A stretch of DNA of 64,000 nucleotides from Desulfosporosinus acididurans (GTDB lineage Bacteria > Bacillota > Desulfitobacteriia > Desulfitobacteriales > Desulfitobacteriaceae), in contig NZ_LDZY01000007.1 in assembly GCF_001029285.1 (NCBI RefSeq), positions 124,001 through 188,000 on the forward strand, in the 5' to 3' direction. The translations under genes and the position numbers were made by a program. The stretch's first letter is position 1. Each line of letters opens with the position of its first letter. Positions 1-64,000 of this stretch are shown here, piece by piece. Under the pieces are notes generated by a model. The model searched no databases. It had not been told where the DNA came from and saw nothing but the letters and a program-made list of their open reading frames with translations.

Positions 1-106
1 TAGGGTGATATTCTAATATGTCTGTGGCTATTAAATAGATAAGAATTAGTCGTTATAGCCTAAAACTAAATGTTTAAGAGAATGAAAACTAGAACAGGAG
101 AAGTAG

Positions 107-1369
107 ATGAAAAAGGTATTATATTATGATTGTTTTTGTGGAATTAGTGGAGATATGAATTTAGGTGCCTTGCTGGATTTGGGAGTGAAGGAAGATTACT
201 TAAGACACGAGTTATCTAAACTAAATTTGGATGATGAATACGAGCTGCAGGTGAAAAATGATAATAAAAAAGGGATAGCTGGAACTAGAGTGGATGTTGT
301 ATTGAAAAATGCTGCACATATTCAAAAAAATGAGCACCATCATCATAGCCATCAACATCAAGAAGCACCTACCTCCCATGAGTCTGACAATTACCATACT
401 CATCATGCCCATAGAAATCTAAAGGATATTGAAAATATAATCATAAACAGCAGTCTGAATAATAGGGTAAAAGAGTTAAGCTTGGCCATCTTTATGAAGG
501 TTGCAGAGGCTGAGGCAAAGGTTCACGGAAAGTCTTTACATGAAGTGCATTTCCATGAGGTTGGGGCTGTTGACTCTATTATTGATATTGTTGGAGCTGC
601 AGTGTGTTTAGATTACCTGAACGTTGATAAAATTATAGCCTCGTCAGTTCAAGTAGGTGGAGGTTTTGTCAAATGTGCTCATGGAATTATTCCTGTTCCT
701 GCTCCGGCAACTGTTGAGATTTTAAAGGATATTCCTGTGAAATCTGGCATAGTTCCTTTTGAAACAACGACGCCGACCGGGGCAGCTATACTGGCGGCAA
801 ATGTGGCTGCGTTTACAGATCATATGGACTTTTCAATAGAAAAGACCGGTTACGGGATAGGCCATAGTGAACTTGAGATTCCAAATGTTTTAAGGATATA
901 TCTCGGCTACGAAGATAAAGACGTAAAGCGAGTAGATCAATATATATTGGAAACCAATATTGATGATATGAACCCGGAACTCTATGGTTATATTGAAGAA
1001 AAACTTTTTGCACAAGGGGCTTTAGATGTATTTAAGACTGCAATTACCATGAAAAAGGGCAGGGCCGCCACAAAACTCAGTGTATTGGTTAATGAGGAGA
1101 AAGAGAAAAACGTTCTCGACATAATTTTTCGGGAAACCACTTCTATTGGTGTGAGAAAATATAAGGTCGAAAAAATTATGCTACCAAGGGATTTCGAAAA
1201 GGTCAGCACGCAGTACGGAAATGTAACTGTAAAAAATGCTTATTATCAAGGGGAAAAGGTTAAATATAAGCCAGAGTATGAGGACTGCAAAAGAATAGCA
1301 ATTGAAAAAAATATACCCATTACCAGGGTATATCGAGAAGTATCTAAAATGATGGAAGATAATAATTAA
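107..1369 (+). CDS. larC: Nickel pincer cofactor biosynthesis protein LarC
   Basis: LarC is the nickel insertase (cyclometallase) that completes the nickel-pincer nucleotide cofactor of lactate racemase and related LarA enzymes in the cytoplasm. The N-terminus has the family hallmark YYDCFCGISGDMNLGAL. Residues about 71-102 are a histidine-rich linker with more than ten His, likely nickel-binding. The C-terminal part carries the conserved ETNIDDMNPE and TMKKGR segments. At 420 aa in one uninterrupted frame it differs from the well-known Lactobacillus arrangement, where larC1 and larC2 are joined by ribosomal frameshifting. AGGAG at 96-100 lies 6 nt before the ATG. larB follows 41 bp downstream, so the two are probably co-transcribed. 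No larA or larE is visible here. Confidence 0.95.
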   Translation: MKKVLYYDCFCGISGDMNLGALLDLGVKEDYLRHELSKLNLDDEYELQVKNDNKKGIAGTRVDVVLKNAAHIQKNEHHHHSHQHQEAPTSHESDNYHTHHAHRNLKDIENIIINSSLNNRVKELSLAIFMKVAEAEAKVHGKSLHEVHFHEVGAVDSIIDIVGAAVCLDYLNVDKIIASSVQVGGGFVKCAHGIIPVPAPATVEILKDIPVKSGIVPFETTTPTGAAILAANVAAFTDHMDFSIEKTGYGIGHSELEIPNVLRIYLGYEDKDVKRVDQYILETNIDDMNPELYGYIEEKLFAQGALDVFKTAITMKKGRAATKLSVLVNEEKEKNVLDIIFRETTSIGVRKYKVEKIMLPRDFEKVSTQYGNVTVKNAYYQGEKVKYKPEYEDCKRIAIEKNIPITRVYREVSKMMEDNN

Positions 1370-1410
1370 GATAAATAATTAAATTGTCTCTCTAATATTT
1401 TAAGGAGGAA

Positions 1411-2160
1411 ATGATGAATAAGGCCGATATAAGAAAACTTCTGCAAGAAGTGAAGAACAATGAAATAGAAGTCGAAGCAGCCTTGGAAAAAATTGAAGAT
1501 TTACCTTATAAGGAATTGGGGTTTGCTAAGATCGATAATCATAGGGAAATAAGGGTCGGATATCCGGAAGTCATCTATTGTGAAGGAAAAACAGTTGAAC
1601 AAGTAAAAAATATCATCGAATTTATGCTTACTAAGGAAAATAATATATTAGCGACTCGGGCTAATGAAAAGATGTACGAAGCTGTAAAAAATGTCTGTCC
1701 AGAGGCTAGATATAACCCTCTCGGAAGGACAATCACCATCAGGAAGAGAGAAGAACAGCTCACCGACAGTTATATTGCCATTGTTGCGGCAGGAACTTCT
1801 GATATGCCCGTAGTGGAGGAAGCAGCAGAAACAGCAATCCTTCTGGGCAATCGCGTGGAAAAAATAATGGATGTAGGAGTTGCTGGCATTCATAGACTTT
1901 TCTCTAAAATAGACATCATTCGGGGTGCAAAGGTCGTTATTGTAGTTGCAGGCATGGAAGGAGCTCTTGCCAGCGTTATCGGAGGACTTGTAGATAAACC
2001 CGTCATTGCCGTCCCCACGAGTGTTGGTTATGGGGCAAACTTTGGTGGCCTTGCGGCTTTGTTATCTATGCTGAATAGTTGTGCAAGCGGTGTTAGTGTC
2101 GTTAACATTGATAACGGCTTTGGTGCAGCTTATAGTGCAAGTATAATTAATAAATTATAA
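1411..2160 (+). CDS. larB: Nickel pincer cofactor biosynthesis protein LarB
   Basis: LarB is the PurE-like enzyme that carboxylates the pyridinium ring of nicotinic acid adenine dinucleotide and hydrolyses its phosphoanhydride, the first step of nickel-pincer cofactor synthesis. The C-terminal half (about residues 115-249) has the AIR-carboxylase-like fold signatures AAGTSDMPVVEEAAETA, VGVAGIHRLF and VVVAGMEGALASVIGGL. The N-terminal part contains GYPEVIYCEGKT, characteristic of LarB rather than PurE. Length (249 aa) is normal. The ribosome binding site AAGGAGGA (1402-1409) directly precedes the ATG at 1411; the ATG at 1414 is an alternative start. It lies in tandem with larC, so the two supply the same pathway. 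Confidence 0.95.
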   Translation: MMNKADIRKLLQEVKNNEIEVEAALEKIEDLPYKELGFAKIDNHREIRVGYPEVIYCEGKTVEQVKNIIEFMLTKENNILATRANEKMYEAVKNVCPEARYNPLGRTITIRKREEQLTDSYIAIVAAGTSDMPVVEEAAETAILLGNRVEKIMDVGVAGIHRLFSKIDIIRGAKVVIVVAGMEGALASVIGGLVDKPVIAVPTSVGYGANFGGLAALLSMLNSCASGVSVVNIDNGFGAAYSASIINKL

Positions 2161-2175
2161 GAGAAATATGGCAAT

Positions 2176-2355
2176 TTACATCTGTCGAATAGTATCCGGA
2201 GAGTGGTTTTGGAAAGTAGGAAGTGGCTCAACTGGATAGGTTTTGGGAATGTAGTTGCTGCATGTGATTGGTATTGTATGTTTGATCTCTTCAACAGCCA
2301 GTTTAACACTTTTGGGCGCTTTGGCTTTTTTGAATACACACTGGACTACGGCATG
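2176..2355 (-). pseudogene. Degenerate coding remnant
   Basis: On the minus strand a 59-codon frame with no start codon reads as plausible protein (segments KKAKAPKSVKLAVEEIKHT and PKTYPVEPLPTF) and ends in TAA just downstream of larB. An in-frame stop lies directly upstream and the other frames there look non-coding, so this seems to be the 3' end of a decayed gene. I do not recognise the family. Confidence 0.3.
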
Positions 2356-2445
2356 CTAAAACTATATTAAAAAAATTGTCAATAGATTTCTAAACCGACA
2401 TTCCTCAGTCTCAATGTGTTTTCTATCGAGACACTTTACGACATT

Positions 2446-2770
2446 GTGCCCAGACGAGGCACGTTGAGTGCGTGGTAAGTTTGAAAACACTAACATTTTG
2501 AGAGTCGCTTGTACCAAGGGTTTCAGGGTTGGGAAATATATGTAATAGGCTAAAAATGTTAAGAATGTTTTAAGTCTGCGTGCATGGGAACATATTTAAT
2601 GTAAAATGGCGATTTTACCTCATAATACTATCACAGTTCTGTCCCATAAACTCTTTACTCTTTGGCCTCTGCCTTAAGCTGGCGGGGGTCTTTTTTGTGT
2701 GCGATGGGAGACTGTCATGCACGGTGTGGAGCAGGGGAAAAGGTGGAGATAATATCAAAGCCTTACCTAT
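2446..2770 (+). mobile_element. Possible group II intron remnant
   Basis: The stretch starting GTGCCCAGACGAGGCACGTT resembles the 5' end of bacterial group II introns. The segment near 2715-2745 (ATGCACGGTGTGGAGCAGGGG) resembles the conserved part of domain I. No reverse-transcriptase frame follows. The whole gap 2161-3060 holds no intact gene, only this and the coding remnant at 2176-2355. The call is by resemblance; no secondary structure was computed. Confidence 0.3.
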
Positions 2771-3060
2771 TGCTATTGTCGTTCTTATTGATACACCTTG
2801 GAAAGGTTAAGAGTGTAAAATCGTCAATTAAGTTGATTTTGCATTCTTATTATTTTGGATATAAAGAAGCCCTCATTTCATGATGTCGGTTTAGTTTTAT
2901 GTCATTATGGTACAGTTCACCATTTTTGTGTTAGCTATTTACAGGAAAGATGTTACCATTTGTTAGAAATTTATATTAAAACATTGTAGTAATGTGGAGG
3001 ATTCCGCACTCCTTGGAAGAATTAAGTATAAAATGAGATTCTTTTTGGGAGGGCTGAAAA

Positions 3061-4881
3061 ATGTCACCTAGCCAAAGAATACAGATAGCAGTATATAGAA
3101 TTGAAAATACTTTATTTGATGGTATGAGTAATGGACAAATAGTAGAAATAATTGTTAGTACTTATAATAGTAAAGTCCCAGAGTATGAGTCTTTTTTAGA
3201 ACAAGAATTGCGAGAGGGACTGGACCTTCAAGGTTTTAGTATGAAGGTCTATTATTCGGAAAAGAATAGAGTGCCTAAATGGCAGGGTTTTTTAAGACCA
3301 ATTCTAAATGAAGATGTAGATCTACTTAGTGGTAGGAATAAAGATGTTTCTTTTGTGGCTTTTGTTTTTGATGAGAATAATCTATTTGCAGTAAGCGGCG
3401 GGCAAGGGAATTTTATAGTTCAAGATTATATAAATCAAAATTTTGGTATTGAAATTATTTCTCGAATTATTTCCGAAAACGCTAAAGTAATTAGGTCTTT
3501 GAATGAGAGAGGATTAACGGGCGCGGTATTGGCAAGTACGAAATACTTTCGATTTGACTACAAACTCGCGGATGACGACGAGTTTGGAAAGTTATATAAA
3601 CAGATCCGTGCCGAACTAGACAATGAGATGAGCGAAAGGCTTGGCTTTTCTGCTGACGAGATTCGGAAACATGTGGGGTGTATTGCAAAGTCTACGTTCC
3701 AGATTAGTAAATCTATAGACTTTTCATCACTAATCAGAGTTTTAAAGAATATAGCAAGTTTATTAGAGCAAGAACCAAATTTTATTCTTAATAAAGTTAA
3801 AATTATTGCTCGAAGGGGTGAGATTAATAAGGCTTTGATTGAACAACTTGAAAATAGACTTTACGATATAGTCGTAAATAATTGGTACAATAGGAATCCT
3901 GAACTGGATTTTGATATTTGTCATCCCGAATATGAAGCGTTTTTTAATGCATCTGACTATAATTTGCTTCTTACAAACACAAAGACGCTATTGTGTGAAG
4001 AACCGTATGATGAACTGACGGACTTTAGTTTTGTTTTTGATGCGCTTGATAAACAGGGGTTCGATATAACCCAAGTAGTGGAAATTAGGGGTTTTTTGAA
4101 AAGGCTCAGGGTCAGAAGCTACGATTCTGAAGGAAATGTACTTACTGAAGCAACTTTAATCAAGCATCTACATGGAGAACTTCATCTTCATGATAAGATT
4201 TACTTCTTGATTGATGGCGAATGGTATGAGGTTGAAAACGATTTTATTGATAGACTTAACCGGGAATGTGAACAAGTTATTAATGAAAGCTTAGAAGGAT
4301 TTTCCCTTGAACCTTGGTTAAACAATTATGGGGATGAAGATCAGTATAATCAGCAATATGTGGGGGAACCTGACTTTCTAGTTATGCACAAAATTTATCC
4401 TGACGGGTTTGAAATAGCAGATATCGTAAAATCTGAGGGAATTAATACATATCTAATACATGTGAAGAAAGGATTCAACAATTCAATGAGGGAGCTAGCT
4501 TCTCAGTTGGCTATATCTGCTAGGATAGTGCAAGAAGCTCAAATTAGTGGCGACTTTCAACAAATAATAAAAGTGTACGAAGGATTAGAGGAGAAGGTAA
4601 GAAGCGATGATCACTATTTTTCCCTGATTGGTAACCAAACTGAAAAGATTTCTAAGGACCAGTTTCTTAACCTATTTAAAGGTAAAAATATTATTTTCTG
4701 TCTTGCGTTTTATGATATTGCAAAAGTTGAAAGGGATATTGTTAACATAGATAGGTTTGATTCCAACATTGCAAAATTCTCTTTGATTGAGTTATACCGG
4801 CGGCTCAAATCGGCTGGTATAAAATTAAGAGTGATCCAAATCAGAAGAGAGAACCCATTGAAACAGGCAGCAAATTTATAA
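3061..4881 (+). CDS. TIGR04141/DUF6119 family sporadically distributed protein
   Basis: This 606-aa cytoplasmic protein has no membrane segments. Its layout matches the TIGR04141 (DUF6119) family: an FGIEIISRII block followed by SLNERGLTGAVLAS near residue 130-155, a central HLHGELHLHDKIYFLIDGEW segment near 365-385, and a C-terminal SEGINTYLIHVKKGFNNSMR block near 460-480 where the family has an 'LIHVKRG'-like motif. The family is patchily distributed and its biochemical function is not established to my knowledge. The ATG at 3061 follows GGGAGG at a good distance. The next gene starts about 60 bp downstream, and the third gene of the cluster is also a nuclease-type protein, so a role in phage or plasmid defence is inferred from context only. 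Confidence 0.65.
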   Translation: MSPSQRIQIAVYRIENTLFDGMSNGQIVEIIVSTYNSKVPEYESFLEQELREGLDLQGFSMKVYYSEKNRVPKWQGFLRPILNEDVDLLSGRNKDVSFVAFVFDENNLFAVSGGQGNFIVQDYINQNFGIEIISRIISENAKVIRSLNERGLTGAVLASTKYFRFDYKLADDDEFGKLYKQIRAELDNEMSERLGFSADEIRKHVGCIAKSTFQISKSIDFSSLIRVLKNIASLLEQEPNFILNKVKIIARRGEINKALIEQLENRLYDIVVNNWYNRNPELDFDICHPEYEAFFNASDYNLLLTNTKTLLCEEPYDELTDFSFVFDALDKQGFDITQVVEIRGFLKRLRVRSYDSEGNVLTEATLIKHLHGELHLHDKIYFLIDGEWYEVENDFIDRLNRECEQVINESLEGFSLEPWLNNYGDEDQYNQQYVGEPDFLVMHKIYPDGFEIADIVKSEGINTYLIHVKKGFNNSMRELASQLAISARIVQEAQISGDFQQIIKVYEGLEEKVRSDDHYFSLIGNQTEKISKDQFLNLFKGKNIIFCLAFYDIAKVERDIVNIDRFDSNIAKFSLIELYRRLKSAGIKLRVIQIRRENPLKQAANL

Positions 4882-4945
4882 AATATAACGGGGAAGAGTT
4901 ACTGTTTAATATTTTTCGTTTAATGTGTTTACGAGGTGAATGATA

Positions 4946-5734
4946 ATGATGATTACAGATGCTGTGTTTCAAGAATTAACGGAAGAGGAATTAGAACTAT
5001 ATGAGGAATATAAGGTAAAAAGCTCAAAAATTCATCGTGCTGGATTAATATATAATTATCCTGATAAGGTCAGATTTTGTACTGAACTATTTCCCGGTAA
5101 TTATCTGGATGAGAAGGTGTTAAAAAGAAGAGATGAATTAACCGAGATGTGCAATCAGTTTCTTTCATTATTGAACAATACACAAACAGGTGAAAGAGAT
5201 ATCTTGAACTTTATAAGAGATAGAAGAGCTTATCATTTGATAGGCTCAATTCAGAAGAAGAATTATAATTTTGGGCATCACGGCACTTGTGTTTTTCCCG
5301 AATTTCAGCTGGGTAGTTCGTATCAGGCAGATTATCTTATTCTAGGAAAAAATTCTGACGGATACCACTTTGTTTTTATTGAATTAGAAAGCCCTTATGG
5401 GAAAATTTCAATTGGTAGTGGGCATGAGGGAGAAGTCATTAGGAAAGGGATTAATCAAATTGATGATTGGGATAGATGGCTAGATGGAAACTTTTCGTCA
5501 TTAGCGGAAATATTTGAAAAAAACAAACATCCACATTTTGATCTCCCAAAAGAATTTTATAAATTTGACAAAACTAGAGTTGAATTTGTTGTTATTGCTG
5601 GAAGACGTAAGGATTTTAATGAAAATTTGAGGTGGAAAAAAAGAAAACTTGCAGAGGATAAAAAGATAGTCTTGATGCACTATGATAATTTGTACGATTA
5701 TGCTATTGAAGCAATTGGTGCAAATACATATTAA
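4946..5734 (+). CDS. DUF4263 (Shedu SduA C-terminal-like) nuclease-fold protein
   Basis: This 262-aa protein has the DUF4263/Shedu pattern: FPEFQLGSSYQADYLILG (Glu about 119, Asp 129), then FVFIELESP (Glu 146 and 148), then a Q-x-DDWDRWL segment near residues 170-178. In PD-(D/E)XK folds these positions build the metal site. Here the usual E-x-K is E-x-E, as in some DUF4263 members as I recall. Shedu proteins are single-gene anti-phage nucleases with variable N-termini; here the N-terminus (about 110 aa) is short and helical. ATG at 4946 is chosen over 4940 because GAGGTGA (4933-4939) needs about 7 nt of spacing. It is the middle gene of a three-gene cluster. Confidence 0.6.
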   Translation: MMITDAVFQELTEEELELYEEYKVKSSKIHRAGLIYNYPDKVRFCTELFPGNYLDEKVLKRRDELTEMCNQFLSLLNNTQTGERDILNFIRDRRAYHLIGSIQKKNYNFGHHGTCVFPEFQLGSSYQADYLILGKNSDGYHFVFIELESPYGKISIGSGHEGEVIRKGINQIDDWDRWLDGNFSSLAEIFEKNKHPHFDLPKEFYKFDKTRVEFVVIAGRRKDFNENLRWKKRKLAEDKKIVLMHYDNLYDYAIEAIGANTY

Positions 5735-5824
5735 TAGATATTGTGTTTAAAACAGCCTATCGAATTCCCCAAAAATTTTTTTATTAAGGTAAGCGAAATA
5801 AATTATCTTTTAGGAGTGAACGGG

Positions 5825-6787
5825 ATGGGGGTACAGGAAATATTTCACTATCCACCGGAGCTAACAGCTTTACTTATAGATACTATCCCTCTATTATGTA
5901 GGTCGAAAAAAGATGTTTTACTTTTTTTTAAAGGGGCTGGTGTGCCAGACTTATTAATGAAAGATTATATTCAACTGGTTAACAACGACCGGGATAAAAT
6001 ATTTAAACATGAGATTGTAAGAGGAACATTAACCCGTTTAAATGAAAATAGGGATAAATTCATAAGGGAAAGAAGAGAAGTATTAAAACGCGTAGTTGAA
6101 TTTGAGAATTATTCAGCTTGTTGGGAAGCTGATGTTTTAAAAGCTAAGGGTCTAGTCTCTGAGATCAGTAAACTTATCAATGTTAAGGATTCTTTCACAA
6201 GAATGAAAGATGTTGCTGAAAATGAAAGGATTGAAAGACAGAAGGAACATCAAAAGAAACTTATTGAAATTCAAAAACGAAAGCAAGAATTCGAAAAACT
6301 AAAAAGTAATTTTTATACATTATTTGGCGAAAAAAATCCTCATATTCGGGGAAAGAAATTGGAAAGTGCTTTAAATGAGTTATTCAGATATTATCAAATT
6401 CTTATAAAAGAAGCATTCACATTAAATGGAGAAAATAGTGAGGGAATCGTTGAACAAGTCGATGGAGTTATTGATATCGATGGACAAATTTATCTAGTAG
6501 AAATGAAATGGCTAAGCACTAATGTTGATATAAATGATGTTTCCAGACATTTGGTTAGATTATTCGGTCGTTCAAATACTAGTGGAATTTTTATTTCTGC
6601 AAGCGGATATACAGAAGCAGCTATCACTACTTGTGCTGACATATTAAACCAAAAGACAATAGTTTTATGTAAGCTCGAAGAAATAGTTAATATACTTGAA
6701 AATGAAGGTAACCTAAAAGATTTCTTCAAAGAAAAAATACGGGGAACTGTATTGTATAAAAAACCTTTGTATTCATGTGGGCAATAA
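5825..6787 (+). CDS. Mrr-like PD-(D/E)XK restriction endonuclease
   Basis: This 320-aa protein is a likely DNA endonuclease of the Mrr_cat (type IV-like) family. The N-terminal 70 residues (PPELTALLIDTIPLLCRSKK, then LLFFKGAGVPD) form a domain I associate with such nucleases. A charged coiled coil follows at about 110-165. The catalytic fold then starts with RGKKLESALNELF (Glu about 180), followed by EQVDGVIDIDGQIYLVEMKW, giving Asp 213 and Glu 226-x-Lys 228. The ATG at 5825 is preceded by AGGAG (5812-5816). An upstream in-frame TTG at 5741 is possible but has no ribosome binding site. It ends the cluster with the DUF6119 and Shedu-like genes. Confidence 0.7.
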   Translation: MGVQEIFHYPPELTALLIDTIPLLCRSKKDVLLFFKGAGVPDLLMKDYIQLVNNDRDKIFKHEIVRGTLTRLNENRDKFIRERREVLKRVVEFENYSACWEADVLKAKGLVSEISKLINVKDSFTRMKDVAENERIERQKEHQKKLIEIQKRKQEFEKLKSNFYTLFGEKNPHIRGKKLESALNELFRYYQILIKEAFTLNGENSEGIVEQVDGVIDIDGQIYLVEMKWLSTNVDINDVSRHLVRLFGRSNTSGIFISASGYTEAAITTCADILNQKTIVLCKLEEIVNILENEGNLKDFFKEKIRGTVLYKKPLYSCGQ

Positions 6788-6972
6788 CCGCCTAGATAAA
6801 GCCAAGACAGCAGTTAAGTGCCGGGTGTTGCGTGTAGAGTTAGCGGAGGTTGTTGTTTTAGCCGAGCAAAGGGTAAAATTCCTCCGGCCCTGCAAGGTCA
6901 ATTATTTACATGAAGTAATTGCTTTTGATGAATGAACTTAAGCATGTCAACTAAGGAGGTGATAGAATTAAA

Positions 6973-7386
6973 ATGAAAATTGAGATTACTGATGAAATTA
7001 AAAAACAAGATGAAGATATTATTCTTCAAGGATTGTTAGAATATAACTTAGCGAGAATTGAAGATAAAAACCCAAAGGATTTGGGTTTTTATTTACAAGA
7101 TGAAACAGGTAAAAAAATTGCTGGTCTAATTGGAAATACACATGGTAATTGGTTGTTTATAAAGTTTCTGTGGGTAAGTGAAGAATTAAGGAGACATAAC
7201 ATTGGAAGTAATATTTTAAATCAGGCGGAAAAAACAGCAGAAGAGCGTGGTTGCAAGTATTCATTTTTAGATACTTTTAGTTTTCAAGCACCTGAATTTT
7301 ATAAAAAGCATGGATACAAGGAGGTGTTTGCATTAGAAAACTATCCTGTCACAGGAAAACGCTATTATTTTACTAAAACTCTTTAA
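6973..7386 (+). CDS. GNAT family N-acetyltransferase
   Basis: This 137-aa protein is a single GNAT domain that would transfer an acetyl group from acetyl-CoA to an unknown amine. The core shows LWVSEELRRHNIGSNILNQAE, the beta4-alpha3 acetyl-CoA pyrophosphate loop (here RRHNIG in place of R/QxxGxG/A), and FYKKHGYKEV, typical of the C-terminal strand. A strong ribosome binding site AAGGAGGTGAT (6953-6963) precedes the ATG. The 185-bp gap upstream (6788-6972) holds no gene. The gene stands alone and I cannot infer its substrate. Confidence 0.85.
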   Translation: MKIEITDEIKKQDEDIILQGLLEYNLARIEDKNPKDLGFYLQDETGKKIAGLIGNTHGNWLFIKFLWVSEELRRHNIGSNILNQAEKTAEERGCKYSFLDTFSFQAPEFYKKHGYKEVFALENYPVTGKRYYFTKTL

Positions 7387-7500
7387 CAATAAAGATAAAT
7401 TCCAAATTTGTAGAGTTGAAGCATTATAATTTTAACTTTAGTTGTGTCATATCTTTCTTATATTGTAGATTAAGGATTGATCTATCCATTGGGGTATTTT

Positions 7501-7581
7501 ATGTATCTTAAAATAGATGATTTATCCGGGTCACAAGTTTCTGAATTAGTAAGATACAAATTTGTGAAAGGAAGAGGGTAA
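7501..7581 (+). pseudogene. Truncated N-terminus of a GNAT-type acetyltransferase
   Basis: A 26-codon frame beginning MYLKIDDLSGSQVSELV resembles the first strand and helix of a GNAT-family enzyme, where an 'IRxDDLSGPEI'-like start is common. It stops after KGRG with nothing homologous following. It may be a gene remnant or a chance frame; the ribosome binding site is weak. Confidence 0.25.
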
Positions 7582-7586
7582 TTAGG

Positions 7587-8222
7587 TTGAAAACATCGCC
7601 AATGCGAATTTCATTTCATACTCCAACCGATCATTACTGCGAGGATTTGATTCTTGTTGATGAGCAAATTTGTGAATTGTTAGCTAAGCGTAAAGAATTA
7701 TCAAATAATAATCCAGGATTTCCGCATCAAGATTTGATCCCAGAATGGAGCCAAAAGTTCGGTCTTAATGAGGCTTGGCTACAAAGAATCTTTTCGGCAT
7801 ATATGATAGGCGAGGAACATTTTCTCCCCCCCCATAGAACCAACGAATTTCTTAAAATTTGTTCCAATATTGAAGTGTGTCGAAATTGAGGGTATGTCTT
7901 ATGCAGTAACATATATGAAACAATATATATGAAACAATATACCAATGCAAGCATAGTGTGCGTTGAAACTGAAGTCAACACATCTGAACCATTTGTCAGG
8001 CTAGGCCATGCAAGCTTTGAATTGTTCATTTCTCCAGAATATCATAGTAGGCAAGATGGTGGGTGTGGGTCAAGAAGGGGTATGCAGCATTCTTTTGTAG
8101 TAACACCACCTTTACCTGATGATATTAGAGGTGTGGAATTTCAATTAACGGTTAAACCTTTTCATGAGAACCCCGAATATCAAGTGGTACATTTTAAAGA
8201 AACGACCGTAACGGTTAAGTAA
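7587..8222 (+). pseudogene. Hypothetical gene broken by two frame-disrupting changes
   Basis: Two open pieces in the same frame (7587-7889 and 7929-8222) belong to one gene. The first piece enters a run of eight C (7826-7833). With seven C it would read on as FLPPIEPTNFLKFVPILK to about position 7910. There a 14-bp perfect tandem duplication (7911-7924 and 7925-7938) shifts the frame again. Removing one C and one duplicate copy gives a continuous protein of roughly 205 aa with a helical N-terminal half and a beta-rich C-terminal half (RGVEFQLTVKPF). The start is TTG at 7587 behind GGAAGAGGG. I do not recognise the family. Confidence 0.6.
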
Positions 8223-8434
8223 GGAACACCATTACTGGCTCTCACTTCTCACCCCTTACCCACAAATCCCCATAAACCCCTGTCAACCTACCGAACTCAT
8301 TCAATCCTGCAGGATGGATGTGCTAGGCTAGCGGATACGGGAAGGTGGGGGGGATGCGTCACATTATTGGGAGTTGAAAATATTTGTAAGTTCGGGCTAT
8401 AGCCAAATAGTTTGCTTTAATAAAGGAGCAAGTT

Positions 8435-8950
8435 ATGAATGAGAGTTCTTCGAAGGAAAAACGTCCGCGAATACAAATGCATCGTTCCTTACTGGAAAAC
8501 ATATTCGATATTGGAGCTATAATTGGAGTAGTAGCTTCATTAATTTATCCTGTAATTATATGGTCCTCATTACCAAGTAAAATTCCGGCTCATTACAATA
8601 TTCAGGGTCAAGTTGATCGATGGGGGTCGAAAGGGGAAATATTCCTATTAGTTCCAGTGATCATTCTAATGTACATATTCCTAACAATAATTAATCGTTA
8701 TCCACATAAGTTTAATTATCCATTTGCTATTACCGAGCAAAACGCAGAAATACAATATCAGATAGCCAGGTTAATGGTCCAATCTCTGAAGGCGGAAGTT
8801 ATTTGGAATTTCGCTTATATTCAATGGAGAACTATTGAGGGTGCAATGGGTAAGGAGCTAGGTCTTGGAATAGGTTTCATCTTAATATCTATATTGCTAC
8901 CGTTAGTTACTCTGATTTTCTACATTTGGCAGGCATTTAAGGCAAAATAG
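8435..8950 (+). CDS. DUF1648 domain membrane protein
   Basis: This 171-aa integral membrane protein has three predicted membrane helices (about residues 26-46, 68-85 and 143-165). After the first helix it has the DUF1648 signature WSSLPSKIPAHYNIQGQVDR with WGSKGEIF, as in the N-terminal part of SdpI-like immunity proteins. It lacks the extra SdpI helices, so calling it an immunity factor would go too far. The ribosome binding site AAGGAG lies 7 nt before the ATG at 8435. It is flanked by non-coding stretches of 212 bp (8223-8434) and 165 bp (8951-9115) in which I see nothing. Confidence 0.75.
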   Translation: MNESSSKEKRPRIQMHRSLLENIFDIGAIIGVVASLIYPVIIWSSLPSKIPAHYNIQGQVDRWGSKGEIFLLVPVIILMYIFLTIINRYPHKFNYPFAITEQNAEIQYQIARLMVQSLKAEVIWNFAYIQWRTIEGAMGKELGLGIGFILISILLPLVTLIFYIWQAFKAK

Positions 8951-9115
8951 TGTGAGAACCCTAACACCTGATGCTGCGTGATGTCCTTACCTATCCAAAG
9001 GCGCTCAACGAACCAGAAAGCTGGAGCGATGCAAGTAGAGTATAATGTTGGAATTAGAATGAAAACGTAACACCGAATTTGCGTTCATAAGCTTTTACAT
9101 AAGGAGGGTTTTTTT

Positions 9116-9832
9116 ATGGAGTTAAGACAGCTTACTGATAGAGTGTTTTATAGTTTGCATAATAAAGAGGTTGATAGGCCTGTATTAGGATATATAAATG
9201 GGCGGAAATATTCATTAATGGTGGATTCGGGTAATTCAAAAAGGCATGTTCAATTATTCAATGAAGCTATAATTAATGAAGGTTTAAGAAAACCAGACTT
9301 TATCGCTATTACTCATTGGCACTGGGATCATAGTTTTGGTATGAATGCAATCGAAGGGATCACATTTGCTAACAAAAAAACGAATGAGAAATTAGCAGAA
9401 ATAGCAAAGTGGAAATGGACCGATTCGGAAATGAAGAAGAGGTTAGAAACAAAGCTTGAGATTGAATTTGCGGATAGTAGTATTCGAAAAGAGTATCCAG
9501 TACTTTCGGAGATACTAGTAACGACTTCCGATATCTCTTACAATGGGACTATGGAAATTGATCTAGGAGGTATAGTTGCTGAATTACACCCTATTGTATC
9601 TCCACATAGTGAAGATTGTACTTGTATTTTTGTGCCTCAAGAAAGAGTGCTATTTATAGGCGATGCTGTGGGAGTGGATTATTACAATAATTGCTATTTG
9701 GATAAAAGTAAATTAAATTCTTTACTTATAGCAATAGAAGGGATCGACTTCGATATTTGCGTAATGGGACACGCTGATCCAGCAAGCAAATTGGATATTC
9801 TTAATATCATAGGTTCTCTACTGGACCGTTAG
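9116..9832 (+). CDS. MBL-fold metallo-hydrolase
   Basis: This 238-aa cytoplasmic hydrolase has the metallo-beta-lactamase fold. The zinc-binding motif is THWHWDHSFG near residues 66-75 (HxHxDH). It is followed by SPHSEDCTCIFVPQERVLFIGDA (third His, then the GDA Asp) and VMGHADPAS (last His). Length is typical for small MBL hydrolases of unspecified substrate. Start ATG 9116 with AAGGAGGG (9101-9108). It is monocistronic; the following 380 bp (9833-10214) contain no gene apart from a hairpin. Confidence 0.85.
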   Translation: MELRQLTDRVFYSLHNKEVDRPVLGYINGRKYSLMVDSGNSKRHVQLFNEAIINEGLRKPDFIAITHWHWDHSFGMNAIEGITFANKKTNEKLAEIAKWKWTDSEMKKRLETKLEIEFADSSIRKEYPVLSEILVTTSDISYNGTMEIDLGGIVAELHPIVSPHSEDCTCIFVPQERVLFIGDAVGVDYYNNCYLDKSKLNSLLIAIEGIDFDICVMGHADPASKLDILNIIGSLLDR

Positions 9833-10009
9833 AAAATAATCTTAAGCAACCATATTTTCAGCACACACGAAAAATCCCACGCACAATCACCACCCCACTA
9901 ACCTCAAGAATAAATAGCTACCCACTTAACATTGTTATAATGAACTTCCTTCAAACCTGCGAGAGCGGGGTTAAAAACTAAATAATCTAAACGGCTTTGC
10001 GAGGAATGT

Positions 10010-10040
10010 AATCCGGAGCGATAAAGTGCTTCGGATTTTT
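10010..10040 (+). terminator. Rho-independent terminator-like hairpin
   Basis: AATCCGGAGC (10010-10019) pairs with GCTTCGGATT (10028-10037), one G-U pair, with an 8-nt loop, and runs into TTT. It lies about 180 bp after the MBL-fold gene and 170 bp before the next gene. Confidence 0.5.
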
Positions 10041-10214
10041 ACTTATATTACTTATATAGGAAAAACGGTAGACGTTGATGCCTTTTCGTAACAATTTGTT
10101 CAGTTACAGTGATATAATAAATTTTGATGAGATATTAGACATGGATAGCTAATATGTTGGCTAGGACTTGCTGTCAAGAATGTAACCTTTAAACTATAGT
10201 AAGTGAGGTGTTAT

Positions 10215-11417
10215 ATGGAGACCAGAACCTATGAGCGTGAAAAACTTTACAAAGAAATTTGGGCTGAGCCCATGACTAAAGTTGCTAAACGATACGGGAT
10301 TTCTGATGTAGCACTTCGAAAGAATTGTAAGAAGCTTAATATACCTACGCCTCCAAATGGATATTGGGCGAAGGTACAAGCCGGCCAAAAAACCAAGATA
10401 CCACCTCTTCCTAAGTCAAAAGGTCCAGATAAAATTATTGTAGAAGAAAAACCCAATATTTCATCTAAGATAAAAAGATCTGAAATACTATTATTTTTAT
10501 CTGAGGAACAAAAACAAACCGTTATGGAATTTGTATCAATTGTTACTGTTCCGGACATATTAACCAATCCGCATGAATTAATTAAAGATACGATACAGTA
10601 TTTTAAATCGCGTAAGGAATCCACAAAACCTTCAACAAGCAGGGTTATGAATTTTTGTATTTCCAATGAGCAAAAAGATAGAGCATATAGAATCTTAAAT
10701 ACTCTGTTTGTTTCTCTTGAACATTTGGGCTATTCAGTTGAAATTAAAGCTCCGAATGCTCAACATTATCGGAATTACGAGCCGCGTTTATGTGACAATA
10801 TAACGTATATTAATTTGGAACGAGATAGTGTTCCAATAAAATTCAGAGAGAAACAGTTAAAGATACAGCACGAGCCAACAAAAGAAGAAATAGCTAAGCA
10901 AAGGAAGGGTCCGTTCTATATTCCACCATATGATTATGTAAGTACAGGTATTTTTACATTTGAGATTGATGAGTATCATTGTAGACGAAAACGGTGGCAT
11001 GATACTGATAATCGTAAAATTGAAAATCAAATAGGTGAAATAATAATTTGGCTAATGGAAGCTGTTCAGGTAGTTAAGACAAAGAGAGAAGAACATGAAT
11101 TGGAAGCAAAAAGAAGGCTGGAAGAGGAACTCGAACGGAAAAAGTTAGAGAAGATTAGAAAACATGAGACAGAACTCGTTGAATTGTTGGAAAAACTCTC
11201 TTCTGATTCGGATAAGGCTGAGAAAATTCGAGGGTTTACCAAGCGAATCGAGTTAAAATGTCAGGAAATAACTGATCTGGAGAAGAGAAAGCAAGTTCAA
11301 AGCTTTATTAGATGGGCACGTGACAAAGCAGATTGGATTGATCCATTGATAGCGAAGGAAGACGAGATATTAGGGGGAGGAGAGTACTTATTTGACTTAA
11401 TAGAATGGGAGGATTGA
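10215..11417 (+). CDS. HTH-containing hypothetical protein
   Basis: This 400-aa soluble protein starts with a conserved block: Y-E-REKLYKEIWAEPM, then KRYGISDVALRKNCKKLNIP and PPNGYWAK. It looks like a helix-turn-helix of the resolvase/Mor type that picks a step from 'R-x-ELY-x-x-VW' to 'GYWAK'. I know this N-terminus from hypothetical proteins in many bacteria, but no function is established. Residues about 285-340 are a charged coiled coil. ATG 10215 follows GTGAGGTG (10203-10210). It sits just before a restriction-modification pair and may belong to the same accessory island; this is inference. Confidence 0.55.
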   Translation: METRTYEREKLYKEIWAEPMTKVAKRYGISDVALRKNCKKLNIPTPPNGYWAKVQAGQKTKIPPLPKSKGPDKIIVEEKPNISSKIKRSEILLFLSEEQKQTVMEFVSIVTVPDILTNPHELIKDTIQYFKSRKESTKPSTSRVMNFCISNEQKDRAYRILNTLFVSLEHLGYSVEIKAPNAQHYRNYEPRLCDNITYINLERDSVPIKFREKQLKIQHEPTKEEIAKQRKGPFYIPPYDYVSTGIFTFEIDEYHCRRKRWHDTDNRKIENQIGEIIIWLMEAVQVVKTKREEHELEAKRRLEEELERKKLEKIRKHETELVELLEKLSSDSDKAEKIRGFTKRIELKCQEITDLEKRKQVQSFIRWARDKADWIDPLIAKEDEILGGGEYLFDLIEWED

Positions 11418-11726
11418 ATTGTTTATGGCAGTAGGTCTCATTAGGTAATACATAAGTTCTTTTGATTCGCTATTTCTCAAGATTGAATGTAATTTAATAG
11501 TTTTTCCCCGTTTTCCAAAAGAAGGCCTTTTTCAGAGGTTGCAAAGTATACCACTGCCGGGATCGAAGAAGGCGTGTGTGTTGATACCGGTAGGGGCGTC
11601 ATGGACCAAAATTCTTGCTAAACATGAAAATGAATTATCTTTCCCCCTAAAAGTCTAGATGAAGAATGACGATAGGTTGTATAAAATGTAAGCCTTTAGT
11701 ATAATAAAGTACTAGAGGTGAAAATT

Positions 11727-12374
11727 GTGGAACATTTGGAATATGCTTCAATCAAAAAAGAACTTTATAATCAAAAGTCGATCAAAAAAAGAATAGAAGC
11801 CTTGTTTTTGAATAACATTGGGAAAATTATCACAAATAATCAATTAGTAGAGGTTGCAAAAGACCCAATAACAGGAAAGGAACCTGAGAATTGGCACCAA
11901 CGATTATCCGAATTACGAACCGATGACGGTTATACTATATTGAGTCAAAGAGATAGAAATGATTTAAAGCTTGGGGAATATTTAATGTTATCGACCGAGA
12001 AAAGAGCAAAGATAAATAAAAGGGTCTACCCCTCAAAGGAGTGCTGGAAGAAGGTTTTACAAAGAGCAAATAATAGTTGTGAATGGTCAGAAGGTGGACA
12101 AATATGTGGCTTAAAAGATGGTGATGTGGATCCTATTGGTGGTGGAAAAGTTAAGCTAACGGCTGACCATCTACAACCGCATTCTTTTGGACAGAAGGTA
12201 GATGTCAATAATCCCGATGATTGGCAGGCACTTTGTGGTCGACACCAAGTAGTTAAGAAGAATTTTTGGGATAGTAAGACTGGTAAGCTAAATATTAAGG
12301 CTATTCTTCAGGCAATCCCAACAGAAGAAAAAGAAATTGCATATGAATTTTTAAGAGACTATTTTAACAAATAA
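11727..12374 (+). CDS. HNH-type restriction endonuclease (putative type II)
   Basis: This 215-aa protein has a C-terminal HNH/beta-beta-alpha-metal site. Candidate zinc ligands are Cys 118, Cys 127, Cys 170 and His 173. The catalytic block is LTADHLQPHS (Asp 147, His 148, His 153), followed by DDWQALCGRHQVVKKNFWD with Asn 179. The N-terminal half (about 1-90) has a winged-helix-like look. The partner DNA methyltransferase begins 110 bp downstream on the same strand, so the pair is probably a type II restriction-modification system of unknown recognition sequence. The start GTG 11727 fits AGAGGTG (11714-11720); GTG 11718 is inside that site. The 300-bp gap before it (11418-11726) holds no recognised gene. 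Confidence 0.65.
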   Translation: MEHLEYASIKKELYNQKSIKKRIEALFLNNIGKIITNNQLVEVAKDPITGKEPENWHQRLSELRTDDGYTILSQRDRNDLKLGEYLMLSTEKRAKINKRVYPSKECWKKVLQRANNSCEWSEGGQICGLKDGDVDPIGGGKVKLTADHLQPHSFGQKVDVNNPDDWQALCGRHQVVKKNFWDSKTGKLNIKAILQAIPTEEKEIAYEFLRDYFNK

Positions 12375-12422
12375 AAACTTGTTGAAATGAGTTAAACAAA
12401 ATCAAAATATAGTATATACTAT

Positions 12423-12449
12423 GACGAGGAAAAACCTCGTCTTTTTTTT
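12423..12449 (+). terminator. Strong rho-independent terminator
   Basis: GACGAGG (12423-12429), AAAAA loop, CCTCGTC (12435-12441), then eight T. It ends the restriction gene transcript, so the methyltransferase must be transcribed at least partly from elsewhere or by readthrough. Confidence 0.9.
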
Positions 12450-12484
12450 GGGGGGGGATTTACAATGATAAGGAGTGTAAATGA

Positions 12485-14143
12485 ATGAAACCTATTGACT
12501 TACCTATAAGTCATATAATTGAGCCAGATACTTGGCCCAAAAGATATGATGTACATAAATATTGGGGTAAGAAGCCCTCCAATGTAATTTCCGAATATAT
12601 TAATTACTTCACTGATGAAAATGATACTGTTTTAGATGTGTTTTCCGGATTTGGAGTTACGGTTATAGAAGCTGTGATTAATAATAGAGTCGGTATTGGC
12701 GTTGATATTAATCCAATATCGAAATATATTTGTAAATCGATGCTTAATCACATTGATTTACAGGAATTTAAAAATGAATATAAAAGGATGGAGATAGCTC
12801 TAAATAATGAGATGAAATGGTTGTATAGCACCACTTGCCCAAATTGCAATGAAGCTAGTAAAATAGTTTCAACTGTATGGGAAAATGATAAACCAGTTGA
12901 AATAAAATACTTGTGCGAACATTGTAAAACTAAAGGTATAAAATCCGTGGATAATTTAGATCTAATCACTATTGAGGAAATCAATAATACTAGAATAAAA
13001 TACTGGTATCCGAATGACAAGATTTTTAAAGGCTGGGAAACAAAAAAGCTTGAGAGAGCGGGTATAGTGGATTTTAGTGATATATATACTAAAAGAAATC
13101 TTCATGCTTTGAGTGCCATATTCCATTATATTGCTAACATTGAGAATGAATCAATTAGAGAGGCATTTGTTGTTGTATTTACTTCAATGATAGCACAGGC
13201 ATCAAAAATGATTGCTAACTATAAAGGAAACTCAGGAGGGCCATCGTGGAAAATTAATACTTACTGGTTACCAAAGAATTGGCAGGAATTAAATGCTTGG
13301 CATTACTTTGAGAATCGATATAAAAAAATGTTGAAAGGAAAAATTGAAACAAATGAGTTAGTCGGAGATAAAAAACATTATAACTTCATCTTAAAATCGT
13401 CTTGTAACCTTACAAATGAGATTAAGGATAATTCAATAGACTACATTTTTACTGACCCTCCTTACGGTGGTGAGGGAATTCAATACTTAGAGCTTAGTTT
13501 TATATGGAATTCCTGGTTAAGATATTTTGGGGAGAGGATTGACTGGGAAAATGAGGTTGTCTTTAATCCATATCGAGAAGGTAATTTTGATGAAATACAT
13601 TATGAGACAAAGCTTACAGAAGTATTTAAGGAAGCATATAGAGTTCTAAAAGATGGGGCTTGGATGACAGTAACTTTCGCTAACAAAGATTTAAAGATCT
13701 GGAATTCAATAATAAGAGCTTTTAAAAATTCAGGGTTTAGACTTGTTAATATCATTCCTATGGAAGCTTCTGCCCCGAATATAACACAAATGTTACTAAA
13801 AGAAACACCGAAGACAGATTTGATAATTAACGTAAGGAAGACTAGCGAACCTACAGAAAAATCAAACATGGACTTTGATATTGCTCATAAAATAGAAGAA
13901 ATAGCAGATGATTTCATTAACATGAATAATAAAGTGAGTTTAAATGTGCTTTTTGATAACTTGTTAATTAGGTGGTTTAGTATTAAATACTCTCATGAAA
14001 ACAATGATGAGCAATTAATTGAATTTGATAAGAAAACAATAGAAAATTATATGAATTCTAACGAGAAATATGTACTTTACAATTGCAATGAAACGAATGA
14101 GTTAAGAAAAAAAGCTGACGTAGAATGGACGTTTAATAAATAA
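12485..14143 (+). CDS. DNA methyltransferase of the restriction-modification pair
   Basis: This 552-aa enzyme would methylate adenine-N6 or cytosine-N4 in DNA. The SAM motif I is VLDVFSGFGVT (about residues 49-59) and the catalytic motif IV is DPPYGG (324-329). This order, with a long insert between them, is that of amino-methyltransferases of the alpha type. The insert contains CPNC (118-121) and CEHC (144-147), a probable zinc ribbon. The N-terminal KRYDVHKYWGKKP block recurs in this MTase family. Start ATG 12485 with AAGGAGTG (12469-12476). It would protect host DNA from the HNH nuclease encoded just upstream. Confidence 0.85.
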   Translation: MKPIDLPISHIIEPDTWPKRYDVHKYWGKKPSNVISEYINYFTDENDTVLDVFSGFGVTVIEAVINNRVGIGVDINPISKYICKSMLNHIDLQEFKNEYKRMEIALNNEMKWLYSTTCPNCNEASKIVSTVWENDKPVEIKYLCEHCKTKGIKSVDNLDLITIEEINNTRIKYWYPNDKIFKGWETKKLERAGIVDFSDIYTKRNLHALSAIFHYIANIENESIREAFVVVFTSMIAQASKMIANYKGNSGGPSWKINTYWLPKNWQELNAWHYFENRYKKMLKGKIETNELVGDKKHYNFILKSSCNLTNEIKDNSIDYIFTDPPYGGEGIQYLELSFIWNSWLRYFGERIDWENEVVFNPYREGNFDEIHYETKLTEVFKEAYRVLKDGAWMTVTFANKDLKIWNSIIRAFKNSGFRLVNIIPMEASAPNITQMLLKETPKTDLIINVRKTSEPTEKSNMDFDIAHKIEEIADDFINMNNKVSLNVLFDNLLIRWFSIKYSHENNDEQLIEFDKKTIENYMNSNEKYVLYNCNETNELRKKADVEWTFNK

Positions 14144-14314
14144 CACTGAAACTGAATTGGTTTTTGTTATTTTTAAGAGAAGTGGAATTAATGAGATGCC
14201 CAGTCGCACTTCTTGACGTTGCCTTATCCTGCTGTAATTTTATTGATTTTTTTATACCCAGGATCCTTTAAATCGAGGTTAAAATACCTGATCTTGCTAT
14301 GCCCAGCTTATTCT

Positions 14315-14512
14315 CTATAATTTGGGCGTACTCATCTGACATATTTCAGAGTACGGCTTTCCTATGGTTTTTAGCGAACCCCAGTAGTTCCCGACCCAGC
14401 CATTGGGCCAAATAATTAAATCATCTTCAGCTACAATCTCAGAAAAGCCCCGGAAATATAAATATGGTCTTTGAGGGGTTGCTCTCGATCTCGGATCTGT
14501 TATCTGAAACTC
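14315..14512 (-). pseudogene. Degenerate coding remnant
   Basis: The minus strand reads 65 codons of convincing protein without a start codon, including RPYLYFRGFSEIVAEDDLII and WVGNYWGSLKTIGKPYSEIC, and ends in TAG. A stop codon lies directly upstream. It appears to be the tail of a lost gene. I do not recognise the family. The rest of the 14144-14564 gap holds nothing I can name. Confidence 0.4.
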
Positions 14513-14564
14513 CTACACTAAAACATGGTGAGGGTCTGTTTAACTATAATACCGGAGGAACTCT

Positions 14565-14933
14565 ATGCCAGTCAGCGAAAGCTTCAAAGATTATGCAGTA
14601 GACCAACTCGGAAAGTTGGGTTTTGTAACGGTCAAAAAGATGTTTGGCGGAGCGAGTATTTACTATGACGGTTTGATTTTCGGTTTACTTGCCGATGACG
14701 TCCTTTATTTTAAGGTGGATGACTCTAATAAGTCAGATTATATAATGGCAGGAATGAAACCATTCAAACCGTTTGATGACAAGCCCATGTTAATGCCATA
14801 TTATGAGGTTCCTGTTGATATTTTGGAAAACAGAGAACAGTTAGCGGAATGGGCGATGAAATCTTTATTGGTGACTAGAAATAATCCCACAAAGCCTAAG
14901 AAGCGAAGACTTGCAAGTAATGGTAATAGCTAA
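14565..14933 (+). CDS. TfoX N-terminal domain protein
   Basis: This 122-aa protein is a stand-alone TfoX_N domain. Signatures are VTVKKMFGGASIYYDGLIFG followed by LADDVLYFKVDDSN, then the MPYYEVP strand. In gamma-proteobacteria the domain is the N-terminal half of the competence regulator TfoX/Sxy. In Firmicutes the lone domain has no established role. The C-terminus is basic (KPKKRRLASN). Start ATG 14565 with GGAGGA upstream. Monocistronic. Confidence 0.85.
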   Translation: MPVSESFKDYAVDQLGKLGFVTVKKMFGGASIYYDGLIFGLLADDVLYFKVDDSNKSDYIMAGMKPFKPFDDKPMLMPYYEVPVDILENREQLAEWAMKSLLVTRNNPTKPKKRRLASNGNS

Positions 14934-15055
14934 TATTCATAGGTGTGATCGCTAAATCCATTAAGACAAAATATTAAAAATATGTGACAAAATAGAGGAA
15001 TTATTAAAATATTGTCGAAACATTTATGAGTCAAAAGATTTTTAAGGAGATCGAA

Positions 15056-15517
15056 ATGTCTAGTGATCAGGAAAAATTAATATATGCATTTGAATTTTAT
15101 CGTTTAATCAAACAAATAACACGCCAAATGGAAATCTATAGAGAGAAAGTAGCAAAGCTTGTTGGTTTATCAGGAGCGCAGCTTTACATTTTGTGGGAAT
15201 TGCTTATTGATGGTTCATTAAGTTATTCTGACTTAGCTTATAGAAGTGGACTTGCCAAAAACACTCTTTCTTCCCTTGCTAAAACCTTATTGAAAAAGAA
15301 GCTTATAAGCCAAACCTCAAATCCTGACGATGGTAGAGTCACATATCTGGCCTTGACAGAAGCGGGTAAACAAATAATGGAACAAGTAATAGATTTTTCA
15401 TTATCTATATCCCCGGAAGGTCTTAACTATCTTGAGAAGATTCTAAGCATTGATCATCAAGAAAACAAAGATATTCTTTCATATTTGAGACCTATTATCA
15501 GGAACGACTGGGGTTAA
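15056..15517 (+). CDS. MarR family transcriptional regulator
   Basis: This 153-aa winged-helix regulator has the MarR DNA-binding core: LSYSDLAYRSGLAKNTLSSLAKTL as recognition helix region and SNPDDGRVTYLALTEAGK as the wing (DxR motif). Dimerisation helices lie at both ends. ATG 15056 is preferred since AAGGAGA (15044-15050) is 5 nt upstream; ATG 15026 is in frame but lacks a site. It may regulate itself or a neighbour in response to a small ligand that the sequence does not reveal. Confidence 0.85.
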   Translation: MSSDQEKLIYAFEFYRLIKQITRQMEIYREKVAKLVGLSGAQLYILWELLIDGSLSYSDLAYRSGLAKNTLSSLAKTLLKKKLISQTSNPDDGRVTYLALTEAGKQIMEQVIDFSLSISPEGLNYLEKILSIDHQENKDILSYLRPIIRNDWG

Positions 15518-15595
15518 TTTTTTAGTTTCATAGTTCGAAATGGATATAATTCAGAATGGAATCATTTTATATTAAGACTTTCGGGAGGGAGTTAA

Positions 15596-16402
15596 TTGAA
15601 ACTTGATTCGTATTTGGAAATTGCAGGAGAATTACAGGATCTCTTTGATGCCGAAACGGCTATAACACTGCTAGATTCAGAGAAGGTACTTGCGGCTTAT
15701 CACGGACCGCGACTAAATTTAAAGCTAAATGCTGGCGATCGAATACCAGAAAATACTGTTTCAGAAGAAGCACTCCGTACAGGTAGTCGTGTAGTTAAGC
15801 GAATTTCCAAAGAGGTCTTAGGCATACCTTACGTAGGAATAGCTAATCCCATACGACAAAATGGAGTGATTGTTGGATGTATCACCGTTAGTATATCAAC
15901 GGAGCATTATGATAACTTAGTTCAGGCAGGTCAGGAAATTCTTACAGCAGTAGAAGAAATTTCTTCAATTTCCGAAAACCTCACAGCTACTTCGGAAGAA
16001 CTTGCAGCAACTACAAAAGCAATGAGCAATGAGACCGATCAAGTTACACACGAAGTAGAGCATACCAATAAAGTAACAGCTCAAATTAACAAAATTTCAG
16101 CTCAGAGTAACATTCTTGGTATCAACTCGTCGATTGAAGCGGCTCGTGCTGGAGAACATGGTAGAGGGTTTGCTGTGGTTGCAAATGAGATAAGGAAGTT
16201 ATCTGAAACTACGAAAATTTCAACTCTCGAAATTGAATCAGATCTTACTAGAGTTCGGGTATCGGTTAATAATTTGATAGAATCAGTTAAGCAACTCAGT
16301 GAAGTTACAGAATCTCAGGCCAGCGCGGCAACAGAACTATCAAATGCTTTATCGCAAATTACGCAAATGGCTGAGAAGTTAGTCATGATGGGTAATGTCT
16401 AG
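15596..16402 (+). CDS. Cytosolic methyl-accepting chemotaxis-type sensory transducer
   Basis: This 268-aa protein has no membrane helix. The N-terminal 115 residues form a small PAS/GAF-like sensor ([16 protein letters not shown], then [20 protein letters not shown]). Residues about 120-265 are the receptor signalling domain with the hairpin tip [20 protein letters not shown] and [13 protein letters not shown]. It should pass an internal signal to CheA-type kinases. The hairpin is short, as in other compact cytosolic receptors of Clostridia. TTG start at 15596 with GGGAGGGA (15583-15590). Confidence 0.85.
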
Positions 16403-16786
16403 CATAATTTTGTTAATCATTTTATGATCGACAGAGAGATTTTTCAAAATGGTAGGACAGTTATATACTTATCACAGAAAACCACCTTGAACGTCTTGAC
16501 CTTTCCAGCTTAGGAAAATAAATGACAATTACTATTTAGTCCTAGCGCGCTCCTAAGATGATTCACTTCACCAACCGTAAATGGGCAAACCGCTTGAAAG
16601 AGTGGGATGCATAGCCATAGGGTCTAAATTTCTTAAATGGAACATGATAGCCTGGTTGCTATAGTATTAAGTCATAAATCGTATTAATAGGCACAATAAC
16701 AAGTTTCGTAGAAACCAGAATAGTAAACTCTTCGGGAGTAAATTTATCATGGCAAAAATTTTATCAACGAGCCTTTCTTTTCCAGG

Positions 16787-17122
16787 ATGACACAATACGA
16801 CAACAATCTAAAGGTTGATATCAGAGACAACATCAACGAGTATATTCTGGAAGCAGACCTTCCTAACGTGAATAAGGAAAATTTAAATGTTTCGTTTGAA
16901 GATAATGTGTTAACAATCTCGGTAGAACAAGATAAACAAGTCAAGGAAGAGAAAGAAAACTATATCCGCCGAGAACGCTATCCGCAATCAATCTCTCGCA
17001 AATTCGTGTTTGATGGTATTAAAAGTGATGGTATCCAAGCCAAATATGAAAATGGTGTTTTGGTGGTGACTTTGCCTAAGAGAGTAGTTCAAGATACTAA
17101 CCGAAAAATCGAAATTCAATAA
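16787..17122 (+). CDS. Hsp20/alpha-crystallin small heat shock protein, N-terminally decayed
   Basis: The protein (111 aa) is an alpha-crystallin domain: VDIRDNINEYILEADLPNVN, then the strands ending GVLVVTLPKR, plus a short IEIQ tail. Normal Hsp20s carry a further 35-45 N-terminal residues. Upstream, in frame, the sequence still reads KNFINEPFFSR before a stop. In another frame it reads FRRNQNSKLFGSKFIMAK, typical of Hsp20 N-termini. Joining them needs one extra A in the A-run near 16753-16757, and no normal start codon remains above. So either a truncated Hsp20 is made from ATG 16787, which lacks a good ribosome binding site, or the gene is dead. The gap 16403-16786 holds nothing else. Confidence 0.65.
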   Translation: MTQYDNNLKVDIRDNINEYILEADLPNVNKENLNVSFEDNVLTISVEQDKQVKEEKENYIRRERYPQSISRKFVFDGIKSDGIQAKYENGVLVVTLPKRVVQDTNRKIEIQ

Positions 17123-17129
17123 AATAACA

Positions 17130-17164
17130 AGGATGAGTGCCCTTATGTAATGGGCGCTCGTCCT
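17130..17164 (+). terminator. Hairpin after the Hsp20 gene
   Basis: AGGATGAGTGCCC (17130-17142) pairs with GGGCGCTCGTCCT (17152-17164), 13 bp with two G-U pairs. No T-run follows, so it is a hairpin rather than a textbook terminator. Confidence 0.45.
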
Positions 17165-17431
17165 GATACATAAACGTTTAACTCCCGCTAAAAGCGGTTA
17201 ACATAAATTCTTTTATGGCATTGCTTCTCCTCCATTTACCCTCCAAGTGAGGGGATATTTTTTTAGATCGTGTTAGAAGGAAGTTACGAAGCTCAGATTA
17301 ACTATGTTCTGGAACCTCTGCCAATACCCCCAATAAATTGAAGAGCCACCCCACAGCAAGGGCGGCATAATAAGGATACATAAAAAGGTTCCGTTAATAT
17401 GTGTTTTGTCAAAATGCTATCGGTAATCGTG

Positions 17432-17797
17432 TCATTTCAATAGGTCATCAACAACATCACTTAAATGTTCCAAATCAAACGGTTTATCCAACATGTAATC
17501 GATCTTGTGTTTACACGCTAGTTTATCCATTTCTTGCTTGTCAGCGTATGCAGACATTAAGATGACCTTCATCTTAGGATTGGAACTAAGTAATCTCGCC
17601 CGAAGCTCGATGCCGCTAATTCCCGGCATTCTGAGGTCCGATATTATTAGATCTGGTAACTGTTTTCTTGCCAATTCTAAGGCTTCAAGTCCCGAAGCAG
17701 CTGTGCCTACTTTGTAACCTTTAGAGGAAAAGAGGTCTTCTAAAAGTATTCGAATTCCCGGATTGTCATCAACCACTAGTAAAGAACACTGTTTCAA
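17432..17797 (-). CDS. Single-domain response regulator, Spo0F-like
   Basis: This 121-aa protein is a lone receiver domain. It has the acidic pair LLVVDDNPGIRILLEDLF (Asp 10, Asp 11), the phospho-acceptor Asp in ISDLRMPG (about 53), the conserved Ser/Thr region ILMSAYAD, and Lys in DKPFD (about 104). NPGIRILLEDLF closely resembles the Spo0F pattern, so it could act as a phosphotransfer intermediate in a sporulation or stress relay. It has no output domain. The start is TTG at 17797 on the minus strand with only a modest ribosome binding site. A Spo0E-like phosphatase gene lies 380 bp away on the other strand. Confidence 0.8.
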   Translation of the reverse strand: MKQCSLLVVDDNPGIRILLEDLFSSKGYKVGTAASGLEALELARKQLPDLIISDLRMPGISGIELRARLLSSNPKMKVILMSAYADKQEMDKLACKHKIDYMLDKPFDLEHLSDVVDDLLK

Positions 17798-18180
17798 AAG
17801 GCATCCATCTCTCTTTCAAAAGATTTCTTAGATAGTCCTTATTGGGTGAGTTGTTTCTTTTCTAATCGGTACTATGATTTAGGGAATAAGTGGTGCATTT
17901 TACATAATGTTAAGAATATTCTTCGTAAGATTCTGAAATCCTTTCTCTTGAGAGAGGAAAAGATTCGGATTTGGGCTTTACAGAGATCTTTCGCATCAAA
18001 GGTTTCATGGGATGACATCAGTACAAAAACAATAAAATATTAATATTGCTTCATAATTTTTCCTAAATATGATAAGATGACAGATATTGTCGGATTCATT
18101 GATTCTAGTCAATACTTGGAATATAATAGCAATCGTGTTGAGATAATGTCCAAAAAATACCATTGGGAGTGAGACGATGA

Positions 18181-18339
18181 ATGAGTGCTGTAGAAATACT
18201 GAAGTCTATTGAGATTTTAAGAGGAAAATTAAATACTTTGGGGTCAAATAAACCACTCGTCGACCCTGAAGTTGTTCAACTTAGCCAGAGGCTCGATTTA
18301 TTATTAAATGTGTACTATAGCATGAGAGATGTTGCTTAA
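18181..18339 (+). CDS. Spo0E-like aspartyl-phosphate phosphatase
   Basis: This 52-aa protein begins MSAVEILKSIEILRGKL and contains VVQLSQRLDLLLNVYY. That is the two-helix Spo0E fold with the signature S-Q-x-L-D (classical SQELD, here SQRLD). Spo0E-family proteins dephosphorylate Spo0A-P and slow entry into sporulation. GGGAGTGAG (18165-18173) precedes the ATG. It is shorter than B. subtilis Spo0E (85 aa) but normal for the family. With the Spo0F-like regulator nearby it suggests a small phosphorelay control point. Confidence 0.8.
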   Translation: MSAVEILKSIEILRGKLNTLGSNKPLVDPEVVQLSQRLDLLLNVYYSMRDVA

Positions 18340-18406
18340 GTTGAGAATAGTTTTATAAAAGTTATCATACATACTTAATATGAACATGTTTTAGGGGGGG
18401 AGACTT

Positions 18407-18547
18407 ATGGACGCACCTGAGCGAATAATCTTACTTCGTGATGCCGATAAATGCGAAATTAACCCTGAATTAATGGATGCAAGAAATAAGTTTACCGTAG
18501 GACAGTTAGAAAATGAATATTTTAAATGGTTGGATGAATTAATATAA
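18407..18547 (+). CDS. Small hypothetical protein (46 aa)
   Basis: The frame starts MDAPERIILLRDADKCEINP and ends QLENEYFKWLDELI, preceded by AGGGGGGGAG and followed at once by a good terminator, so it is probably translated. It is acidic, without membrane segment. I do not recognise it. It lies 67 bp after the Spo0E-like gene and may be co-transcribed with it. Confidence 0.5.
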   Translation: MDAPERIILLRDADKCEINPELMDARNKFTVGQLENEYFKWLDELI

Positions 18548-18558
18548 AAGTGTGAACG

Positions 18559-18591
18559 GCGGCTTTAGTTAAAAACTAAGGTCGCTTTTTT
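18559..18591 (+). terminator. Rho-independent terminator
   Basis: GCGGCTTTAGTT (18559-18570), AAA loop, AACTAAGGTCGC (18574-18585), two G-U pairs, then six T. It ends the Spo0E-like/46-aa gene pair. Confidence 0.85.
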
Positions 18592-18759
18592 GATGCAAAC
18601 AATTTCCATAATTTTTAAGGTGCGATCTGTGATCATTGGAGGTTTTTGATTTTACATCATCGGGTGCATATCTGTTCTTTGCCTTCATGGCGTCAGTTAG
18701 ATAGGCAGAAGATTACTGTATTTGGTAGTTAAAATATATTGGTAAATTGCTAGAGAAAT

Positions 18760-18984
18760 CTAGGTTCTTTCTTTCCCCAATCGTTCTTGAACTATTCGCT
18801 CGGTAAGTGCTTTGAGTTCTTTTTTATGATCTTTCCAATATTTTCGTTTCCACACTACCTGATTACCATTTTCATCATAGCCAAGTCGTTTATAGGTGTC
18901 ATAGAACATCCATGCCAGCCATAAAAAACAGATAAACCCCAGCAAAATAATTATGTTGTATATAAAGTCAAATACCGTTATCAA
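18760..18984 (-). CDS. Small single-pass membrane protein
   Basis: This 74-aa protein has one strong membrane helix (about residues 5-28, FIYNIIILLGFICFLWLAW) followed by a basic, charged cytoplasmic tail (KRKYWKDHKKELKALTERI). The likely start is TTG at 18984. I do not recognise the family. It faces the same way as the XRE operon upstream (19155-20015), 170 bp away, and may share its regulation; the 18985-19154 gap shows no other gene. Confidence 0.5.
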   Translation of the reverse strand: MITVFDFIYNIIILLGFICFLWLAWMFYDTYKRLGYDENGNQVVWKRKYWKDHKKELKALTERIVQERLGKERT

Positions 18985-19154
18985 AGCTAATACCTTCTTT
19001 ACATTTTGATAATTCTATTATTTACAGTAATACGAGTCCTTATATAGAGCAATAATTGTGCTGGTGTAAATTGATCTGCAAACTAAGGCAAGAGATTGCT
19101 CCCCGCTATATTGCTGTCAGCCGATATAAGCATCTACTGTTCGTCTTCAAGACA

Positions 19155-19595
19155 TTAATAAACACTCCTTAATTTGCCATAGGGAAGGGTCACTATATCA
19201 GCGGTAATGATTCCTACTAGAGTAAAAACAATGAGAAGGAAAATGATCAGGTAAATAATATTTCTTGCAAATTTAGGATACTTTGGACGATTTCTTCTGT
19301 GGGGGAATAATTTGAGGTAAATAATACCGATATTTGAATCGAGTAACTCCGAATGTGTATGGGGGTTAGTAAATGTTTTATCCCCAATTTTCATCGCAGA
19401 TAAGCCGCTGATCGTTTCATCATTATGATGTTGGAAAAAGAACCAGTAGTTAATGAAATTCATGATGATCATTCCTGCAAAAAAGAAACTTAAGGCCCCA
19501 ATCCATTCTTTAGCCCTTAAAACTTCATGATACCCGTACATTTCTTCTAAGTAATGCCATCCCTGGTGAACTAAATTAGTAAAATTGGTCCACAT
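19155..19595 (-). CDS. Two-helix membrane protein in an XRE-regulator operon
   Basis: This 146-aa protein has membrane helices near residues 32-53 (GALSFFFAGMIIMNFINYWF) and 119-140 (NIIYLIIFLLIVFTLVGIIT), joined by a soluble loop of about 65 residues. The ribosome binding site GGGGAGGAG lies inside the 3' end of the XRE gene, 6 nt upstream, so translation is coupled to it. I do not recognise a family. The link to an XRE regulator next to a prophage suggests host or phage membrane stress or exclusion, but that is only context. Confidence 0.55.
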   Translation of the reverse strand: MWTNFTNLVHQGWHYLEEMYGYHEVLRAKEWIGALSFFFAGMIIMNFINYWFFFQHHNDETISGLSAMKIGDKTFTNPHTHSELLDSNIGIIYLKLFPHRRNRPKYPKFARNIIYLIIFLLIVFTLVGIITADIVTLPYGKLRSVY

Positions 19596-19601
19596 TAAAA
19601 A

Positions 19602-20015
19602 TCACTCCTCCCCGCGAATCTCCTCGATGTGTTTTTTATAAACGGTTGTTATTTCACGAAGGAGTTTATCGGACTGCTCATCGGTTATTTTTCCTTTCTT
19701 CCTTAATCGTCTTAATTCTGCCAAAGTATCTTGAAGATAAGGATGTTCCCGCATCTCTTGCCTAACGATCACTGGTATTTTACCGTATCTTTGGAACAAA
19801 TCATTATCATTAACACCATAATAATTAGCAAATTCTTCTATAAGTTCGTCCGAAGGCATTCGAACGCCTTTTTCAATTTCCGATAGGTATGAAGAGCTTA
19901 TACCTAACGCCTTACCCACAACTGGCTGAGTCAACCCCTTTTCGGTTCGAAGGGAAAGAAGATATTGACCAGTATCATATTGTCTAATGAGCTGCTGATG
20001 TTTCTCGTCCTCCAA
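19602..20015 (-). CDS. XRE family transcriptional regulator
   Basis: This 137-aa repressor-type protein has a lambda-repressor-like helix-turn-helix at about residues 17-70: LLSLRTEKGLTQPVVGKALG, then ISSSYLSEIEKGVRMPS. The C-terminal half is helical and charged (LAELRRLRKKGKITDEQSDK) with no protease motif. It begins with TTG at 20015 and is followed by the coupled membrane gene. Palindromic sites at 20125-20173 lie upstream and could be its operators. It sits at the left edge of the prophage, so it could be either the phage repressor or a host gene. Confidence 0.75.
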   Translation of the reverse strand: MEDEKHQQLIRQYDTGQYLLSLRTEKGLTQPVVGKALGISSSYLSEIEKGVRMPSDELIEEFANYYGVNDNDLFQRYGKIPVIVRQEMREHPYLQDTLAELRRLRKKGKITDEQSDKLLREITTVYKKHIEEIRGEE

Positions 20016-20124
20016 GTTTTAAACTTCCCTTCTTTGGAAACTACTAAGTTGGAATCCATATTAACCACTATATACCTGCTGACATGTAAATAACTGTCTG
20101 CTATATTAATTCATGTCAGACGAC

Positions 20125-20173
20125 TTAACAAGTTTGTTAATATAACCAACAACAGTATGAATTTTATTAACAA
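20125..20173. promoter_or_regulatory. Palindromic operator candidates
   Basis: TTAACAA-GT-TTGTTAA (20125-20140) is a perfect palindrome around a 2-nt centre. A second TTAACAA half-site occurs at 20167-20173. They lie in the divergent region between the leftward XRE gene and the rightward prophage early genes, where repressor operators are expected. Binding partner inferred. Confidence 0.45.
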
Positions 20174-20235
20174 ACTAGATAACCAATGGTATCCTACAAA
20201 GTTAGCGTTTCCAGTCTTAGACGATTTATGCAAAT

Positions 20236-20262
20236 AGTCTCCTTGGCTTCACCGAGGGGACT
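20236..20262 (+). terminator. Leader hairpin before the prophage early genes
   Basis: AGTCTCCTTGG (20236-20246), CTTCA loop, CCGAGGGGACT (20252-20262), 11 bp with two G-U pairs, followed by ATTTTGCTT. It sits 28 bp before the first early gene, so it may act as an attenuator or as an upstream terminator. Confidence 0.45.
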
Positions 20263-20290
20263 ATTTTGCTTCCTAAGGAGGTGAATATTT

Positions 20291-20581
20291 ATGAAAATCG
20301 TCTATATTTGCTCAGCATGTAAAGGAGACAAAAATAAGAACCTTGCGAAGGTCCGAGGGTATAGTCTATTCGCAATAAAGCAGAACTGCATACCTATAGC
20401 GCCACATGTTTTTGATACTCCGCTTAATCCTGACACCCCCAAGGAGCAAAGCGTAAGGGACATCGAACTGATGAGTCTATGCCAAGAACTTTGGGCCTTT
20501 GGGAATGAATTGTCAGATGGCATGAAGACTGAGATTAAGGCTGCAGAACATTTAGGTATTCCAGTTATGTATTTTCACTAG
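20291..20581 (+). CDS. DUF4406/DUF7768-type nucleoside deoxyribosyltransferase-like protein
   Basis: This 96-aa protein starts VYICSACKGDKNKNLAKVRG and has PIAPHVFD, ELWAFGNELSDGMKTEIKAA and IPVMYFH. That is the pattern of small Rossmann-like proteins related to nucleoside 2-deoxyribosyltransferases, common in phages. A role in nucleotide salvage or base modification is possible, but enzyme activity is not proven for this subgroup. Start ATG 20291 with AAGGAGGTG. It is the first gene of the early operon. Confidence 0.7.
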   Translation: MKIVYICSACKGDKNKNLAKVRGYSLFAIKQNCIPIAPHVFDTPLNPDTPKEQSVRDIELMSLCQELWAFGNELSDGMKTEIKAAEHLGIPVMYFH

Positions 20582-20620
20582 CTAGTAAAAAAAGCAATTA
20601 CAAAAGGGGGTGAACAAATA

Positions 20621-20851
20621 ATGAATCTAAGCAAAGAAAAAATAACAGATCTCATTCAGCAAAAGGGAATCTCCCAAAATGAACTTGCACGTCTTATGAA
20701 TGTCGCTCAGGGTTCTTTGTCCAATGCACTATCTGGGCGTCGATCAGCTGGCCGCAAGATTTTATCTGGACTATTGAGCATTTTCCCTAAGGAGACTGCC
20801 GCAAGTTTGACCATCATGGAGAGAATTAACAAAAGGAGAGAACCTATTTGA
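20621..20851 (+). CDS. Cro-like XRE regulator
   Basis: This 76-aa protein is almost only a helix-turn-helix: ITDLIQQKGISQNELARLMN, then VAQGSLSNALSGRRSAGRKI. It is basic and probably binds operators in the early region. The strong site AAAGGGGGTG precedes ATG 20621. Its stop overlaps the TTG start of the ribonucleotide reductase gene (TTGA at 20848-20851), so their translation is coupled. Confidence 0.8.
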   Translation: MNLSKEKITDLIQQKGISQNELARLMNVAQGSLSNALSGRRSAGRKILSGLLSIFPKETAASLTIMERINKRREPI

Positions 20852-22665
20852 ACGTAAAATTAACCCCCAATTCAAGACTCGTTCTTGAAAAGCGTTATCT
20901 GAAAAAGGACCAGGACAAGCTATTGGAAACTCCGGAAGACATGTTTTATCGAGTAGCCCAAGTGGTTGCTGGCGTTGAAGAAAGGTATGGGAAACGAAAC
21001 ACAGAAATTCAGTCACTCACTAAAGCGTTCTATAACCTCATGGCCAATCTGGAGTTCATGCCGAATTCGCCAACACTCATGAATGCTGGACGCGATCTGG
21101 GTCAACTCAGTGCATGTTTCGTATTACCCGTTGAAGACAGTATGGAAGGCATCTTTGATGCCATAAAAAATGCCGCCATCATTCATAAATCTGGCGGCGG
21201 GACAGGATTTAGTTTCTCTAGGCTTCGACCTAAAAACAGCACGGTTCGGTCCACAGGTGGTGTTGCATCAGGCCCTGTTTCTTTTATGAAAGTCTTTAAT
21301 GCAGCAACCGAAGCCGTCAAGCAAGGTGGTACACGGCGCGGAGCCAATTTAGGGTTACTCAGAGTAGATCACCCAGATATCTTAGAGTTTATAGCCTGCA
21401 AAGAAAACAATCACGAAATGACTAATTTCAATATATCCGTAGGAATCACAAGGGAGTTTATGCGGGCACTTCAAGAGGACAAGCCCTACCATCTCCGAGA
21501 ACCGCACACCGGGTCCGTTGTAGCACAGCTATCAGCATCAGAGGTCTTTGACAAAATGATGGAACATGCTTGGCTCAACGGAGAACCCGGTGTTGTTTTT
21601 TTAGATGCTATGAACGATGGTAATCCAACCCCCAATGTCGGTGAAATCGAGACCTGTAATCCATGCGGCGAGCAGCCGTTATTACCCAATGAAGCCTGTA
21701 ATCTTGGTTCTATCAACTTAAAGCTTATGGTCACGAAAGAGGGCGATGGGGTTGGCATTGATTGGGAGCGACTTCGTCGTGTCACGAGATTAGCGGTTCA
21801 CTTCCTAGATAATGTTATTGATGCAAACCAATATCCTTTACCGGATATTGAAAAAACAACCAAGGCTAATCGCAAGATTGGACTCGGTGTCATGGGGTTT
21901 GCAGATATGCTCACAATCCTTAAACTATCCTATGCATCCGAAGAAGCCGTACAGGTAGCCAAGAAAATCATGAGTTTTATTCAAGAAGAAGCACGCAAGG
22001 AATCGGAACGACTCGCGGCTGAACGAGGAGTGTTCCCAAATTATGTAGGTTCCATTTACGAGGGAGTACGGAAGCTGCGCAATGCTACGTTGACCACGAT
22101 TGCCCCAACCGGAACCATTTCCATGATCTGCGGCGTTTCCAGCGGAGTGGAACCCTTGTTTGCCGTAGCTTATACCAAGACGGTGATGGATGGGACAAGC
22201 CTTATTGAAGTCAATCCAACGTTTGAAAATTTAGCGAAGGACTATGGCTTTTACTCTGAGGAGTTAATGCAAAACGTCGTAAAGCAGGGTACTGTGCGTG
22301 GGTTGAATGACGTTCCTAATTGGGTACAGAAAATCTTTATCACTGCTCAGGAAATCGATCCGGAGTGGCATGTCAAGATTCAGGCAGCGTTTCAAACGTT
22401 CACAGATAATGCCGTTTCCAAGACGATTAACTTCCCGCACACAGCGACGAAAGAAGAAATTGCCAAAGCTTACCTTCTGGCCTATGAACTTGGCTGCAAA
22501 GGACTGACGGTTTACCGGGACGGCAGCCGAGAGGAACAAGTGGTTACGACAGGAACCACAAAAGCCAAGTTGACCCATTGCCCCGAGTGCGGTGCAGAGT
22601 TAAACCACGAAAGTGGCTGTGTAAATTGCCCCAACTGTGCCTATTCCCTTTGCCATATTTCATGA
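20848..22665 (+). CDS. nrdJ: Class II (adenosylcobalamin-dependent) ribonucleotide reductase
   Basis: This 605-aa enzyme reduces ribonucleotides to deoxyribonucleotides using coenzyme B12, supplying DNA precursors to the phage without oxygen. Visible features are the substrate-site Cys in LGQLSACFVLPVEDSM (Cys 90), HKSGGGTGFSFSRLRPKN, the thiyl-radical Cys in NPCGEQPLLPNEACNLGSIN (Cys 273), and APTGTISMI. The C-terminus ends with a zinc-ribbon-like CPECGAELNHESGCVNC segment that can carry the redox cysteines. It lacks the N-terminal ATP-cone, so allosteric control may be reduced. TTG start with AAAAGGAGA upstream. Confidence 0.93.
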   Translation: MNVKLTPNSRLVLEKRYLKKDQDKLLETPEDMFYRVAQVVAGVEERYGKRNTEIQSLTKAFYNLMANLEFMPNSPTLMNAGRDLGQLSACFVLPVEDSMEGIFDAIKNAAIIHKSGGGTGFSFSRLRPKNSTVRSTGGVASGPVSFMKVFNAATEAVKQGGTRRGANLGLLRVDHPDILEFIACKENNHEMTNFNISVGITREFMRALQEDKPYHLREPHTGSVVAQLSASEVFDKMMEHAWLNGEPGVVFLDAMNDGNPTPNVGEIETCNPCGEQPLLPNEACNLGSINLKLMVTKEGDGVGIDWERLRRVTRLAVHFLDNVIDANQYPLPDIEKTTKANRKIGLGVMGFADMLTILKLSYASEEAVQVAKKIMSFIQEEARKESERLAAERGVFPNYVGSIYEGVRKLRNATLTTIAPTGTISMICGVSSGVEPLFAVAYTKTVMDGTSLIEVNPTFENLAKDYGFYSEELMQNVVKQGTVRGLNDVPNWVQKIFITAQEIDPEWHVKIQAAFQTFTDNAVSKTINFPHTATKEEIAKAYLLAYELGCKGLTVYRDGSREEQVVTTGTTKAKLTHCPECGAELNHESGCVNCPNCAYSLCHIS

Positions 22666-22754
22666 AGTGATGAAAGCCTTGAAAGGGGTGATGCCGGATG
22701 TAAAAAAGTGGGTGTTTTATCCAAATTGATGTATGCGAAGGGAAGGAGATGCCA

Positions 22755-23093
22755 TTGACGTCACTGCTTGAACCAGTAATCAAAGAACTAAGCACTGTGA
22801 TCCAAGAGCTAACCATAGTGCTTAGGAGAGTCACAGAGAGTTTAGACCATAAAAAAAGTGAGGTTGTTGCAAAACAAACCCCACACATTGAAAAATTAAG
22901 CAACCCAATTATACCACCCCAGTCTCAAAAAGTCACCGCTGAACAAGTTCGTGAGCTTTTAACGACTAAACGGGCTGAGGGCAAAATGGAACCCATGCTA
23001 AAACTGATGCAGACAAAGTACAGTGCTACCAAGTTTTCAGAGCTGGATAAGGAAAAGTATGCCGAATTTTTAAGGGATGCGGAGGATATTTAA
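22755..23093 (+). CDS. Phage hypothetical protein
   Basis: This protein of about 112 aa starts with a heptad-like leucine-rich helix (LLEPVIKELSTVIQELTIVL) and has a second helical part (TAEQVRELLTTKRAEGKMEP, then KLMQTKYSATKFSELDKEKY). The C-terminus resembles an rRNA-biogenesis rrp7-like or phage accessory helix bundle, but I do not recognise a family. TTG 22755 fits GGAAGGAG (22741-22748); ATG 22749 is too close to the site. The stop overlaps the next ATG (TAATG), so it is coupled to the DUF2800 gene. Confidence 0.6.
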   Translation: MTSLLEPVIKELSTVIQELTIVLRRVTESLDHKKSEVVAKQTPHIEKLSNPIIPPQSQKVTAEQVRELLTTKRAEGKMEPMLKLMQTKYSATKFSELDKEKYAEFLRDAEDI

Positions 23094-24229
23094 TGCCTAG
23101 TACTCACGCTCTTTTATCGGCGTCAAGCTCTCACCGCTGGCTTAACTGCACGCCTTCAGCAAGGATTGAAGAAGCCTTAGAAAATAGGAGCAGTTTTTAT
23201 GCGAATGAAGGAACGGCGGCTCATGCTCTCAGTGAGCATAAGCTCCGGGAATTTCTCAAACTCCCCACTCAAAGACCCACCAGTGACTTTGATTCAACGG
23301 AACTAAATTATTATACAGACCGGTATGTTGAGCATGTTTGTGAGCTTATATCGGAGGCCTACACTCGGTGTAACGATCCACGGGTGCTGATCGAACAGCG
23401 CTTGGACTATTCCCACGTTGTCCCCCAGGGCTTCGGTACCGGTGACACGGTGATTGTCTCGGATCAAATCCTGGATGTCCTTGATCTGAAGTATGGGATG
23501 GTTCGGGTGTCCGCTGAGGATAACCCTCAACTTAAACTATACGCCCTGGGTGCTTTGGACATGTACGGGTTTTTCTATGACGTTCAAACCGTAAGACTGA
23601 CGATTTGCCAGCCCCGACTCGACTCAATTTCCGTCTTTGAGCTTAGTGTCGCCGAACTGACCCAGTGGGCCGAAATCGAACTGAAACCAAAAGCCGATCT
23701 CGCCTTTCGGGGAGAAGGGGAGTTTGCCGCAGGAGGGCACTGCCGGTTTTGCCGGGCCAGGGCTACCTGTCGGGCTAGGGCAGAGAAGAACTTGGAACTG
23801 GCGAAAATGGATTTCAAAGCACCGGCCATGCTGAGTGATGAAGAGATCGCTGAGATCTTGACTAAGGCGGAAGACCTAGCAGCCTGGGCGAAAGATGTCT
23901 GGGTCTATGCTGAAAAAGAAGCGATCAGCCATGACAAGCAGTGGACAGGCTATAAGCTCGTCGAAGGCACCCGTAAACGGAAGTACACCAACGAGGGAAA
24001 AATTGCTGAAGTGGTACTCGCGACCGGCCAGTATAACGAGTCACAGATTTATACCAAAAACCTCATCAGTCTGACGGCCATGGAACAACTTCTTGGCAAA
24101 AAGACGTTTGCAGAAGTGCTGGATGGCCTATGGGAAAAGCCGCCGGGAAAGCCCAAACTGGTGCCGAAGAGTCATAAGAAACCGGAGTGGAACCGTAACC
24201 AACAAGCGAAAAAAGACTTTGAAGATTGA
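23093..24229 (+). CDS. DUF2800 protein, Cas4/RecB-like nuclease fold
   Basis: This 378-aa phage recombination protein belongs to DUF2800 (PD-(D/E)XK superfamily). The N-terminus HALLSASSSHRWLNCTPSARIEE supplies Cys 19. The nuclease core has GTAAHALSEH, then GTGDTVIVSDQILDVLDLKYG (Asp residues and the D-x-K). A three-Cys cluster CRFCRARATC (Cys 217, 220, 226) completes an iron-sulfur site as in Cas4/AddB. It probably works with the DUF2815 protein encoded next as an exonuclease-annealing pair; that partnership is inferred from their constant adjacency in clostridial prophages. Confidence 0.9.
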   Translation: MPSTHALLSASSSHRWLNCTPSARIEEALENRSSFYANEGTAAHALSEHKLREFLKLPTQRPTSDFDSTELNYYTDRYVEHVCELISEAYTRCNDPRVLIEQRLDYSHVVPQGFGTGDTVIVSDQILDVLDLKYGMVRVSAEDNPQLKLYALGALDMYGFFYDVQTVRLTICQPRLDSISVFELSVAELTQWAEIELKPKADLAFRGEGEFAAGGHCRFCRARATCRARAEKNLELAKMDFKAPAMLSDEEIAEILTKAEDLAAWAKDVWVYAEKEAISHDKQWTGYKLVEGTRKRKYTNEGKIAEVVLATGQYNESQIYTKNLISLTAMEQLLGKKTFAEVLDGLWEKPPGKPKLVPKSHKKPEWNRNQQAKKDFED

Positions 24230-24246
24230 TGGAGGAGATGTTTATA

Positions 24247-24789
24247 ATGGCGAATACCACAACGAGTATATGTACAGGAAAAGTACGGATGTCCTATGTT
24301 CATGTTTGGCAGCCCAAGAGCATCAATGGCAGTGATGCCAAGTATTCAGTGAGCCTGATTATCCCTAAAACGGATAAGGAAACCTTAAATAAAATTAAAG
24401 CCGCCATCGATGCAGCCAAGCAAGAAGGACTCTCTAAGTTTGGCGGCAAGATCCCCGCTAACTTAAAAACACCGCTGCGTGATGGGGATATGGATCGCCC
24501 GGATGATGAAGCCTATGTCAACAGCTATTTTATCAATGCCAATAGTGCGACCAAACCGGGAGTTGTCGATCGGAACCGTCAACCCATCTTTGATACAACC
24601 GAGTTTTACAGCGGCTGCTATGGCCGGGTCACTCTGAATTTCTATGCGTATAACAGCAACGGCAACCGTGGGATTGCCTGTGGTCTGCAAAACATTCAAA
24701 AGCTGGCGGACGGAGAGCCGCTCGGTGGTCGCCGACGAGCTGAAGATGACTTCGATGTCTGGGAAGACGACGACGATTTCCTGAGCTAA
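24247..24789 (+). CDS. DUF2815 protein, putative ssDNA-binding protein
   Basis: This 180-aa protein of family DUF2815 is considered a single-strand DNA-binding/annealing protein of phages. It begins GKVRMSYVHVWQPK, has the KYSVSLIIPKTDKET strand pair and YSGCYGRVTLNFYAYNSNGN, and ends in a very acidic tail (EDDFDVWEDDDDFLS), as SSBs do for partner docking. ATG 24247 follows GGAGGAG (24231-24237). The end overlaps the polymerase start by a TAATG junction. Confidence 0.88.
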   Translation: MANTTTSICTGKVRMSYVHVWQPKSINGSDAKYSVSLIIPKTDKETLNKIKAAIDAAKQEGLSKFGGKIPANLKTPLRDGDMDRPDDEAYVNSYFINANSATKPGVVDRNRQPIFDTTEFYSGCYGRVTLNFYAYNSNGNRGIACGLQNIQKLADGEPLGGRRRAEDDFDVWEDDDDFLS

Positions 24790-26732
24790 TGATGATGAAC
24801 GTTTTATCAATCGATCTAGAAACTTACTCCAGTGTGGATCTGAAGAAAGCAGGGGTGTACGCCTACACCTCTGCCCCCGACTTCGAAATTCTGCTCTTTG
24901 CCTATGCCTGGAATGATGAACCGGTGCAGCTTGCGGACTTAGCCAGCAGGGAAGAGCTTCCTCCGAAAATCCTATCAGCCTTAACCGATGACGGCATCAT
25001 CAAAAGCGCCTTTAATGCAGCGTTCGAACGCACCTGTTTATCGGTCTATCTAAAACAGGCACTTTCACCCAAATCTTGGCGCTGTACGGCAGTGCAATCG
25101 GCGATGTTGGCTCTGCCTCTTCACCTCGCAGGAGTCGCGCAAGTGCTGGGACTTCCTGAACAAAAGATGGATGAAGGCAAGCGACTGATTAAATATTTTT
25201 GTACGCCCTGTAAACCTACCAAAACCAACGGAGGGAGAACCCGAAACTTATCCTGTCATGCACCGGACAAATGGGCCACCTTCAAAGAGTACTGCAAACA
25301 AGATGTTGAGGTTGAACGGGCGATCCGCCGAAAGATTGAGAACTACCCAATCTCTGACAGCGAGCAGACACTATGGATGCTCGATCAAGCCATTAACGAC
25401 CGGGGGATTTTGATCGATATTACGCTCGTCAATCACTGTATTCAATGTGACCGACAGTACCGGAGCAGCCTGTTTGCGGAAGCGAAAGCCTTAACGGGTC
25501 TGGAGAATCCCAACAGTGTGGCCCAGCTTAAAGACTGGTTTCTGGGCAATGGATTGGAGATTGAGAGTTTATCCCAAAAAGTAGTCAAGGAAATGGCCGG
25601 AACCACGGACGGAGATATTCAAAGGCTCCTTGAGCTTCGTCAAGAAATGTCTAAAACCTCGATTAAAAAATACCTGGCCATGAAACGGGCGCTCTGTCCA
25701 GATCATCGAGTTCGAGGCTTACTGCAGTTTTATGGGGCTAATCGGACCGGGCGCTGGGCAGGAAGGCTCGTGCAAATCCACAATTTACCGCAAAACCACT
25801 TGCCGGATTTAGAGGCTGCGCGAGAGATTGTAAAAGAGGGAGACTTTGAGTTTCTTGAATGGCTTTATGAATCCGTACCCGGTGTTTTATCGGAGCTCAT
25901 TCGGACCGCCTTTATCCCAGCACCCGGTCATCGATTTCTCGTGGCGGACTTCTCGGCTATTGAAGCAAGGGTCATCGCCTGGCTGGCGGGAGAAACCTGG
26001 CGGCTGGACGTCTTTAAAACCCATGGGAAAATTTATGAAGCCTCAGCCAGTCAGATGTTTAAAGTGCCCATCGAGAGTATTACCAAAACCTCACCGCTTC
26101 GGCAGAAAGGGAAGATCGCAGAACTGGCCCTTGGCTATGGCGGCGGGGTCGGGGCGCTCACCAATATGGGAGCGCTGGAGATGGGCTTAAGCGAAGAGGA
26201 GCTAAAACCCCTCGTTGATGCCTGGAGAGCCGCTAACCCGAAGATTGTAAACCTATGGTGGGAGATTGACCGCGCAGCGATGAAAGCCGTAAGGGACCGT
26301 GTACCTCAGAGTGTCGGAAAACTTAAATTCCTGTATAGCAAAGGAATGCTGTTTATAACCTTGCCGTCAGGCCGCAGATTAGCTTATGTCAAACCAAGGA
26401 TGGCAACGAACCAATTTGGCCGTGATGGGCTGACGTATGAAGGTATCGGAACCAATAAGCAGTGGTGCCGCATTGACACCTACGGCCCGAAGCTCGTTGA
26501 AAATATTGTTCAGGCAACGTCTCGTGATTGCTTAGCCGAAGCCATGCTCAGGGTCGAAAAGAAAGGATATAAGATCGTCGCACACGTTCATGACGAGCTG
26601 ATTATCGAAGCTCCCGAGGATTTTGGCTCCCTTAAAGAGGTATGTGACATCATGGGTGAGTCGATAAGCTGGGCTGAAGGACTCCCGCTCAGGGCTGATG
26701 GTTTTGAAACGAAGTTTTACAAGAAAGAATAA
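24789..26732 (+). CDS. Phage family A DNA polymerase
   Basis: This 647-aa replicative polymerase joins a DEDD 3'-5' exonuclease and a family A polymerase domain. Exonuclease motif I is LSIDLETYSS (Asp 9, Glu 11) and later motifs include KSAFNAAFERT and EYCKQDVEVE. Polymerase motif A is VADFSAIEARVIAW (Asp 387), motif B is in RQKGKIAELALGYGGG, and motif C is AHVHDELIIE (Asp 602). There is no 5'-3' exonuclease, as is usual for phage enzymes. It overlaps the DUF2815 stop by one base and is translated together with it. Confidence 0.95.
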   Translation: MMMNVLSIDLETYSSVDLKKAGVYAYTSAPDFEILLFAYAWNDEPVQLADLASREELPPKILSALTDDGIIKSAFNAAFERTCLSVYLKQALSPKSWRCTAVQSAMLALPLHLAGVAQVLGLPEQKMDEGKRLIKYFCTPCKPTKTNGGRTRNLSCHAPDKWATFKEYCKQDVEVERAIRRKIENYPISDSEQTLWMLDQAINDRGILIDITLVNHCIQCDRQYRSSLFAEAKALTGLENPNSVAQLKDWFLGNGLEIESLSQKVVKEMAGTTDGDIQRLLELRQEMSKTSIKKYLAMKRALCPDHRVRGLLQFYGANRTGRWAGRLVQIHNLPQNHLPDLEAAREIVKEGDFEFLEWLYESVPGVLSELIRTAFIPAPGHRFLVADFSAIEARVIAWLAGETWRLDVFKTHGKIYEASASQMFKVPIESITKTSPLRQKGKIAELALGYGGGVGALTNMGALEMGLSEEELKPLVDAWRAANPKIVNLWWEIDRAAMKAVRDRVPQSVGKLKFLYSKGMLFITLPSGRRLAYVKPRMATNQFGRDGLTYEGIGTNKQWCRIDTYGPKLVENIVQATSRDCLAEAMLRVEKKGYKIVAHVHDELIIEAPEDFGSLKEVCDIMGESISWAEGLPLRADGFETKFYKKE

Positions 26733-26863
26733 TACCTCTCAGGGGTACTGACAAATTCCATGGGGGTATATGAAAAAGTTTATAGAGAGTCAACCGGTAT
26801 GATGTTAGCCCTGCTATTTCCGTGCCCGGTGTCTTTGCTATGCCCAAAAACAGGAGGTAAAGA

Positions 26864-27001
26864 ATGCGCAGCCGACAAAAGCAAAGAGAACTCAAGAAAG
26901 AGGAAAAGCTTGAAGCCAAGAATGTCTACGGTCATCGTGATTTAACACCGTTTAATGCGGTTACAAGATTAAGGGGCGAAACAAAATTACTACTGAAATA
27001 A
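26864..27001 (+). CDS. Small basic phage protein (45 aa)
   Basis: The frame MRSRQKQRELKKEEKLEAKN continues to VYGHRDLTPFNAVTRLRG and ends 13 bp before the antirepressor gene. AGGAGGT (26852-26858) is well placed. The pattern 'N-x-Y-G-x-x-D-x-T-P-x-x-A' is one I associate with small proteins in clostridial prophage replication modules. It is strongly charged, with a helical N-terminal half. Function unknown. Confidence 0.65.
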   Translation: MRSRQKQRELKKEEKLEAKNVYGHRDLTPFNAVTRLRGETKLLLK

Positions 27002-27014
27002 AGGAGAATAAATT

Positions 27015-27767
27015 ATGAGTCATCTTACAGTGACCAACCAAGATGGCGTATTGGTGGTTGACAGCCGAGATGCAGCTCAGATGCTCGTGAAAAGGCACTC
27101 TGATTTGCTGGAAAAGATCGATGGTTATATTCGATATTTGGAGAACGGAGAACTCCGTTCTCAAGATTTCTTTATTGAAAGCGCCTACTCAACCAGCGGA
27201 AATAACCGACGATATAAGCATTATTTTCTGACTCGCAAGGGCTGTGAACTTGTGGCCAACAAAATGACCGGCGAAAAAGGGGTCCTGTTTACAGCCGCCT
27301 ATGTGACCAAGTTTAATGACATGGAAAAAGCTCTCTTGAATTCTCATCAACAAATCCTTAATGAAGCCAAACGAATGCGCTCAGAGGCCATGCTCCTGAA
27401 CGCCAAAACTAAGCAAACCAGAATTATTACAGATTTGGCCATCAAGTTTCAGGAGCATTTATCACCTGAGTCCGTTCAATCTCTGTTAGCCGGTGTGTCG
27501 GCCTATCTTTTTGGTTCACCTCTTCTGCCCATGCCGGAAATAGAGAAAACCTATACAGCTTCCCAGATTGCTGAAGATGCGGGAGTGAGCCGGTTTATCA
27601 TTGGTAAATTGGCGCATACGCATGGACTGAAAAAGCGGGAATTTGGCTTATGGGTGCTCAATACGATTCCCTCTCTTGGGAAACAATTGCCGCATTTTCG
27701 GTATAACGAAAAAGGCAAGTCGAAGCTCTTAGAACTGATGGAACAAGAGGGAGCTGTTAAACCATGA
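27015..27767 (+). CDS. Phage antirepressor, Rha N-terminal and KilAC domains
   Basis: This 250-aa regulator has a Rha-type N-terminal domain: VDSRDAAQMLVKRHSDLLEK, then ESAYSTSGNNRRYKHYFLTR, and CELVANKMTGEKG. The C-terminal KilAC-type winged domain is ASQIAEDAGVSRFIIGKLAHTHG with a terminal HFRYNEKGKSKLLELM. Such proteins relieve repression or control lysogeny. ATG 27015 has AAGGAGAA upstream; the gene overlaps the VapE gene by ATGA. Confidence 0.85.
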   Translation: MSHLTVTNQDGVLVVDSRDAAQMLVKRHSDLLEKIDGYIRYLENGELRSQDFFIESAYSTSGNNRRYKHYFLTRKGCELVANKMTGEKGVLFTAAYVTKFNDMEKALLNSHQQILNEAKRMRSEAMLLNAKTKQTRIITDLAIKFQEHLSPESVQSLLAGVSAYLFGSPLLPMPEIEKTYTASQIAEDAGVSRFIIGKLAHTHGLKKREFGLWVLNTIPSLGKQLPHFRYNEKGKSKLLELMEQEGAVKP

Positions 27768-30118
27768 ATCTAAGGTACGATGGTGCGTTCACCTTAGCCA
27801 CAGGAAACAGCCGTAAAGAGCAAGAGTGGAAAAACCGGGAAATGACCTGGTCGGATTTTTTAAGGAAGGTCAGCAGCACCTATCGGACGAGTGAAACGAT
27901 GGCAGAATACTTCAAAATGCCGAAAGCCAAGCAAGATGATCTGAAAGATGTGGGAGGTTTTGTCGGGGGATCACTACGGGAGGGCAGGCGTAAGAGCGAG
28001 TTTGTTGAGTATCGGAGTCTGCTGACCTTAGACACGGACTATGCTTCCGTCAATTTCTGGGAAGCTTTAACGGTCCTTGACGATTATGCTTGCTGCATTT
28101 ATAGTACCCGCAAACATCGGCCTGAAGCCCCAAGGCTTCGGCTTGTGATTCCCCTGAAGCGAAACGTTTCTCCGGAAGAGTATCAGGCGGTTGCCCGAAA
28201 AATAGCCGAAAGTATTGGCATCGAAATGTTCGATGATACAACCTATGAACCGGCCCGGCTGATGTATTGGCCGAGCACCAGCAGTGATGGAGAGTTCGTA
28301 TTCAAACATCAAGACGGGCCTTGGCTTAATCCAGACGACATTTTAGCCAGTTACACCGATTGGCGGAACACCACTTCTTGGCCAGTATCATCTCGCAAGA
28401 AGGAAGCGATCACTAAAACAGTTGCTAAGAAACAGGTGGACCCCACGACGAAAGAAGGCATCGTGGGGTCCTTTTGCCGGGCCTATTCCATGGCCGAGGC
28501 CATCGAGGAATTCCTACCGGATGTCTATACTCCTTGCGATGGAAGTGACCGCTACACTTTCACAGGTGGCTCCACCTTTGGAGGATTGGTTACCTATGAT
28601 GATTTATTCGCCTACAGTCATCATGCCACCGACCCGGCGGGCGGTAAATTATGTAACGCCTTTGATTTAGTGCGTTTGCATAGGTTTGGTGAGCTGGACC
28701 AAGAGGCAGAGGATGGAACACCGGTCGCTAAGCTACCTTCCTTCAAAGCCATGCAGACTCTTGCCATCAATGATAAGACGGTTAAACGGCAGCTGATGGA
28801 TGAGAAACTGGCGGCGGCGAGTGAAGAGTTTAAGGCTGCCGAAGAGAACTGGGCTGAGCAGCTGGACTATAAAAAGGATGGAACCTTAAAAACAACCATC
28901 GATAATATTGTCTTAATTATGGAAAATGATCCAGGGCTTCGTAAGACAGCAGGTTACAACGAATTTGCCCACCGCAATGAACTATTAAAGGATTTACCCT
29001 GGCGCGAGATCAAACATGGAGCGTTATGGTCGGACAAAGATGACGCTGCGTTAAGGTATTACCTGGAGCATGTCTATGATGTAAGCCATGTGAGTAAGAC
29101 TATGGATGCCTTATCGGTGGTGGTTGAGCACAACCGGTTTCATCCCGTGAAGGAATATCTGAGCGGACTCGTTTGGGATGGCGTGAAGCGTCTGGATACA
29201 TTGCTGATTAAGTATTTTAATGCCGAAAACAGCGAATACACGCGAGCCGTCACCCGAAAAGCGATGACGGCTGCCGTGGCTCGGATCTTTACTCCAGGCT
29301 GCAAGTTTGATTATATGCTGCTTTTGGTTGGGAAGCAGGGCCTTGGCAAAAGCTATTTTTTAAAAACACTGGGTGGAAAATGGTTTTCGGACAGCCTGAC
29401 GACTGTCGTTGGGAAGGAAGCCTATGAACAATTGCAGGGTGTCTGGCTAATTGAAGTGGGAGAATTATCGGCGGCAAAGAAAGCGGATATCGATGCCCTG
29501 AAGCACTTTATTTCCAAGCAGGAAGATATCTTCCGGGAAGCTTATGGCCGCCGGACAGGAATCTACCCGCGCCAATGCATCTTCGTAGGGACAACGAATG
29601 ATATCGAGCCTTTGCGTGATAAAACAGGAGGCCGACGTTTCTGGCCCGTTAATGTCGGTAAGGGAAATCAGAGTTTGTGGGAGGGAATTCCTGTTGACCA
29701 GATCTGGGCAGAAGCCGTTGAGTGTTTTAAGGCAGGAGAGAAATTATTCCTTCCCCCTGAACTTGAGAAAATGGCCATGCAGATTCAGTCCGAGTATACC
29801 GAGGAAAGTGATAAAGCAGGAATGGTCTATCAATACCTGGATACACTTCTGCCTGAGAGTTGGGAGGCTATGGATTTAAGCACAAGACGGCTCTTCCTTT
29901 CCGGTGATTTTACCTCGGGTGAAGGAACGCTCAGACGAACGAAAGTGTGTGCTATGGCAGTCTGGTGTGAATGCTTTGGCGGCGATCCCAAGCAGCTTTC
30001 CTATGCGCAGGCACGGGAGATACGCAGTATTTTGGAAAATGCTGAAGGTTGGAAACGATATCCTGGTAAATTAAACTTCTCAATTTTTGGCCGGCAGCGA
30101 GCCTTTCATAGAGATTAG
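27764..30118 (+). CDS. VapE-family phage primase-helicase-like protein
   Basis: This 784-aa replication protein is of the virulence-associated E family. The N-terminal half (about 1-170) resembles a primase-polymerase-like fold (YRSLLTLDTDYA, then STRKHRPEAPRLRLVIPLKR). The C-terminal half is a superfamily 3-type ATPase with Walker A GKQGLGKS (523-530), then LIEVGELSAAKKADIDALKHF as Walker B, and IFVGTTNDIEPLRDKTGGRR with sensor residues. It should open the phage origin and load or act as helicase. The repeat-rich gap directly downstream is an origin candidate. Confidence 0.9.
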   Translation: MNLRYDGAFTLATGNSRKEQEWKNREMTWSDFLRKVSSTYRTSETMAEYFKMPKAKQDDLKDVGGFVGGSLREGRRKSEFVEYRSLLTLDTDYASVNFWEALTVLDDYACCIYSTRKHRPEAPRLRLVIPLKRNVSPEEYQAVARKIAESIGIEMFDDTTYEPARLMYWPSTSSDGEFVFKHQDGPWLNPDDILASYTDWRNTTSWPVSSRKKEAITKTVAKKQVDPTTKEGIVGSFCRAYSMAEAIEEFLPDVYTPCDGSDRYTFTGGSTFGGLVTYDDLFAYSHHATDPAGGKLCNAFDLVRLHRFGELDQEAEDGTPVAKLPSFKAMQTLAINDKTVKRQLMDEKLAAASEEFKAAEENWAEQLDYKKDGTLKTTIDNIVLIMENDPGLRKTAGYNEFAHRNELLKDLPWREIKHGALWSDKDDAALRYYLEHVYDVSHVSKTMDALSVVVEHNRFHPVKEYLSGLVWDGVKRLDTLLIKYFNAENSEYTRAVTRKAMTAAVARIFTPGCKFDYMLLLVGKQGLGKSYFLKTLGGKWFSDSLTTVVGKEAYEQLQGVWLIEVGELSAAKKADIDALKHFISKQEDIFREAYGRRTGIYPRQCIFVGTTNDIEPLRDKTGGRRFWPVNVGKGNQSLWEGIPVDQIWAEAVECFKAGEKLFLPPELEKMAMQIQSEYTEESDKAGMVYQYLDTLLPESWEAMDLSTRRLFLSGDFTSGEGTLRRTKVCAMAVWCECFGGDPKQLSYAQAREIRSILENAEGWKRYPGKLNFSIFGRQRAFHRD

Positions 30119-30357
30119 TTCCTACGATGGGGAACAGATCTTTGTTTTGTTCCCCAATCCTGTTCCTCCCTCAAATCAGCCACAGATAAGGAGTTAAGGG
30201 TAATTGGTACAGAGGGAACAGGTTATTTTATATAGAGTTAAAACAATAATTATGTAATACGCGCGAGGCGCGTATACGCATACACGTATATAGAGTATAT
30301 AGAAAAACCTGTCTGTCCCGTTCCCCTGTTCCCTCACGAACAGAATTGAGGTCAATC
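30119..30357. promoter_or_regulatory. Repeat-rich AT region, candidate origin or control region
   Basis: No gene fits here. GGGGAACA (30129-30136) and TGTTCCCC (30148-30155) form a hairpin. Further TGTTCC/GGAACA copies occur near 30161, 30214 and 30327, and a near copy at 30319. The middle has an AT-rich stretch and an ACGCGC-GAG-GCGCGT palindrome near 30260. Such repeats beside a VapE-type initiator resemble iterons; function is inferred. Confidence 0.4.
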
Positions 30358-30630
30358 ATGTTAGAAAAGACCATAGAAATGACCTTATGTAAATTAGTCA
30401 GAGCTAAAGGAGGTCTGGCTTTAAAATTTGTTTCGCCAGGTACTGTTGGAGTGCCGGACAGACTCATCCTTTTGCCCGATGGCAGAATTAATTTTGTTGA
30501 ATTGAAAGCTCCTGGCAAAAAGCCTTCAGCCAAGCAGGTCAAAATGGCAGAAGTTCTAGCCAGACTCGGACATCCGGTGAGAATCATTGACAGCATGGAA
30601 GGTGTTAAGGAGTTTATAAATGAGATATAG
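30358..30630 (+). CDS. VRR-NUC domain nuclease
   Basis: This 90-aa protein is a minimal VRR-NUC (PD-(D/E)XK) domain: EKTIEMTLCKLVRAKGG at the N-terminus, GVPDRLILLPDGRINFVELK with the catalytic Asp and E-x-K, then a QVKMAEVLARLGHPVRII close. Stand-alone phage VRR-NUC proteins act as small structure-specific nucleases, probably Holliday junction resolvase-like. ATG 30358 is preferred to upstream TTG 30346 (GAGGTC between them). The 3' end overlaps the helicase gene by 11 bp. Confidence 0.88.
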   Translation: MLEKTIEMTLCKLVRAKGGLALKFVSPGTVGVPDRLILLPDGRINFVELKAPGKKPSAKQVKMAEVLARLGHPVRIIDSMEGVKEFINEI

Positions 30631-31963
30631 TCCCCATGACTATCAGGCATTTGCCCTACAACAGATTCTTGATAAACCTGCCTGTGCTCTTTTTCTTGAT
30701 CTCGGTATGGGTAAGACGGTAATTACTCTAAGTGCCATCAATCAGCTTAAACCTCAAAAGGCTCTAGTCATTGCACCACTGCGGGTGGCCGAAGATACTT
30801 GGAGCAAGGAATGTGAAAAATGGGATCATTTAAAGTCTTTAAGAATCGCTAAAGTCTTAGGTTCAGAGAAGAAGAGACTAGCAGCTCTTAAATCGATCGC
30901 TGAACTGTATGTTATTAATCGGGAGAATGTGTCGTGGCTTGTAACCTATTATGGTCGAAAATGGCCCTTTGATATGGTGGTCATTGATGAGTTGTCGAGC
31001 TTCAAATCCGCCAGGGCCAACCGCTTTAAAGCCCTGCGTAAAGTTCGTCCCCTGATTAAACGCATAGTTGGGTTAACAGGCACACCAAGCCCTAACGGAC
31101 TCCTTGACCTCTGGCCTCAGATCTATTTGCTGGATCGGGGTGAACGATTGGGTAAAACGCTGGGTGGCTATAGGGACCGATACTTTATCCCGGATAAGCG
31201 AAATCAGGAGGTTATCTTTTCCTGGAAACTAAGGCCGCGAGCCGAAGAGGCGATCTACGAAAAGCTCTCGGATATTTGTGTCAGTATGAAGGCCCAGGAT
31301 TATTTAACCATGCCGGAGAGAATTGACAATATTGTACAGGTTGAGATGTCCGCCCAAGAGATGGCTCTTTACAAAAGGCTTGAAAAAGATATGCTTTTAC
31401 CCTTTGCAGAGGGTGATATTGATGCTGCGAACGCAGCCGCCTTATCTAATAAACTCCTGCAATTGGCGGGCGGCGCTGTTTATGATGAAAATGGTGGGGT
31501 GAGACTGATCCATCGGCGTAAACTGGATGCCCTGGAGGATCTGTGGGAAGGTGCGAACGGGAAACCAATTCTGGTGTTTTATTCCTATAAGCATGATAAA
31601 ACAAGGCTCATAGACTTCTTTAAAACGGTAAAGCCAAGAGAGTTAAAAACCTCTCAAGACATCACCGATTGGAATGAGGGCAAGATTGAGGTTGCCCTTG
31701 CCCATCCCGCTTCTGCCGGTCATGGTCTTAATCTTCAAGCCGGAGGGCATATCATCATATGGTTTGGGCTTACCTGGAGCTTAGAACTTTACCAACAAGC
31801 CAACGGTCGGCTTTATCGGCAGGGGCAGCAGGAAACTGTGGTTATTCACCACATTATTACTGCTGGAACCGTTGATGAGCAAGTAGTTGCTGCATTAAAC
31901 CGTAAGGAAACTGGACAAACGGCCCTGTTGGATGCGGTGAAAGCGCGGCTTGGTGCGATCTGA
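30620..31963 (+). CDS. SNF2-type DEAD-box helicase
   Basis: This 447-aa superfamily 2 ATPase starts SPHDYQAFALQQILDKPACA, has Walker A LFLDLGMGKTVITL (about 25-38), motif II VVIDELSSFKS (about 118-128, DELS for DEAH), motif III RIVGLTGTPSPNG, and C-terminal motifs ASAGHGLNLQAGGHIIIWFG and QANGRLYRQGQ. Phage SNF2 proteins of this size are common in clostridial prophages and probably remodel protein-DNA complexes at replication forks. Translation is coupled to the VRR-NUC gene by overlap. Confidence 0.92.
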   Translation: MRYSPHDYQAFALQQILDKPACALFLDLGMGKTVITLSAINQLKPQKALVIAPLRVAEDTWSKECEKWDHLKSLRIAKVLGSEKKRLAALKSIAELYVINRENVSWLVTYYGRKWPFDMVVIDELSSFKSARANRFKALRKVRPLIKRIVGLTGTPSPNGLLDLWPQIYLLDRGERLGKTLGGYRDRYFIPDKRNQEVIFSWKLRPRAEEAIYEKLSDICVSMKAQDYLTMPERIDNIVQVEMSAQEMALYKRLEKDMLLPFAEGDIDAANAAALSNKLLQLAGGAVYDENGGVRLIHRRKLDALEDLWEGANGKPILVFYSYKHDKTRLIDFFKTVKPRELKTSQDITDWNEGKIEVALAHPASAGHGLNLQAGGHIIIWFGLTWSLELYQQANGRLYRQGQQETVVIHHIITAGTVDEQVVAALNRKETGQTALLDAVKARLGAI

Positions 31964-31964
31964 A

Positions 31965-32048
31965 TTAATAACCCGATATGAGTCTAATGGTTGATCCCAT
32001 CATGATGGGCAAGAAAAGCATCCAACCAACAATTTGATCTAAATCCAT
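31965..32048 (-). CDS. Candidate 27-aa hydrophobic peptide
   Basis: On the minus strand MDLDQIVGWMLFLPIMMGST plus a short polar tail is preceded by a perfect AAGGAGG (32060-32066), 11 nt from the ATG. It ends 2 bp from the helicase stop. It could be a tiny membrane peptide, but at this length chance is not excluded. It is the only minus-strand frame in this part of the prophage. Confidence 0.3.
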   Translation of the reverse strand: MDLDQIVGWMLFLPIMMGSTIRLISGY

Positions 32049-32086
32049 ACAAAGCTAATCCTCCTTACCTGAATTTAGCTTTGTAT
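32047..32086. repeat. 12-bp inverted repeat
   Basis: ATACAAAGCTAA (32047-32058) and TTAGCTTTGTAT (32075-32086) are perfect inverse copies around a 16-nt loop. No T-run follows. It overlaps the ribosome binding region of the candidate minus-strand peptide, so it may be an operator or an RNA hairpin controlling it. Confidence 0.5.
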
Positions 32087-32134
32087 GACCAGACCTGAGG
32101 AAACTATTTCTAGTTTAAGAGGAGGCAGTAAGGG

Positions 32135-32500
32135 ATGAAAAAGACATCATTCTTATTTGTTGAAGAATTGCAGAGAGCCAACAGGATCTATGGGCCAAGC
32201 TTTGCTTCCCCGCACGAAGGGTATGCAATTATGCGTGAGGAGTTAGAGGAACTATGGGAGGAGATTAAGAAGAAACGTCCGGACAAGCTACGGATGATGG
32301 AGGAAGCCATTCAAGTTGGAGCCATGGCCATGAAGTTCATTCAATCCCTAGACCATTGGTCTTGGTTGGGGCTCAAGATGAGTGCTCAAGAACTTAAATG
32401 CCTACAGTGCAGGTATCGAGTGATCACCTCAGATATCCTCGCAGATTTGGAAAGTGATCCCTGTTTGACTTGTAATAAACTAAACCAGTGGAAGGAATAA
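32135..32500 (+). CDS. MazG-like protein with zinc-ribbon tail
   Basis: This 121-aa protein has an N-terminal helical part with the acidic EGYAIMREELEELWEEIKKK segment and MMEEAIQVGAMAMKFIQSL, resembling all-alpha NTP pyrophosphohydrolases (MazG/dUTPase type). A C-terminal tail has CLQC and CLTC (about residues 89-92 and 113-116), likely binding zinc. It lies directly before thyX and so fits nucleotide-pool control. The catalytic E-x-x-E-x-x-D set is incomplete by eye, so activity is uncertain. AAGAGGAGG precedes the ATG. Confidence 0.6.
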   Translation: MKKTSFLFVEELQRANRIYGPSFASPHEGYAIMREELEELWEEIKKKRPDKLRMMEEAIQVGAMAMKFIQSLDHWSWLGLKMSAQELKCLQCRYRVITSDILADLESDPCLTCNKLNQWKE

Positions 32501-32504
32501 CACG

Positions 32505-33158
32505 ATGAAACTTATTAAACCAGAAGCTCATATTGAAAATCAAGATTGGACAAGCCTCCTACAACGTCTTGAAACAAAAGGTCGTGTGTGCTATAAGAGC
32601 GAGTGGCGAATGACCGATGACTCAGCAGAGCCATTTATAAAATTCCTCATCCAAAGAGGCCATCTCTCTGTACTGGAGCATGCTTCAGTATCGGTGAAGT
32701 TCACGGTAGATCGTGGGGTATCTCATGAGATTGTTCGACACAGAATCGGGGCTTACTCTCAGGAAAGTACCCGTTTTTGCAACTACGAAGAGGATGATAT
32801 CACCCTTATTGAACCGTTTTTCTTTGCGGGTGGTTATCTAAAATGGAGCGCCTGGGAAAGGGCTTGTTCTGAGGCTGAGTCCATGTATCAACGACTTCTA
32901 GACTCCGGTGCAACGGCTCAGGAAGCTCGCTCGGTTTTGCCAAACAGTCTGAAGACGGAGTTATGGGCCACTTATAACCTTAGAGTGTGGCGACATTTCT
33001 TGGAACTACGTGCTGCTAAAACAGCACATCCGCAAATGCGGCAAGTAGCAATTCCGCTACTTTTGAAATTTAAAGAATTAATGCCGGTCATATTTGACGG
33101 AATTCCTTATGACACAGCATTTCCAATTAAACATTATGCTGAGGTGATTATCGTATGA
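32505..33158 (+). CDS. thyX: FAD-dependent thymidylate synthase
   Basis: This 217-aa enzyme makes dTMP from dUMP with methylenetetrahydrofolate and FAD. The ThyX motif RHR-x7-S is RHRIGAYSQESTR at residues 78-90. VLEHASVSVKFTVDRGVSHE precedes it, and a C-terminal LRAAKTAHPQMRQVAIPLL follows. Length is normal. It overlaps the next gene by ATGA. Together with the class II reductase it gives the phage its own supply of deoxynucleotides. Confidence 0.95.
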   Translation: MKLIKPEAHIENQDWTSLLQRLETKGRVCYKSEWRMTDDSAEPFIKFLIQRGHLSVLEHASVSVKFTVDRGVSHEIVRHRIGAYSQESTRFCNYEEDDITLIEPFFFAGGYLKWSAWERACSEAESMYQRLLDSGATAQEARSVLPNSLKTELWATYNLRVWRHFLELRAAKTAHPQMRQVAIPLLLKFKELMPVIFDGIPYDTAFPIKHYAEVIIV

Positions 33159-33445
33159 ATGAGTTTCTGGAAATTCTCACACCCGTAGCAGAACTTCTGA
33201 AGAGAAAGAATACCGACTATGGCAACAATTATTGCGAAACTCGAAGAGAGTTTGGCCCAACAGCTCTTCTGCTCAGATTAAATGACAAGTTTGGGAGACT
33301 TAAGACTCTAACAAAGCAACAGGCTCAAGTCAAGGATGAATCCATTGAGGACACGTTAAAGGACATTATAGGGTATTGCACCTTGGAACTAAGATATCTT
33401 CGAGACGAGAAAACCTGTGGATTAACTTGTGGATGGTATGTGTAA
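33155..33445 (+). CDS. DUF1599-type nucleotide-related phage protein
   Basis: This 96-aa protein matches the DUF1599 pattern: LLKRKNTDYGNNY, RLNDKFGRLKTLTKQQAQVK, then ESIEDTLKDIIGYCTLELRYL. The family accompanies nucleotide metabolism genes in phages and has been proposed to bind nucleotides; the reaction is not established. It follows thyX with a four-base overlap, supporting a shared role. Confidence 0.8.
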   Translation: MNEFLEILTPVAELLKRKNTDYGNNYCETRREFGPTALLLRLNDKFGRLKTLTKQQAQVKDESIEDTLKDIIGYCTLELRYLRDEKTCGLTCGWYV

Positions 33446-33518
33446 AAGCTGTGGAAAAGTTGTGGAAAAGTGTGTCGAAGCCTTATTACCAGTAAGGACA
33501 GCGAAGGGCGTGGCAGGA

Positions 33519-34007
33519 ATGGAAACAAGGAAAAAAGTAGAAAGACTCTTCAAGTACTATCCCGAAGCTAAGCAAAACTTGGAAATACTGAAGTTTCAAA
33601 TCGGAAGTTACGCTGGGGCCGATGAAGACGAGGTGATCGAATCGTTGACTTACACAGTCCCAGAAGGAGAACGGGTTTCTAACAGTAATATTTCCGATAA
33701 GTCTTCAAGGATCGCGCTGATCTATAAAGATATAGCTGATCATGAAAGCCAGGAACAATTGCAGGATATGCTAAAAAGGTATTATCTACAAAAAAATGAA
33801 CTGGATGTATTCGAGTATAGCATTAAACTATTGGAACCGAGACTTTCAAGGATCATTACCGATATTGTCATTAACAAAATGACCTGGATGGAAGTCTCTG
33901 AAAAGTATTATGTCTCGGTAAATACCGTTGCGGAATGGCGAAAAAAGGCTATAAGACAACTAACAAAGATGCTCGAATCAAGTTTATTGTTCAATAGGGT
34001 TGTATAA
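33519..34007 (+). CDS. Sigma-70-like late transcription regulator (ArpU type)
   Basis: This 162-aa protein has a C-terminal sigma region 4-like helix-turn-helix (ITDIVINKMTWMEVSEKYYV, then SVNTVAEWRKKAIRQLTKML) and a helical N-terminus (ETRKKVERLFKYYPEAKQNL). Proteins of this layout sit between early and late genes of Firmicute prophages and are thought to activate late transcription. An in-frame extension to ATG 33438 (MCKSCGKVVEKC) is possible; ATG 33519 matches the usual protein start. A terminator follows. Confidence 0.75.
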   Translation: METRKKVERLFKYYPEAKQNLEILKFQIGSYAGADEDEVIESLTYTVPEGERVSNSNISDKSSRIALIYKDIADHESQEQLQDMLKRYYLQKNELDVFEYSIKLLEPRLSRIITDIVINKMTWMEVSEKYYVSVNTVAEWRKKAIRQLTKMLESSLLFNRVV

Positions 34008-34117
34008 ACATCACTGAAAGTACACTGAAATACCTGAGTAATATGGTATTAACCCTTGATTGTGGATCGTTTGTCAAGGTTGTAAAATTCTATTGTGGGA
34101 AAAAAGATAAGATATTA

Positions 34118-34149
34118 AAGCTCTTGGGTAAAAACCCAGGGGCTTTTTT
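34118..34149 (+). terminator. Rho-independent terminator
   Basis: AAGCTCTTGGGT (from 34118) pairs with ACCCAGGGGCTT with two G-U pairs and an A-rich loop, then TTTT. It closes the early/middle transcript after the sigma-like gene and separates it from the late genes. Confidence 0.85.
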
Positions 34150-34164
34150 GTTGAGGTGAAACGA

Positions 34165-34353
34165 TTGAAACGATGTCAATTTTATAAACCCATCGAGCAA
34201 AATGCTGCGGAAAAATGTCCGAACTGCAAACGGTGGGATGGTAAGCGATGTAAGGATGAACAACAAATCAGGGAAGCTTATCTTGATTCTGAAGAATATA
34301 AGTATTTTGATCGTATGATGCGTGGAAACAGAGGTATCAGCGGCCCCTTGTAA
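34165..34353 (+). CDS. Small cysteine-containing phage protein
   Basis: This 62-aa protein begins MKRCQFYKPIEQNAAEKCPN and continues CKRWDGKRCKDEQQIREAYL. Four Cys in a C-x14-CxxC-x7-C layout suggest a small zinc-binding domain. TTG 34165 fits TTGAGGTG (34150-34157). Function unknown; it opens the late region. Confidence 0.6.
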   Translation: MKRCQFYKPIEQNAAEKCPNCKRWDGKRCKDEQQIREAYLDSEEYKYFDRMMRGNRGISGPL

Positions 34354-34453
34354 AATGTGCTCTCCTCTCTATTTATATAAAAAGATGCGGCATTCATGGT
34401 GTCGCATCTTATTTTTTACTTATTTTTCCGAGCCTATAAGAAAGGTGATTGTT

Positions 34454-34933
34454 ATGGTTAAGAGTCGATGGCCAGAAGTTAAAGCCAGATTGTCTGAAAT
34501 CGAGCAATGGATTAAAGATGGTTTAACAGAGGAACAGGTATGTACTAATTTAGGTATTGGTGTCAGTACATTTTCAGAGTACAAAGTACGCCATGAGGAG
34601 CTGAGAGAGCTCTTAAAAAAGAGCAGACAAGTTTTGGTAACTCAAATAGAGAATGCCCTGGTAAAAAGAGCTCTTGGTTTTTCTTATGAGGAAACCAAAA
34701 TTTCGATCCGGCAAATGGATGGCCGAGAGGTTAAATTTACAGAAAAAACAACGAAGTATCAGCCACCCGATGTTGCAGCCTGTTCACTGCTCTTGAAAAA
34801 CAAGGCCAGAGATCAGGGATGGAGTGATAATCCTCAGAAGTTAGCCCTTGAACGAGAAATCTTTGAGCACAGAAAACGGATTGAGGAGGCTCAAGTCTTT
34901 GGCGATAGCGACGATGAAGTACCAAATCCATGA
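34454..34933 (+). CDS. HTH phage protein, possible small terminase-like factor
   Basis: This 159-aa protein has an N-terminal helix-turn-helix (KDGLTEEQVCTNLGIGVSTF) and a middle part found in phage DNA-binding proteins (VKRALGFSYEETKI, then TTKYQPPDVAACSLLLKNKA), ending with a charged helix. I associate this type with terminase small subunit-like proteins annotated in clostridial prophages. A more standard TerS candidate lies at 39108, so the packaging role is doubtful. Start ATG 34454 with AAAGGTG. It overlaps the methyltransferase gene by 35 bp. Confidence 0.5.
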   Translation: MVKSRWPEVKARLSEIEQWIKDGLTEEQVCTNLGIGVSTFSEYKVRHEELRELLKKSRQVLVTQIENALVKRALGFSYEETKISIRQMDGREVKFTEKTTKYQPPDVAACSLLLKNKARDQGWSDNPQKLALEREIFEHRKRIEEAQVFGDSDDEVPNP

Positions 34934-36152
34934 AATGAATGTGACGGATATTATTCCGTACAAAAATAATCCTAGAAATAATGAGCTCGCTGTGAAAAGA
35001 GTTGCTGAATCCATTCGAGAATTTGGGTTTAAAGTTCCGATTGTCTTGGATAAAAACTATGAAATCGTAGCTGGTCATACTAGACTAAAAGCTGCTCTTG
35101 AGTTGGGTCTAAAGACAGTACCTTGTATTATCGCAAATGATCTGACGGATGCGCAGATCAAAGCGTTTCGACTGGCGGATAATAAGACCGCAGAATTGGC
35201 TGAATGGAATCTGGAAATGTTGAACATTGAATTGGAGGAACTCAACAAGCTAGAGCTTAATTTTTCAATGGCCGACTTTGGGTTTGATTTAGAAAGCATG
35301 GACGAACAGGAAACGAAAGAAACAACAGAGGATGATTTTGATGCCGATAAAGCCGTGGCAGAGATTGAAACTCCGATCAGTCAGCGGGGAGATGTTTGGC
35401 AGTTGGGAAAGCATCGACTGATGTGCGGTGATTCAACATCAAGTGAAGATATGGCTAAACTGATGGACGGGCAGGAGTGTGACCTGGTTTTGACCGATCC
35501 TCCCTATAACGTTGACTACCAAGGGGCTACCAAAGACAAGTTAAAAATCCAAAATGACAAGATGGATGACGATAAGTTCCTTGCATTTCTAACCGATGCG
35601 TTTACCCGTATGTATGAGCATTCGAAAAAGGGTGCAGCTATTTATGTGTTCCATGCGGATAGTGAGGGCTACAATTTCAGAGCTGCTTTCAAACACGCGG
35701 GCTATACTTTGCGTCAATGCTTGGTTTGGGCAAAGAATTCTATGGTGCTAGGGCGACAAGATTACCAATGGAAGCACGAGCCCGTTCTCTATGGTTGGAA
35801 AGACGGAGCAAGCCATCATTGGTATTCCGATCGTAAACAAACAACGGTCGTAGAATTTGATAAACCGCATAGAAATAGTACTCATCCGACAATTAAGCCG
35901 CTCGGTTTGGTTGGATATTTTATCGGTAATTCCAGCAAGACAGGAGATATTGTCTTAGATCCCTTTGGGGGTAGTGGTAGCACAATCATTTCATGTGAGC
36001 AAACAGGGCGAATTGGTTACTCTGCGGAGCTTGATCCAAAATATGTTGATGTTATTGTCAAGAGATATATCGAGCATAAAGGCGGGAGCGATGATGTTTA
36101 TCTGATTCGTAATGGTGAGAAGGAGGTCTGGAAAGATATAAAACAAGCATAA
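34899..36152 (+). CDS. ParB-domain DNA methyltransferase
   Basis: This protein of about 417 aa joins an N-terminal ParB/Srx-like domain (IPYKNNPRNNELAVKRVAES, then EIVAGHTRLKAALELG) to an N6-adenine/N4-cytosine methyltransferase. Catalytic motif IV is VLTDPPYNVDY and the SAM motif comes later as DPFGGSGSTIISCEQTGR (beta-type order). Such fusions are common in phages and may protect phage DNA from host restriction, for example by the host island at 11.7-14.1 kb. TTG 34899 fits GAGGAGG (34883-34889); ATG 34914 is the alternative. Confidence 0.9.
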   Translation: MAIATMKYQIHEMNVTDIIPYKNNPRNNELAVKRVAESIREFGFKVPIVLDKNYEIVAGHTRLKAALELGLKTVPCIIANDLTDAQIKAFRLADNKTAELAEWNLEMLNIELEELNKLELNFSMADFGFDLESMDEQETKETTEDDFDADKAVAEIETPISQRGDVWQLGKHRLMCGDSTSSEDMAKLMDGQECDLVLTDPPYNVDYQGATKDKLKIQNDKMDDDKFLAFLTDAFTRMYEHSKKGAAIYVFHADSEGYNFRAAFKHAGYTLRQCLVWAKNSMVLGRQDYQWKHEPVLYGWKDGASHHWYSDRKQTTVVEFDKPHRNSTHPTIKPLGLVGYFIGNSSKTGDIVLDPFGGSGSTIISCEQTGRIGYSAELDPKYVDVIVKRYIEHKGGSDDVYLIRNGEKEVWKDIKQA

Positions 36153-36160
36153 CTTAGGAG

Positions 36161-36200
36161 AGCGCAAACCGGATATGTCCGGCTGAACGCTTTTTTTTTT
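36161..36200 (+). terminator. Rho-independent terminator
   Basis: AGCG...CGCT outer arms enclose CCGGA-TATG-TCCGG, followed by ten T. It ends the methyltransferase transcript and precedes the HNH/AP2 gene. Confidence 0.85.
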
Positions 36201-36229
36201 ATTTCATAATAAATGTAGGAAGTGATCAT

Positions 36230-36961
36230 CTGCGAGATTTAAGAGATCAAAAATTTGGAAACCTGACAGTAAAAGCGGAGGTTGGTCGCGATAAAGGTGG
36301 TCGTGTTCTTTGGTTATGTCTATGTGACTGTGGCAGAGATCATATTGCCAGAGGAACTGCGTTAACGTCGGAAAATACAAAGACATGTGGTAAATGTAAC
36401 TCGGTAACTTATAGATTATCAGAAGACGGTGACCACATGGTGATGACATTTTCGAATGGAACAGAGCTTCTGATTGATTCTGAGGATGAGAAAAAAGTAA
36501 GATCGTACAACTGGTTTCTAAATGAGAAAGGTTATGCATGGGCTAAGATCAATGGACAGCGAATTAGACTCCATCGGTTCCTCATAAATGCTCCAGCCGA
36601 TCGCCAGGTGGATCATATCAATAATATAAAACTTGATAATCGAAAATCTAATCTAAGGCTTGCAACCAATAAAGAAAATAGACGAAACGAAGGACTTCGG
36701 AAAAATAACAGTACTGGGGCTAAAGGTGTAAATTTTGATAAGCGTCGTAAAAAATATAGGGCGTATATTACAGTTGATGGTAGACATATTCATCTTGGAT
36801 ACTATTCGACAATAGAAGAAGCATCCATTGCATACGATCACTCCGCAGAGCAATATTTCGGCGAATTCGCTCGCCCAAATAATCTAACACCAAAGACACC
36901 TGATTCGGTGTCATTTTTAGTTTCCGGCAAAGAAAAAGAACTTGCATTATCGGCCCGGTAG
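36230..36961 (+). CDS. HNH homing endonuclease with AP2 domain
   Basis: The frame encodes an N-terminal zinc finger (WLCLCDCGRDH, then TCGKC), an HNH nuclease (HRFLINAPADRQVDHINNIK, then NLRLATNKENRRN) and a C-terminal AP2 DNA-binding domain (GVNFDKRRKKYRAYITVDGR, then YYSTIEEASIAYDHSAEQYF). That is the usual layout of free-standing phage homing endonucleases. The first canonical start (ATG 36437) would remove the zinc finger. Upstream the frame is open but has only CTG (36230) behind AGGA (36217-36220), so a CTG start or a lost start is inferred. Confidence 0.75.
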   Translation: MRDLRDQKFGNLTVKAEVGRDKGGRVLWLCLCDCGRDHIARGTALTSENTKTCGKCNSVTYRLSEDGDHMVMTFSNGTELLIDSEDEKKVRSYNWFLNEKGYAWAKINGQRIRLHRFLINAPADRQVDHINNIKLDNRKSNLRLATNKENRRNEGLRKNNSTGAKGVNFDKRRKKYRAYITVDGRHIHLGYYSTIEEASIAYDHSAEQYFGEFARPNNLTPKTPDSVSFLVSGKEKELALSAR

Positions 36962-37005
36962 AGTGATGAATGTACACAACTTAATTGAAAGGTTGTGTAC
37001 GCGTT

Positions 37006-37845
37006 ATGCAAAAAGATTGTTTCACATACTCGTTTAAGGGCACAGGATTAGAACGCAAACAAATCATTACAGTGATTGCGAACGAATTTATCGAGGATGT
37101 TGAGTATCAAGGAGCTCCAACCTTCGCTTATCGGACAACCAGTGGTTGGACGATTGACCGTGATAGCGTTATTACTTCGCCAGAACTACTCCTTGATTAT
37201 AAGGACAACCTACGGAAAGTGCTCACTGCCTTGAAAACTGCAGGAGCAACAGCCGAAGGAGACGGAACGGTTACACTATCACTCGACGGATACAATGGAA
37301 ATACCCTGAGAAACGCAATAAATCTTATTTGGTGTAAGCAAAGTTTACTGAAGAAATCCTTTGATCGCCGGTCAGATATTGTTCCAGAAAGTCTTGTCAG
37401 CGCAATCAACGCAGTGCCTATTGAAACGCTTGAGGAGTTTGCCGAGGTTGTTAACAACGGTATTGACCAAGGAACCATTGTTGGCGACAGCAACATGGAC
37501 TTTGACTTGGCAGACCAAACGGTGAGTTTTAGCTTTATGAATGCCACCTTGGAGTTTGAAGCTCTAGCCTTCATAACCTTTTGTCAAAAACTCAGTGAGC
37601 AAGCGAAACAACAGAAGTTTAGCTCAACAAAGCAAAAGGAAGCCGTCAATGGCAAATATGCCATGCGCTGCTTCCTTTTAAAATTGGGATTTATCGGTGG
37701 TCAATATGCAAAAGAGAGAAAATGCCTTCTTGATCGACTGGACGGTAACGCCGCCTTTCGAACGATTGAGGCTCAACAGGCAGCCGAAGCAAAACGCAGA
37801 GCGAAGTCTTCCAACGCTCCCGTTGAAGGGAGTGAGAACGCATGA
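37006..37845 (+). CDS. Phage 'virulence-related'-type hypothetical protein
   Basis: This 279-aa protein begins with a domain of about 60 residues (ANEFIEDVEYQGAPTFAYRT, then GWTIDRDSVI) that I recognise from clostridial prophage proteins annotated as virulence-related. Its function is not established. The rest contains an alpha/beta core (GATAEGDGTVTLSLDGYNGN) and a charged, helical, Ala-rich C-terminus. ATG 37006 is used; an upstream TTG 36985 is in frame. It overlaps the next gene by ATGA. Confidence 0.55.
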   Translation: MQKDCFTYSFKGTGLERKQIITVIANEFIEDVEYQGAPTFAYRTTSGWTIDRDSVITSPELLLDYKDNLRKVLTALKTAGATAEGDGTVTLSLDGYNGNTLRNAINLIWCKQSLLKKSFDRRSDIVPESLVSAINAVPIETLEEFAEVVNNGIDQGTIVGDSNMDFDLADQTVSFSFMNATLEFEALAFITFCQKLSEQAKQQKFSSTKQKEAVNGKYAMRCFLLKLGFIGGQYAKERKCLLDRLDGNAAFRTIEAQQAAEAKRRAKSSNAPVEGSENA

Positions 37846-38213
37846 AACGAACGGATATTGCCGGATACGCTTGCCCGGTCTGTGATACCGCCAATCCAAT
37901 CTCCGTAAACTATTGTTCGCATTGCGGTCACTGGTTATTGGATACGGTTGAAGAACCCATTCCTTTGAACAAGAAGGAATTTAAGAAGCGAACGAAACAC
38001 CATGCCAATATCTTCTTCAGACTTGGTCTGGCACAGGTATGGATTGCACTGTTACTACTCTTTGAACTGCTCATGAAATCTCAGGCATGGTTTGATGGCT
38101 TAGTGATTGTCTACTTTATCTTTACGGCGATAACCAACTTGAAGGCAGGCAAACTCGTTAAGCAGCAACAAGCGCATCCGAGTAGCAGCGAAACAAAGAC
38201 CAATCTTAGTTGA
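37842..38213 (+). CDS. Zinc-ribbon membrane protein
   Basis: This 123-aa protein has an N-terminal zinc ribbon (CPVC at about 11-14 and CSHC at 25-28) and two membrane helices near residues 59-77 and 83-100. The C-terminus is short and polar. Translation is coupled to the preceding gene by overlap, and a terminator follows. Function unknown. Confidence 0.6.
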   Translation: MKRTDIAGYACPVCDTANPISVNYCSHCGHWLLDTVEEPIPLNKKEFKKRTKHHANIFFRLGLAQVWIALLLLFELLMKSQAWFDGLVIVYFIFTAITNLKAGKLVKQQQAHPSSSETKTNLS

Positions 38214-38237
38214 GTTAAACATTTGATCATCAAAAAG

Positions 38238-38269
38238 AGGAACTTCTTTCAAGAGAGGTTCCTTTTTTG
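38238..38269 (+). terminator. Rho-independent terminator
   Basis: AGGAACTTCTT, loop TCAA, GAGAGGTTCCT, then a T-run (38263-38268). A shorter near-copy of the same hairpin occurs at 38770-38796. Confidence 0.9.
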
Positions 38270-38505
38270 CTGCTTAAGCAACCCCCCCGGTCTTACTTTT
38301 TGCCGCCAGCCGTGCTGCCGTGTGCCTGACAAGCGTAGAACCCAGCGGCATTTTTTGAGTAAAAAAAGGCCAATGTTTTAGAAAAAATACAAACTACTTT
38401 CTTAACAGTCAAGGTTAAAAAAGTAAATATAAGGTTAAAATCCACTTGCTATTTTATCCGCTCTGAGCAATGAATGTAGTACCCCAAACGAAAGGAGGCA
38501 AACGC
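38270..38505. other. Non-coding gap, candidate cos/packaging region
   Basis: No gene is visible in 38270-38505. It holds a C7 run (38282-38288, followed by GGTC), a GC-rich block to about 38355 and then an AT-rich stretch rich in GGTTAAAA-like words (near 38413 and 38432). Its place just upstream of HNH, TerS and TerL genes is where cohesive-end sites of HK97-like phages lie. Inferred. Confidence 0.3.
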
Positions 38506-38733
38506 ATGGTAGAGGATAAGTTTCTGACCCAGGAGAGATGTTCACGTTGCGGTAGCCCATTGAACATCCGCACCATGAGCCGAATGAACGAAGACATTTT
38601 ATGTCTAGACTGCGCGGAAGCTGAAAAAGACCATCCACGCTATCGGGAAGCTGCCGAAGCTGAACTCGAACAAGTCAAAGCCGGTAACTACAATTACCCT
38701 GGTTTGTTTGTCGATAAGAAATATCCGTTTTGA
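38506..38733 (+). CDS. Small zinc-finger phage protein
   Basis: This 75-aa protein has CSRCGSPLNIRTMSRMNEDI followed by LCLDC, so a four-Cys zinc finger at about residues 11-35, and a charged C-terminal helix (HPRYREAAEAELEQVKAGNY). AAGGAGG (38492-38498) is 7 nt before ATG 38506. Similar small proteins occur in clostridial prophages before the packaging genes. Function unknown. Confidence 0.7.
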   Translation: MVEDKFLTQERCSRCGSPLNIRTMSRMNEDILCLDCAEAEKDHPRYREAAEAELEQVKAGNYNYPGLFVDKKYPF

Positions 38734-38769
38734 GGATAACTTATTATTGCTTATCTAATATCATCATGC

Positions 38770-38796
38770 AGGAACTTCGCAAGAGGTTCCTTTTTC
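38770..38796 (+). terminator. Rho-independent terminator
   Basis: AGGAACTTC, loop GCAA, GAGGTTCCT, then TTTT. It shares arm sequence with the hairpin at 38238-38269. Confidence 0.85.
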
Positions 38797-38809
38797 GTTG
38801 GGGGGCCTT

Positions 38810-39115
38810 ATGAGCACAGGTATCTTAAGAACGTTTTACGCCAGCACCGCATGGAAGAAATGCCGCGATGCTTTTTTTAATGCCAAATTTGGTCTCTGCG
38901 AAGACTGCGCTTCACCCGGTCAAATCGTTCACCACATCAAACCGATTACCGCCAGCGATGTTAGAAATAATCCTGCTCAGTGTTATGGCTGGGACAATCT
39001 GAAACTATTATGCCGGGTCTGTCATGAAAAGCACCACAACAAACGGAGCGACGGACTGAGCTTTGATGCCAATGGGGATATCGTCTTTGCAAAGGGGGCA
39101 GACCAGCATGGATAA
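38810..39115 (+). CDS. HNH endonuclease of the packaging module
   Basis: This 101-aa protein is a minimal HNH nuclease: FYASTAWKKCRDAFF, LCEDCASPGQIVHHIKPITA, then WDNLKLLCRVCHEKHHN with two CxxC zinc knuckles. HNH proteins encoded next to TerS and TerL in HK97-type phages take part in cos cleavage together with terminase. Start ATG 38810. It overlaps the next gene by 8 bp. Confidence 0.9.
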   Translation: MSTGILRTFYASTAWKKCRDAFFNAKFGLCEDCASPGQIVHHIKPITASDVRNNPAQCYGWDNLKLLCRVCHEKHHNKRSDGLSFDANGDIVFAKGADQHG

Positions 39116-39443
39116 AGAAGCTCGATCCGGTCAAATTCAAGCAGAACTCTTAGAAATGTTTAAGAACCTGCCCGCCGAACCAATGAAATTCGTTTATCCA
39201 TTGATCCAGCGATTAGCCTTTATGCAGACAACATTGGAAGAATTAGAAGACGACATTAAGGCCAAGGGCACGTTTGAACTGACAAAAACTAGACCTCGCA
39301 AGTTTCGCGAGAGACCCGTGGTAAAAACCTACAATGCCATGATTAAAAACTATACGACCACCATGAAACAATTGCTCGACCGTCTTCCGGGTGAGAAAGC
39401 CGATGAGGCTGAAGATGAACTGCTGGCGTTCCTTCGGAAATAG
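39108..39443 (+). CDS. Small terminase subunit (P27-like)
   Basis: This 111-aa helical protein encoded between the HNH nuclease and the large terminase is the expected small, DNA-recognising terminase subunit. Segments are IQAELLEMFKNLPAEPMKFV and VVKTYNAMIKNYTTTMKQLL, the latter like P27-family TerS. The usual N-terminal HTH is not obvious, so the call rests partly on position. ATG 39108 with AAAGGGGG upstream. Confidence 0.7.
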   Translation: MDKEARSGQIQAELLEMFKNLPAEPMKFVYPLIQRLAFMQTTLEELEDDIKAKGTFELTKTRPRKFRERPVVKTYNAMIKNYTTTMKQLLDRLPGEKADEAEDELLAFLRK

Positions 39444-39451
39444 GGTGGGGC

Positions 39452-41092
39452 ATGGAAAATTATATCTTAGACTACTACACCAAGATCCAATCCGGTGAGG
39501 TTGTGGTCTGCCATAACATCCGGAAATTGTATGAGAAAATCGTCCACGATCTTAACACCCCCGGTGAGTATCACTTCGATCTTGACAAAGCGACACGACC
39601 CATTGAGTTTGTGGAGCGTTTCTGTAAACAAAGTAAAGGCAAGTGGATTGGGAAAATTTTTGTACTGGACCTTTGGCAGAAGGCGATGCTCCAGGTCATC
39701 TTTGGGTTTGTTGATCATGAGGGAAACCGGAAATACAACGAGGTCTTTACCCTTGTAGGTCGTAAGAATGGGAAGAGCTCCCTGCTTGCGGCTATTGGTT
39801 TATATATGCTCATTGCTGACAATGAGGGTGGCAGCGAAGTCTATTCAGTCGCTTCCAAGAGAGATCAGGCTAAAATTATCTTTTCTGAAACGCTCAACAT
39901 GGTAGGGCAATCGAACAAGCTGGGCCGTCATCTAAAAAAACGCCGCACAGACATTTATTTCCCGGCAGCCTTCGGTAAGTTTGAACCGCTCTCCAGTGAT
40001 AGTAACAGCTTGGATGGACTCAACACCCACTTTTGTATTGTTGACGAAATCCATGCCATCAAAGACCGAAACCTTTATGACGTGATGAAGCAGAGCATGG
40101 CAGCCAGACGGCAACCGTTGCTCTGGTGCATTACCACCGCCGGTTTTGTCCGGGAGAATATCTTTGACGCCCAGTATAAATACGCCAAAGACGTTGTCGA
40201 TGGAACGGTTAACGACAAACGTTTTGTGGCGTTTTTATATGAGCTTGACCCACAGGATGATTTCAGGGATGAGTCGACTTGGCAGAAAGCCAACCCAGGA
40301 CTCGGAACCATCAAAGACCTGAATTTTTTAAGCGATAATGTTAAGCGTTCGAAGTCCGACCCGGCCTTTAAGGCCACGGTGATTACTAAGGATTTTAATA
40401 TTGTTGGGACAACCTCTGAAGCCTTTCTGGATTATAGCGAGATCCGTAATGAGGAAACGTTTAGCCTGGAGGAGATCAGAGATTCTTACTGCATTGGTGG
40501 AGTCGACTTATCCAGCACAACAGACTTAACTTCGGCGACCATTTTGGTTCCGAAGCCCGGTGGGAAGTTCCTTTGCCACCAAAGGTATTGGATGCCGCAA
40601 GCGACGTTTGACAAAGCGGACCATTCCAAGCAGGTTGTATATCGAGCGTGGGTGGAACGAGGGTTACTGGAATTGACACCGGGAAACCGGATTGACTACA
40701 CCTATATTACTCAGTGGTTCTGCCGAATGAAGGATGATTACAGACTGTACTTTCAATCCATTGGGTTCGATAATTGGAATTCAACGTACTGGGTCAAGGA
40801 AATGGAACAAAATGGATTTAATGGATTAATGGAGGTCGTCATCCAAGGAGCTAGGACGTTAAGTCATCCCTTAAAAAACTTAGGCGCGGATCTGGCGATG
40901 AAAAAGATCAACTATAACAAGAATCCCATCTTGGAATATTGCCTCTGCAATCTTGGAGTTATCTATGATAGGAACAATAACATCACGCCGGTTAAAACGG
41001 CTTCACGTGGATTTATAGACGGCGCGATGAGTCTTTTAGATAGTTTCGTTGTGTATGAAAACCATAAAGAATTACTGGATAGCTTAATCTAG
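39452..41092 (+). CDS. terL: Large terminase subunit
   Basis: This 546-aa packaging motor has an N-terminal ATPase and a C-terminal RNase H-like nuclease. Walker A-type motif is LVGRKNGKSS (101-110), Walker B is FCIVDEIHAIKD (Asp 198, Glu 199), and the coupling motif is WCITTAG. The nuclease starts at GGVDLSSTTDLTSATIL (first catalytic Asp) and has SIGFDNWN and AMSLLDS near the end. It pumps phage DNA into proheads with TerS and the HNH protein. Confidence 0.95.
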   Translation: MENYILDYYTKIQSGEVVVCHNIRKLYEKIVHDLNTPGEYHFDLDKATRPIEFVERFCKQSKGKWIGKIFVLDLWQKAMLQVIFGFVDHEGNRKYNEVFTLVGRKNGKSSLLAAIGLYMLIADNEGGSEVYSVASKRDQAKIIFSETLNMVGQSNKLGRHLKKRRTDIYFPAAFGKFEPLSSDSNSLDGLNTHFCIVDEIHAIKDRNLYDVMKQSMAARRQPLLWCITTAGFVRENIFDAQYKYAKDVVDGTVNDKRFVAFLYELDPQDDFRDESTWQKANPGLGTIKDLNFLSDNVKRSKSDPAFKATVITKDFNIVGTTSEAFLDYSEIRNEETFSLEEIRDSYCIGGVDLSSTTDLTSATILVPKPGGKFLCHQRYWMPQATFDKADHSKQVVYRAWVERGLLELTPGNRIDYTYITQWFCRMKDDYRLYFQSIGFDNWNSTYWVKEMEQNGFNGLMEVVIQGARTLSHPLKNLGADLAMKKINYNKNPILEYCLCNLGVIYDRNNNITPVKTASRGFIDGAMSLLDSFVVYENHKELLDSLI

Positions 41093-41108
41093 AAGGTGGT
41101 GATGAGAC

Positions 41109-42419
41109 TTGCCCAGTTTCCGGTCCATGTTCGGTTCTATTTTTGGAAAGGCAAAGAAGAACCCACAGAACTTAAAGTTCTTTAAACTCTTAAATGGGTA
41201 TATCCCAACGGTTTCCAATACGACCAATAGTGAGGCCTATTATAATTATTTGTTTCGTGCTTGTCTCCGGGCCATCGCTACCCACGTAGCCAAGGCGGAT
41301 ATAAAACACATTCGGTATGTGGGCGGCGACACCATTCCTCAAGACAGCGATATTGCCAATATACTCAGTGGCCAGCCGAATCCGTTCATGAACTCTACGG
41401 AGTTCATTTTTAAATTGGCCACGAATTTACTCATCCATAATAACGCGTTTGTTTATATAAAACAGGATGAAAAGGGTAATATCCAAGGCTTCTATCCCCT
41501 CAATTCCAGCTTTGTAACGTATATGGAATCCAGCGAAACCGGGATGGATGACACAGGGAACCTCTTTGTGAAGTTTAATTTCCGGGGAGGTCAAGAAGTT
41601 ATCGCTCCGTTTGAACAAATCATTCATGTAAAACGCGATTATTTTGAGTCCGATCTTATGGGAAGTTACAACGATAATGCCCTATATCCCCTTCTCCAAC
41701 TGACCAACACGGTACACAACGGGATCATCAACGCCGTGGCAAATGGACCAGCCAATATTCGTGGAGCCCTTCATTTTCAGGGTACATTAAAAACCGCTGA
41801 CTTAATCGCCAAGCGGGATGAAATCTTGGGTAAGTTTTTTGACCTGCAGAATAATTCAGGAATCATATTCACGGATTCGCAAACGGGTGAATTCAAGCCT
41901 TTCGAAAACAAAGCGATTCTTCTGGATGCTGCGCAGATGGAAATCATTGAAGAGCAGGTCTTTGGGTATTTCAATTTAAACAAAAATATTGTGTTCTCAA
42001 ATTATACCGAAGTGCAGTTTGATGGTTTCTATAATAGCGTTGTTGCTCCAATTCTTAAACAGTTTTCGGAAGCGTTCACCTATAAAGTTTTTACAGCCCG
42101 CGAAAGAGGGTACGGCAACCGGATTATATTTACCTCTAACAAACTGGCCCATGTGAGTGATGCCACCAAAAGCCAGATGTGTCAGTATGCTGCTCCACTT
42201 GGAATTTTCACCCAGAATGAACTACGGGAGTTGTTCGGTTTAGCGCCTATGCCCGGAGGAGAACGGCGCGTGGAAAGTCTCAACTTTGTCAATGTGGATG
42301 TCAAAGATGAGTACCAGTTAACCATGGCTAAGGGCACGACACAACCTAGCAACAACGAAACCCAACCGAAGGAGGCTGTGCCTAGTGAGGCATCACCGGG
42401 AAACAGTGAGCAGGCCTAA
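41109..42419 (+). CDS. Phage portal protein
   Basis: This 436-aa protein is the HK97-family portal, the dodecameric ring for DNA entry at one capsid vertex. Signatures are YNYLFRACLRAIATHVAKAD, ILSGQPNPFMNSTEF, HNNAFVYIKQDEKGNIQGFYPLN and the C-terminal LRELFGLAPMPGGERR. The start is TTG 41109 after a GGTGGTGATG stretch. It lies 16 bp after terL. Confidence 0.93.
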   Translation: MPSFRSMFGSIFGKAKKNPQNLKFFKLLNGYIPTVSNTTNSEAYYNYLFRACLRAIATHVAKADIKHIRYVGGDTIPQDSDIANILSGQPNPFMNSTEFIFKLATNLLIHNNAFVYIKQDEKGNIQGFYPLNSSFVTYMESSETGMDDTGNLFVKFNFRGGQEVIAPFEQIIHVKRDYFESDLMGSYNDNALYPLLQLTNTVHNGIINAVANGPANIRGALHFQGTLKTADLIAKRDEILGKFFDLQNNSGIIFTDSQTGEFKPFENKAILLDAAQMEIIEEQVFGYFNLNKNIVFSNYTEVQFDGFYNSVVAPILKQFSEAFTYKVFTARERGYGNRIIFTSNKLAHVSDATKSQMCQYAAPLGIFTQNELRELFGLAPMPGGERRVESLNFVNVDVKDEYQLTMAKGTTQPSNNETQPKEAVPSEASPGNSEQA

Positions 42420-42495
42420 AGAACAGTTCCGATCCCGCTGGCCTCGGCCTCCCAATAACATCATTAACTCAACCAAAACACGGGAGGTGATAGGA

Positions 42496-43278
42496 ATGAA
42501 AAAGAGCACAATGGATGAATCGGAGAGTACTGACATGATGCTCGAAGAAAATCAACGTTTCCGGAAAGGCGATGTTGAATATCGCTCAATGGAACTGCGG
42601 GCCAGCCTTATTGATCCACCCGAAGGTCAGTCGGTCCTGAAAGTATTGGAAGGCAGAGCGATTGTCTTTAATAAAGCAACACCACTCTTTCAGGATGACG
42701 ATGGGACCACGTATTATGAGCAAATCCATCAGGATGCTTTAAAGGGTGTCGACCTATCCAATGTTGTACTGAAGTACAATCACTCCGAACATGTCCCGCC
42801 TTTAGCCAGTACCAAAGCCGGAACCTTAGATTTGAGAGTGGATAACCAAGGGCTTAACGTGACAGCCAGAATGGCCAACACCACTCAAGCCAACGATATT
42901 CACGAATTGGTACGATCGGGGCATCTAGATAAGATGTCCTTTGCTTTTACAGTGGCTAATGATGCTTACGATACCAAAACCAGAACTCGAACTATTTTCA
43001 AGTTTGATAAGATGTATGACGTTTCGGTCGTCGATTTCCCAGCCTATGAAGAAACATCGGTCTCCGCCCGTAATTATGTTCAGGCTCAGCAAGAATTAAG
43101 GCGTAGAGAACAAGAACAATTAGAACAAACGAGACTGGAACAAGAGCGACAGGAGCAGGAGCGCAGAGCACAGGAAGCCGAACTTCAGCGCCAACAGCAA
43201 GTGGAGGAACGGAAAAAGCAGGAGCAAGAAGCCTACGAAAAACAATTGAAACGGTTACGTTTAAAGACACTCCTTTAA
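42496..43278 (+). CDS. Prohead serine protease
   Basis: This 260-aa HK97-type maturation protease has the domain at about residues 25-190: YRSMELRAS, GRAIVFNKATPLF, then the catalytic His in LKYNHSEHVPPLAST and Ser in GHLDKMSFAFTV. The C-terminal 70 residues are a Gln/Glu/Arg-rich coiled coil, which could act as scaffold. ATG 42496 follows GGGAGGTGAT. The terminator overlaps the stop codon. Confidence 0.92.
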   Translation: MKKSTMDESESTDMMLEENQRFRKGDVEYRSMELRASLIDPPEGQSVLKVLEGRAIVFNKATPLFQDDDGTTYYEQIHQDALKGVDLSNVVLKYNHSEHVPPLASTKAGTLDLRVDNQGLNVTARMANTTQANDIHELVRSGHLDKMSFAFTVANDAYDTKTRTRTIFKFDKMYDVSVVDFPAYEETSVSARNYVQAQQELRRREQEQLEQTRLEQERQEQERRAQEAELQRQQQVEERKKQEQEAYEKQLKRLRLKTLL

Positions 43279-43291
43279 AGGGTGTCTTTTT
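43263..43291 (+). terminator. Terminator overlapping the protease stop codon
   Basis: AAAGACACTC pairs with GGGTGTCTTT (to 43289), then TT-A-TTTT. It probably lowers but does not abolish readthrough into the capsid gene. Confidence 0.7.
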
Positions 43292-43319
43292 ATTTTCCCC
43301 AATAGAAAGGATGAACTAA

Positions 43320-44609
43320 ATGTACAAACGCCTCAAAGAAATTGAAAGCCGTAAAGCCGAGATCCGGGGACTCATCGAATCCGGTGACGATTTGGATGCT
43401 CAAGCGATCTCCGAGGAATTGGAAAGCTTAAGTCAAGAAGAGAGAGGAATCCTGGATAAAATAGAACTCCTGCAAAAAGCCCAGTCCGGCCAAATTCCAG
43501 ACTTAAAGCCCGTTGAGGAGCGAACCTTCAGTGGTCATGGCGGTCTGTCTCCGGCAGAATACCAGATGTATGAAGCCAGAAAGTCCAGAGATTATCGTCA
43601 CGCCTTCTTCAAAATGCTGCAATGCGGTAAAGGTTCCTTATCAACGGAGGAGCGCGGCATCCTACAATCCGGGAATGCCATCGGTAACGGCAGGAATCTT
43701 GCCGAACTTCGTTTTACTTCGGATACCTCCAGTGCCGGGGCAGCGATTCCTCAAATCACCTTAGATACCGTCATCCAAAAGATGCTTATCACGTCGGCCG
43801 TCTATCCGTTTATCTCTAAGTACAACCTGAAGGGCAATCTCAAAGTGCCCGTTGAAAACGTCTTTGGTGATGCGGCCTGGACGGCAGAGGGAACGGTGGC
43901 TGATCCCGGCAATGATAGCCTGGGTGGATTGCTTTTGTCGGCTTATGACTTGATAAAGACGGTAAAAGTATCGCGCGTGGTAGAGCAGCTTTCGGTAGAT
44001 GCTTTCGAAGCCTATATTGTGGACAAGCTGTTCCGAAAAATTATGGTGTCAATTGAAAACGCGGTCTTAAACGGCATCGGACCCACCGCCAATCAGCCTA
44101 CAGGAATTCTTAACGCTGTTACCTGGGGAGCAAACAATAGCCTCGCCTATGGCAAAGATCTAACCAAACTGACCTATGATACCTTTACAGCCTTAAAAGC
44201 GAAGCTGGTTGCCCCTTATCATCCGGGTGCTTACTGGGTCATGAACACCAACACGTTGTATTCAGGGGTTTGCGCCATCAAAGATGCCCTGGGACGACCC
44301 ATCTTCCTGGAGAATCCGCAGTGGGGACTGACCACTGACAGTAACGGCGGAAACCAAACGGATTACAGCAAATCGGCCATTGTCGGACGAATCCTGGGCA
44401 ACCCAGTGATTATGTCTCCCTATATCCCTGATGGGAGTATTCTTTTTGGAGACCTCCGGTTTTATCACTTTAACTTGTCGGTTGACGTTTTGATCGAGAA
44501 ATCCTATGAATATGGCTTTGCCTCAAACGATGTTTGGTATAAAGGCTGGTTGTTGGCAGATGGCGGGATCTCCCAGCAGGAAGCTTTCGTACTCGGTAAA
44601 CTCGGTTAA
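43320..44609 (+). CDS. Major capsid protein, HK97 family
   Basis: This 429-aa protein has an N-terminal coiled-coil delta domain of about 105 residues (RLKEIESRKAEIRGLIESGD and onwards) that the protease would remove. Then comes the HK97 fold: FTSDTSSAGAAIPQITLDTV, ISKYNLKGNLKVPVE, GIGPTANQPTGILNAV, PYIPDGSILFGDLRFY. It is the shell protein. AAAGGATG precedes the ATG. Confidence 0.93.
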   Translation: MYKRLKEIESRKAEIRGLIESGDDLDAQAISEELESLSQEERGILDKIELLQKAQSGQIPDLKPVEERTFSGHGGLSPAEYQMYEARKSRDYRHAFFKMLQCGKGSLSTEERGILQSGNAIGNGRNLAELRFTSDTSSAGAAIPQITLDTVIQKMLITSAVYPFISKYNLKGNLKVPVENVFGDAAWTAEGTVADPGNDSLGGLLLSAYDLIKTVKVSRVVEQLSVDAFEAYIVDKLFRKIMVSIENAVLNGIGPTANQPTGILNAVTWGANNSLAYGKDLTKLTYDTFTALKAKLVAPYHPGAYWVMNTNTLYSGVCAIKDALGRPIFLENPQWGLTTDSNGGNQTDYSKSAIVGRILGNPVIMSPYIPDGSILFGDLRFYHFNLSVDVLIEKSYEYGFASNDVWYKGWLLADGGISQQEAFVLGKLG

Positions 44610-44624
44610 TAGGGGAGGTAACAC

Positions 44625-45215
44625 ATGTCGATAGCAGCTATGAATCCTTTTATGGGTGAACTGATTCAAACCTCGGCACCTGGGATTACTTGTTCCTGGG
44701 GCCAAACTGCAGTCTATAAGCAGTCCCCGGCAGCTCCAAGTAATACAGCGGTGCTTGCTTTAACAACGCTGACCGCACAGATTCAGACGATCACATCAGG
44801 AATCACTAATCCGGATGTGGCGCGCAATCTTATCGTTAAGGGTGCCATCTCCGCATCCACCGGGAATGTCGTAATCAAAGGCACAGACCTTGGGGGAAAT
44901 AGTATCACGGAAACCATCGCCTTGAGTGGGACCTCAGCGGTTGCTGGGCTGAAAGCGTTTGCTGCGGTAACAGAGATTGACCTACCGGTCTCCGCCGGTT
45001 CCGGAGATGGAGTGAGTGTTGGAGTGGGCTCAAGTTTAGGGCTGCCCTATTTATTAACAGAAAATACCGTGCTGATGGCCTTTAACAATGGGGTTAAGGA
45101 AGCAACTGCCCCGACGGTTATTCCCGATCCGGTGAATATCTGCAATAATACCATAACGTTAGCAAGTCCATTGGCAGGAAACCCTGTTTCAGTTTATATC
45201 ATCATTCCGGGGTAA
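44625..45215 (+). CDS. Putative head decoration or structural protein
   Basis: This 196-aa protein is rich in Ala, Gly, Ser, Thr and Val and almost all beta (NLIVKGAISASTGNVVIKGT, then GNSITETIALSGTSAVAGLK, SAGSGDGVSVGVGSSLGLP). It lies between capsid and connector genes, where decoration proteins are found. No family recognised. GGGGAGG precedes the ATG. Confidence 0.6.
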   Translation: MSIAAMNPFMGELIQTSAPGITCSWGQTAVYKQSPAAPSNTAVLALTTLTAQIQTITSGITNPDVARNLIVKGAISASTGNVVIKGTDLGGNSITETIALSGTSAVAGLKAFAAVTEIDLPVSAGSGDGVSVGVGSSLGLPYLLTENTVLMAFNNGVKEATAPTVIPDPVNICNNTITLASPLAGNPVSVYIIIPG

Positions 45216-45229
45216 GGGAGGACTATCCC

Positions 45230-45526
45230 ATGGCTATCTTGGATGATGTTCGTTCCTACCTGAGAATCGATGCCACGGATACGTCCTTCGATGGGGAAAT
45301 AGAGGATCTGATCAGTGCCGTTCAAAGCGAACTTACCGACCTGGGAATTAATCCTGCGTTGGTAAGTTCGGCTACTGATCCGCTGATCAAAAAGGCCATT
45401 ACCACCTATTGCAAGGCTAACTTTGGTTATGACACAGATAATGCTGAAGCCTTTCAAAGTGCTTATGAAAAGCTAAAAATCTACCTCATGAATTCCGGGA
45501 CGTATCAGGCGGTGAGCAGTGTATGA
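45230..45526 (+). CDS. Head-tail connector protein (gp6-like)
   Basis: This 98-aa helical protein has the gp6/DNA-packaging connector pattern: LDDVRSYLRIDATDTSFDGE, IEDLISAVQSELTDLGI, then KKAITTYCKANFGYDTDNAE. It forms a ring under the portal. It overlaps the next gene by ATGA. Confidence 0.87.
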   Translation: MAILDDVRSYLRIDATDTSFDGEIEDLISAVQSELTDLGINPALVSSATDPLIKKAITTYCKANFGYDTDNAEAFQSAYEKLKIYLMNSGTYQAVSSV

Positions 45527-45834
45527 ACTTTGATATGCGCAGTTCCATTACACTCCAGGCTCGACCGACTGGTCAGAATCCGATTGGTGGTACACTTCCG
45601 TTGGTGGACGTCGCCACCTTTCGGGCGGCCTATGTGCCGAACAATGGTCGAATGTATCCCGGAGCAGGTCAGATTCATACAGAAACAGACTGTGAATTTC
45701 GGATGCGGTATAGTCCACTTCCCCAACCGGGGATGTATGTACGGTTTAACAACAACACCTATTATATCCAAACCGTCGATGATGAAGGCGGCCTGCATCG
45801 GGAGCTTCGGATCATCTGCAAGTTAGAAAAGTAG
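45523..45834 (+). CDS. Head closure protein
   Basis: This 103-aa beta-rich protein is of the phage head-tail joining family (SPP1 gp16-like): MRSSITLQARPTGQNPIGGT, VATFRAAYVPNNGR, RYSPLPQPGMYVRFNNNTYY, IICKLEK. It sits between the gp6-like and gp10-like genes, the standard order. Confidence 0.82.
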   Translation: MNFDMRSSITLQARPTGQNPIGGTLPLVDVATFRAAYVPNNGRMYPGAGQIHTETDCEFRMRYSPLPQPGMYVRFNNNTYYIQTVDDEGGLHRELRIICKLEK

Positions 45835-45843
45835 GTGGCGGAA

Positions 45844-46284
45844 ATGTCAGAATCAACGATTGAAGGCCTTGATGAACTGATGGCTAAATTTAAGCAACTG
45901 GAGGATGTCCCGCAGACTGTTGTAACGAGTGCCGCTAAAACTGGGGCAACCATGGCCCTGAAGTTTGCCCAAGCGAATCTTCAGCCCAGAAACGGATCCT
46001 TTTTAGGCCGCCAGGGCAAAACCGAACAGCACCAAGGCGGAGATCTCATGAAGGCTCTGAAACTAAAGGCAGAGCGATCGTCCAAAGGCAAAAAGGTCTA
46101 CAAAATCACCACAACATGGTACGCGCAATTTGCCGACTTAGGTTTTACAACAAGAAATGGTAAGAAGATTGAAGGCAGTCACTTTCTTAAGTATGCGTTG
46201 ACAGAGCATTACGACGAAATAAAGAATGCCATCCTTGAAGAACTCTCCAAAGGCATTGATAAGGCAGTTCTAAATAAGATCTAA
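45844..46284 (+). CDS. HK97 gp10-like head-tail component
   Basis: This 146-aa protein begins STIEGLDELMAKFKQLEDVP and has AAKTGATMALKFAQANLQPR, a WYAQFADLGFTTRNGKKIEG block and FLKYALTEHYDEI, the hallmarks of the HK97 gp10 family that joins head and tail. ATG 45844 is used; GTG 45835 is in frame but overlaps the GGTGG site. Confidence 0.87.
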   Translation: MSESTIEGLDELMAKFKQLEDVPQTVVTSAAKTGATMALKFAQANLQPRNGSFLGRQGKTEQHQGGDLMKALKLKAERSSKGKKVYKITTTWYAQFADLGFTTRNGKKIEGSHFLKYALTEHYDEIKNAILEELSKGIDKAVLNKI

Positions 46285-46416
46285 AAAATGGTGGAAGAAG
46301 TCTCCTATTGCCGCGGGTATGTATTCCCTAAACACCATATCTCTTTGGTGCCACATAAGAACTTCTTCCTTAGATAATAGTATTCCTTGATTGAACATTT
46401 GTGATAAACCATTAGC
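46285..46416. other. 132-bp gap with long-range inverted repeat
   Basis: GGAAGAAGT (46293-46301) and ACTTCTTCC (46361-46369) are inverse copies. Inside, CACCA/TGGTG (near 46332 and 46345) forms a second hairpin. A 29-codon frame (46288-46377) also fits but has no ribosome binding site. The purpose in the late operon is unknown. Confidence 0.35.
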
Positions 46417-46839
46417 GTGGTGATTAATATCCTTGAAGACGGTTTGTACTCTCTCATGAAAGCGAGTATCCCAGACTTTCAGTCCGGCAGTGATTATAAC
46501 ATGTACTATATTGCTGTCCTTGATCCCGTTCCAACACCGTATTGCGTCTTTCGCCGCTATAAGCGTGAGCCGGAGATGGATTTAAGTTCAAGCTATAAAA
46601 TGCTTATCAGCAGTTACATGGTTGAACTTTATCACGATGATTCCTGGGCGCTCCTCGATTTACAAAAACGCATGCGCCATCTCCTAGAAACCTTGCCACT
46701 GTCGACAGTAGGCGGTGTTTTTGTTCAGAGTTTAGAAGTCCAGGACGATTTTCACACCATGCCGCCTCTGCTGCAGGAAGTAAGAACTCGAGTGTTCCAG
46801 GGAGTCTTAGATTTCGAAATCACTCACCAGCCCGAGTAA
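46417..46839 (+). CDS. Putative tail terminator/completion protein
   Basis: This 140-aa protein is placed between gp10-like and tail tube genes, where the tail terminator lies. Sequence features are GLYSLMKASIPDFQSGSDYN, YSCFRRYKR-like PTPYCVFRRYKREPEMDLSS and LDLQKRMRHLLETLPLS. The mixed alpha/beta pattern fits the family, but the call is mainly positional. The start is GTG 46417 or 46420 with no clear ribosome binding site, which is odd in this operon. Confidence 0.6.
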   Translation: MVINILEDGLYSLMKASIPDFQSGSDYNMYYIAVLDPVPTPYCVFRRYKREPEMDLSSSYKMLISSYMVELYHDDSWALLDLQKRMRHLLETLPLSTVGGVFVQSLEVQDDFHTMPPLLQEVRTRVFQGVLDFEITHQPE

Positions 46840-46854
46840 GAAAGGAGCGATGTC

Positions 46855-47580
46855 ATGAGCAATGTCGCGAGTGGTATCGGTGCCAAATTAACGGTTGGAG
46901 CCACGGCTATCGGCACGATTACCAAGATCACCAGTCCCCAGATGAAACGAACATCCATTGACGTAACCACGTTGTCCAGTCCGAATGGTTTTAAACAATT
47001 CATTGCCGGACTCGCTGATCCCGGAAAGTTCACGGTAGAAGGCTTCTTTGACACCTCAGATTCCGGCCAAAATTTACTCTACAACAAGTTCGTAAGCAGC
47101 ACCATCGACACCTATACGATCACCTTTCCTTCGATTACCGGAGCGAGTTGGACGGCCAGTTGCTTTATTGACGAGCTAGACCTGGCTGCCAACGTTGACA
47201 TGACGAAACCGTTAGATTTTAAAGCATCATTTCAGGTCTCCGGTCAGCCGAGTATTGGAACCACGATGACTTCCGGGCTGACTGGTTTAACCCTAACCGG
47301 AACCAGTGGCACCCTGTCACCGACCTTTGCGAATGGGACAACTTCCTATGCCTATACGTTTACAACATCAACCGCTATTACAGTCACACCGAATGGTTCC
47401 ACCCAACAGCAATATACCTTGTATGTTGATGGGGTAAGCCAAGGAACGTTCAACACTGGCTCTGTTTCACCGACAATTGCCTATGCAACGGCAGGAACAA
47501 CTCATAAACTTGATTTGGTCGTTTCAAACTCAGGATTTACTCCTGTAACGTATAGCATTATTGCGGTTCGAACGTCGTAG
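46855..47580 (+). CDS. Major tail tube protein with C-terminal cadherin-like domain
   Basis: This 241-aa protein has a tail tube domain in the first 140 residues (GAKLTVGATAIGTITKITSP, RTSIDVTTLSSPNGFKQFIA, FTVEGFFDTSDSGQNLLYNK, and DFKASFQVSGQPSIG). The last 95 residues form a beta-sandwich of cadherin-like/Ig type (LTLTGTSGTLSPTFANGTTS) that would decorate the outside of the tube, as known for several siphophages. AAGGAGCG precedes the ATG. Confidence 0.88.
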   Translation: MSNVASGIGAKLTVGATAIGTITKITSPQMKRTSIDVTTLSSPNGFKQFIAGLADPGKFTVEGFFDTSDSGQNLLYNKFVSSTIDTYTITFPSITGASWTASCFIDELDLAANVDMTKPLDFKASFQVSGQPSIGTTMTSGLTGLTLTGTSGTLSPTFANGTTSYAYTFTTSTAITVTPNGSTQQQYTLYVDGVSQGTFNTGSVSPTIAYATAGTTHKLDLVVSNSGFTPVTYSIIAVRTS

Positions 47581-47631
47581 TTTAATTAATTTTTTCTTCC
47601 TATTATATAGGGCATTAATGGAGGTAAAAGA

Positions 47632-47964
47632 ATGTTACCTGTTATCTATAAATTAGACCAAGACCGAACCCTTAAACTGGGGTTCCGAGGGATAGCTCGC
47701 TTAGAAAAAGTCTTTGGAGCCAACGTGGACAAATGGAATCTCAAAGAACTTTCTTTTGAACAAATTGCAGAAATTCTGGCCGAGGCACTGCGCCGTGAGA
47801 TACCAGATATTACTGCCGATAAGGTAATGGACCTGGTTGATGACTACAGCGACATTAATACGGCGATAAAAAAGACCTTTGAATGTATTAATGAGACTTT
47901 CGGAAAAAACGAGGAAACGGCGGTGGAGAAATCTCAGACAACACCGCCGGAGGTCGTGAACTAG
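47632..47964 (+). CDS. Tail assembly chaperone G
   Basis: This 110-aa helical protein (DRTLKLGFRGIARLEKVFGA, then ISFEQ-like LSFEQIAEILAEALR) is the unshifted product of the tail chaperone gene, lying between tube and tape measure genes as lambda gpG does. AAAGAATG follows GGAGGTAAA. A -1 frameshift at 47904-47910 diverts some ribosomes into the T frame to make the longer GT protein. It would coat the tape measure during tail assembly. Confidence 0.87.
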   Translation: MLPVIYKLDQDRTLKLGFRGIARLEKVFGANVDKWNLKELSFEQIAEILAEALRREIPDITADKVMDLVDDYSDINTAIKKTFECINETFGKNEETAVEKSQTTPPEVVN

Positions 47965-48521
47965 AGTGGGATTGGGATGAGGTTTATAAAGATGCCATCC
48001 GGGCTGGGATTCGTTCGAGTGAGTTCTGGGAGTTAACACCTGCCGAGTACAACCTCATCATGGAAGGCTATAAGGAACAACAACAAGAAACTATGTATCA
48101 TGATTTGAGAAACGCTTATTATACCGGTTGTTTTGCCCAGGTTGAAAAACCGAAGGAACTCTACGATAAAATTATTGAAAGCATCGAGTCCAAGCCGCAA
48201 AGTGGGGAAGAGATGTTTCATTTTCTTAAATCCATGGTATCTGGGAATGGGAATACCCAAGCATATCCTTTTGATTCTCAGTTTACGATACCACTGAAGC
48301 TCACGCCAGCCTTTGACGTGGGTGTTTTTAGTTATATATATTCCATGGATGAGGATAGTTTGGAGCTTTGTCTTCCCGATGTTTCATTATCTTTGAACGG
48401 TGAATTATTAAAGCCAGCCAATGGTATCTATCATCTTAAGCCAGGACTAGTAAAAATCAACTATGGCGGCCAAGTCTACACCATCATGCTCGTAAAAACC
48501 AGTAGCCGGGGAGGGAGGTAG
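47632..48521 (+). CDS. Tail assembly chaperone GT, -1 frameshift product
   Basis: Reading 93 codons of G, slipping back one base and continuing from 47910 gives a 296-aa protein. The T part starts RGNGGGEISDNTAGG and reaches the typical EFWELTPAEYNLIMEGYKEQ, then LRNAYYTGCFAQVEKPKELY. Unusually it goes on for about 100 residues more after that: a beta-rich segment (FTIPLKLTPAFDVGVFSYIY, LPDVSLSLNGELL, YGGQVYTIMLVKTS) not present in common GT proteins. No good start codon or ribosome binding site opens the second frame, so frameshifting is the likely route. Confidence 0.8.
47904..47949 (+). promoter_or_regulatory. Programmed -1 ribosomal frameshift signal
   Basis: The slippery heptamer A-AAA-AAC (47904-47910) is in the correct zero frame (X-XXY-YYZ). 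After 7 nt comes a perfect 8-bp GC-rich stem: CGGCGGTG (47918-47925) with CACCGCCG (47942-47949). This is the textbook arrangement. Confidence 0.93.
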
Positions 48522-48525
48522 AAAA

Positions 48526-51420
48526 ATGGGAAACACTGTTGGTAACATTATTGCCCGTATTGGAGCCGACTCCTCTCAACTTTCTGAGGAATGTAAAAAG
48601 GCGAGCAATACGATTCTCACCTTCAAGGACGAATCCCTGGCTGCACTCAAATCTTTCGGCCTTCCGCATATCAGCAGCACAAATCTGGTGGAAGCGATTC
48701 AGTCGGGTCAACGGGTTGTCGTTAACTTTTCCCAAGAAGCCGGAGAATCCTTGGCCCAGTTCCAACAACGTGTTCGAACCGTCTTTGAAGAGGCGGGCAT
48801 CGATATTACCGAGTACGAGAGGGTTCTGGAAAACGCCAATCAAGTTCATGCAGAATTTGCCAAAGGAGCCGTCAAGAACTTTCAGGCTGTAGCCAATGCA
48901 GCCGAAGAAGTGAACAATAAAGCCGAGGAAATCAGGGAATCCCTGGGCCAATCGTTTACCGGAATCACAGCGAATATTGGTGCCTTTAAAGATTCTGTCG
49001 TTAAGGCTTTTCAGACGCTGGGTGATGACAGCGCAACGGCTGGGGAGAAGTTCGGAGCCGTAAGTAATGCTGTGGTCGATGGCTTTGGTTTAATGACCGG
49101 AGCCGTTGAAGTCTTTCTGGCGGTAGAGCTTATTAAAAAAATCGGCGAATGGATTGATGAGTTAAAAGATCTTGCTGCCGAAACTCAGGATGTCGAGCAG
49201 CGCTTTGCTGCTTCCTTAGGACCAATGGAAGATAAAGCTAACGAGTTTGCTGAAAGCTTAAGTAAATCCTATGGCATTTTGGATACCACGATCAAAGATC
49301 AAATGTCTAAGGAATATATGAACACCCGGATGTTGGGCTTTGATCCCAATCAAGCCGAAGAGATGTCTGAGCATCTGACGCAATTATCCTATGATCTAGG
49401 CAAACTGCGTGGGGAAGATCCCTCCCAAGTGTTTCAAAGTTTGCAGACAGGCATGGAAGGACAAACCAGAGGGTTACAGTCCCTGGGCATTCGCATCACA
49501 ACAACGGATCTAAAGAACCGGGCCTTGAGTGAAGGACTCATTAAACAAGGTCAGACGATGACCGATGCCCAAACGTCTTTGATGGCCTACCAGGAAATCA
49601 TGGAAAAAACCCAGGGTATCATGGGCTATTACAAAACTACCGCCGATGATATTTCCACCCAACAAACGAAGCTCAATGCCGGTTGGCAGGCCATGAAGGA
49701 AAAGCTGGCTGAGGATTTGACGCCCGCCTTCACCGGTTTGCTCCGAGTCCTTAATTTTGTAGCTTCCGGTTTTGAAGACTTCGTCGGGTTAATGGGTACA
49801 GCGATTCAGTATATTTCCCTGTTTGCTGAGGATGCTTATTCTGCGGTTCACGACATCCTCTCATTAAATTTTGGACAAATAAATGCTGATTGGACTAATA
49901 ATTATAATTCTATTTTTAACAGTACCGAAGCCGCCAAGCAGTATGGTGATGCCTTAAACGATGCCATGAATGCGACGAATGGTCAGGACCAGGCTCAGAA
50001 GAATTTAAACAAATCGGTGAATGCAAATACGATGAGCTTTGACCAGCTCCACAATATCACCAATGCCGGAACCGGTGCGGCTTTAGCTCAGGCCGATGCT
50101 GTGAACAACCTGGCGAATGCCTTGGGCAATCTTAAGAACAACACGGATCTCAGTAATGTAACCAACAACTCATCAAAAGGTGTTGTTATTCCTGTTTCCT
50201 TTAAGGTTCCACCGTTTCCGCCCATAGCACCACCTCCTGCGGTGAATGTTCAGCTCGGCCTAATCAATAATTTAGAGCCAGCTCTTTCTCAGGCCGAGAA
50301 TGCCGTTAAAACCTTTAATCCAGCGACGGTCCTGATTCCCCTCGGCATCAAAAATAATTTAGAACCGTCTTATTCTCAGGCGGAATCAAAACTCCGGGGA
50401 TTTTCACCGGCTTATGTCAATGTTCCGATTTCAGTCATAGGCCAGGCCGCCTTTGTTTCAGCTCTGGACTATCTGGAGAATCAACTGAATGTTTGGCGAT
50501 TGCAAACCTCGACGCTGTTCACCCAGGTCCAGAACATTATATCCTCCTGGGAGGTCAATGCCGCGACAACCTTTGCAAAGGCTCAGACGGTCATTTCTAC
50601 CTGGACAACCCAGACAGACAACAGAATCACTCAGTGGGCTTCTGCACTATCGAGTAAGTTTTCCGGAGCCTATAACGATGTCATATCTGTGACCAATCAA
50701 TGGGCCAGATTGGTTGGTGATGGGGTATCGTCAATGGTGGCAACGGCTGGAACGGCAATAAGCACATTTGCTAATAACCTCCATAACGATATGAACAATG
50801 CGTTTAATGCAACGGAGCAGATGGCGGTGTCTTGGGCTAACGCATTGGGACAAACTATAACGGCTGCGGTGAATCAGGCCGTAGGAGAAATGAGTCAATT
50901 GTCAGCCATGGCGGGACAGGCAATACCCAATCTACGAATGACAGCCTGGCAAAATGTGTCCGGGGCCTATCAAGCGGTGGCTAGTTGGGCAGAAGATAAC
51001 AAATCATGGCTCGTACCTTTGGGTGCTGCAGCAGCCGGTGTCGGTTTGACCATCGCTACAGGCGGGACCGATTTGGTTGCCGGTGGAATGGCTGCAGCAG
51101 GTTCAGCTTTGGCAGGTATTGGGGCCGCCATTCCGGCGATGGCTTCTGGGGGGATTGTTACAGCACCACAATTGGCCATGATTGGGGAAGCCGGACCGGA
51201 GGCGGTCATTCCGTTAGAAAAATTGGGGAGCTTGATGGGTTCCAGTAACTCAGGAAGTGCCGGAGGGAATGGCCAAAACAGTGGAGCTCAACCCATTCAG
51301 GTTACTATTCAGTTAGATGGTCGTACTCTGGCGAGGACACTTTATTCTTATAACGTTAATGAGAATGACCGAATTGGCACCATGATTGGCTATAATTCCA
51401 GTTACAATCTTCCCAAGTAG
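48526..51420 (+). CDS. Tail tape measure protein
   Basis: This 964-aa protein sets tail length and is packed inside the tube. The N-terminal half is helical (SSQLSEECKKASNTILTFKD; later EFAESLSKSYGILDTTIKDQ and the conserved LGIRITTTDLKNRALSEGLI block). Residues about 575-640 hold two similar segments, LINNLEPALSQAENAVKTFN and IKNNLEPSYSQAESKLRGFS. A hydrophobic region (LVPLGAAAAGVGLTIATGGT, about 828-870) and the frequent tail SGGIVTAPQLAMIGEAGPEA close the protein. Length predicts a tail of roughly 145 nm at 1.5 angstrom per residue. Confidence 0.93.
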   Translation: MGNTVGNIIARIGADSSQLSEECKKASNTILTFKDESLAALKSFGLPHISSTNLVEAIQSGQRVVVNFSQEAGESLAQFQQRVRTVFEEAGIDITEYERVLENANQVHAEFAKGAVKNFQAVANAAEEVNNKAEEIRESLGQSFTGITANIGAFKDSVVKAFQTLGDDSATAGEKFGAVSNAVVDGFGLMTGAVEVFLAVELIKKIGEWIDELKDLAAETQDVEQRFAASLGPMEDKANEFAESLSKSYGILDTTIKDQMSKEYMNTRMLGFDPNQAEEMSEHLTQLSYDLGKLRGEDPSQVFQSLQTGMEGQTRGLQSLGIRITTTDLKNRALSEGLIKQGQTMTDAQTSLMAYQEIMEKTQGIMGYYKTTADDISTQQTKLNAGWQAMKEKLAEDLTPAFTGLLRVLNFVASGFEDFVGLMGTAIQYISLFAEDAYSAVHDILSLNFGQINADWTNNYNSIFNSTEAAKQYGDALNDAMNATNGQDQAQKNLNKSVNANTMSFDQLHNITNAGTGAALAQADAVNNLANALGNLKNNTDLSNVTNNSSKGVVIPVSFKVPPFPPIAPPPAVNVQLGLINNLEPALSQAENAVKTFNPATVLIPLGIKNNLEPSYSQAESKLRGFSPAYVNVPISVIGQAAFVSALDYLENQLNVWRLQTSTLFTQVQNIISSWEVNAATTFAKAQTVISTWTTQTDNRITQWASALSSKFSGAYNDVISVTNQWARLVGDGVSSMVATAGTAISTFANNLHNDMNNAFNATEQMAVSWANALGQTITAAVNQAVGEMSQLSAMAGQAIPNLRMTAWQNVSGAYQAVASWAEDNKSWLVPLGAAAAGVGLTIATGGTDLVAGGMAAAGSALAGIGAAIPAMASGGIVTAPQLAMIGEAGPEAVIPLEKLGSLMGSSNSGSAGGNGQNSGAQPIQVTIQLDGRTLARTLYSYNVNENDRIGTMIGYNSSYNLPK

Positions 51421-51431
51421 GAAGTGAAACT

Positions 51432-51797
51432 ATGGCGAATACATTAACTGTCAATGGGACGGCGTTGCCGGAACCGCAAAAAATCACCAATAATCTCTAT
51501 ATGATTGGAGATTCAAAACGAAATGCAGCCGGGACCATGAACCTCCAATATATTGCCAATAAACGAAAATATAACATTCAGTGGGGGACCATGAGCGCAT
51601 CCCAATTAACCACGGTCATTTCCCAACTTAAATCATCGACCCCTCAGTTTTCTCTCACGGTTCTGGATCCTGGTTTAGCGGGTGGCAGCTATACCGGGAC
51701 TTTTTATGCCGGTGATTTGGCCTATGATGATGTGAAGATTGATTCGTTCGGTAACGTGGTGTTTAACAATATTAAGATTGATTTAATCGAGTGTTAA
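51432..51797 (+). CDS. Tail protein downstream of tape measure
   Basis: This 121-aa beta-rich protein (NTLTVNGTALPEPQKITNNL, YNIQWGTMSASQLTTVISQL, SYTGTFYAGDLAYDDVKI) is of the kind found directly after the tape measure in clostridial siphophages, probably a distal tail or tail-tip adaptor. The family name is not certain. Start ATG 51432, 11 bp after the tape measure stop. Confidence 0.65.
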   Translation: MANTLTVNGTALPEPQKITNNLYMIGDSKRNAAGTMNLQYIANKRKYNIQWGTMSASQLTTVISQLKSSTPQFSLTVLDPGLAGGSYTGTFYAGDLAYDDVKIDSFGNVVFNNIKIDLIEC

Positions 51798-51815
51798 AAG
51801 GGGAGGGCTTTACCC

Positions 51816-53624
51816 ATGCTGAACGTCAGCCAGAAGTTCCATGATCATATAACGAAATTTCCGAGGGCCATTTCATCGATGGTGGAATTTGATATGGTGG
51901 ACGTGACGGCACAGGGTAATTGCACAGCAAGCTCAAACTCTGTTGAGGCCGTGGGGGCGGTTTCACAGGTCGCCGATGGGATGACTCAACCGGTCAGAAA
52001 ATACATGAGCGAGGAGCAGAATTATTTGCGCCTCGACGGTAGTTTCTTTACACCGCCAAAGAACACTGATTTGGACACTAGTGATTCGATAGGTTGGTGG
52101 AGTTCGATGGTATCGGATGCTTCGGCTAAGTTTCCTGCGTCAAGGCCACAGCTCACGCTCACGTTTTCGGAACCCTTCACAAGTCCTGGGTTGACCTTCA
52201 TTTTTTCACCGTTGACCGGGGACTATTGCGCGGAGGTTCATATCGTTACAACCGACGACGGAAATAATGTCAATAGTTACTTTGCTTTTCCCGATGCTCC
52301 GTCATACTTTTGGAGTCAACAGTTGAATAATATTACTCAGCTCGATATAACATTTTATTCCACGAATTATCCTTACCGAAGGGTGAGGGTTGCCGAGATT
52401 CTTTTTGGTGAACAGTTCCTATGGTCCGGTGACAATATTTTCGATTTAGATGTTCTGGAGGAATTTGACCCTCTGGTTAATAGTGCGCCCCCCAAAGAGG
52501 CTAGGGCTACTGTTGCCAACAACCTAAATAATTTTAATATCTATTTTCATAACCTGCAGAAAAAACAGGTCATGAAACCCTATCTTACGCTCTATTATGA
52601 TGACGGTTCTTTTGAGACGGTCCCTTTGGGAACCTACTATCTTTATAACTGGCGAAACGATCAGAACTTCATCTCATCCACACTTTATGCTCGAGACCTT
52701 CTAGACCTACTCTCCGGAACCATCTTTTATAAGTACACGTATTCCGGGGACCCGGTTTCCCTTTATGATTTGGCGATTTCAATCATTGAAGATTTCAAGT
52801 CTCAAACGAGATTAAATGTCGAGTATGTGATGGATACTGCGTTGCAATCCATTACCACCACCGGGGTTCTTTCGGCCTTGAATCATCACGATGCTTTGAT
52901 GTATGTCGCTCAGGCCGGTTTGGCTGTTCTCTATGTGGACAGATACAATGTGATGCGGATTACCCAATCCAAAAGTCAGGCACCGCTCACCCCAATGCCG
53001 TACACCGGCGAGCTAGCGTTGGACATGCAGGAAACTTATCCAAAAGTAGCCATACAAGACCCCTATAATTACTTCACCATCAATGTTTACTCCAATTCCC
53101 TGAGTACAAATACAGACACACTCTACACCGGGGCCGTGGCTGTTGATGGCGATTTAAGTATTTGGGTTAAGTATGCAAACCCTGCGAGTTCATCCTCATG
53201 TTCATGTTCGGTGGAAGGGGCCACCTTATTAAGCGTGGATTATTACACCGATTCAGCGTATGTGACGATCAATGGCTCCGAGAATGCCACAATAACCATC
53301 ACGGGCAATTCTGTGAGCAGCTCGGTTCTGCAATCGGTCCTGAATATTTCGGGTTCTCAACCCTTGAATGAGGTCGATTTGGATAACCCCTTGATTACTT
53401 CTCCGGCGATGGCCGCTGCCGTATTAAATTGGTACGCGTCCGAGTGTGGAAACGTCTATTTATATGAAGTGGAAAGCTGGATGGACCCCAGCATGGAGTG
53501 TGGGGACGTTATCTTTTGGGATTCTCAATACGCCACAGAAACGAAACAGGCCAAGATTATCCGTCAGGAATTTCGCTTTGATGGCACCTTATCCGGTACG
53601 ATCAATGGTAAGGGGTGGCCCTAG
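51816..53624 (+). CDS. Tail tip / baseplate hub-like protein
   Basis: This 602-aa protein follows the distal tail gene and has a hub-like beginning (ISSMVEFDMVDVTAQGNCTA) and a middle part reminiscent of tail-associated proteins (GTYYLYNWRNDQNFISSTLY, ARDLLDLLSGTIFYKYTYSG, SIIEDFKSQTRLNVEYVMDT, GVLSALNHHDALMYVAQAGL). It ends GKGWP. It probably connects the tube to receptor-binding parts. No peptidase motif is visible. Confidence 0.7.
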   Translation: MLNVSQKFHDHITKFPRAISSMVEFDMVDVTAQGNCTASSNSVEAVGAVSQVADGMTQPVRKYMSEEQNYLRLDGSFFTPPKNTDLDTSDSIGWWSSMVSDASAKFPASRPQLTLTFSEPFTSPGLTFIFSPLTGDYCAEVHIVTTDDGNNVNSYFAFPDAPSYFWSQQLNNITQLDITFYSTNYPYRRVRVAEILFGEQFLWSGDNIFDLDVLEEFDPLVNSAPPKEARATVANNLNNFNIYFHNLQKKQVMKPYLTLYYDDGSFETVPLGTYYLYNWRNDQNFISSTLYARDLLDLLSGTIFYKYTYSGDPVSLYDLAISIIEDFKSQTRLNVEYVMDTALQSITTTGVLSALNHHDALMYVAQAGLAVLYVDRYNVMRITQSKSQAPLTPMPYTGELALDMQETYPKVAIQDPYNYFTINVYSNSLSTNTDTLYTGAVAVDGDLSIWVKYANPASSSSCSCSVEGATLLSVDYYTDSAYVTINGSENATITITGNSVSSSVLQSVLNISGSQPLNEVDLDNPLITSPAMAAAVLNWYASECGNVYLYEVESWMDPSMECGDVIFWDSQYATETKQAKIIRQEFRFDGTLSGTINGKGWP

Positions 53625-53628
53625 TGGA

Positions 53629-54795
53629 TTGTCGGTCCACTATAATTCCGGTTTTCTTTTATCAAATAGTTCCTTTAGGAGCACCAGTTCATCTATCGGA
53701 CTCATGGCATCTGGCTTAATCGGTTCCATGAGTGATTTAAGTAATTATGGATTTAATCTTTTCATCAGTGTTTCCGGCCTGCTTTCCTCCGAGAGTCATC
53801 TTTTAAACTCCAGTGTAACGCTTACTTTGTATAAGTTGGGTAATTTGCACTCATCAAGCTCAGTCACCAATCTTGGTTATAATCTCAAGGTCAATGTTGC
53901 CGGTGGGGTCCAGTCCTCATCATCCTTACTGAATTCTGGCGCGGTTCTTTATGTTCATACTTCCGGTTATCTTGATTCCTCTAGTTCCTTGAGCGATAAC
54001 GGTTTATATTTGTACGAAGATAAGACCGGGTCCTTTGACTCTTATTCCTTTGTTTCAAATAATGGGTTGACGTTATTCGTAGATAAGAGTGGTAACATTG
54101 GCTCGACGAGTTCACTTTCGGATTCCGGCGAAACCATGACCTTATTTAAATCCGGCGCGATCAGCGCCCAGGGTTTGCTCACGAATGCTGGTTTATCTCT
54201 TACTGTTTATAAATCCAGCTCAGTCCTGTCAACCGGTGCTTTGACTAACAGTGGTTTGTCGCTGCTACTCAACGCAGCAAGTTCTGTTTCTTCAGCCGGC
54301 ATTGTTTCAAGTAATGGACTCCATTTATATCTCTATAAATCGGGCGTTATCTCATCGGGCAGCTCTGCTTTCGTTAATGGGTTAACGCTTTATTTATATA
54401 ACTATGGTTCAGTTATGTCCAGGAGTTCACTTTCCAATAATGGCTTAACTAGTTACGTTCATGGTTTAAGTTCCATTAGCTCACGGAGTGGATTATCCAA
54501 TACTGGCTTGACAGTTATGGCTCATGTTTCCGGTTTAATTGGCTCTCAAGGAACGGTTTCTAATCATGGCCTTAAGAAGATCGATCACGTTTCCGGCCCA
54601 GTTCTTTCGGTGAGCATTATGTCTAATAATTCAATGAGAGTTATCCTTCATAAATCCGGGACCATTAGTGATATAAGCTCATTGACGAACTCTGGAGTCA
54701 CGATCATCATTCCCGTGGTCCTCACGAACGCCGACGAAGAGCTTTATGTCGGTCAGAACTTCAACGTTGCCGGTATGACCTGGTGGCGGAACTAA
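53629..54795 (+). CDS. 21-residue tandem repeat protein of the tail region
   Basis: About 388 aa, of which some 350 are tandem repeats of exactly 21 residues in most copies, about 17 in all. The consensus is approximately G-x-I-x-S-x-S-S-L-S-N-x-G-L-x-L-x-V-x-K-S; examples are GNIGSTSSLSDSGETMTLFK and GAISAQGLLTNAGLSLTVYK. Alternating hydrophobic and Ser/Asn residues suggest a beta-solenoid or trimeric fibre. The last 24 residues (ELYVGQNFNVAGMTWWRN) differ and may be a cap. Start is uncertain: TTG 53629 (AAGGGGTGG at 53610-53618) is preferred over ATG 53605. It could be a fibre shaft or adhesin. Confidence 0.75.
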   Translation: MSVHYNSGFLLSNSSFRSTSSSIGLMASGLIGSMSDLSNYGFNLFISVSGLLSSESHLLNSSVTLTLYKLGNLHSSSSVTNLGYNLKVNVAGGVQSSSSLLNSGAVLYVHTSGYLDSSSSLSDNGLYLYEDKTGSFDSYSFVSNNGLTLFVDKSGNIGSTSSLSDSGETMTLFKSGAISAQGLLTNAGLSLTVYKSSSVLSTGALTNSGLSLLLNAASSVSSAGIVSSNGLHLYLYKSGVISSGSSAFVNGLTLYLYNYGSVMSRSSLSNNGLTSYVHGLSSISSRSGLSNTGLTVMAHVSGLIGSQGTVSNHGLKKIDHVSGPVLSVSIMSNNSMRVILHKSGTISDISSLTNSGVTIIIPVVLTNADEELYVGQNFNVAGMTWWRN

Positions 54796-54820
54796 TGATC
54801 AGAAGGAAGGAAGATTCTTA

Positions 54821-55240
54821 ATGCCATTCACCTATTATGTTGACAATGCCCTGATTCAGCTCTTATTTAATGGTACGACGTTCACCGCATTGTCGAATGT
54901 TTACATCGGGCTTTCTACGACCACGCCTTCCCAAACCAAAGGCTCCACGACGCCTTATTGGAACTTCACCGAACCTTCCGGGAACGCTTATGCTCGGGTC
55001 CAGGTCGGAGCAACCACGGCCAATTTTCCGGCTCCGACAACTGGTTCGACTTCAAATAATGTAACCATTAGCTTTCCCCAGGCCACCGGTTCTTGGGGAA
55101 CCGTTACCTACTTTGGAATCTTCGATGCGTCAACCGGGGGCAACCTTTTGGGTTACGGTGCTCTCAATACTTCCCAAACCATCATATCGGGAAACGTATT
55201 GACCTTCTCTGCAAATCAAATCACACTTTCTAATAACTAA
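54821..55240 (+). CDS. Phage tail-associated beta protein
   Basis: This 139-aa protein (FTALSNVYIGLSTTTPSQTK, AYARVQVGATTANFPAPTTG, VTISFPQATGSWGTVTYFGI, then FDASTGGNLLGYGALNTSQT) matches a common virion protein type found beside tail fibre genes. Its exact role is not known. GAAGGAAGGAAG precedes the ATG. Confidence 0.65.
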   Translation: MPFTYYVDNALIQLLFNGTTFTALSNVYIGLSTTTPSQTKGSTTPYWNFTEPSGNAYARVQVGATTANFPAPTTGSTSNNVTISFPQATGSWGTVTYFGIFDASTGGNLLGYGALNTSQTIISGNVLTFSANQITLSNN

Positions 55241-55254
55241 GGTGGTGGGATTGG

Positions 55255-55668
55255 ATGTCTTGGCAAACTCCAAAAACTGATTGGAAACCCACGGATTATT
55301 TTAACTATACGGATTTTAATCGAATTGAGGGAAACGTCGAGGAGATTGCTTCTCTTCTTTTCATTTGTGGGTTCAGTCTTTCCCTGGTCATCGTGACCAC
55401 TCGTGACTATTCGACGATTGATTTTTATGACTCTCTTAATCGGATTGAGTCTAATGTTCAGGCTCTTGTTGATTGTTACGGTGTGGCTCCGGCCAATTGG
55501 ATAGAACCAAAGACGGACTGGACTTTTGATGTTCCTTTTTCCAATGTTGACACCAATCGTATGGAATCCAATCTTAACGGTCTTTACCAACTGGTGAAGT
55601 CATCCGTTATTGAATACCCTATGTGCGGTCAATCCCTGAGTATATGCGGATTGGGCTGGTACAACTGA
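55255..55668 (+). CDS. Phage hypothetical protein with internal duplication
   Basis: This 137-aa protein has a repeated W-x-x-PKTDW...N-x-x-D-x-NRxE-x-N pattern: TPKTDWKPTDYFNYTDFNRI at the start and EPKTDWTFDVPFSNVDTNRM near the middle, with a third weaker copy (IDFYDSLNRIESNVQALVD) between them. I have seen this repeat in tail genes of clostridial phages, function unknown. It lies 14 bp after the previous gene. Confidence 0.6.
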   Translation: MSWQTPKTDWKPTDYFNYTDFNRIEGNVEEIASLLFICGFSLSLVIVTTRDYSTIDFYDSLNRIESNVQALVDCYGVAPANWIEPKTDWTFDVPFSNVDTNRMESNLNGLYQLVKSSVIEYPMCGQSLSICGLGWYN

Positions 55669-55687
55669 TGGAGGAGATTGAGGTAAT

Positions 55688-56290
55688 ATGGCTTTAAGTT
55701 ATACCAAGACGGGGTGGCAGGACCGGTTATCTTCTAACCCTGGACAATTCACAGCCACCGGCACAGTTCCGGGAACCATCACCCTTCAATTAAACGATAA
55801 CCCGACTCAAACTGGGACACCGGTTACGGCGGCGGCCATGAATAATATTGAAAATGGTGTTTCTCAAGTTACAACCGAAGTAAACAACCATGAAGCAAAC
55901 CATTCTAATCCCCACGCCGTGACACCGGGACAGATTGGTGCGGCTCCGAGTGGGTATGGCTTTGGAGATGCTGACACACCATCAATTTCTGATATGAACA
56001 GTCCTAAATCAAATTCAGTCCAGTGGTTCGGTAATACAACACCGAATATTCCCGAGGCGACCTGGGGGCATGTTTCATCCTTTAGTCCGGACGGTGGGAG
56101 TAATATCACTCAGATGGTTTTGACGACCACGACGAACCGTGTCTGGATGAGAACAAAAGTGAACGGAACATGGGGTGGCTGGATTGCGGTTCAAACGGCA
56201 AACACTCCACCTGTTCTGACGAACTCAACCAGTGGTGTTCAATATTATCTTAAATACGACAGTGGCGGTTTGTATTTGCAACAAGTTTGA
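55688..56290 (+). CDS. Tail fibre protein with pyocin-knob-like domain
   Basis: This 200-aa protein starts with a helix (TAAAMNNIENGVSQVTTEVN) and the HSNPHAVTPGQIGAAPSGYG motif common in fibre shafts. It then has a knob-like domain (EATWGHVSSFSPDGGSNITQ, then NRVWMRTKVNGTWGGWIAVQ). It probably binds the cell surface. The stop overlaps a possible TTG of the next gene. Confidence 0.75.
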   Translation: MALSYTKTGWQDRLSSNPGQFTATGTVPGTITLQLNDNPTQTGTPVTAAAMNNIENGVSQVTTEVNNHEANHSNPHAVTPGQIGAAPSGYGFGDADTPSISDMNSPKSNSVQWFGNTTPNIPEATWGHVSSFSPDGGSNITQMVLTTTTNRVWMRTKVNGTWGGWIAVQTANTPPVLTNSTSGVQYYLKYDSGGLYLQQV

Positions 56291-56310
56291 TCGTTGGGAG
56301 GTATGAATAC

Positions 56311-56859
56311 GTGGCAAGTGGGGATATCATCAGACTCGGCGGGACAAAATGGAATCCACTTCGAGCATCGGGGCAGGGCATAACACCGACTTCAAGTTCA
56401 GTCAGTCTGCAGCAAATTCTTAGCGTTACCGGAGCCGGGTATGTTGATTATATTCAATTCAATAATGGCGGCACTCAGTACCAAGTGATCGTTGACGGCA
56501 GCATCATTTATTGGGCTTCAGCCTATCCAACAGTGCTTACAACCACAAATCATATTGTAAATTACGAAACGGTGTATTCCAGTCCTAATACCTATTATTA
56601 TATCGATACGGTTTCTTGGACTGGCGGGCAACGAATACAAACCGGCGAAACCACAAGTTATGGATACAGCTCGTCGTTTGCTAGTGCTACGTTCTCGAGC
56701 TCTTACCAAAGTTCAGGGGGGCCAATCGCTTATTTGACACAGCCTATTTATTTTAATTCAAGTCTGGTCATAAATGGTCAAGGGTATTATAAGGTGGGCA
56801 GATGTTGCCCGTCTAAAGCATATCCCGCGCTTGCCTATGTAGAGGGAGGGTTATATTAA
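56311..56859 (+). CDS. Phage fibre/structural hypothetical protein
   Basis: This protein of about 182 aa is rich in Ser, Tyr, Gly and Thr and predicted mostly beta (SVSLQQILSVTGAGYVDYIQ, NYETVYSSPNTYYYIDTVSW). No family recognised; composition and place suggest a virion surface protein. GTG 56311 follows GGGAGG (56296-56301); TTG 56287 is a longer alternative. Confidence 0.6.
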   Translation: MASGDIIRLGGTKWNPLRASGQGITPTSSSVSLQQILSVTGAGYVDYIQFNNGGTQYQVIVDGSIIYWASAYPTVLTTTNHIVNYETVYSSPNTYYYIDTVSWTGGQRIQTGETTSYGYSSSFASATFSSSYQSSGGPIAYLTQPIYFNSSLVINGQGYYKVGRCCPSKAYPALAYVEGGLY

Positions 56860-56860
56860 C

Positions 56861-57085
56861 ATGAACGGATATAAAGAAACCCAAGACGGTGATTATATCG
56901 TCAGAACCTATGACAATGGAGCACAGATTCGCAGTTTAGCTCCGGACGGCAAGGAACCAGGAATTATACAAATCCCTGATACGATCCCGAAGAACAACAC
57001 GTCGGATGATTTGACAACGTTAATGACTGCGGTTGCTGATTTATATTCCGCTTTAGTCGCTGCGGGGGTGATAAAGAATGGTTGA
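56861..57085 (+). CDS. Small phage hypothetical protein
   Basis: This 74-aa protein begins MNGYKETQDGDYIVRTYDNG and ends in a hydrophobic helix (LTTLMTAVADLYSALVAAGV). It is of the type found before the XkdX/CD1375-like gene. It overlaps that gene by 8 bp. Confidence 0.65.
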   Translation: MNGYKETQDGDYIVRTYDNGAQIRSLAPDGKEPGIIQIPDTIPKNNTSDDLTTLMTAVADLYSALVAAGVIKNG

Positions 57086-57218
57086 TTTGTTTGTCAGACT
57101 GATCATCTTACAAATTAAAACATTTGCTGAGGTGCCGTCCATTTTGCAAACCGATGTTCACAATGAGCTTCAAAAGCAAGGTTACGGTGATGATGGAAAC
57201 CTTCTTAAAAAAGCGTAA
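57078..57218 (+). CDS. CD1375/XkdX-like small phage protein
   Basis: This 46-aa protein MVDLFVRLIILQIKTFAEVP continues SILQTDVHNELQKQGYGDDG. The pattern 'M-V-x-L-F-V-R-L-I...V-P-x-x-L...V-x-x-x-L-x-x-x-G-Y' matches the small CD1375/XkdX-type proteins at the end of tail operons. The ATG lies inside the previous gene. Function unknown. Confidence 0.7.
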   Translation: MVDLFVRLIILQIKTFAEVPSILQTDVHNELQKQGYGDDGNLLKKA

Positions 57219-57280
57219 CTATACCGAGGACGGGGTTATTCTTAGAACTTCGCCTTTTATTTTTGGGGAGGATAAAATTG

Positions 57281-58105
57281 ATGGCCTTTGATACCTTCAC
57301 AATTATCCTGAGTAATTATTGTAATCTTCGTTGCCCATTTTGCCTTCAGGCAGCTTCCGTCGCTGATGACGAGGTTTCCGCAGTAGACCTGATTAAATTT
57401 CTTTCTAAGTATCCGCTTCGGACATTGAAATTAACAGGCGGGGAGACTTTATCTGGGCCGGTTTTTCCTAAAACAAAATTGCTCTATGATTATGGGATTT
57501 CCAGAGGTGCAAGTATTCAGGTGAATACAAATGGGACCTTTGCGTTTAACGATAACCCCGACAAAGATTTACTAATGTTTCAGGTGAGCCTGGATGGTTT
57601 AAAGACCAAGCATGATTCTATTCGTGGCAAAGGGGTATTTGATAAGGCCATTAAGTTCATAAAAACCCAGCAAAAGCGCGGTTACAAACTAAAAATAATG
57701 AACGTCATAACGCCGGAAACAACAACCGGTGAATTAGGGGAGTTCGTAGATTATTGCCTGAGTACATTGAACATCCGGCCACACTTTCAGTTTGCCGCTC
57801 CTGTGGGGAGAGCAGTCGGTTTGAGACATGCTTTCGATCTAGAACGGATAAATTCCACGGTTGAATTTCTAATCGATAAAGGCTGCGATGAAACCACACG
57901 GCGTATTGCCTTTGTCGGTGATTGCTCGATTCCCCAGGGAAGGTCGAGTAATTTAGGAATTGATCATCACGGCAATCTCATTTCATGCCCCATCCTTCAA
58001 GACTACAAAATCGGAACCATTTACGAGGACTTGTCCGATTCAAAAATTCGCCAGAGGTTTGCTCGCTCCAAGGTCTCAAGATGCACATGCACATTCCCCC
58101 AATAA
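57281..58105 (+). CDS. Radical SAM protein
   Basis: This 274-aa enzyme should cleave S-adenosylmethionine to a 5'-deoxyadenosyl radical. The 4Fe-4S motif CxxxCxxC is YCNLRCPFC (Cys 14, 18, 21), followed by the TGGETL SAM-binding motif, then FQVSLDGLKTKHDSIRG. The C-terminus has further Cys (FVGDCSIPQG, LISCPILQ, SRCTCTF), like a short SPASM-type second cluster site. GGGGAGG (57265-57271) precedes ATG 57281. It lies between tail and lysis genes, 18 bp before a permease gene. No peptide substrate gene is evident, so the substrate is unknown. Confidence 0.88.
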   Translation: MAFDTFTIILSNYCNLRCPFCLQAASVADDEVSAVDLIKFLSKYPLRTLKLTGGETLSGPVFPKTKLLYDYGISRGASIQVNTNGTFAFNDNPDKDLLMFQVSLDGLKTKHDSIRGKGVFDKAIKFIKTQQKRGYKLKIMNVITPETTTGELGEFVDYCLSTLNIRPHFQFAAPVGRAVGLRHAFDLERINSTVEFLIDKGCDETTRRIAFVGDCSIPQGRSSNLGIDHHGNLISCPILQDYKIGTIYEDLSDSKIRQRFARSKVSRCTCTFPQ

Positions 58106-58123
58106 AAGGAGAGATTAGACGTT

Positions 58124-59221
58124 ATGACCTTTGCGAGTTTTGGCTTGAATCTGGATCTGTTTTCTGCTTTGTTTTTTAATGTGCTTGTCATGCTTTCCTT
58201 AACTACAATGATATTAGGGCTTCAAAAAACCGGAGGGTTGGTCTATTTAACCAAACCGTTTGATAGGTTCAAAACGTCGCGTTCTCAAGCCATCGCCTGG
58301 TTCGTTTTATCGGTGGTTTTTTCCGGCCTCACGACGAACTTGATTTTAGCCAATATCCTTATTCCAATGGCTGTTGTTTATGCCAAAGAGCGAACTATGG
58401 ATCCGGTGGAGTTGAACCTCGCGGTCCTATTAGGAATCCTGGCGGGTACAGAATTTTTTCCTTATGGCGGCGGGGATACGATCATCGAGAACACGTTAAT
58501 CAGTCATGATCTCCATCGACCTTTAGGACTTCTTACCTGGGGCCAGATGATGTGGGTACCGACCATTTTGGCCTGTTTGATAACCGGCTTGTGGCTGGCC
58601 TATAAGGTTGTTAACAATAAAACACTCACGGAATTCAAGACCGAGGTTCGCGGATCCGCAGCGATGTTGATGGAATTCATGTTATTGATTGCCGGTGTTT
58701 ATTTAACGTTTCGCACGAAGCTTCAGGGATATGTGGTTCTCGTCGCGTTCCTTTCGGCCCTTGTATCCAGGCTCCCCGCAGCCAAACTTAAAACACTGCC
58801 ATTCAAAGCAATTATTTATTGGTCCTTGAGTTTGATCCTGGGGAAGATCCTGAGTGTTCTTTTAAAAACCCATGTTCATTTCACAATTCCAAGCAATGTT
58901 TACTCCTTCGGGGGTATTTTCTTATTTATAGCGGTTGTCTTCATGATTTCTAATTTCCTGACGAGAAGTGCTTTATCGTCAATGATCATGCCTTTGGTTT
59001 TGGCGAGTGCGGTCCCGGATAAACTTTGGTTATCGGCTTTGGCGATTAAAAGTTTTTCTCTGGGGTATCTGTTGATATTCTCTGACTCAGCCAATGTCGT
59101 TTCAGTCGGTTATGGGCTAAGGCAATCAAAACTATTGAGAATCGGTTTGCCGATTGCCCTGATGCAGATGGCGGCCTATATCCTATATTTCTATTTTACA
59201 AAGACAGTTTTGACACCTTAA
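58124..59221 (+). CDS. Ion-transporter-superfamily permease
   Basis: This 365-aa membrane protein has about ten helices. FSGLTTNLILANILIPMAVV and LGILAGTEFFPYGGGDTIIE resemble the re-entrant/conserved segments of SLC13/ArsB-type (IT superfamily) transporters, and the second half repeats the pattern near SNFLTRSALSSMIMPLVLAS. It overlaps no gene and follows the radical SAM gene by 18 bp (AAAGGAGAG). Together they look like a cargo operon. Substrate unknown; a dicarboxylate or anion is typical for the superfamily. Confidence 0.75.
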   Translation: MTFASFGLNLDLFSALFFNVLVMLSLTTMILGLQKTGGLVYLTKPFDRFKTSRSQAIAWFVLSVVFSGLTTNLILANILIPMAVVYAKERTMDPVELNLAVLLGILAGTEFFPYGGGDTIIENTLISHDLHRPLGLLTWGQMMWVPTILACLITGLWLAYKVVNNKTLTEFKTEVRGSAAMLMEFMLLIAGVYLTFRTKLQGYVVLVAFLSALVSRLPAAKLKTLPFKAIIYWSLSLILGKILSVLLKTHVHFTIPSNVYSFGGIFLFIAVVFMISNFLTRSALSSMIMPLVLASAVPDKLWLSALAIKSFSLGYLLIFSDSANVVSVGYGLRQSKLLRIGLPIALMQMAAYILYFYFTKTVLTP

Positions 59222-59261
59222 TCCAGGGTGCCATTTTTTTAGCCGGGGGGAGGGCCTAAAA

Positions 59262-59507
59262 ATGCAAGAGCAAGATTTTGCGGATTTAGCCACCAGAATC
59301 GCAATATTGGAAACGAAAGGAGAGGCGCAAGAATCAAGGCTGAATTCTTTGGAGATTGACGTTGGCAAAAAGTTTGACCGGCTCGAGGCCAAATTGGACC
59401 AGCTCATCGACTCAAGCCAGGGGAGACCGACCTGGACGATTACCTTATCTCTTTCCGCTTTAATGACTATAGCAACGAGCCTTATTGTCTATCTTGTTTC
59501 GCGTTAG
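59262..59507 (+). CDS. XhlA-like holin-associated protein
   Basis: This 81-aa protein has an N-terminal coiled coil (LATRIAILETKGEAQESRLN, then SLEIDVGKKFDRLEAKLDQL) and one C-terminal membrane helix (ITLSLSALMTIATSLIVYLV). This is the XhlA/haemolysin-like layout that works with holin and amidase in lysis. GGGGGAGG precedes the ATG. Confidence 0.85.
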   Translation: MQEQDFADLATRIAILETKGEAQESRLNSLEIDVGKKFDRLEAKLDQLIDSSQGRPTWTITLSLSALMTIATSLIVYLVSR

Positions 59508-59517
59508 GAGGTTTTTT

Positions 59518-59988
59518 ATGGTAACTGCTCACGAAATTAAACGAACCCTGACCGAGGTCGTCATTGACCCATCTCATGCAGAAAGAACTGAATCGGCAGA
59601 GTTCCGAAGGTCGAAAGCCCGTCTGAAAGAAGACGGGCATTTTAAATGCTTTATTTGCGGAACTTCGGAGGATATTCAGGTCCACCATCTTGCTGAATAC
59701 TGTTTCGCGACCCTTGTGGATTTCGACAAGTTGAAACAATTTTGTGAGGAATTTGACCCCTATGGGTATGGAAAATTGCTCAAAAATAAGCCTATGAGTG
59801 ATATCGGAGACGTCCGGAACTGCCTGGCGATCTGCCGTCAACATCACATTGAAAAAGGGACTGGGGTGCATGAAACAACGTTTCCGATCTGGTTAATTCA
59901 AAAGTTAGCAAAGACGAATGAAGACCCGGTGCCTCAGGATGGTAAGAAGCCTGAAGTTGTGCTCAAAGAACTTGAAGAAAGGAGTTAA
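59518..59988 (+). CDS. HNH-like endonuclease
   Basis: This 156-aa protein has HFKCFICGTSEDIQVHHLAE (CxxC and HH) and NCLAICRQHHIEKGTGVHET (C-x-x-H-H), a zinc-bound HNH core at about residues 40-115. It is a likely free-standing nuclease placed within the lysis cassette. AGGAGG (59506-59511) is 6 nt from the ATG. Confidence 0.72.
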   Translation: MVTAHEIKRTLTEVVIDPSHAERTESAEFRRSKARLKEDGHFKCFICGTSEDIQVHHLAEYCFATLVDFDKLKQFCEEFDPYGYGKLLKNKPMSDIGDVRNCLAICRQHHIEKGTGVHETTFPIWLIQKLAKTNEDPVPQDGKKPEVVLKELEERS

Positions 59989-59991
59989 CTT

Positions 59992-60771
59992 ATGAGCTAT
60001 CCAATCGAACAAAACTTTATCCCTGGTCTACCGAAAGAGCCCTACAATGACGGCGTTGGAAACTATGTTGGTGTTATTGGTCATTCGACGGCCAATAATG
60101 GAGACTCCGCTGATGGTGAGCGAAACTATGAGGTAACTACTTGGCAGAACGCGTTCGTTCACGCCTTTGTAGATGACCGGAAAATCCTCCAAGTCGCTGA
60201 CTTCAACTATCTCTGTTATGGTGCTGGGCATTCTGCAAACCATTTAGGGTATGTCCAAGTAGAATTGTGCCAAACTACTGATCCGGTTAAGTTCCAAGCT
60301 GCTTACGAGAAGTATGTTTGGTTGCTGGCAAAGCTCCTATATAATAGGAAGCTTTCTGTTGTGGATGGGATAACTTTGATGTCTCATGCTCAAGTTTCAG
60401 CTAAGTGGCATGAGACAACACACCAAGACCCAATAGAATATCTGGCAAGCCACGGAAAAACATGGGCTGATTTGGTCGCTGATGTTACGGCTCAATACAA
60501 ATTGATGGAGGAGGAAGATAGCGTGTTAAACGTTGCAGTTTTATTATTTACGAAGGACGATTTCTGGAGTGGGAATGATGTGGCGGTGAAGAATGGAAAC
60601 TGCGCCTTGTTTATTAGAACAGCTAACCAGTCTGTTCCGGCTGAGGCCAAAAGTGCCAAACAATTAATCGTTGTGGGAGGCCCGAGTACGGGGCATCCGA
60701 ACGAAGTGCTCTTGTCAGGTAAGGATAAATATGCCACAGCTGCGGCGGTTGCCAAGTATTTAGGACAATAA
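59992..60771 (+). CDS. N-acetylmuramoyl-L-alanine amidase (endolysin)
   Basis: This 259-aa lysin cuts the amide bond between MurNAc and L-Ala. The Amidase_2 zinc site is formed by VIGHSTANNGD (His near 31), a central CYGAGHSANH region, and LMSHAQVSAKWHETTHQDP (His near 127 and 141). The last 85 residues (AVLLFTKDDFWSGNDVAVKN, QLIVVGGPSTGHPNEVLLSG, DKYATAAAVAKYL) resemble the cell-wall-binding repeat 2 family. No signal peptide, so it needs the holin. Confidence 0.92.
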   Translation: MSYPIEQNFIPGLPKEPYNDGVGNYVGVIGHSTANNGDSADGERNYEVTTWQNAFVHAFVDDRKILQVADFNYLCYGAGHSANHLGYVQVELCQTTDPVKFQAAYEKYVWLLAKLLYNRKLSVVDGITLMSHAQVSAKWHETTHQDPIEYLASHGKTWADLVADVTAQYKLMEEEDSVLNVAVLLFTKDDFWSGNDVAVKNGNCALFIRTANQSVPAEAKSAKQLIVVGGPSTGHPNEVLLSGKDKYATAAAVAKYLGQ

Positions 60772-60789
60772 AAAAGGGGGGCATTATTA

Positions 60790-61212
60790 ATGTTAAGCTT
60801 TATCCTTGCGTCAAAAGTTCTCGTTACCCTTGAAACTGTACTCAGTCTAATTCTGGCGGATTTCATTTTTGGAGTGTTGCTTTCGCTTAGAAACAGCAAT
60901 TTTAGTTTCAGTAAGCTGCCTCAATTTGTTGAAACGAGCTTGGTGCCCTATATTGGTGGCCTTTTGGTGTTAGCTATCTTTTCCAATGTGAACGCTGAAC
61001 TTGGGACGTTATTTTTTACTATTGCCGCCACAATTAGTGCGAAGTTCTTGGCTGATATTCTGACTAAAGCAGGGCAATTGTTTAATGGGCTTCAGATTCA
61101 AAGTCCGATCACAGTTGGCCAGCCACAGAAAAGTTTATCTATAAATACTGCGACAGATAAGCCTGGAGATGGTGCTTCAACTTCCGCGACGGAAACTACT
61201 TCAACCATATAA
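60790..61212 (+). CDS. Phage holin
   Basis: This 140-aa protein has about three membrane helices (residues 10-29 ETVLSLILADFIFGVLLSL, 51-68 and 74-90) and a hydrophilic C-terminus rich in Thr/Ser. It follows the amidase gene by 18 bp with a strong AAAAAGGGGGG site. It forms the membrane lesions that release the amidase. The exact holin class was not identified. Confidence 0.75.
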   Translation: MLSFILASKVLVTLETVLSLILADFIFGVLLSLRNSNFSFSKLPQFVETSLVPYIGGLLVLAIFSNVNAELGTLFFTIAATISAKFLADILTKAGQLFNGLQIQSPITVGQPQKSLSINTATDKPGDGASTSATETTSTI

Positions 61213-61234
61213 GTTACGCAATGATTCATTGTAC

Positions 61235-61271
61235 ATCAACCCTCATCAATTTTTTGTCGGTGAGGGTTGAT
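61235..61271 (+). terminator. Hairpin at the end of the lysis operon
   Basis: ATCAACCCTCA (61235-61245) and TGAGGGTTGAT (61261-61271) form a perfect 11-bp stem with a 15-nt loop. The downstream side is only mildly T-rich (ATAATTTTA). Confidence 0.6.
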
Positions 61272-61311
61272 ATAATTTTATGTAAGAAATTATTGATCTA
61301 AGAAAAGAGAA

Positions 61312-61341
61312 TTGATATAATTGGAACATAAGTTCGATAAT
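61312..61341 (+). promoter_or_regulatory. SOS promoter with LexA (DinR) box
   Basis: TTGATA (61312-61317) and GATAAT (61336-61341) are 18 nt apart. Between them GAACATAAGTTC (61324-61335) exactly matches the Firmicute LexA box GAAC-N4-GTTC. LexA bound here would block the promoter until DNA damage. Confidence 0.8.
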
Positions 61342-61373
61342 AAACCAAATATATGTACTAAGAGGCGATAAAA

Positions 61374-61535
61374 ATGAGAGATGTCTGTGCCGAGTGTAAT
61401 AGGAAATCCTATTGTACGGAACCCTGTGAAGAATGGTTAATTGCCCATGATCAATGTCCTGTGTGCCGGAACAAACTGTTACATATCGGAGGATGCACCG
61501 AATGTATTACGGGTGATTGGGCGAAGTGTGGTTAA
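61374..61535 (+). CDS. Small cysteine-rich protein under LexA control
   Basis: This 53-aa protein begins MRDVCAECNRKSYCTEPCEE and has ten cysteines, including CPVCRN and CTECITG. It looks like a compact double zinc-binding module. AGAGGCG lies before the ATG, and the LexA-box promoter is 33 bp upstream. It is the first gene of a two-gene SOS cassette. Its role is unknown; induction on DNA damage is inferred from the promoter. Confidence 0.65.
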   Translation: MRDVCAECNRKSYCTEPCEEWLIAHDQCPVCRNKLLHIGGCTECITGDWAKCG

Positions 61536-61536
61536 C

Positions 61537-61785
61537 ATGAAAGTCGTTATGGCTCCTATAGAAATGATTGCATGGTTCGATATCCCCGGTACACCGCGTC
61601 CGATACGCTTTCGACATGATGGCAATGTGGTTAAGGTTGAGATGATTAAAAGAATATCTGAAGAGAAACTTGCTGGAAATCGTACGAAAATTTATGAGTG
61701 CCAAAGCGAGATTCATGGGCAAATGAGAGTTTTTGAACTCAAATATGAGCTGAATACCTGTAAGTGGTTCTTGTGGAAGATATAA
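61537..61785 (+). CDS. Small protein of the LexA-controlled cassette
   Basis: This 82-aa protein begins MKVVMAPIEMIAWFDIPGTP and continues RPIRFRHDGNVVKVEMIKRI, ending ELKYELNTCKWFLWKI. It is beta-rich. I recall similar small proteins near Y-family polymerase or other SOS genes of Firmicutes, but I cannot name the family. It starts 1 bp after the previous stop, so the two are translated together. Confidence 0.65.
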   Translation: MKVVMAPIEMIAWFDIPGTPRPIRFRHDGNVVKVEMIKRISEEKLAGNRTKIYECQSEIHGQMRVFELKYELNTCKWFLWKI

Positions 61786-61903
61786 TGGATCTAAGATTTG
61801 ATGTTCGATAAGTGGGAGTTTAGCGAAACACTTTGCAATGACATTGAATACTTCTGTATCAATAGCTACTATTTTTTAGTTTAAAACACCATTTTATATT
61901 AAA

Positions 61904-62347
61904 TTAAGAATTTGGTTTTCCGAATAGATATCGCTTAATCAGATAGCCTCTAACAAGACCCGCAATTGCTGCAGCTGATGCTTGTGAATAGTTTCCAGAT
62001 GCATTTTGAATCATATATTCATTTCTCATAAAGGTTCCGAAAACAATAAAAAGTATAGCCTCAGCAAACATGCTAATAAAAACTGCTTTAATTAAGTAAT
62101 GATCGATTCCGACGAATTTAGGGGTGTAATACAAGAACAGTCCTAATATTGCGCTGTATCCTATGTGAGATAAAACTCCTAGTGCAAGGCTACCTTCCCT
62201 TATAAACATCATGCTTGTTGCCTTTGGAGCAGATATTGTAGTGAAACGAAAGTAAATCATTATTTCAGAGAATATTCCCGCAGGTATAGCACCGATTATT
62301 GATAGGAACATAGCAATCAAAGGTTTGTCAAATTTTACTTCCACCAC
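61904..62347 (-). CDS. Multi-pass membrane protein of unknown function
   Basis: The protein of about 147 aa has four hydrophobic segments (PLIAMFLSIIGAIPAGIFSE, SLALGVLSHIGYSAILGLFL, IKAVFISMFAEAILFIVFGT and a last Ala-rich one near NYSQASAAAIAGLVRGYLI). GAAGGAG precedes GTG 62347; a longer start at 62404 is possible. It is the only minus-strand gene on the right side of the prophage and may be a lysogen-expressed moron. No family recognised. Confidence 0.55.
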   Translation of the reverse strand: MVEVKFDKPLIAMFLSIIGAIPAGIFSEIMIYFRFTTISAPKATSMMFIREGSLALGVLSHIGYSAILGLFLYYTPKFVGIDHYLIKAVFISMFAEAILFIVFGTFMRNEYMIQNASGNYSQASAAAIAGLVRGYLIKRYLFGKPNS

Positions 62348-62528
62348 ATTAACTCCTTCATCGTTTTTGCTATTATCATTTCTCCTCAAGTATTTTCTAT
62401 ACACAAATTGAAAATAGTTCGGTTAAAGACTAGAGTAAGAATAACTATTAAATTACCTTCGCAAAAGACCCATTTAACAAAACTCTTATTAAATATTGAC
62501 TTGCAATACCCACCATACAAGAGCTAAC

Positions 62529-62563
62529 ATGTCCTACGACTAGCAATCGCAGGACATTTTTTT
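62529..62563. terminator. Rho-independent terminator
   Basis: ATGTCCT (62529-62535) pairs with AGGACAT (62551-62557), followed by a T-run. It isolates the recombinase gene from transcription coming from the left. Confidence 0.8.
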
Positions 62564-62611
62564 ACCACCAATATGTTCCCACAACCCTTGCTGAGGAAGG
62601 AGACGAGCCAC

Positions 62612-64000
62612 ATGAAAAAAATACGCACCATTGAGAAAGCCCCAATCTTCAATAAACCTCTCCAAAAACTCAGAGTTTGCGCTTACGTTCGCGTTTCGAC
62701 CAATCAAGCTGAGCAGCAAGAAAGCTTTTTTGCTCAAGTCCAGCATTACACTTCTTATATAAATAGCAATCCAGAATGGAGCTTTACAGGCATTTATAGT
62801 GATCAAGGTATATCCGGTAAGAACGCAGCAAAACGACCAGAGTTTATGAGGATGGTTCAGGATGCCGAGAATAAGAAGTTTGACCTGATTATTACTAAAT
62901 CAATTAGTCGCTTCGCTAGGAATACGACCGATTGTTTGGAAACCGTCCGTAAACTTAAACTACTTGGGATTGCCGTTCACTTCGAGAAGGAGGCTATTAA
63001 CACTTTAACTGCCGAAAGTGAGCTTATGTTATCCATTCTAAGCTCAGTCGCCGAGGAAGAATTAGCTTCCATCTCACAAAACATGCATTGGAGTAACCAA
63101 CGGCGTTTTAAGAAAGGGAAGTTCTCGGTCACCACCAAACGGTTTCTAGGTTATGACAAACACAAAAATGGACAACTCGTGATTAATGAAGAGCAAGCCG
63201 CCATAGTGAGACGAATTTTCAAAGACTATCTTTCAGGTCTGGGTGCTTTTCGAATCGCCAGAGGTCTTGAAGCCGACGAGATCATAAATATCTCAGGAAA
63301 TGTTAAATGGGCTGAATCAAGCATTCTAGATATCCTGAAGAACGAGAAGTACTGCGGTGACGCTCGCCTTCAAAAAACCATTACAACGGCCTTATATAAT
63401 AGGAAGAGAAATTACGGCGAAGCCCCAATGTACTATGTGAAGGATAGTCACCCAGCCATAATTAGCAGAGATGATTTTGAAAAAGTTCAGGAATTGATGG
63501 GGGCACGGGCTAAAGCGAAGGGGAATAAAGAGGGCGACCGCGAGAAATACACAAATCGATATGCTTTAACTGGAACCATTGTTTGCGGCAATTGTGGGAA
63601 TACATTTAAAAGGCATATAGATAATTGTGGTACGGTTGCGGAGTCGGTTTGTTGGATTTGCAACACCTATATAATAGGAAGAAAAAATTCTTGTGGGGTC
63701 GGGAGGATTAAAGAAGAGACCATTAAAGGCTTGTTTGTGAAAGTGTTTAACCAGCTTTATAGTAATCAGGCCAAGTTGCTAGGGGATTATAAAGCAAGGT
63801 TGGAAATGGAAAAGTTAACTGAGTTAGATAATGAGCGCATCGCGAAGTTAGATGAGGAAATTGAGAAACTCATCAAACAAGAACGGGCGCTCTTTTTAAT
63901 TGAAGAAAAGGGATATGCAGACCATAATGTAGTTAAAACTGAACACGAGGAATTAGTTAAAACATTGACCCAGCTTCAAACGGAACGATCGGATAGGATG
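62612..64000 (+). CDS. Large serine recombinase (integrase), cut by the window end
   Basis: 463 codons are open to the right edge. The N-terminal resolvase domain starts KLRVCAYVRVSTNQAEQQES (catalytic Ser about 29), with GISGKNAAKRPEF and LIITKSISRFARNTTD. The recombinase domain follows (GKFSVTTKRFLGYDKH), then the zinc ribbon (IVCGNCGNTFKRH) and a long coiled coil near the end. It would integrate and excise the prophage, and normally lies next to one attachment site, here beyond 64,000. AGGAAGGAGA (62594-62603) precedes ATG 62612. Confidence 0.95.
   Translation, partial: MKKIRTIEKAPIFNKPLQKLRVCAYVRVSTNQAEQQESFFAQVQHYTSYINSNPEWSFTGIYSDQGISGKNAAKRPEFMRMVQDAENKKFDLIITKSISRFARNTTDCLETVRKLKLLGIAVHFEKEAINTLTAESELMLSILSSVAEEELASISQNMHWSNQRRFKKGKFSVTTKRFLGYDKHKNGQLVINEEQAAIVRRIFKDYLSGLGAFRIARGLEADEIINISGNVKWAESSILDILKNEKYCGDARLQKTITTALYNRKRNYGEAPMYYVKDSHPAIISRDDFEKVQELMGARAKAKGNKEGDREKYTNRYALTGTIVCGNCGNTFKRHIDNCGTVAESVCWICNTYIIGRKNSCGVGRIKEETIKGLFVKVFNQLYSNQAKLLGDYKARLEMEKLTELDNERIAKLDEEIEKLIKQERALFLIEEKGYADHNVVKTEHEELVKTLTQLQTERSDRM

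Follow-up and report, generated by a model that had tools for sequence, protein, structure and literature searches.

A strictly periodic array of 21-residue repeats in a prophage of Desulfosporosinus acididurans (host genome, 4.6 Mb) is best explained, at chances that we consider evenly balanced, as an adhesin-like C-terminal extension of the phage tail-tip protein that is made by +1 frameshifting. The array lies within the 64,000 nucleotides of contig NZ_LDZY01000007.1 that were analyzed as a whole (hereafter the window) and is read in the +1 frame relative to the tail-tip gene, which ends on a slip-type CCC-stop sequence. A relative from the same genus encodes the tail-tip protein and the repeat as one uninterrupted frame, and the end of the repeat protein resembles the end of a neighboring tail protein (Table 1). 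Building on these observed features, we infer the occurrence and the rate of the slip, the fold of the extension and its role in adsorption. A functional tie between repeat and tail tip is more probable than any single mechanism by which the repeat might be produced.

Table 1. Features of the prophage tail module that bear on the repeat array (positions in the window).
Feature	Position	Strand	Basis and remarks
Tail-tip (hub) protein, 602 aa, phrog_13879	51816..53624	+	PHROG match E 4.8e-84; located after the tape measure and DUF6711 genes; presumed carrier of the repeats
Candidate +1 frameshift site	53610..53625	+	AAGGGG 53610-53615, spacer TGG (3 nt), slip codon CCC 53619-53621, stop TAG 53622-53624, T
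+1-frame extension	53623..54795	+	390 codons from AGT 53623 plus stop; takes in the ORF from TTG 53629; homologous fusion in relative
Repeat ORF (TTG start, 388 aa)	53629-54795	+	Mechanical open reading frame
17 tandem 21-residue units	53647..54717	+	Pattern S-G-x-[IVL]-x-S-x-[SG]-x-L-[ST]-N-x-G-L-x-L-x-[VL]-x-K; period 21 far beyond 300 shuffles
C-terminal cap, 25 aa	54718..54792	+	GQ-x-[LF]-x-[IV]-x-G-x-x-W-x(1,2)-N motif; C-terminus comparison
Gp80-family protein (PF23140)	54821..55240	+	Pfam E 1.6e-38; adjoins the repeat in window and relative
phrog_18725 tail protein	55255..55668	+	PHROG E 1.5e-31; bears cysteine-containing form of the cap

Under the frameshifting model, most ribosomes would stop at TAG 53622 and release the plain 602-residue tail-tip protein. 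A minority would pause at this stop while tRNA-Pro occupies CCC, shift by +1 onto CCT and read on through the repeats, yielding a 992-residue form. In this longer product, a beta-helix would hold the cap off the tail tip, beside the Gp80-family protein.

The prophage genes follow the order tail tube, tail chaperone, tape measure, DUF6711, phrog_13879, repeat, Gp80, phrog_18725 and further fibre-like genes. The PHROG of the 602-residue protein carries no function of its own, and its position past the tape measure, together with the family matches of its relatives, suggests that it is the tail tip. Among the nine relatives scanned, four and three match two tail families, three match a minor-tail family and one matches a host-range/adsorption family. 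A profile search of the PDB with the hub returned one row at E 0.59, which was not used. Distant homologues also occur within larger frames, one of 1057 residues with an insertion between two matched parts (L134 in G433) and one of 1850 residues (L133 in G329).

The repeat ORF consists of 6 leader residues, the 17 units (residues 7-363) and the cap (residues 364-388). Every unit is exactly 21 residues long, with no indel between units. Self-similarity of the protein under BLOSUM62, computed without the last 25 residues, is 1.51 at lag 21, 1.29 at lag 42 and 1.23 at lag 63, and the highest score reached by any of 300 shuffles at any lag from 5 to 69 is -0.01. When the window's stop-to-stop frames of 120 aa or more were screened for periodicity, this one alone exceeded the cut-off. 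Positions kept across the last 16 units are G2 (13 units), I/V/L/F4 (16), S6 (14), S/G8 (16), L/V10 (14), N12 (12), G14 (14) and L15 (9). Hydrophobic residues alternate in two stretches of the unit, with glycine between them.

The last 16 units share a mean pairwise identity of 34% at the amino-acid level and 45% at the nucleotide level. Among pairs of identical residues (eight residue types), 248 of 810 use the same codon, against 238 expected. Same-codon pairs are thus no commoner than expected, so that recent copying has left no trace and recent tandem duplication was rejected as the origin of the array; the codon pattern suggests that the array is old and that its length is held under constraint. 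An earlier sequence-only reading of this DNA had proposed about 17 exact 21-residue repeats whose period is maintained by structure and not by recent copying.

We next consider the junction, where the tail-tip gene ends GGT AAG GGG TGG CCC TAG T and the TTG of the repeat ORF follows 4 bases past the stop. Our survey of ORF ends used mechanical ORFs of 150 aa or more, 616 distinct ones in total, from both strands of the window and the comparison loci, with 34 loci judged redundant excluded. CCC directly precedes the stop at two of these ends, that of the tail-tip ORF (+1 extension of 390 codons) and that of another ORF whose extension is 6 codons. The combination of CCC or CTT before the stop with a strong upstream purine core likewise occurs twice, at the tail-tip ORF and at an ORF with a 49-codon extension. 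Long +1 frames past stops are not rare in themselves, reaching at least 390 codons at 13 of the 616 ends and at least 100 codons at 75. Among 19 unfused hub ends (the fused G028:C660, truncated G020 and aberrant G318 being excluded, and G195 being read at a separate frame with a hub-like C-terminus), CCC-stop is found once, in the window. Purine runs like AAGGGG are present at other hub ends as well, apparently as the ribosome-binding site of the next gene, and so this element carries little weight alone. CCC is not a rare codon here, accounting for 55 of 204 proline codons in 12 genes, and a rare slip codon is a trait of the SPP1 case, perhaps not an essential one. Folding of the RNA downstream of the slip site brought out no stimulator (z 0.10; 97 of 200 shuffles folded equally well).

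Comparable sites have been described elsewhere. In SPP1, a +1 slip at CCCUAA gives rise to gp17.1*, with tail-tube proteins in a 3:1 ratio and an FN3-like part added (PMC6316719), and a Listeria phage tail gene uses CCC_UGA for a +1 extension (PMC5009743). The window shares with SPP1 gp17.1/gp17.1* and the Listeria phage Tsh a tail structural gene that ends in CCC-stop and is prolonged by an open +1 frame. It differs from them in its predicted carrier, a tail-tip protein in place of the tail tube, in the nature of the added part, a 21-residue repeat, and in its UAG stop. The CCC-stop, the long open +1 frame and the relative fused in frame agree with an extension of the SPP1 gp17.1* type. In prfB, an SD-like element lies three bases ahead of the slip codon (PMC12421855), and the same 3-nt spacing is seen in the window's AAGGGG-TGG-CCC. 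The window has CCC and not CTT, TAG and not TGA, and T and not C as the next base, and RF2 autoregulation of the prfB type is not expected at its TAG. The candidate site joins a phage slip codon with prfB spacing.

The fused relative resides on G028:C660, a contig of 79,284 bases from the peat-soil metagenome genome Desulfosporosinus sp. SbF1. Its hub homologue is 64% identical to that of the window, has no stop at the junction and reads in frame into repeat units. The extension contains three units of the NGSGSISSTSSLVDNG type, each exactly 21 residues from the next, and then four Big_2 domains, with one further unit between the first and second of these domains. When the window product is joined over the CCC slip, its alignment with the relative has a lone gap of 2 residues at the junction, after which it is gapless for two full units; opposite the glycine codon between the stop and the TTG, the relative also has glycine. 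Phage Ig-like domains are appended via +1, -1 or in-frame joining (PMC5009743). The relative resembles such Ig-like-extended proteins in carrying Big_2 domains beside the repeat, whereas Pfam finds none in the window copy, which has the repeat only. In a different frame past the fused 1041-residue frame of the relative (L020 9826-10026), an apparent Ig-like domain end and one more 21-residue unit are present, which suggests that the relative's extension is itself disrupted.

The distribution of the repeat across the genus links it to its downstream neighbor. A Gp80 gene adjoins the repeat in both same-genus loci that have it (Pfam E 4.2e-15 in G028:C660), and phrog_18725 directly follows the tail-tip gene in all three loci without it (G008, G028:C608 and G028:C880), where no ORF of at least 100 aa is listed between the two genes and the G028:C880 hub copy has an internal stop. 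The repeat and Gp80 thus look like a single exchangeable cassette. The best PHROGs family for the Gp80 protein is phrog_240, a head protein (E 2e-23); its Pfam name comes from a podophage fibre protein. A tail-region ORF of the repeat-free G028:C608 locus (L022 5070-5573) begins with a VDKVTVVDEVTQVLTIDEVTKV-like short repeat.

The sequence-only reading had treated the array as a protein with a gene of its own. In a rival explanation built on such a separate gene, its start at TTG 53629 would be used by ribosomes finishing the tail-tip gene, and the resulting fibre would dock through its cap to the partner of the phrog_18725 C-terminus. We regard this scenario as a serious alternative, though less likely than frameshifting. 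A purine run that would make a good ribosome-binding sequence lies about 10 nt upstream of the TTG, its duplex energy resembles that of neighboring starts and the spacing at the 22 starts examined spans 2 to 16 nt, so that initiation at the TTG is possible. The repeat-free relatives, in which the next tail gene comes directly after the hub, and the cap similarity, which offers a docking tag, also accord with a separate gene. However, the protein read from the TTG has six residues ahead of the units, hence no N-terminal attachment domain. The repeat is also fused to the hub in G028:C660, and the CCC-stop would have to be a coincidence, as would the glycine codon that precedes the TTG. The reading frame probably starts upstream of TTG 53629, and an extension of the tail-tip protein fits the CCC-stop junction and the relative's fusion better than an independent fibre does.

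It is improbable that a one-base change broke a fused tail-tip gene and left the repeat as a decaying remnant or a sequencing error, an idea favored by the fused form of G028:C660 and by the disrupted piece past that ORF, but opposed by a fully open 388-codon frame, 17 units that keep their length and an intact cap, given which any break must be recent. The same element is present in IMG/VR as a 46,176-bp viral contig whose DNA is identical over the three stretches compared; this copy may be the same assembly, and, with one relative known, a frame break through sequencing or mutation is compatible with these data.

The cap had been described as a distinct, WW-containing element, but it is a variant of a motif also seen at the C-terminus of the phrog_18725 protein, which is encoded two genes further on, and the WW is not its conserved part. 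The cap aligns over 11-16 residues with the C-termini of five phrog_18725-type proteins from the genus. In a comparison picked after the similarity was seen, its mean score of 39.2 ranks first among 4819 distinct mechanical-frame C-termini (the five phrog_18725-type caps set aside; second place, 34.2), and none of 5000 shuffled caps reaches it. Both cysteines of the phrog_18725-type caps are replaced in the repeat protein. Across 45 genomes of the family, the cap motif gave seven strong matches (E <=1.5e-9; next, E 0.04), all C-terminal in tail-module proteins, six of them being part of the query and G028:C266 the sole independent find. Relatives of phrog_18725 occur at 54 IMG/VR loci, and a scan of 51 of these for cap sharing between neighboring tail genes gave no clear case (score of the best pair, 33). 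The similarity suggests that the cap and the phrog_18725 C-terminus share a docking or tip function. The phrog_18725 protein contains an NRIE/NRME motif three times, and its relatives in other phages differ widely in their C-terminal tails.

Structure prediction with AlphaFold2 on six units (four-row alignment) produced a beta-helix with about three strands per unit and a pLDDT of 75.1 (other models 63.9, 52.7, 52.0 and 39.7). In this model, each 21-residue unit is probably one coil of a slender beta-helix. The earlier suggestion of a beta-solenoid or trimeric fibre shaft is therefore upheld in part: the six-unit monomer supports the solenoid at moderate confidence, and the full-length protein is predicted poorly (mean pLDDT 55.2). 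AlphaFold2 is known to favor solenoids for perfect repeats (PMC11795689), a concern that is lessened, though not removed, by units that are only 34% identical.

In second-look structural alignments, the six-unit model superposes on 4wa0 (Z 12.1, rmsd 2.4, 117 residues aligned), 6n2b (Z 11.9, rmsd 2.2, 117 aligned) and 4kh3 (Z 11.3, rmsd 2.7, 115 aligned). More generally, right-handed beta-helices, including the tapirin adhesin, 4kh3, pectate lyases and truncated hemolysin A, fit the model with rmsd 2.2-3.0 and Z 9-12, values that for repeats may reflect merely a common arrangement. The two rows of highest Z are LpxD-type chains at rmsd near 12, which is no real superposition; we take these chains to be left-handed and the former group to be right-handed. 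Foldseek returned nothing at E 0.001 in the PDB (best 0.14) or in BFVD, where the best match was an uncharacterised Caudovirales protein (E 2.5e-3, TM 0.64). The modeled superposition thus points to a likeness with right-handed beta-helix adhesins such as the tapirin C-terminal domain and the self-associating 4kh3, one not accompanied by a significant Foldseek or sequence match, and the window protein differs from them in its exact 21-residue period and phage tail context.

A trimeric shaft, for example a triple beta-spiral, would fit every mechanism considered above, and we think it unlikely in comparison with a single-chain beta-helix. The alternating hydrophobic stretches with glycine between them are suited to such a shaft, and the lone unit between Ig-like domains in G028:C660 would hardly be stable as a single solenoid coil. 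On the other side, the constant Ser, Asn and Gly positions would suit the stacked ladders of a beta-helix, and the monomer model comes out as one. The adenovirus repeat has 15 residues, and the difference from the 21-residue unit counts against a triple beta-spiral.

Searches for a wider family agree with the earlier view that the repeat has no named one. The repeat retrieved no family from Pfam at E 1, no PHROGs family (best E 0.18), no significant match among PDB sequences and nothing at E 1 among 50,697 phage records, and in IMG/VR it found the identical prophage alone. With the relative's units as query, IMG/VR gave no match and the genome contigs gave G028:C660 alone. At E 0.01, a search of 100 relatives with the repeat protein gave matches in three (its own genome, G028 and one chance match). 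The repeat profile hit 3 of 398 genomes of the phylum at E 0.001 (its own and two chance matches) and 2 of 45 genomes of the family at E 0.05 (its own and G028). Candidates in G368, G416 and G054, and L040 in G028:C737, were rejected as chance matches, since they lie in unrelated-looking proteins or antisense frames. Our literature search found no report of a 21-residue repeat of this kind or of a frameshifted tail-tip protein, which does not prove that none exists.

Taken a step further, frameshifting may determine how many receptor-binding arms each tail has, such that only the lesser part of the tail-tip subunits would bear a beta-helix arm of 17 coils ending in the shared cap; in the same reading, the repeat would represent a previously undescribed 21-residue family. 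We advance these two proposals together, tentatively and at somewhat less than even likelihood. Should the slip occur, +1 frameshifting, which the literature cited here describes for phage tail-tube and capsid proteins, would also arm a tail tip, and a phage could mix bare and armed tips without needing two genes. The analysis also brings to light a strict 21-residue repeat that no family model in Pfam, PHROGs or PDB sequences was found to cover. It further exposes an annotation trap in which the repeat would be labelled a stand-alone hypothetical protein.

Two other parts of the module are of note. The tail chaperone gene, whose Phage_TAC_12 match falls below the cut-off, and the next -1 frame (window 47632-48521) resemble a lambda-type G/GT pair. 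An A_AAA_AAC slip site at 47904-47910 in this region may reflect a second, -1 frameshift in the same tail module. Further downstream, the stretch between the fibre-like genes and an amidase gene (57263-59221) encodes a radical SAM protein along with a membrane protein whose CitMHS match is sub-threshold, an unusual cargo for a tail-lysis interval.
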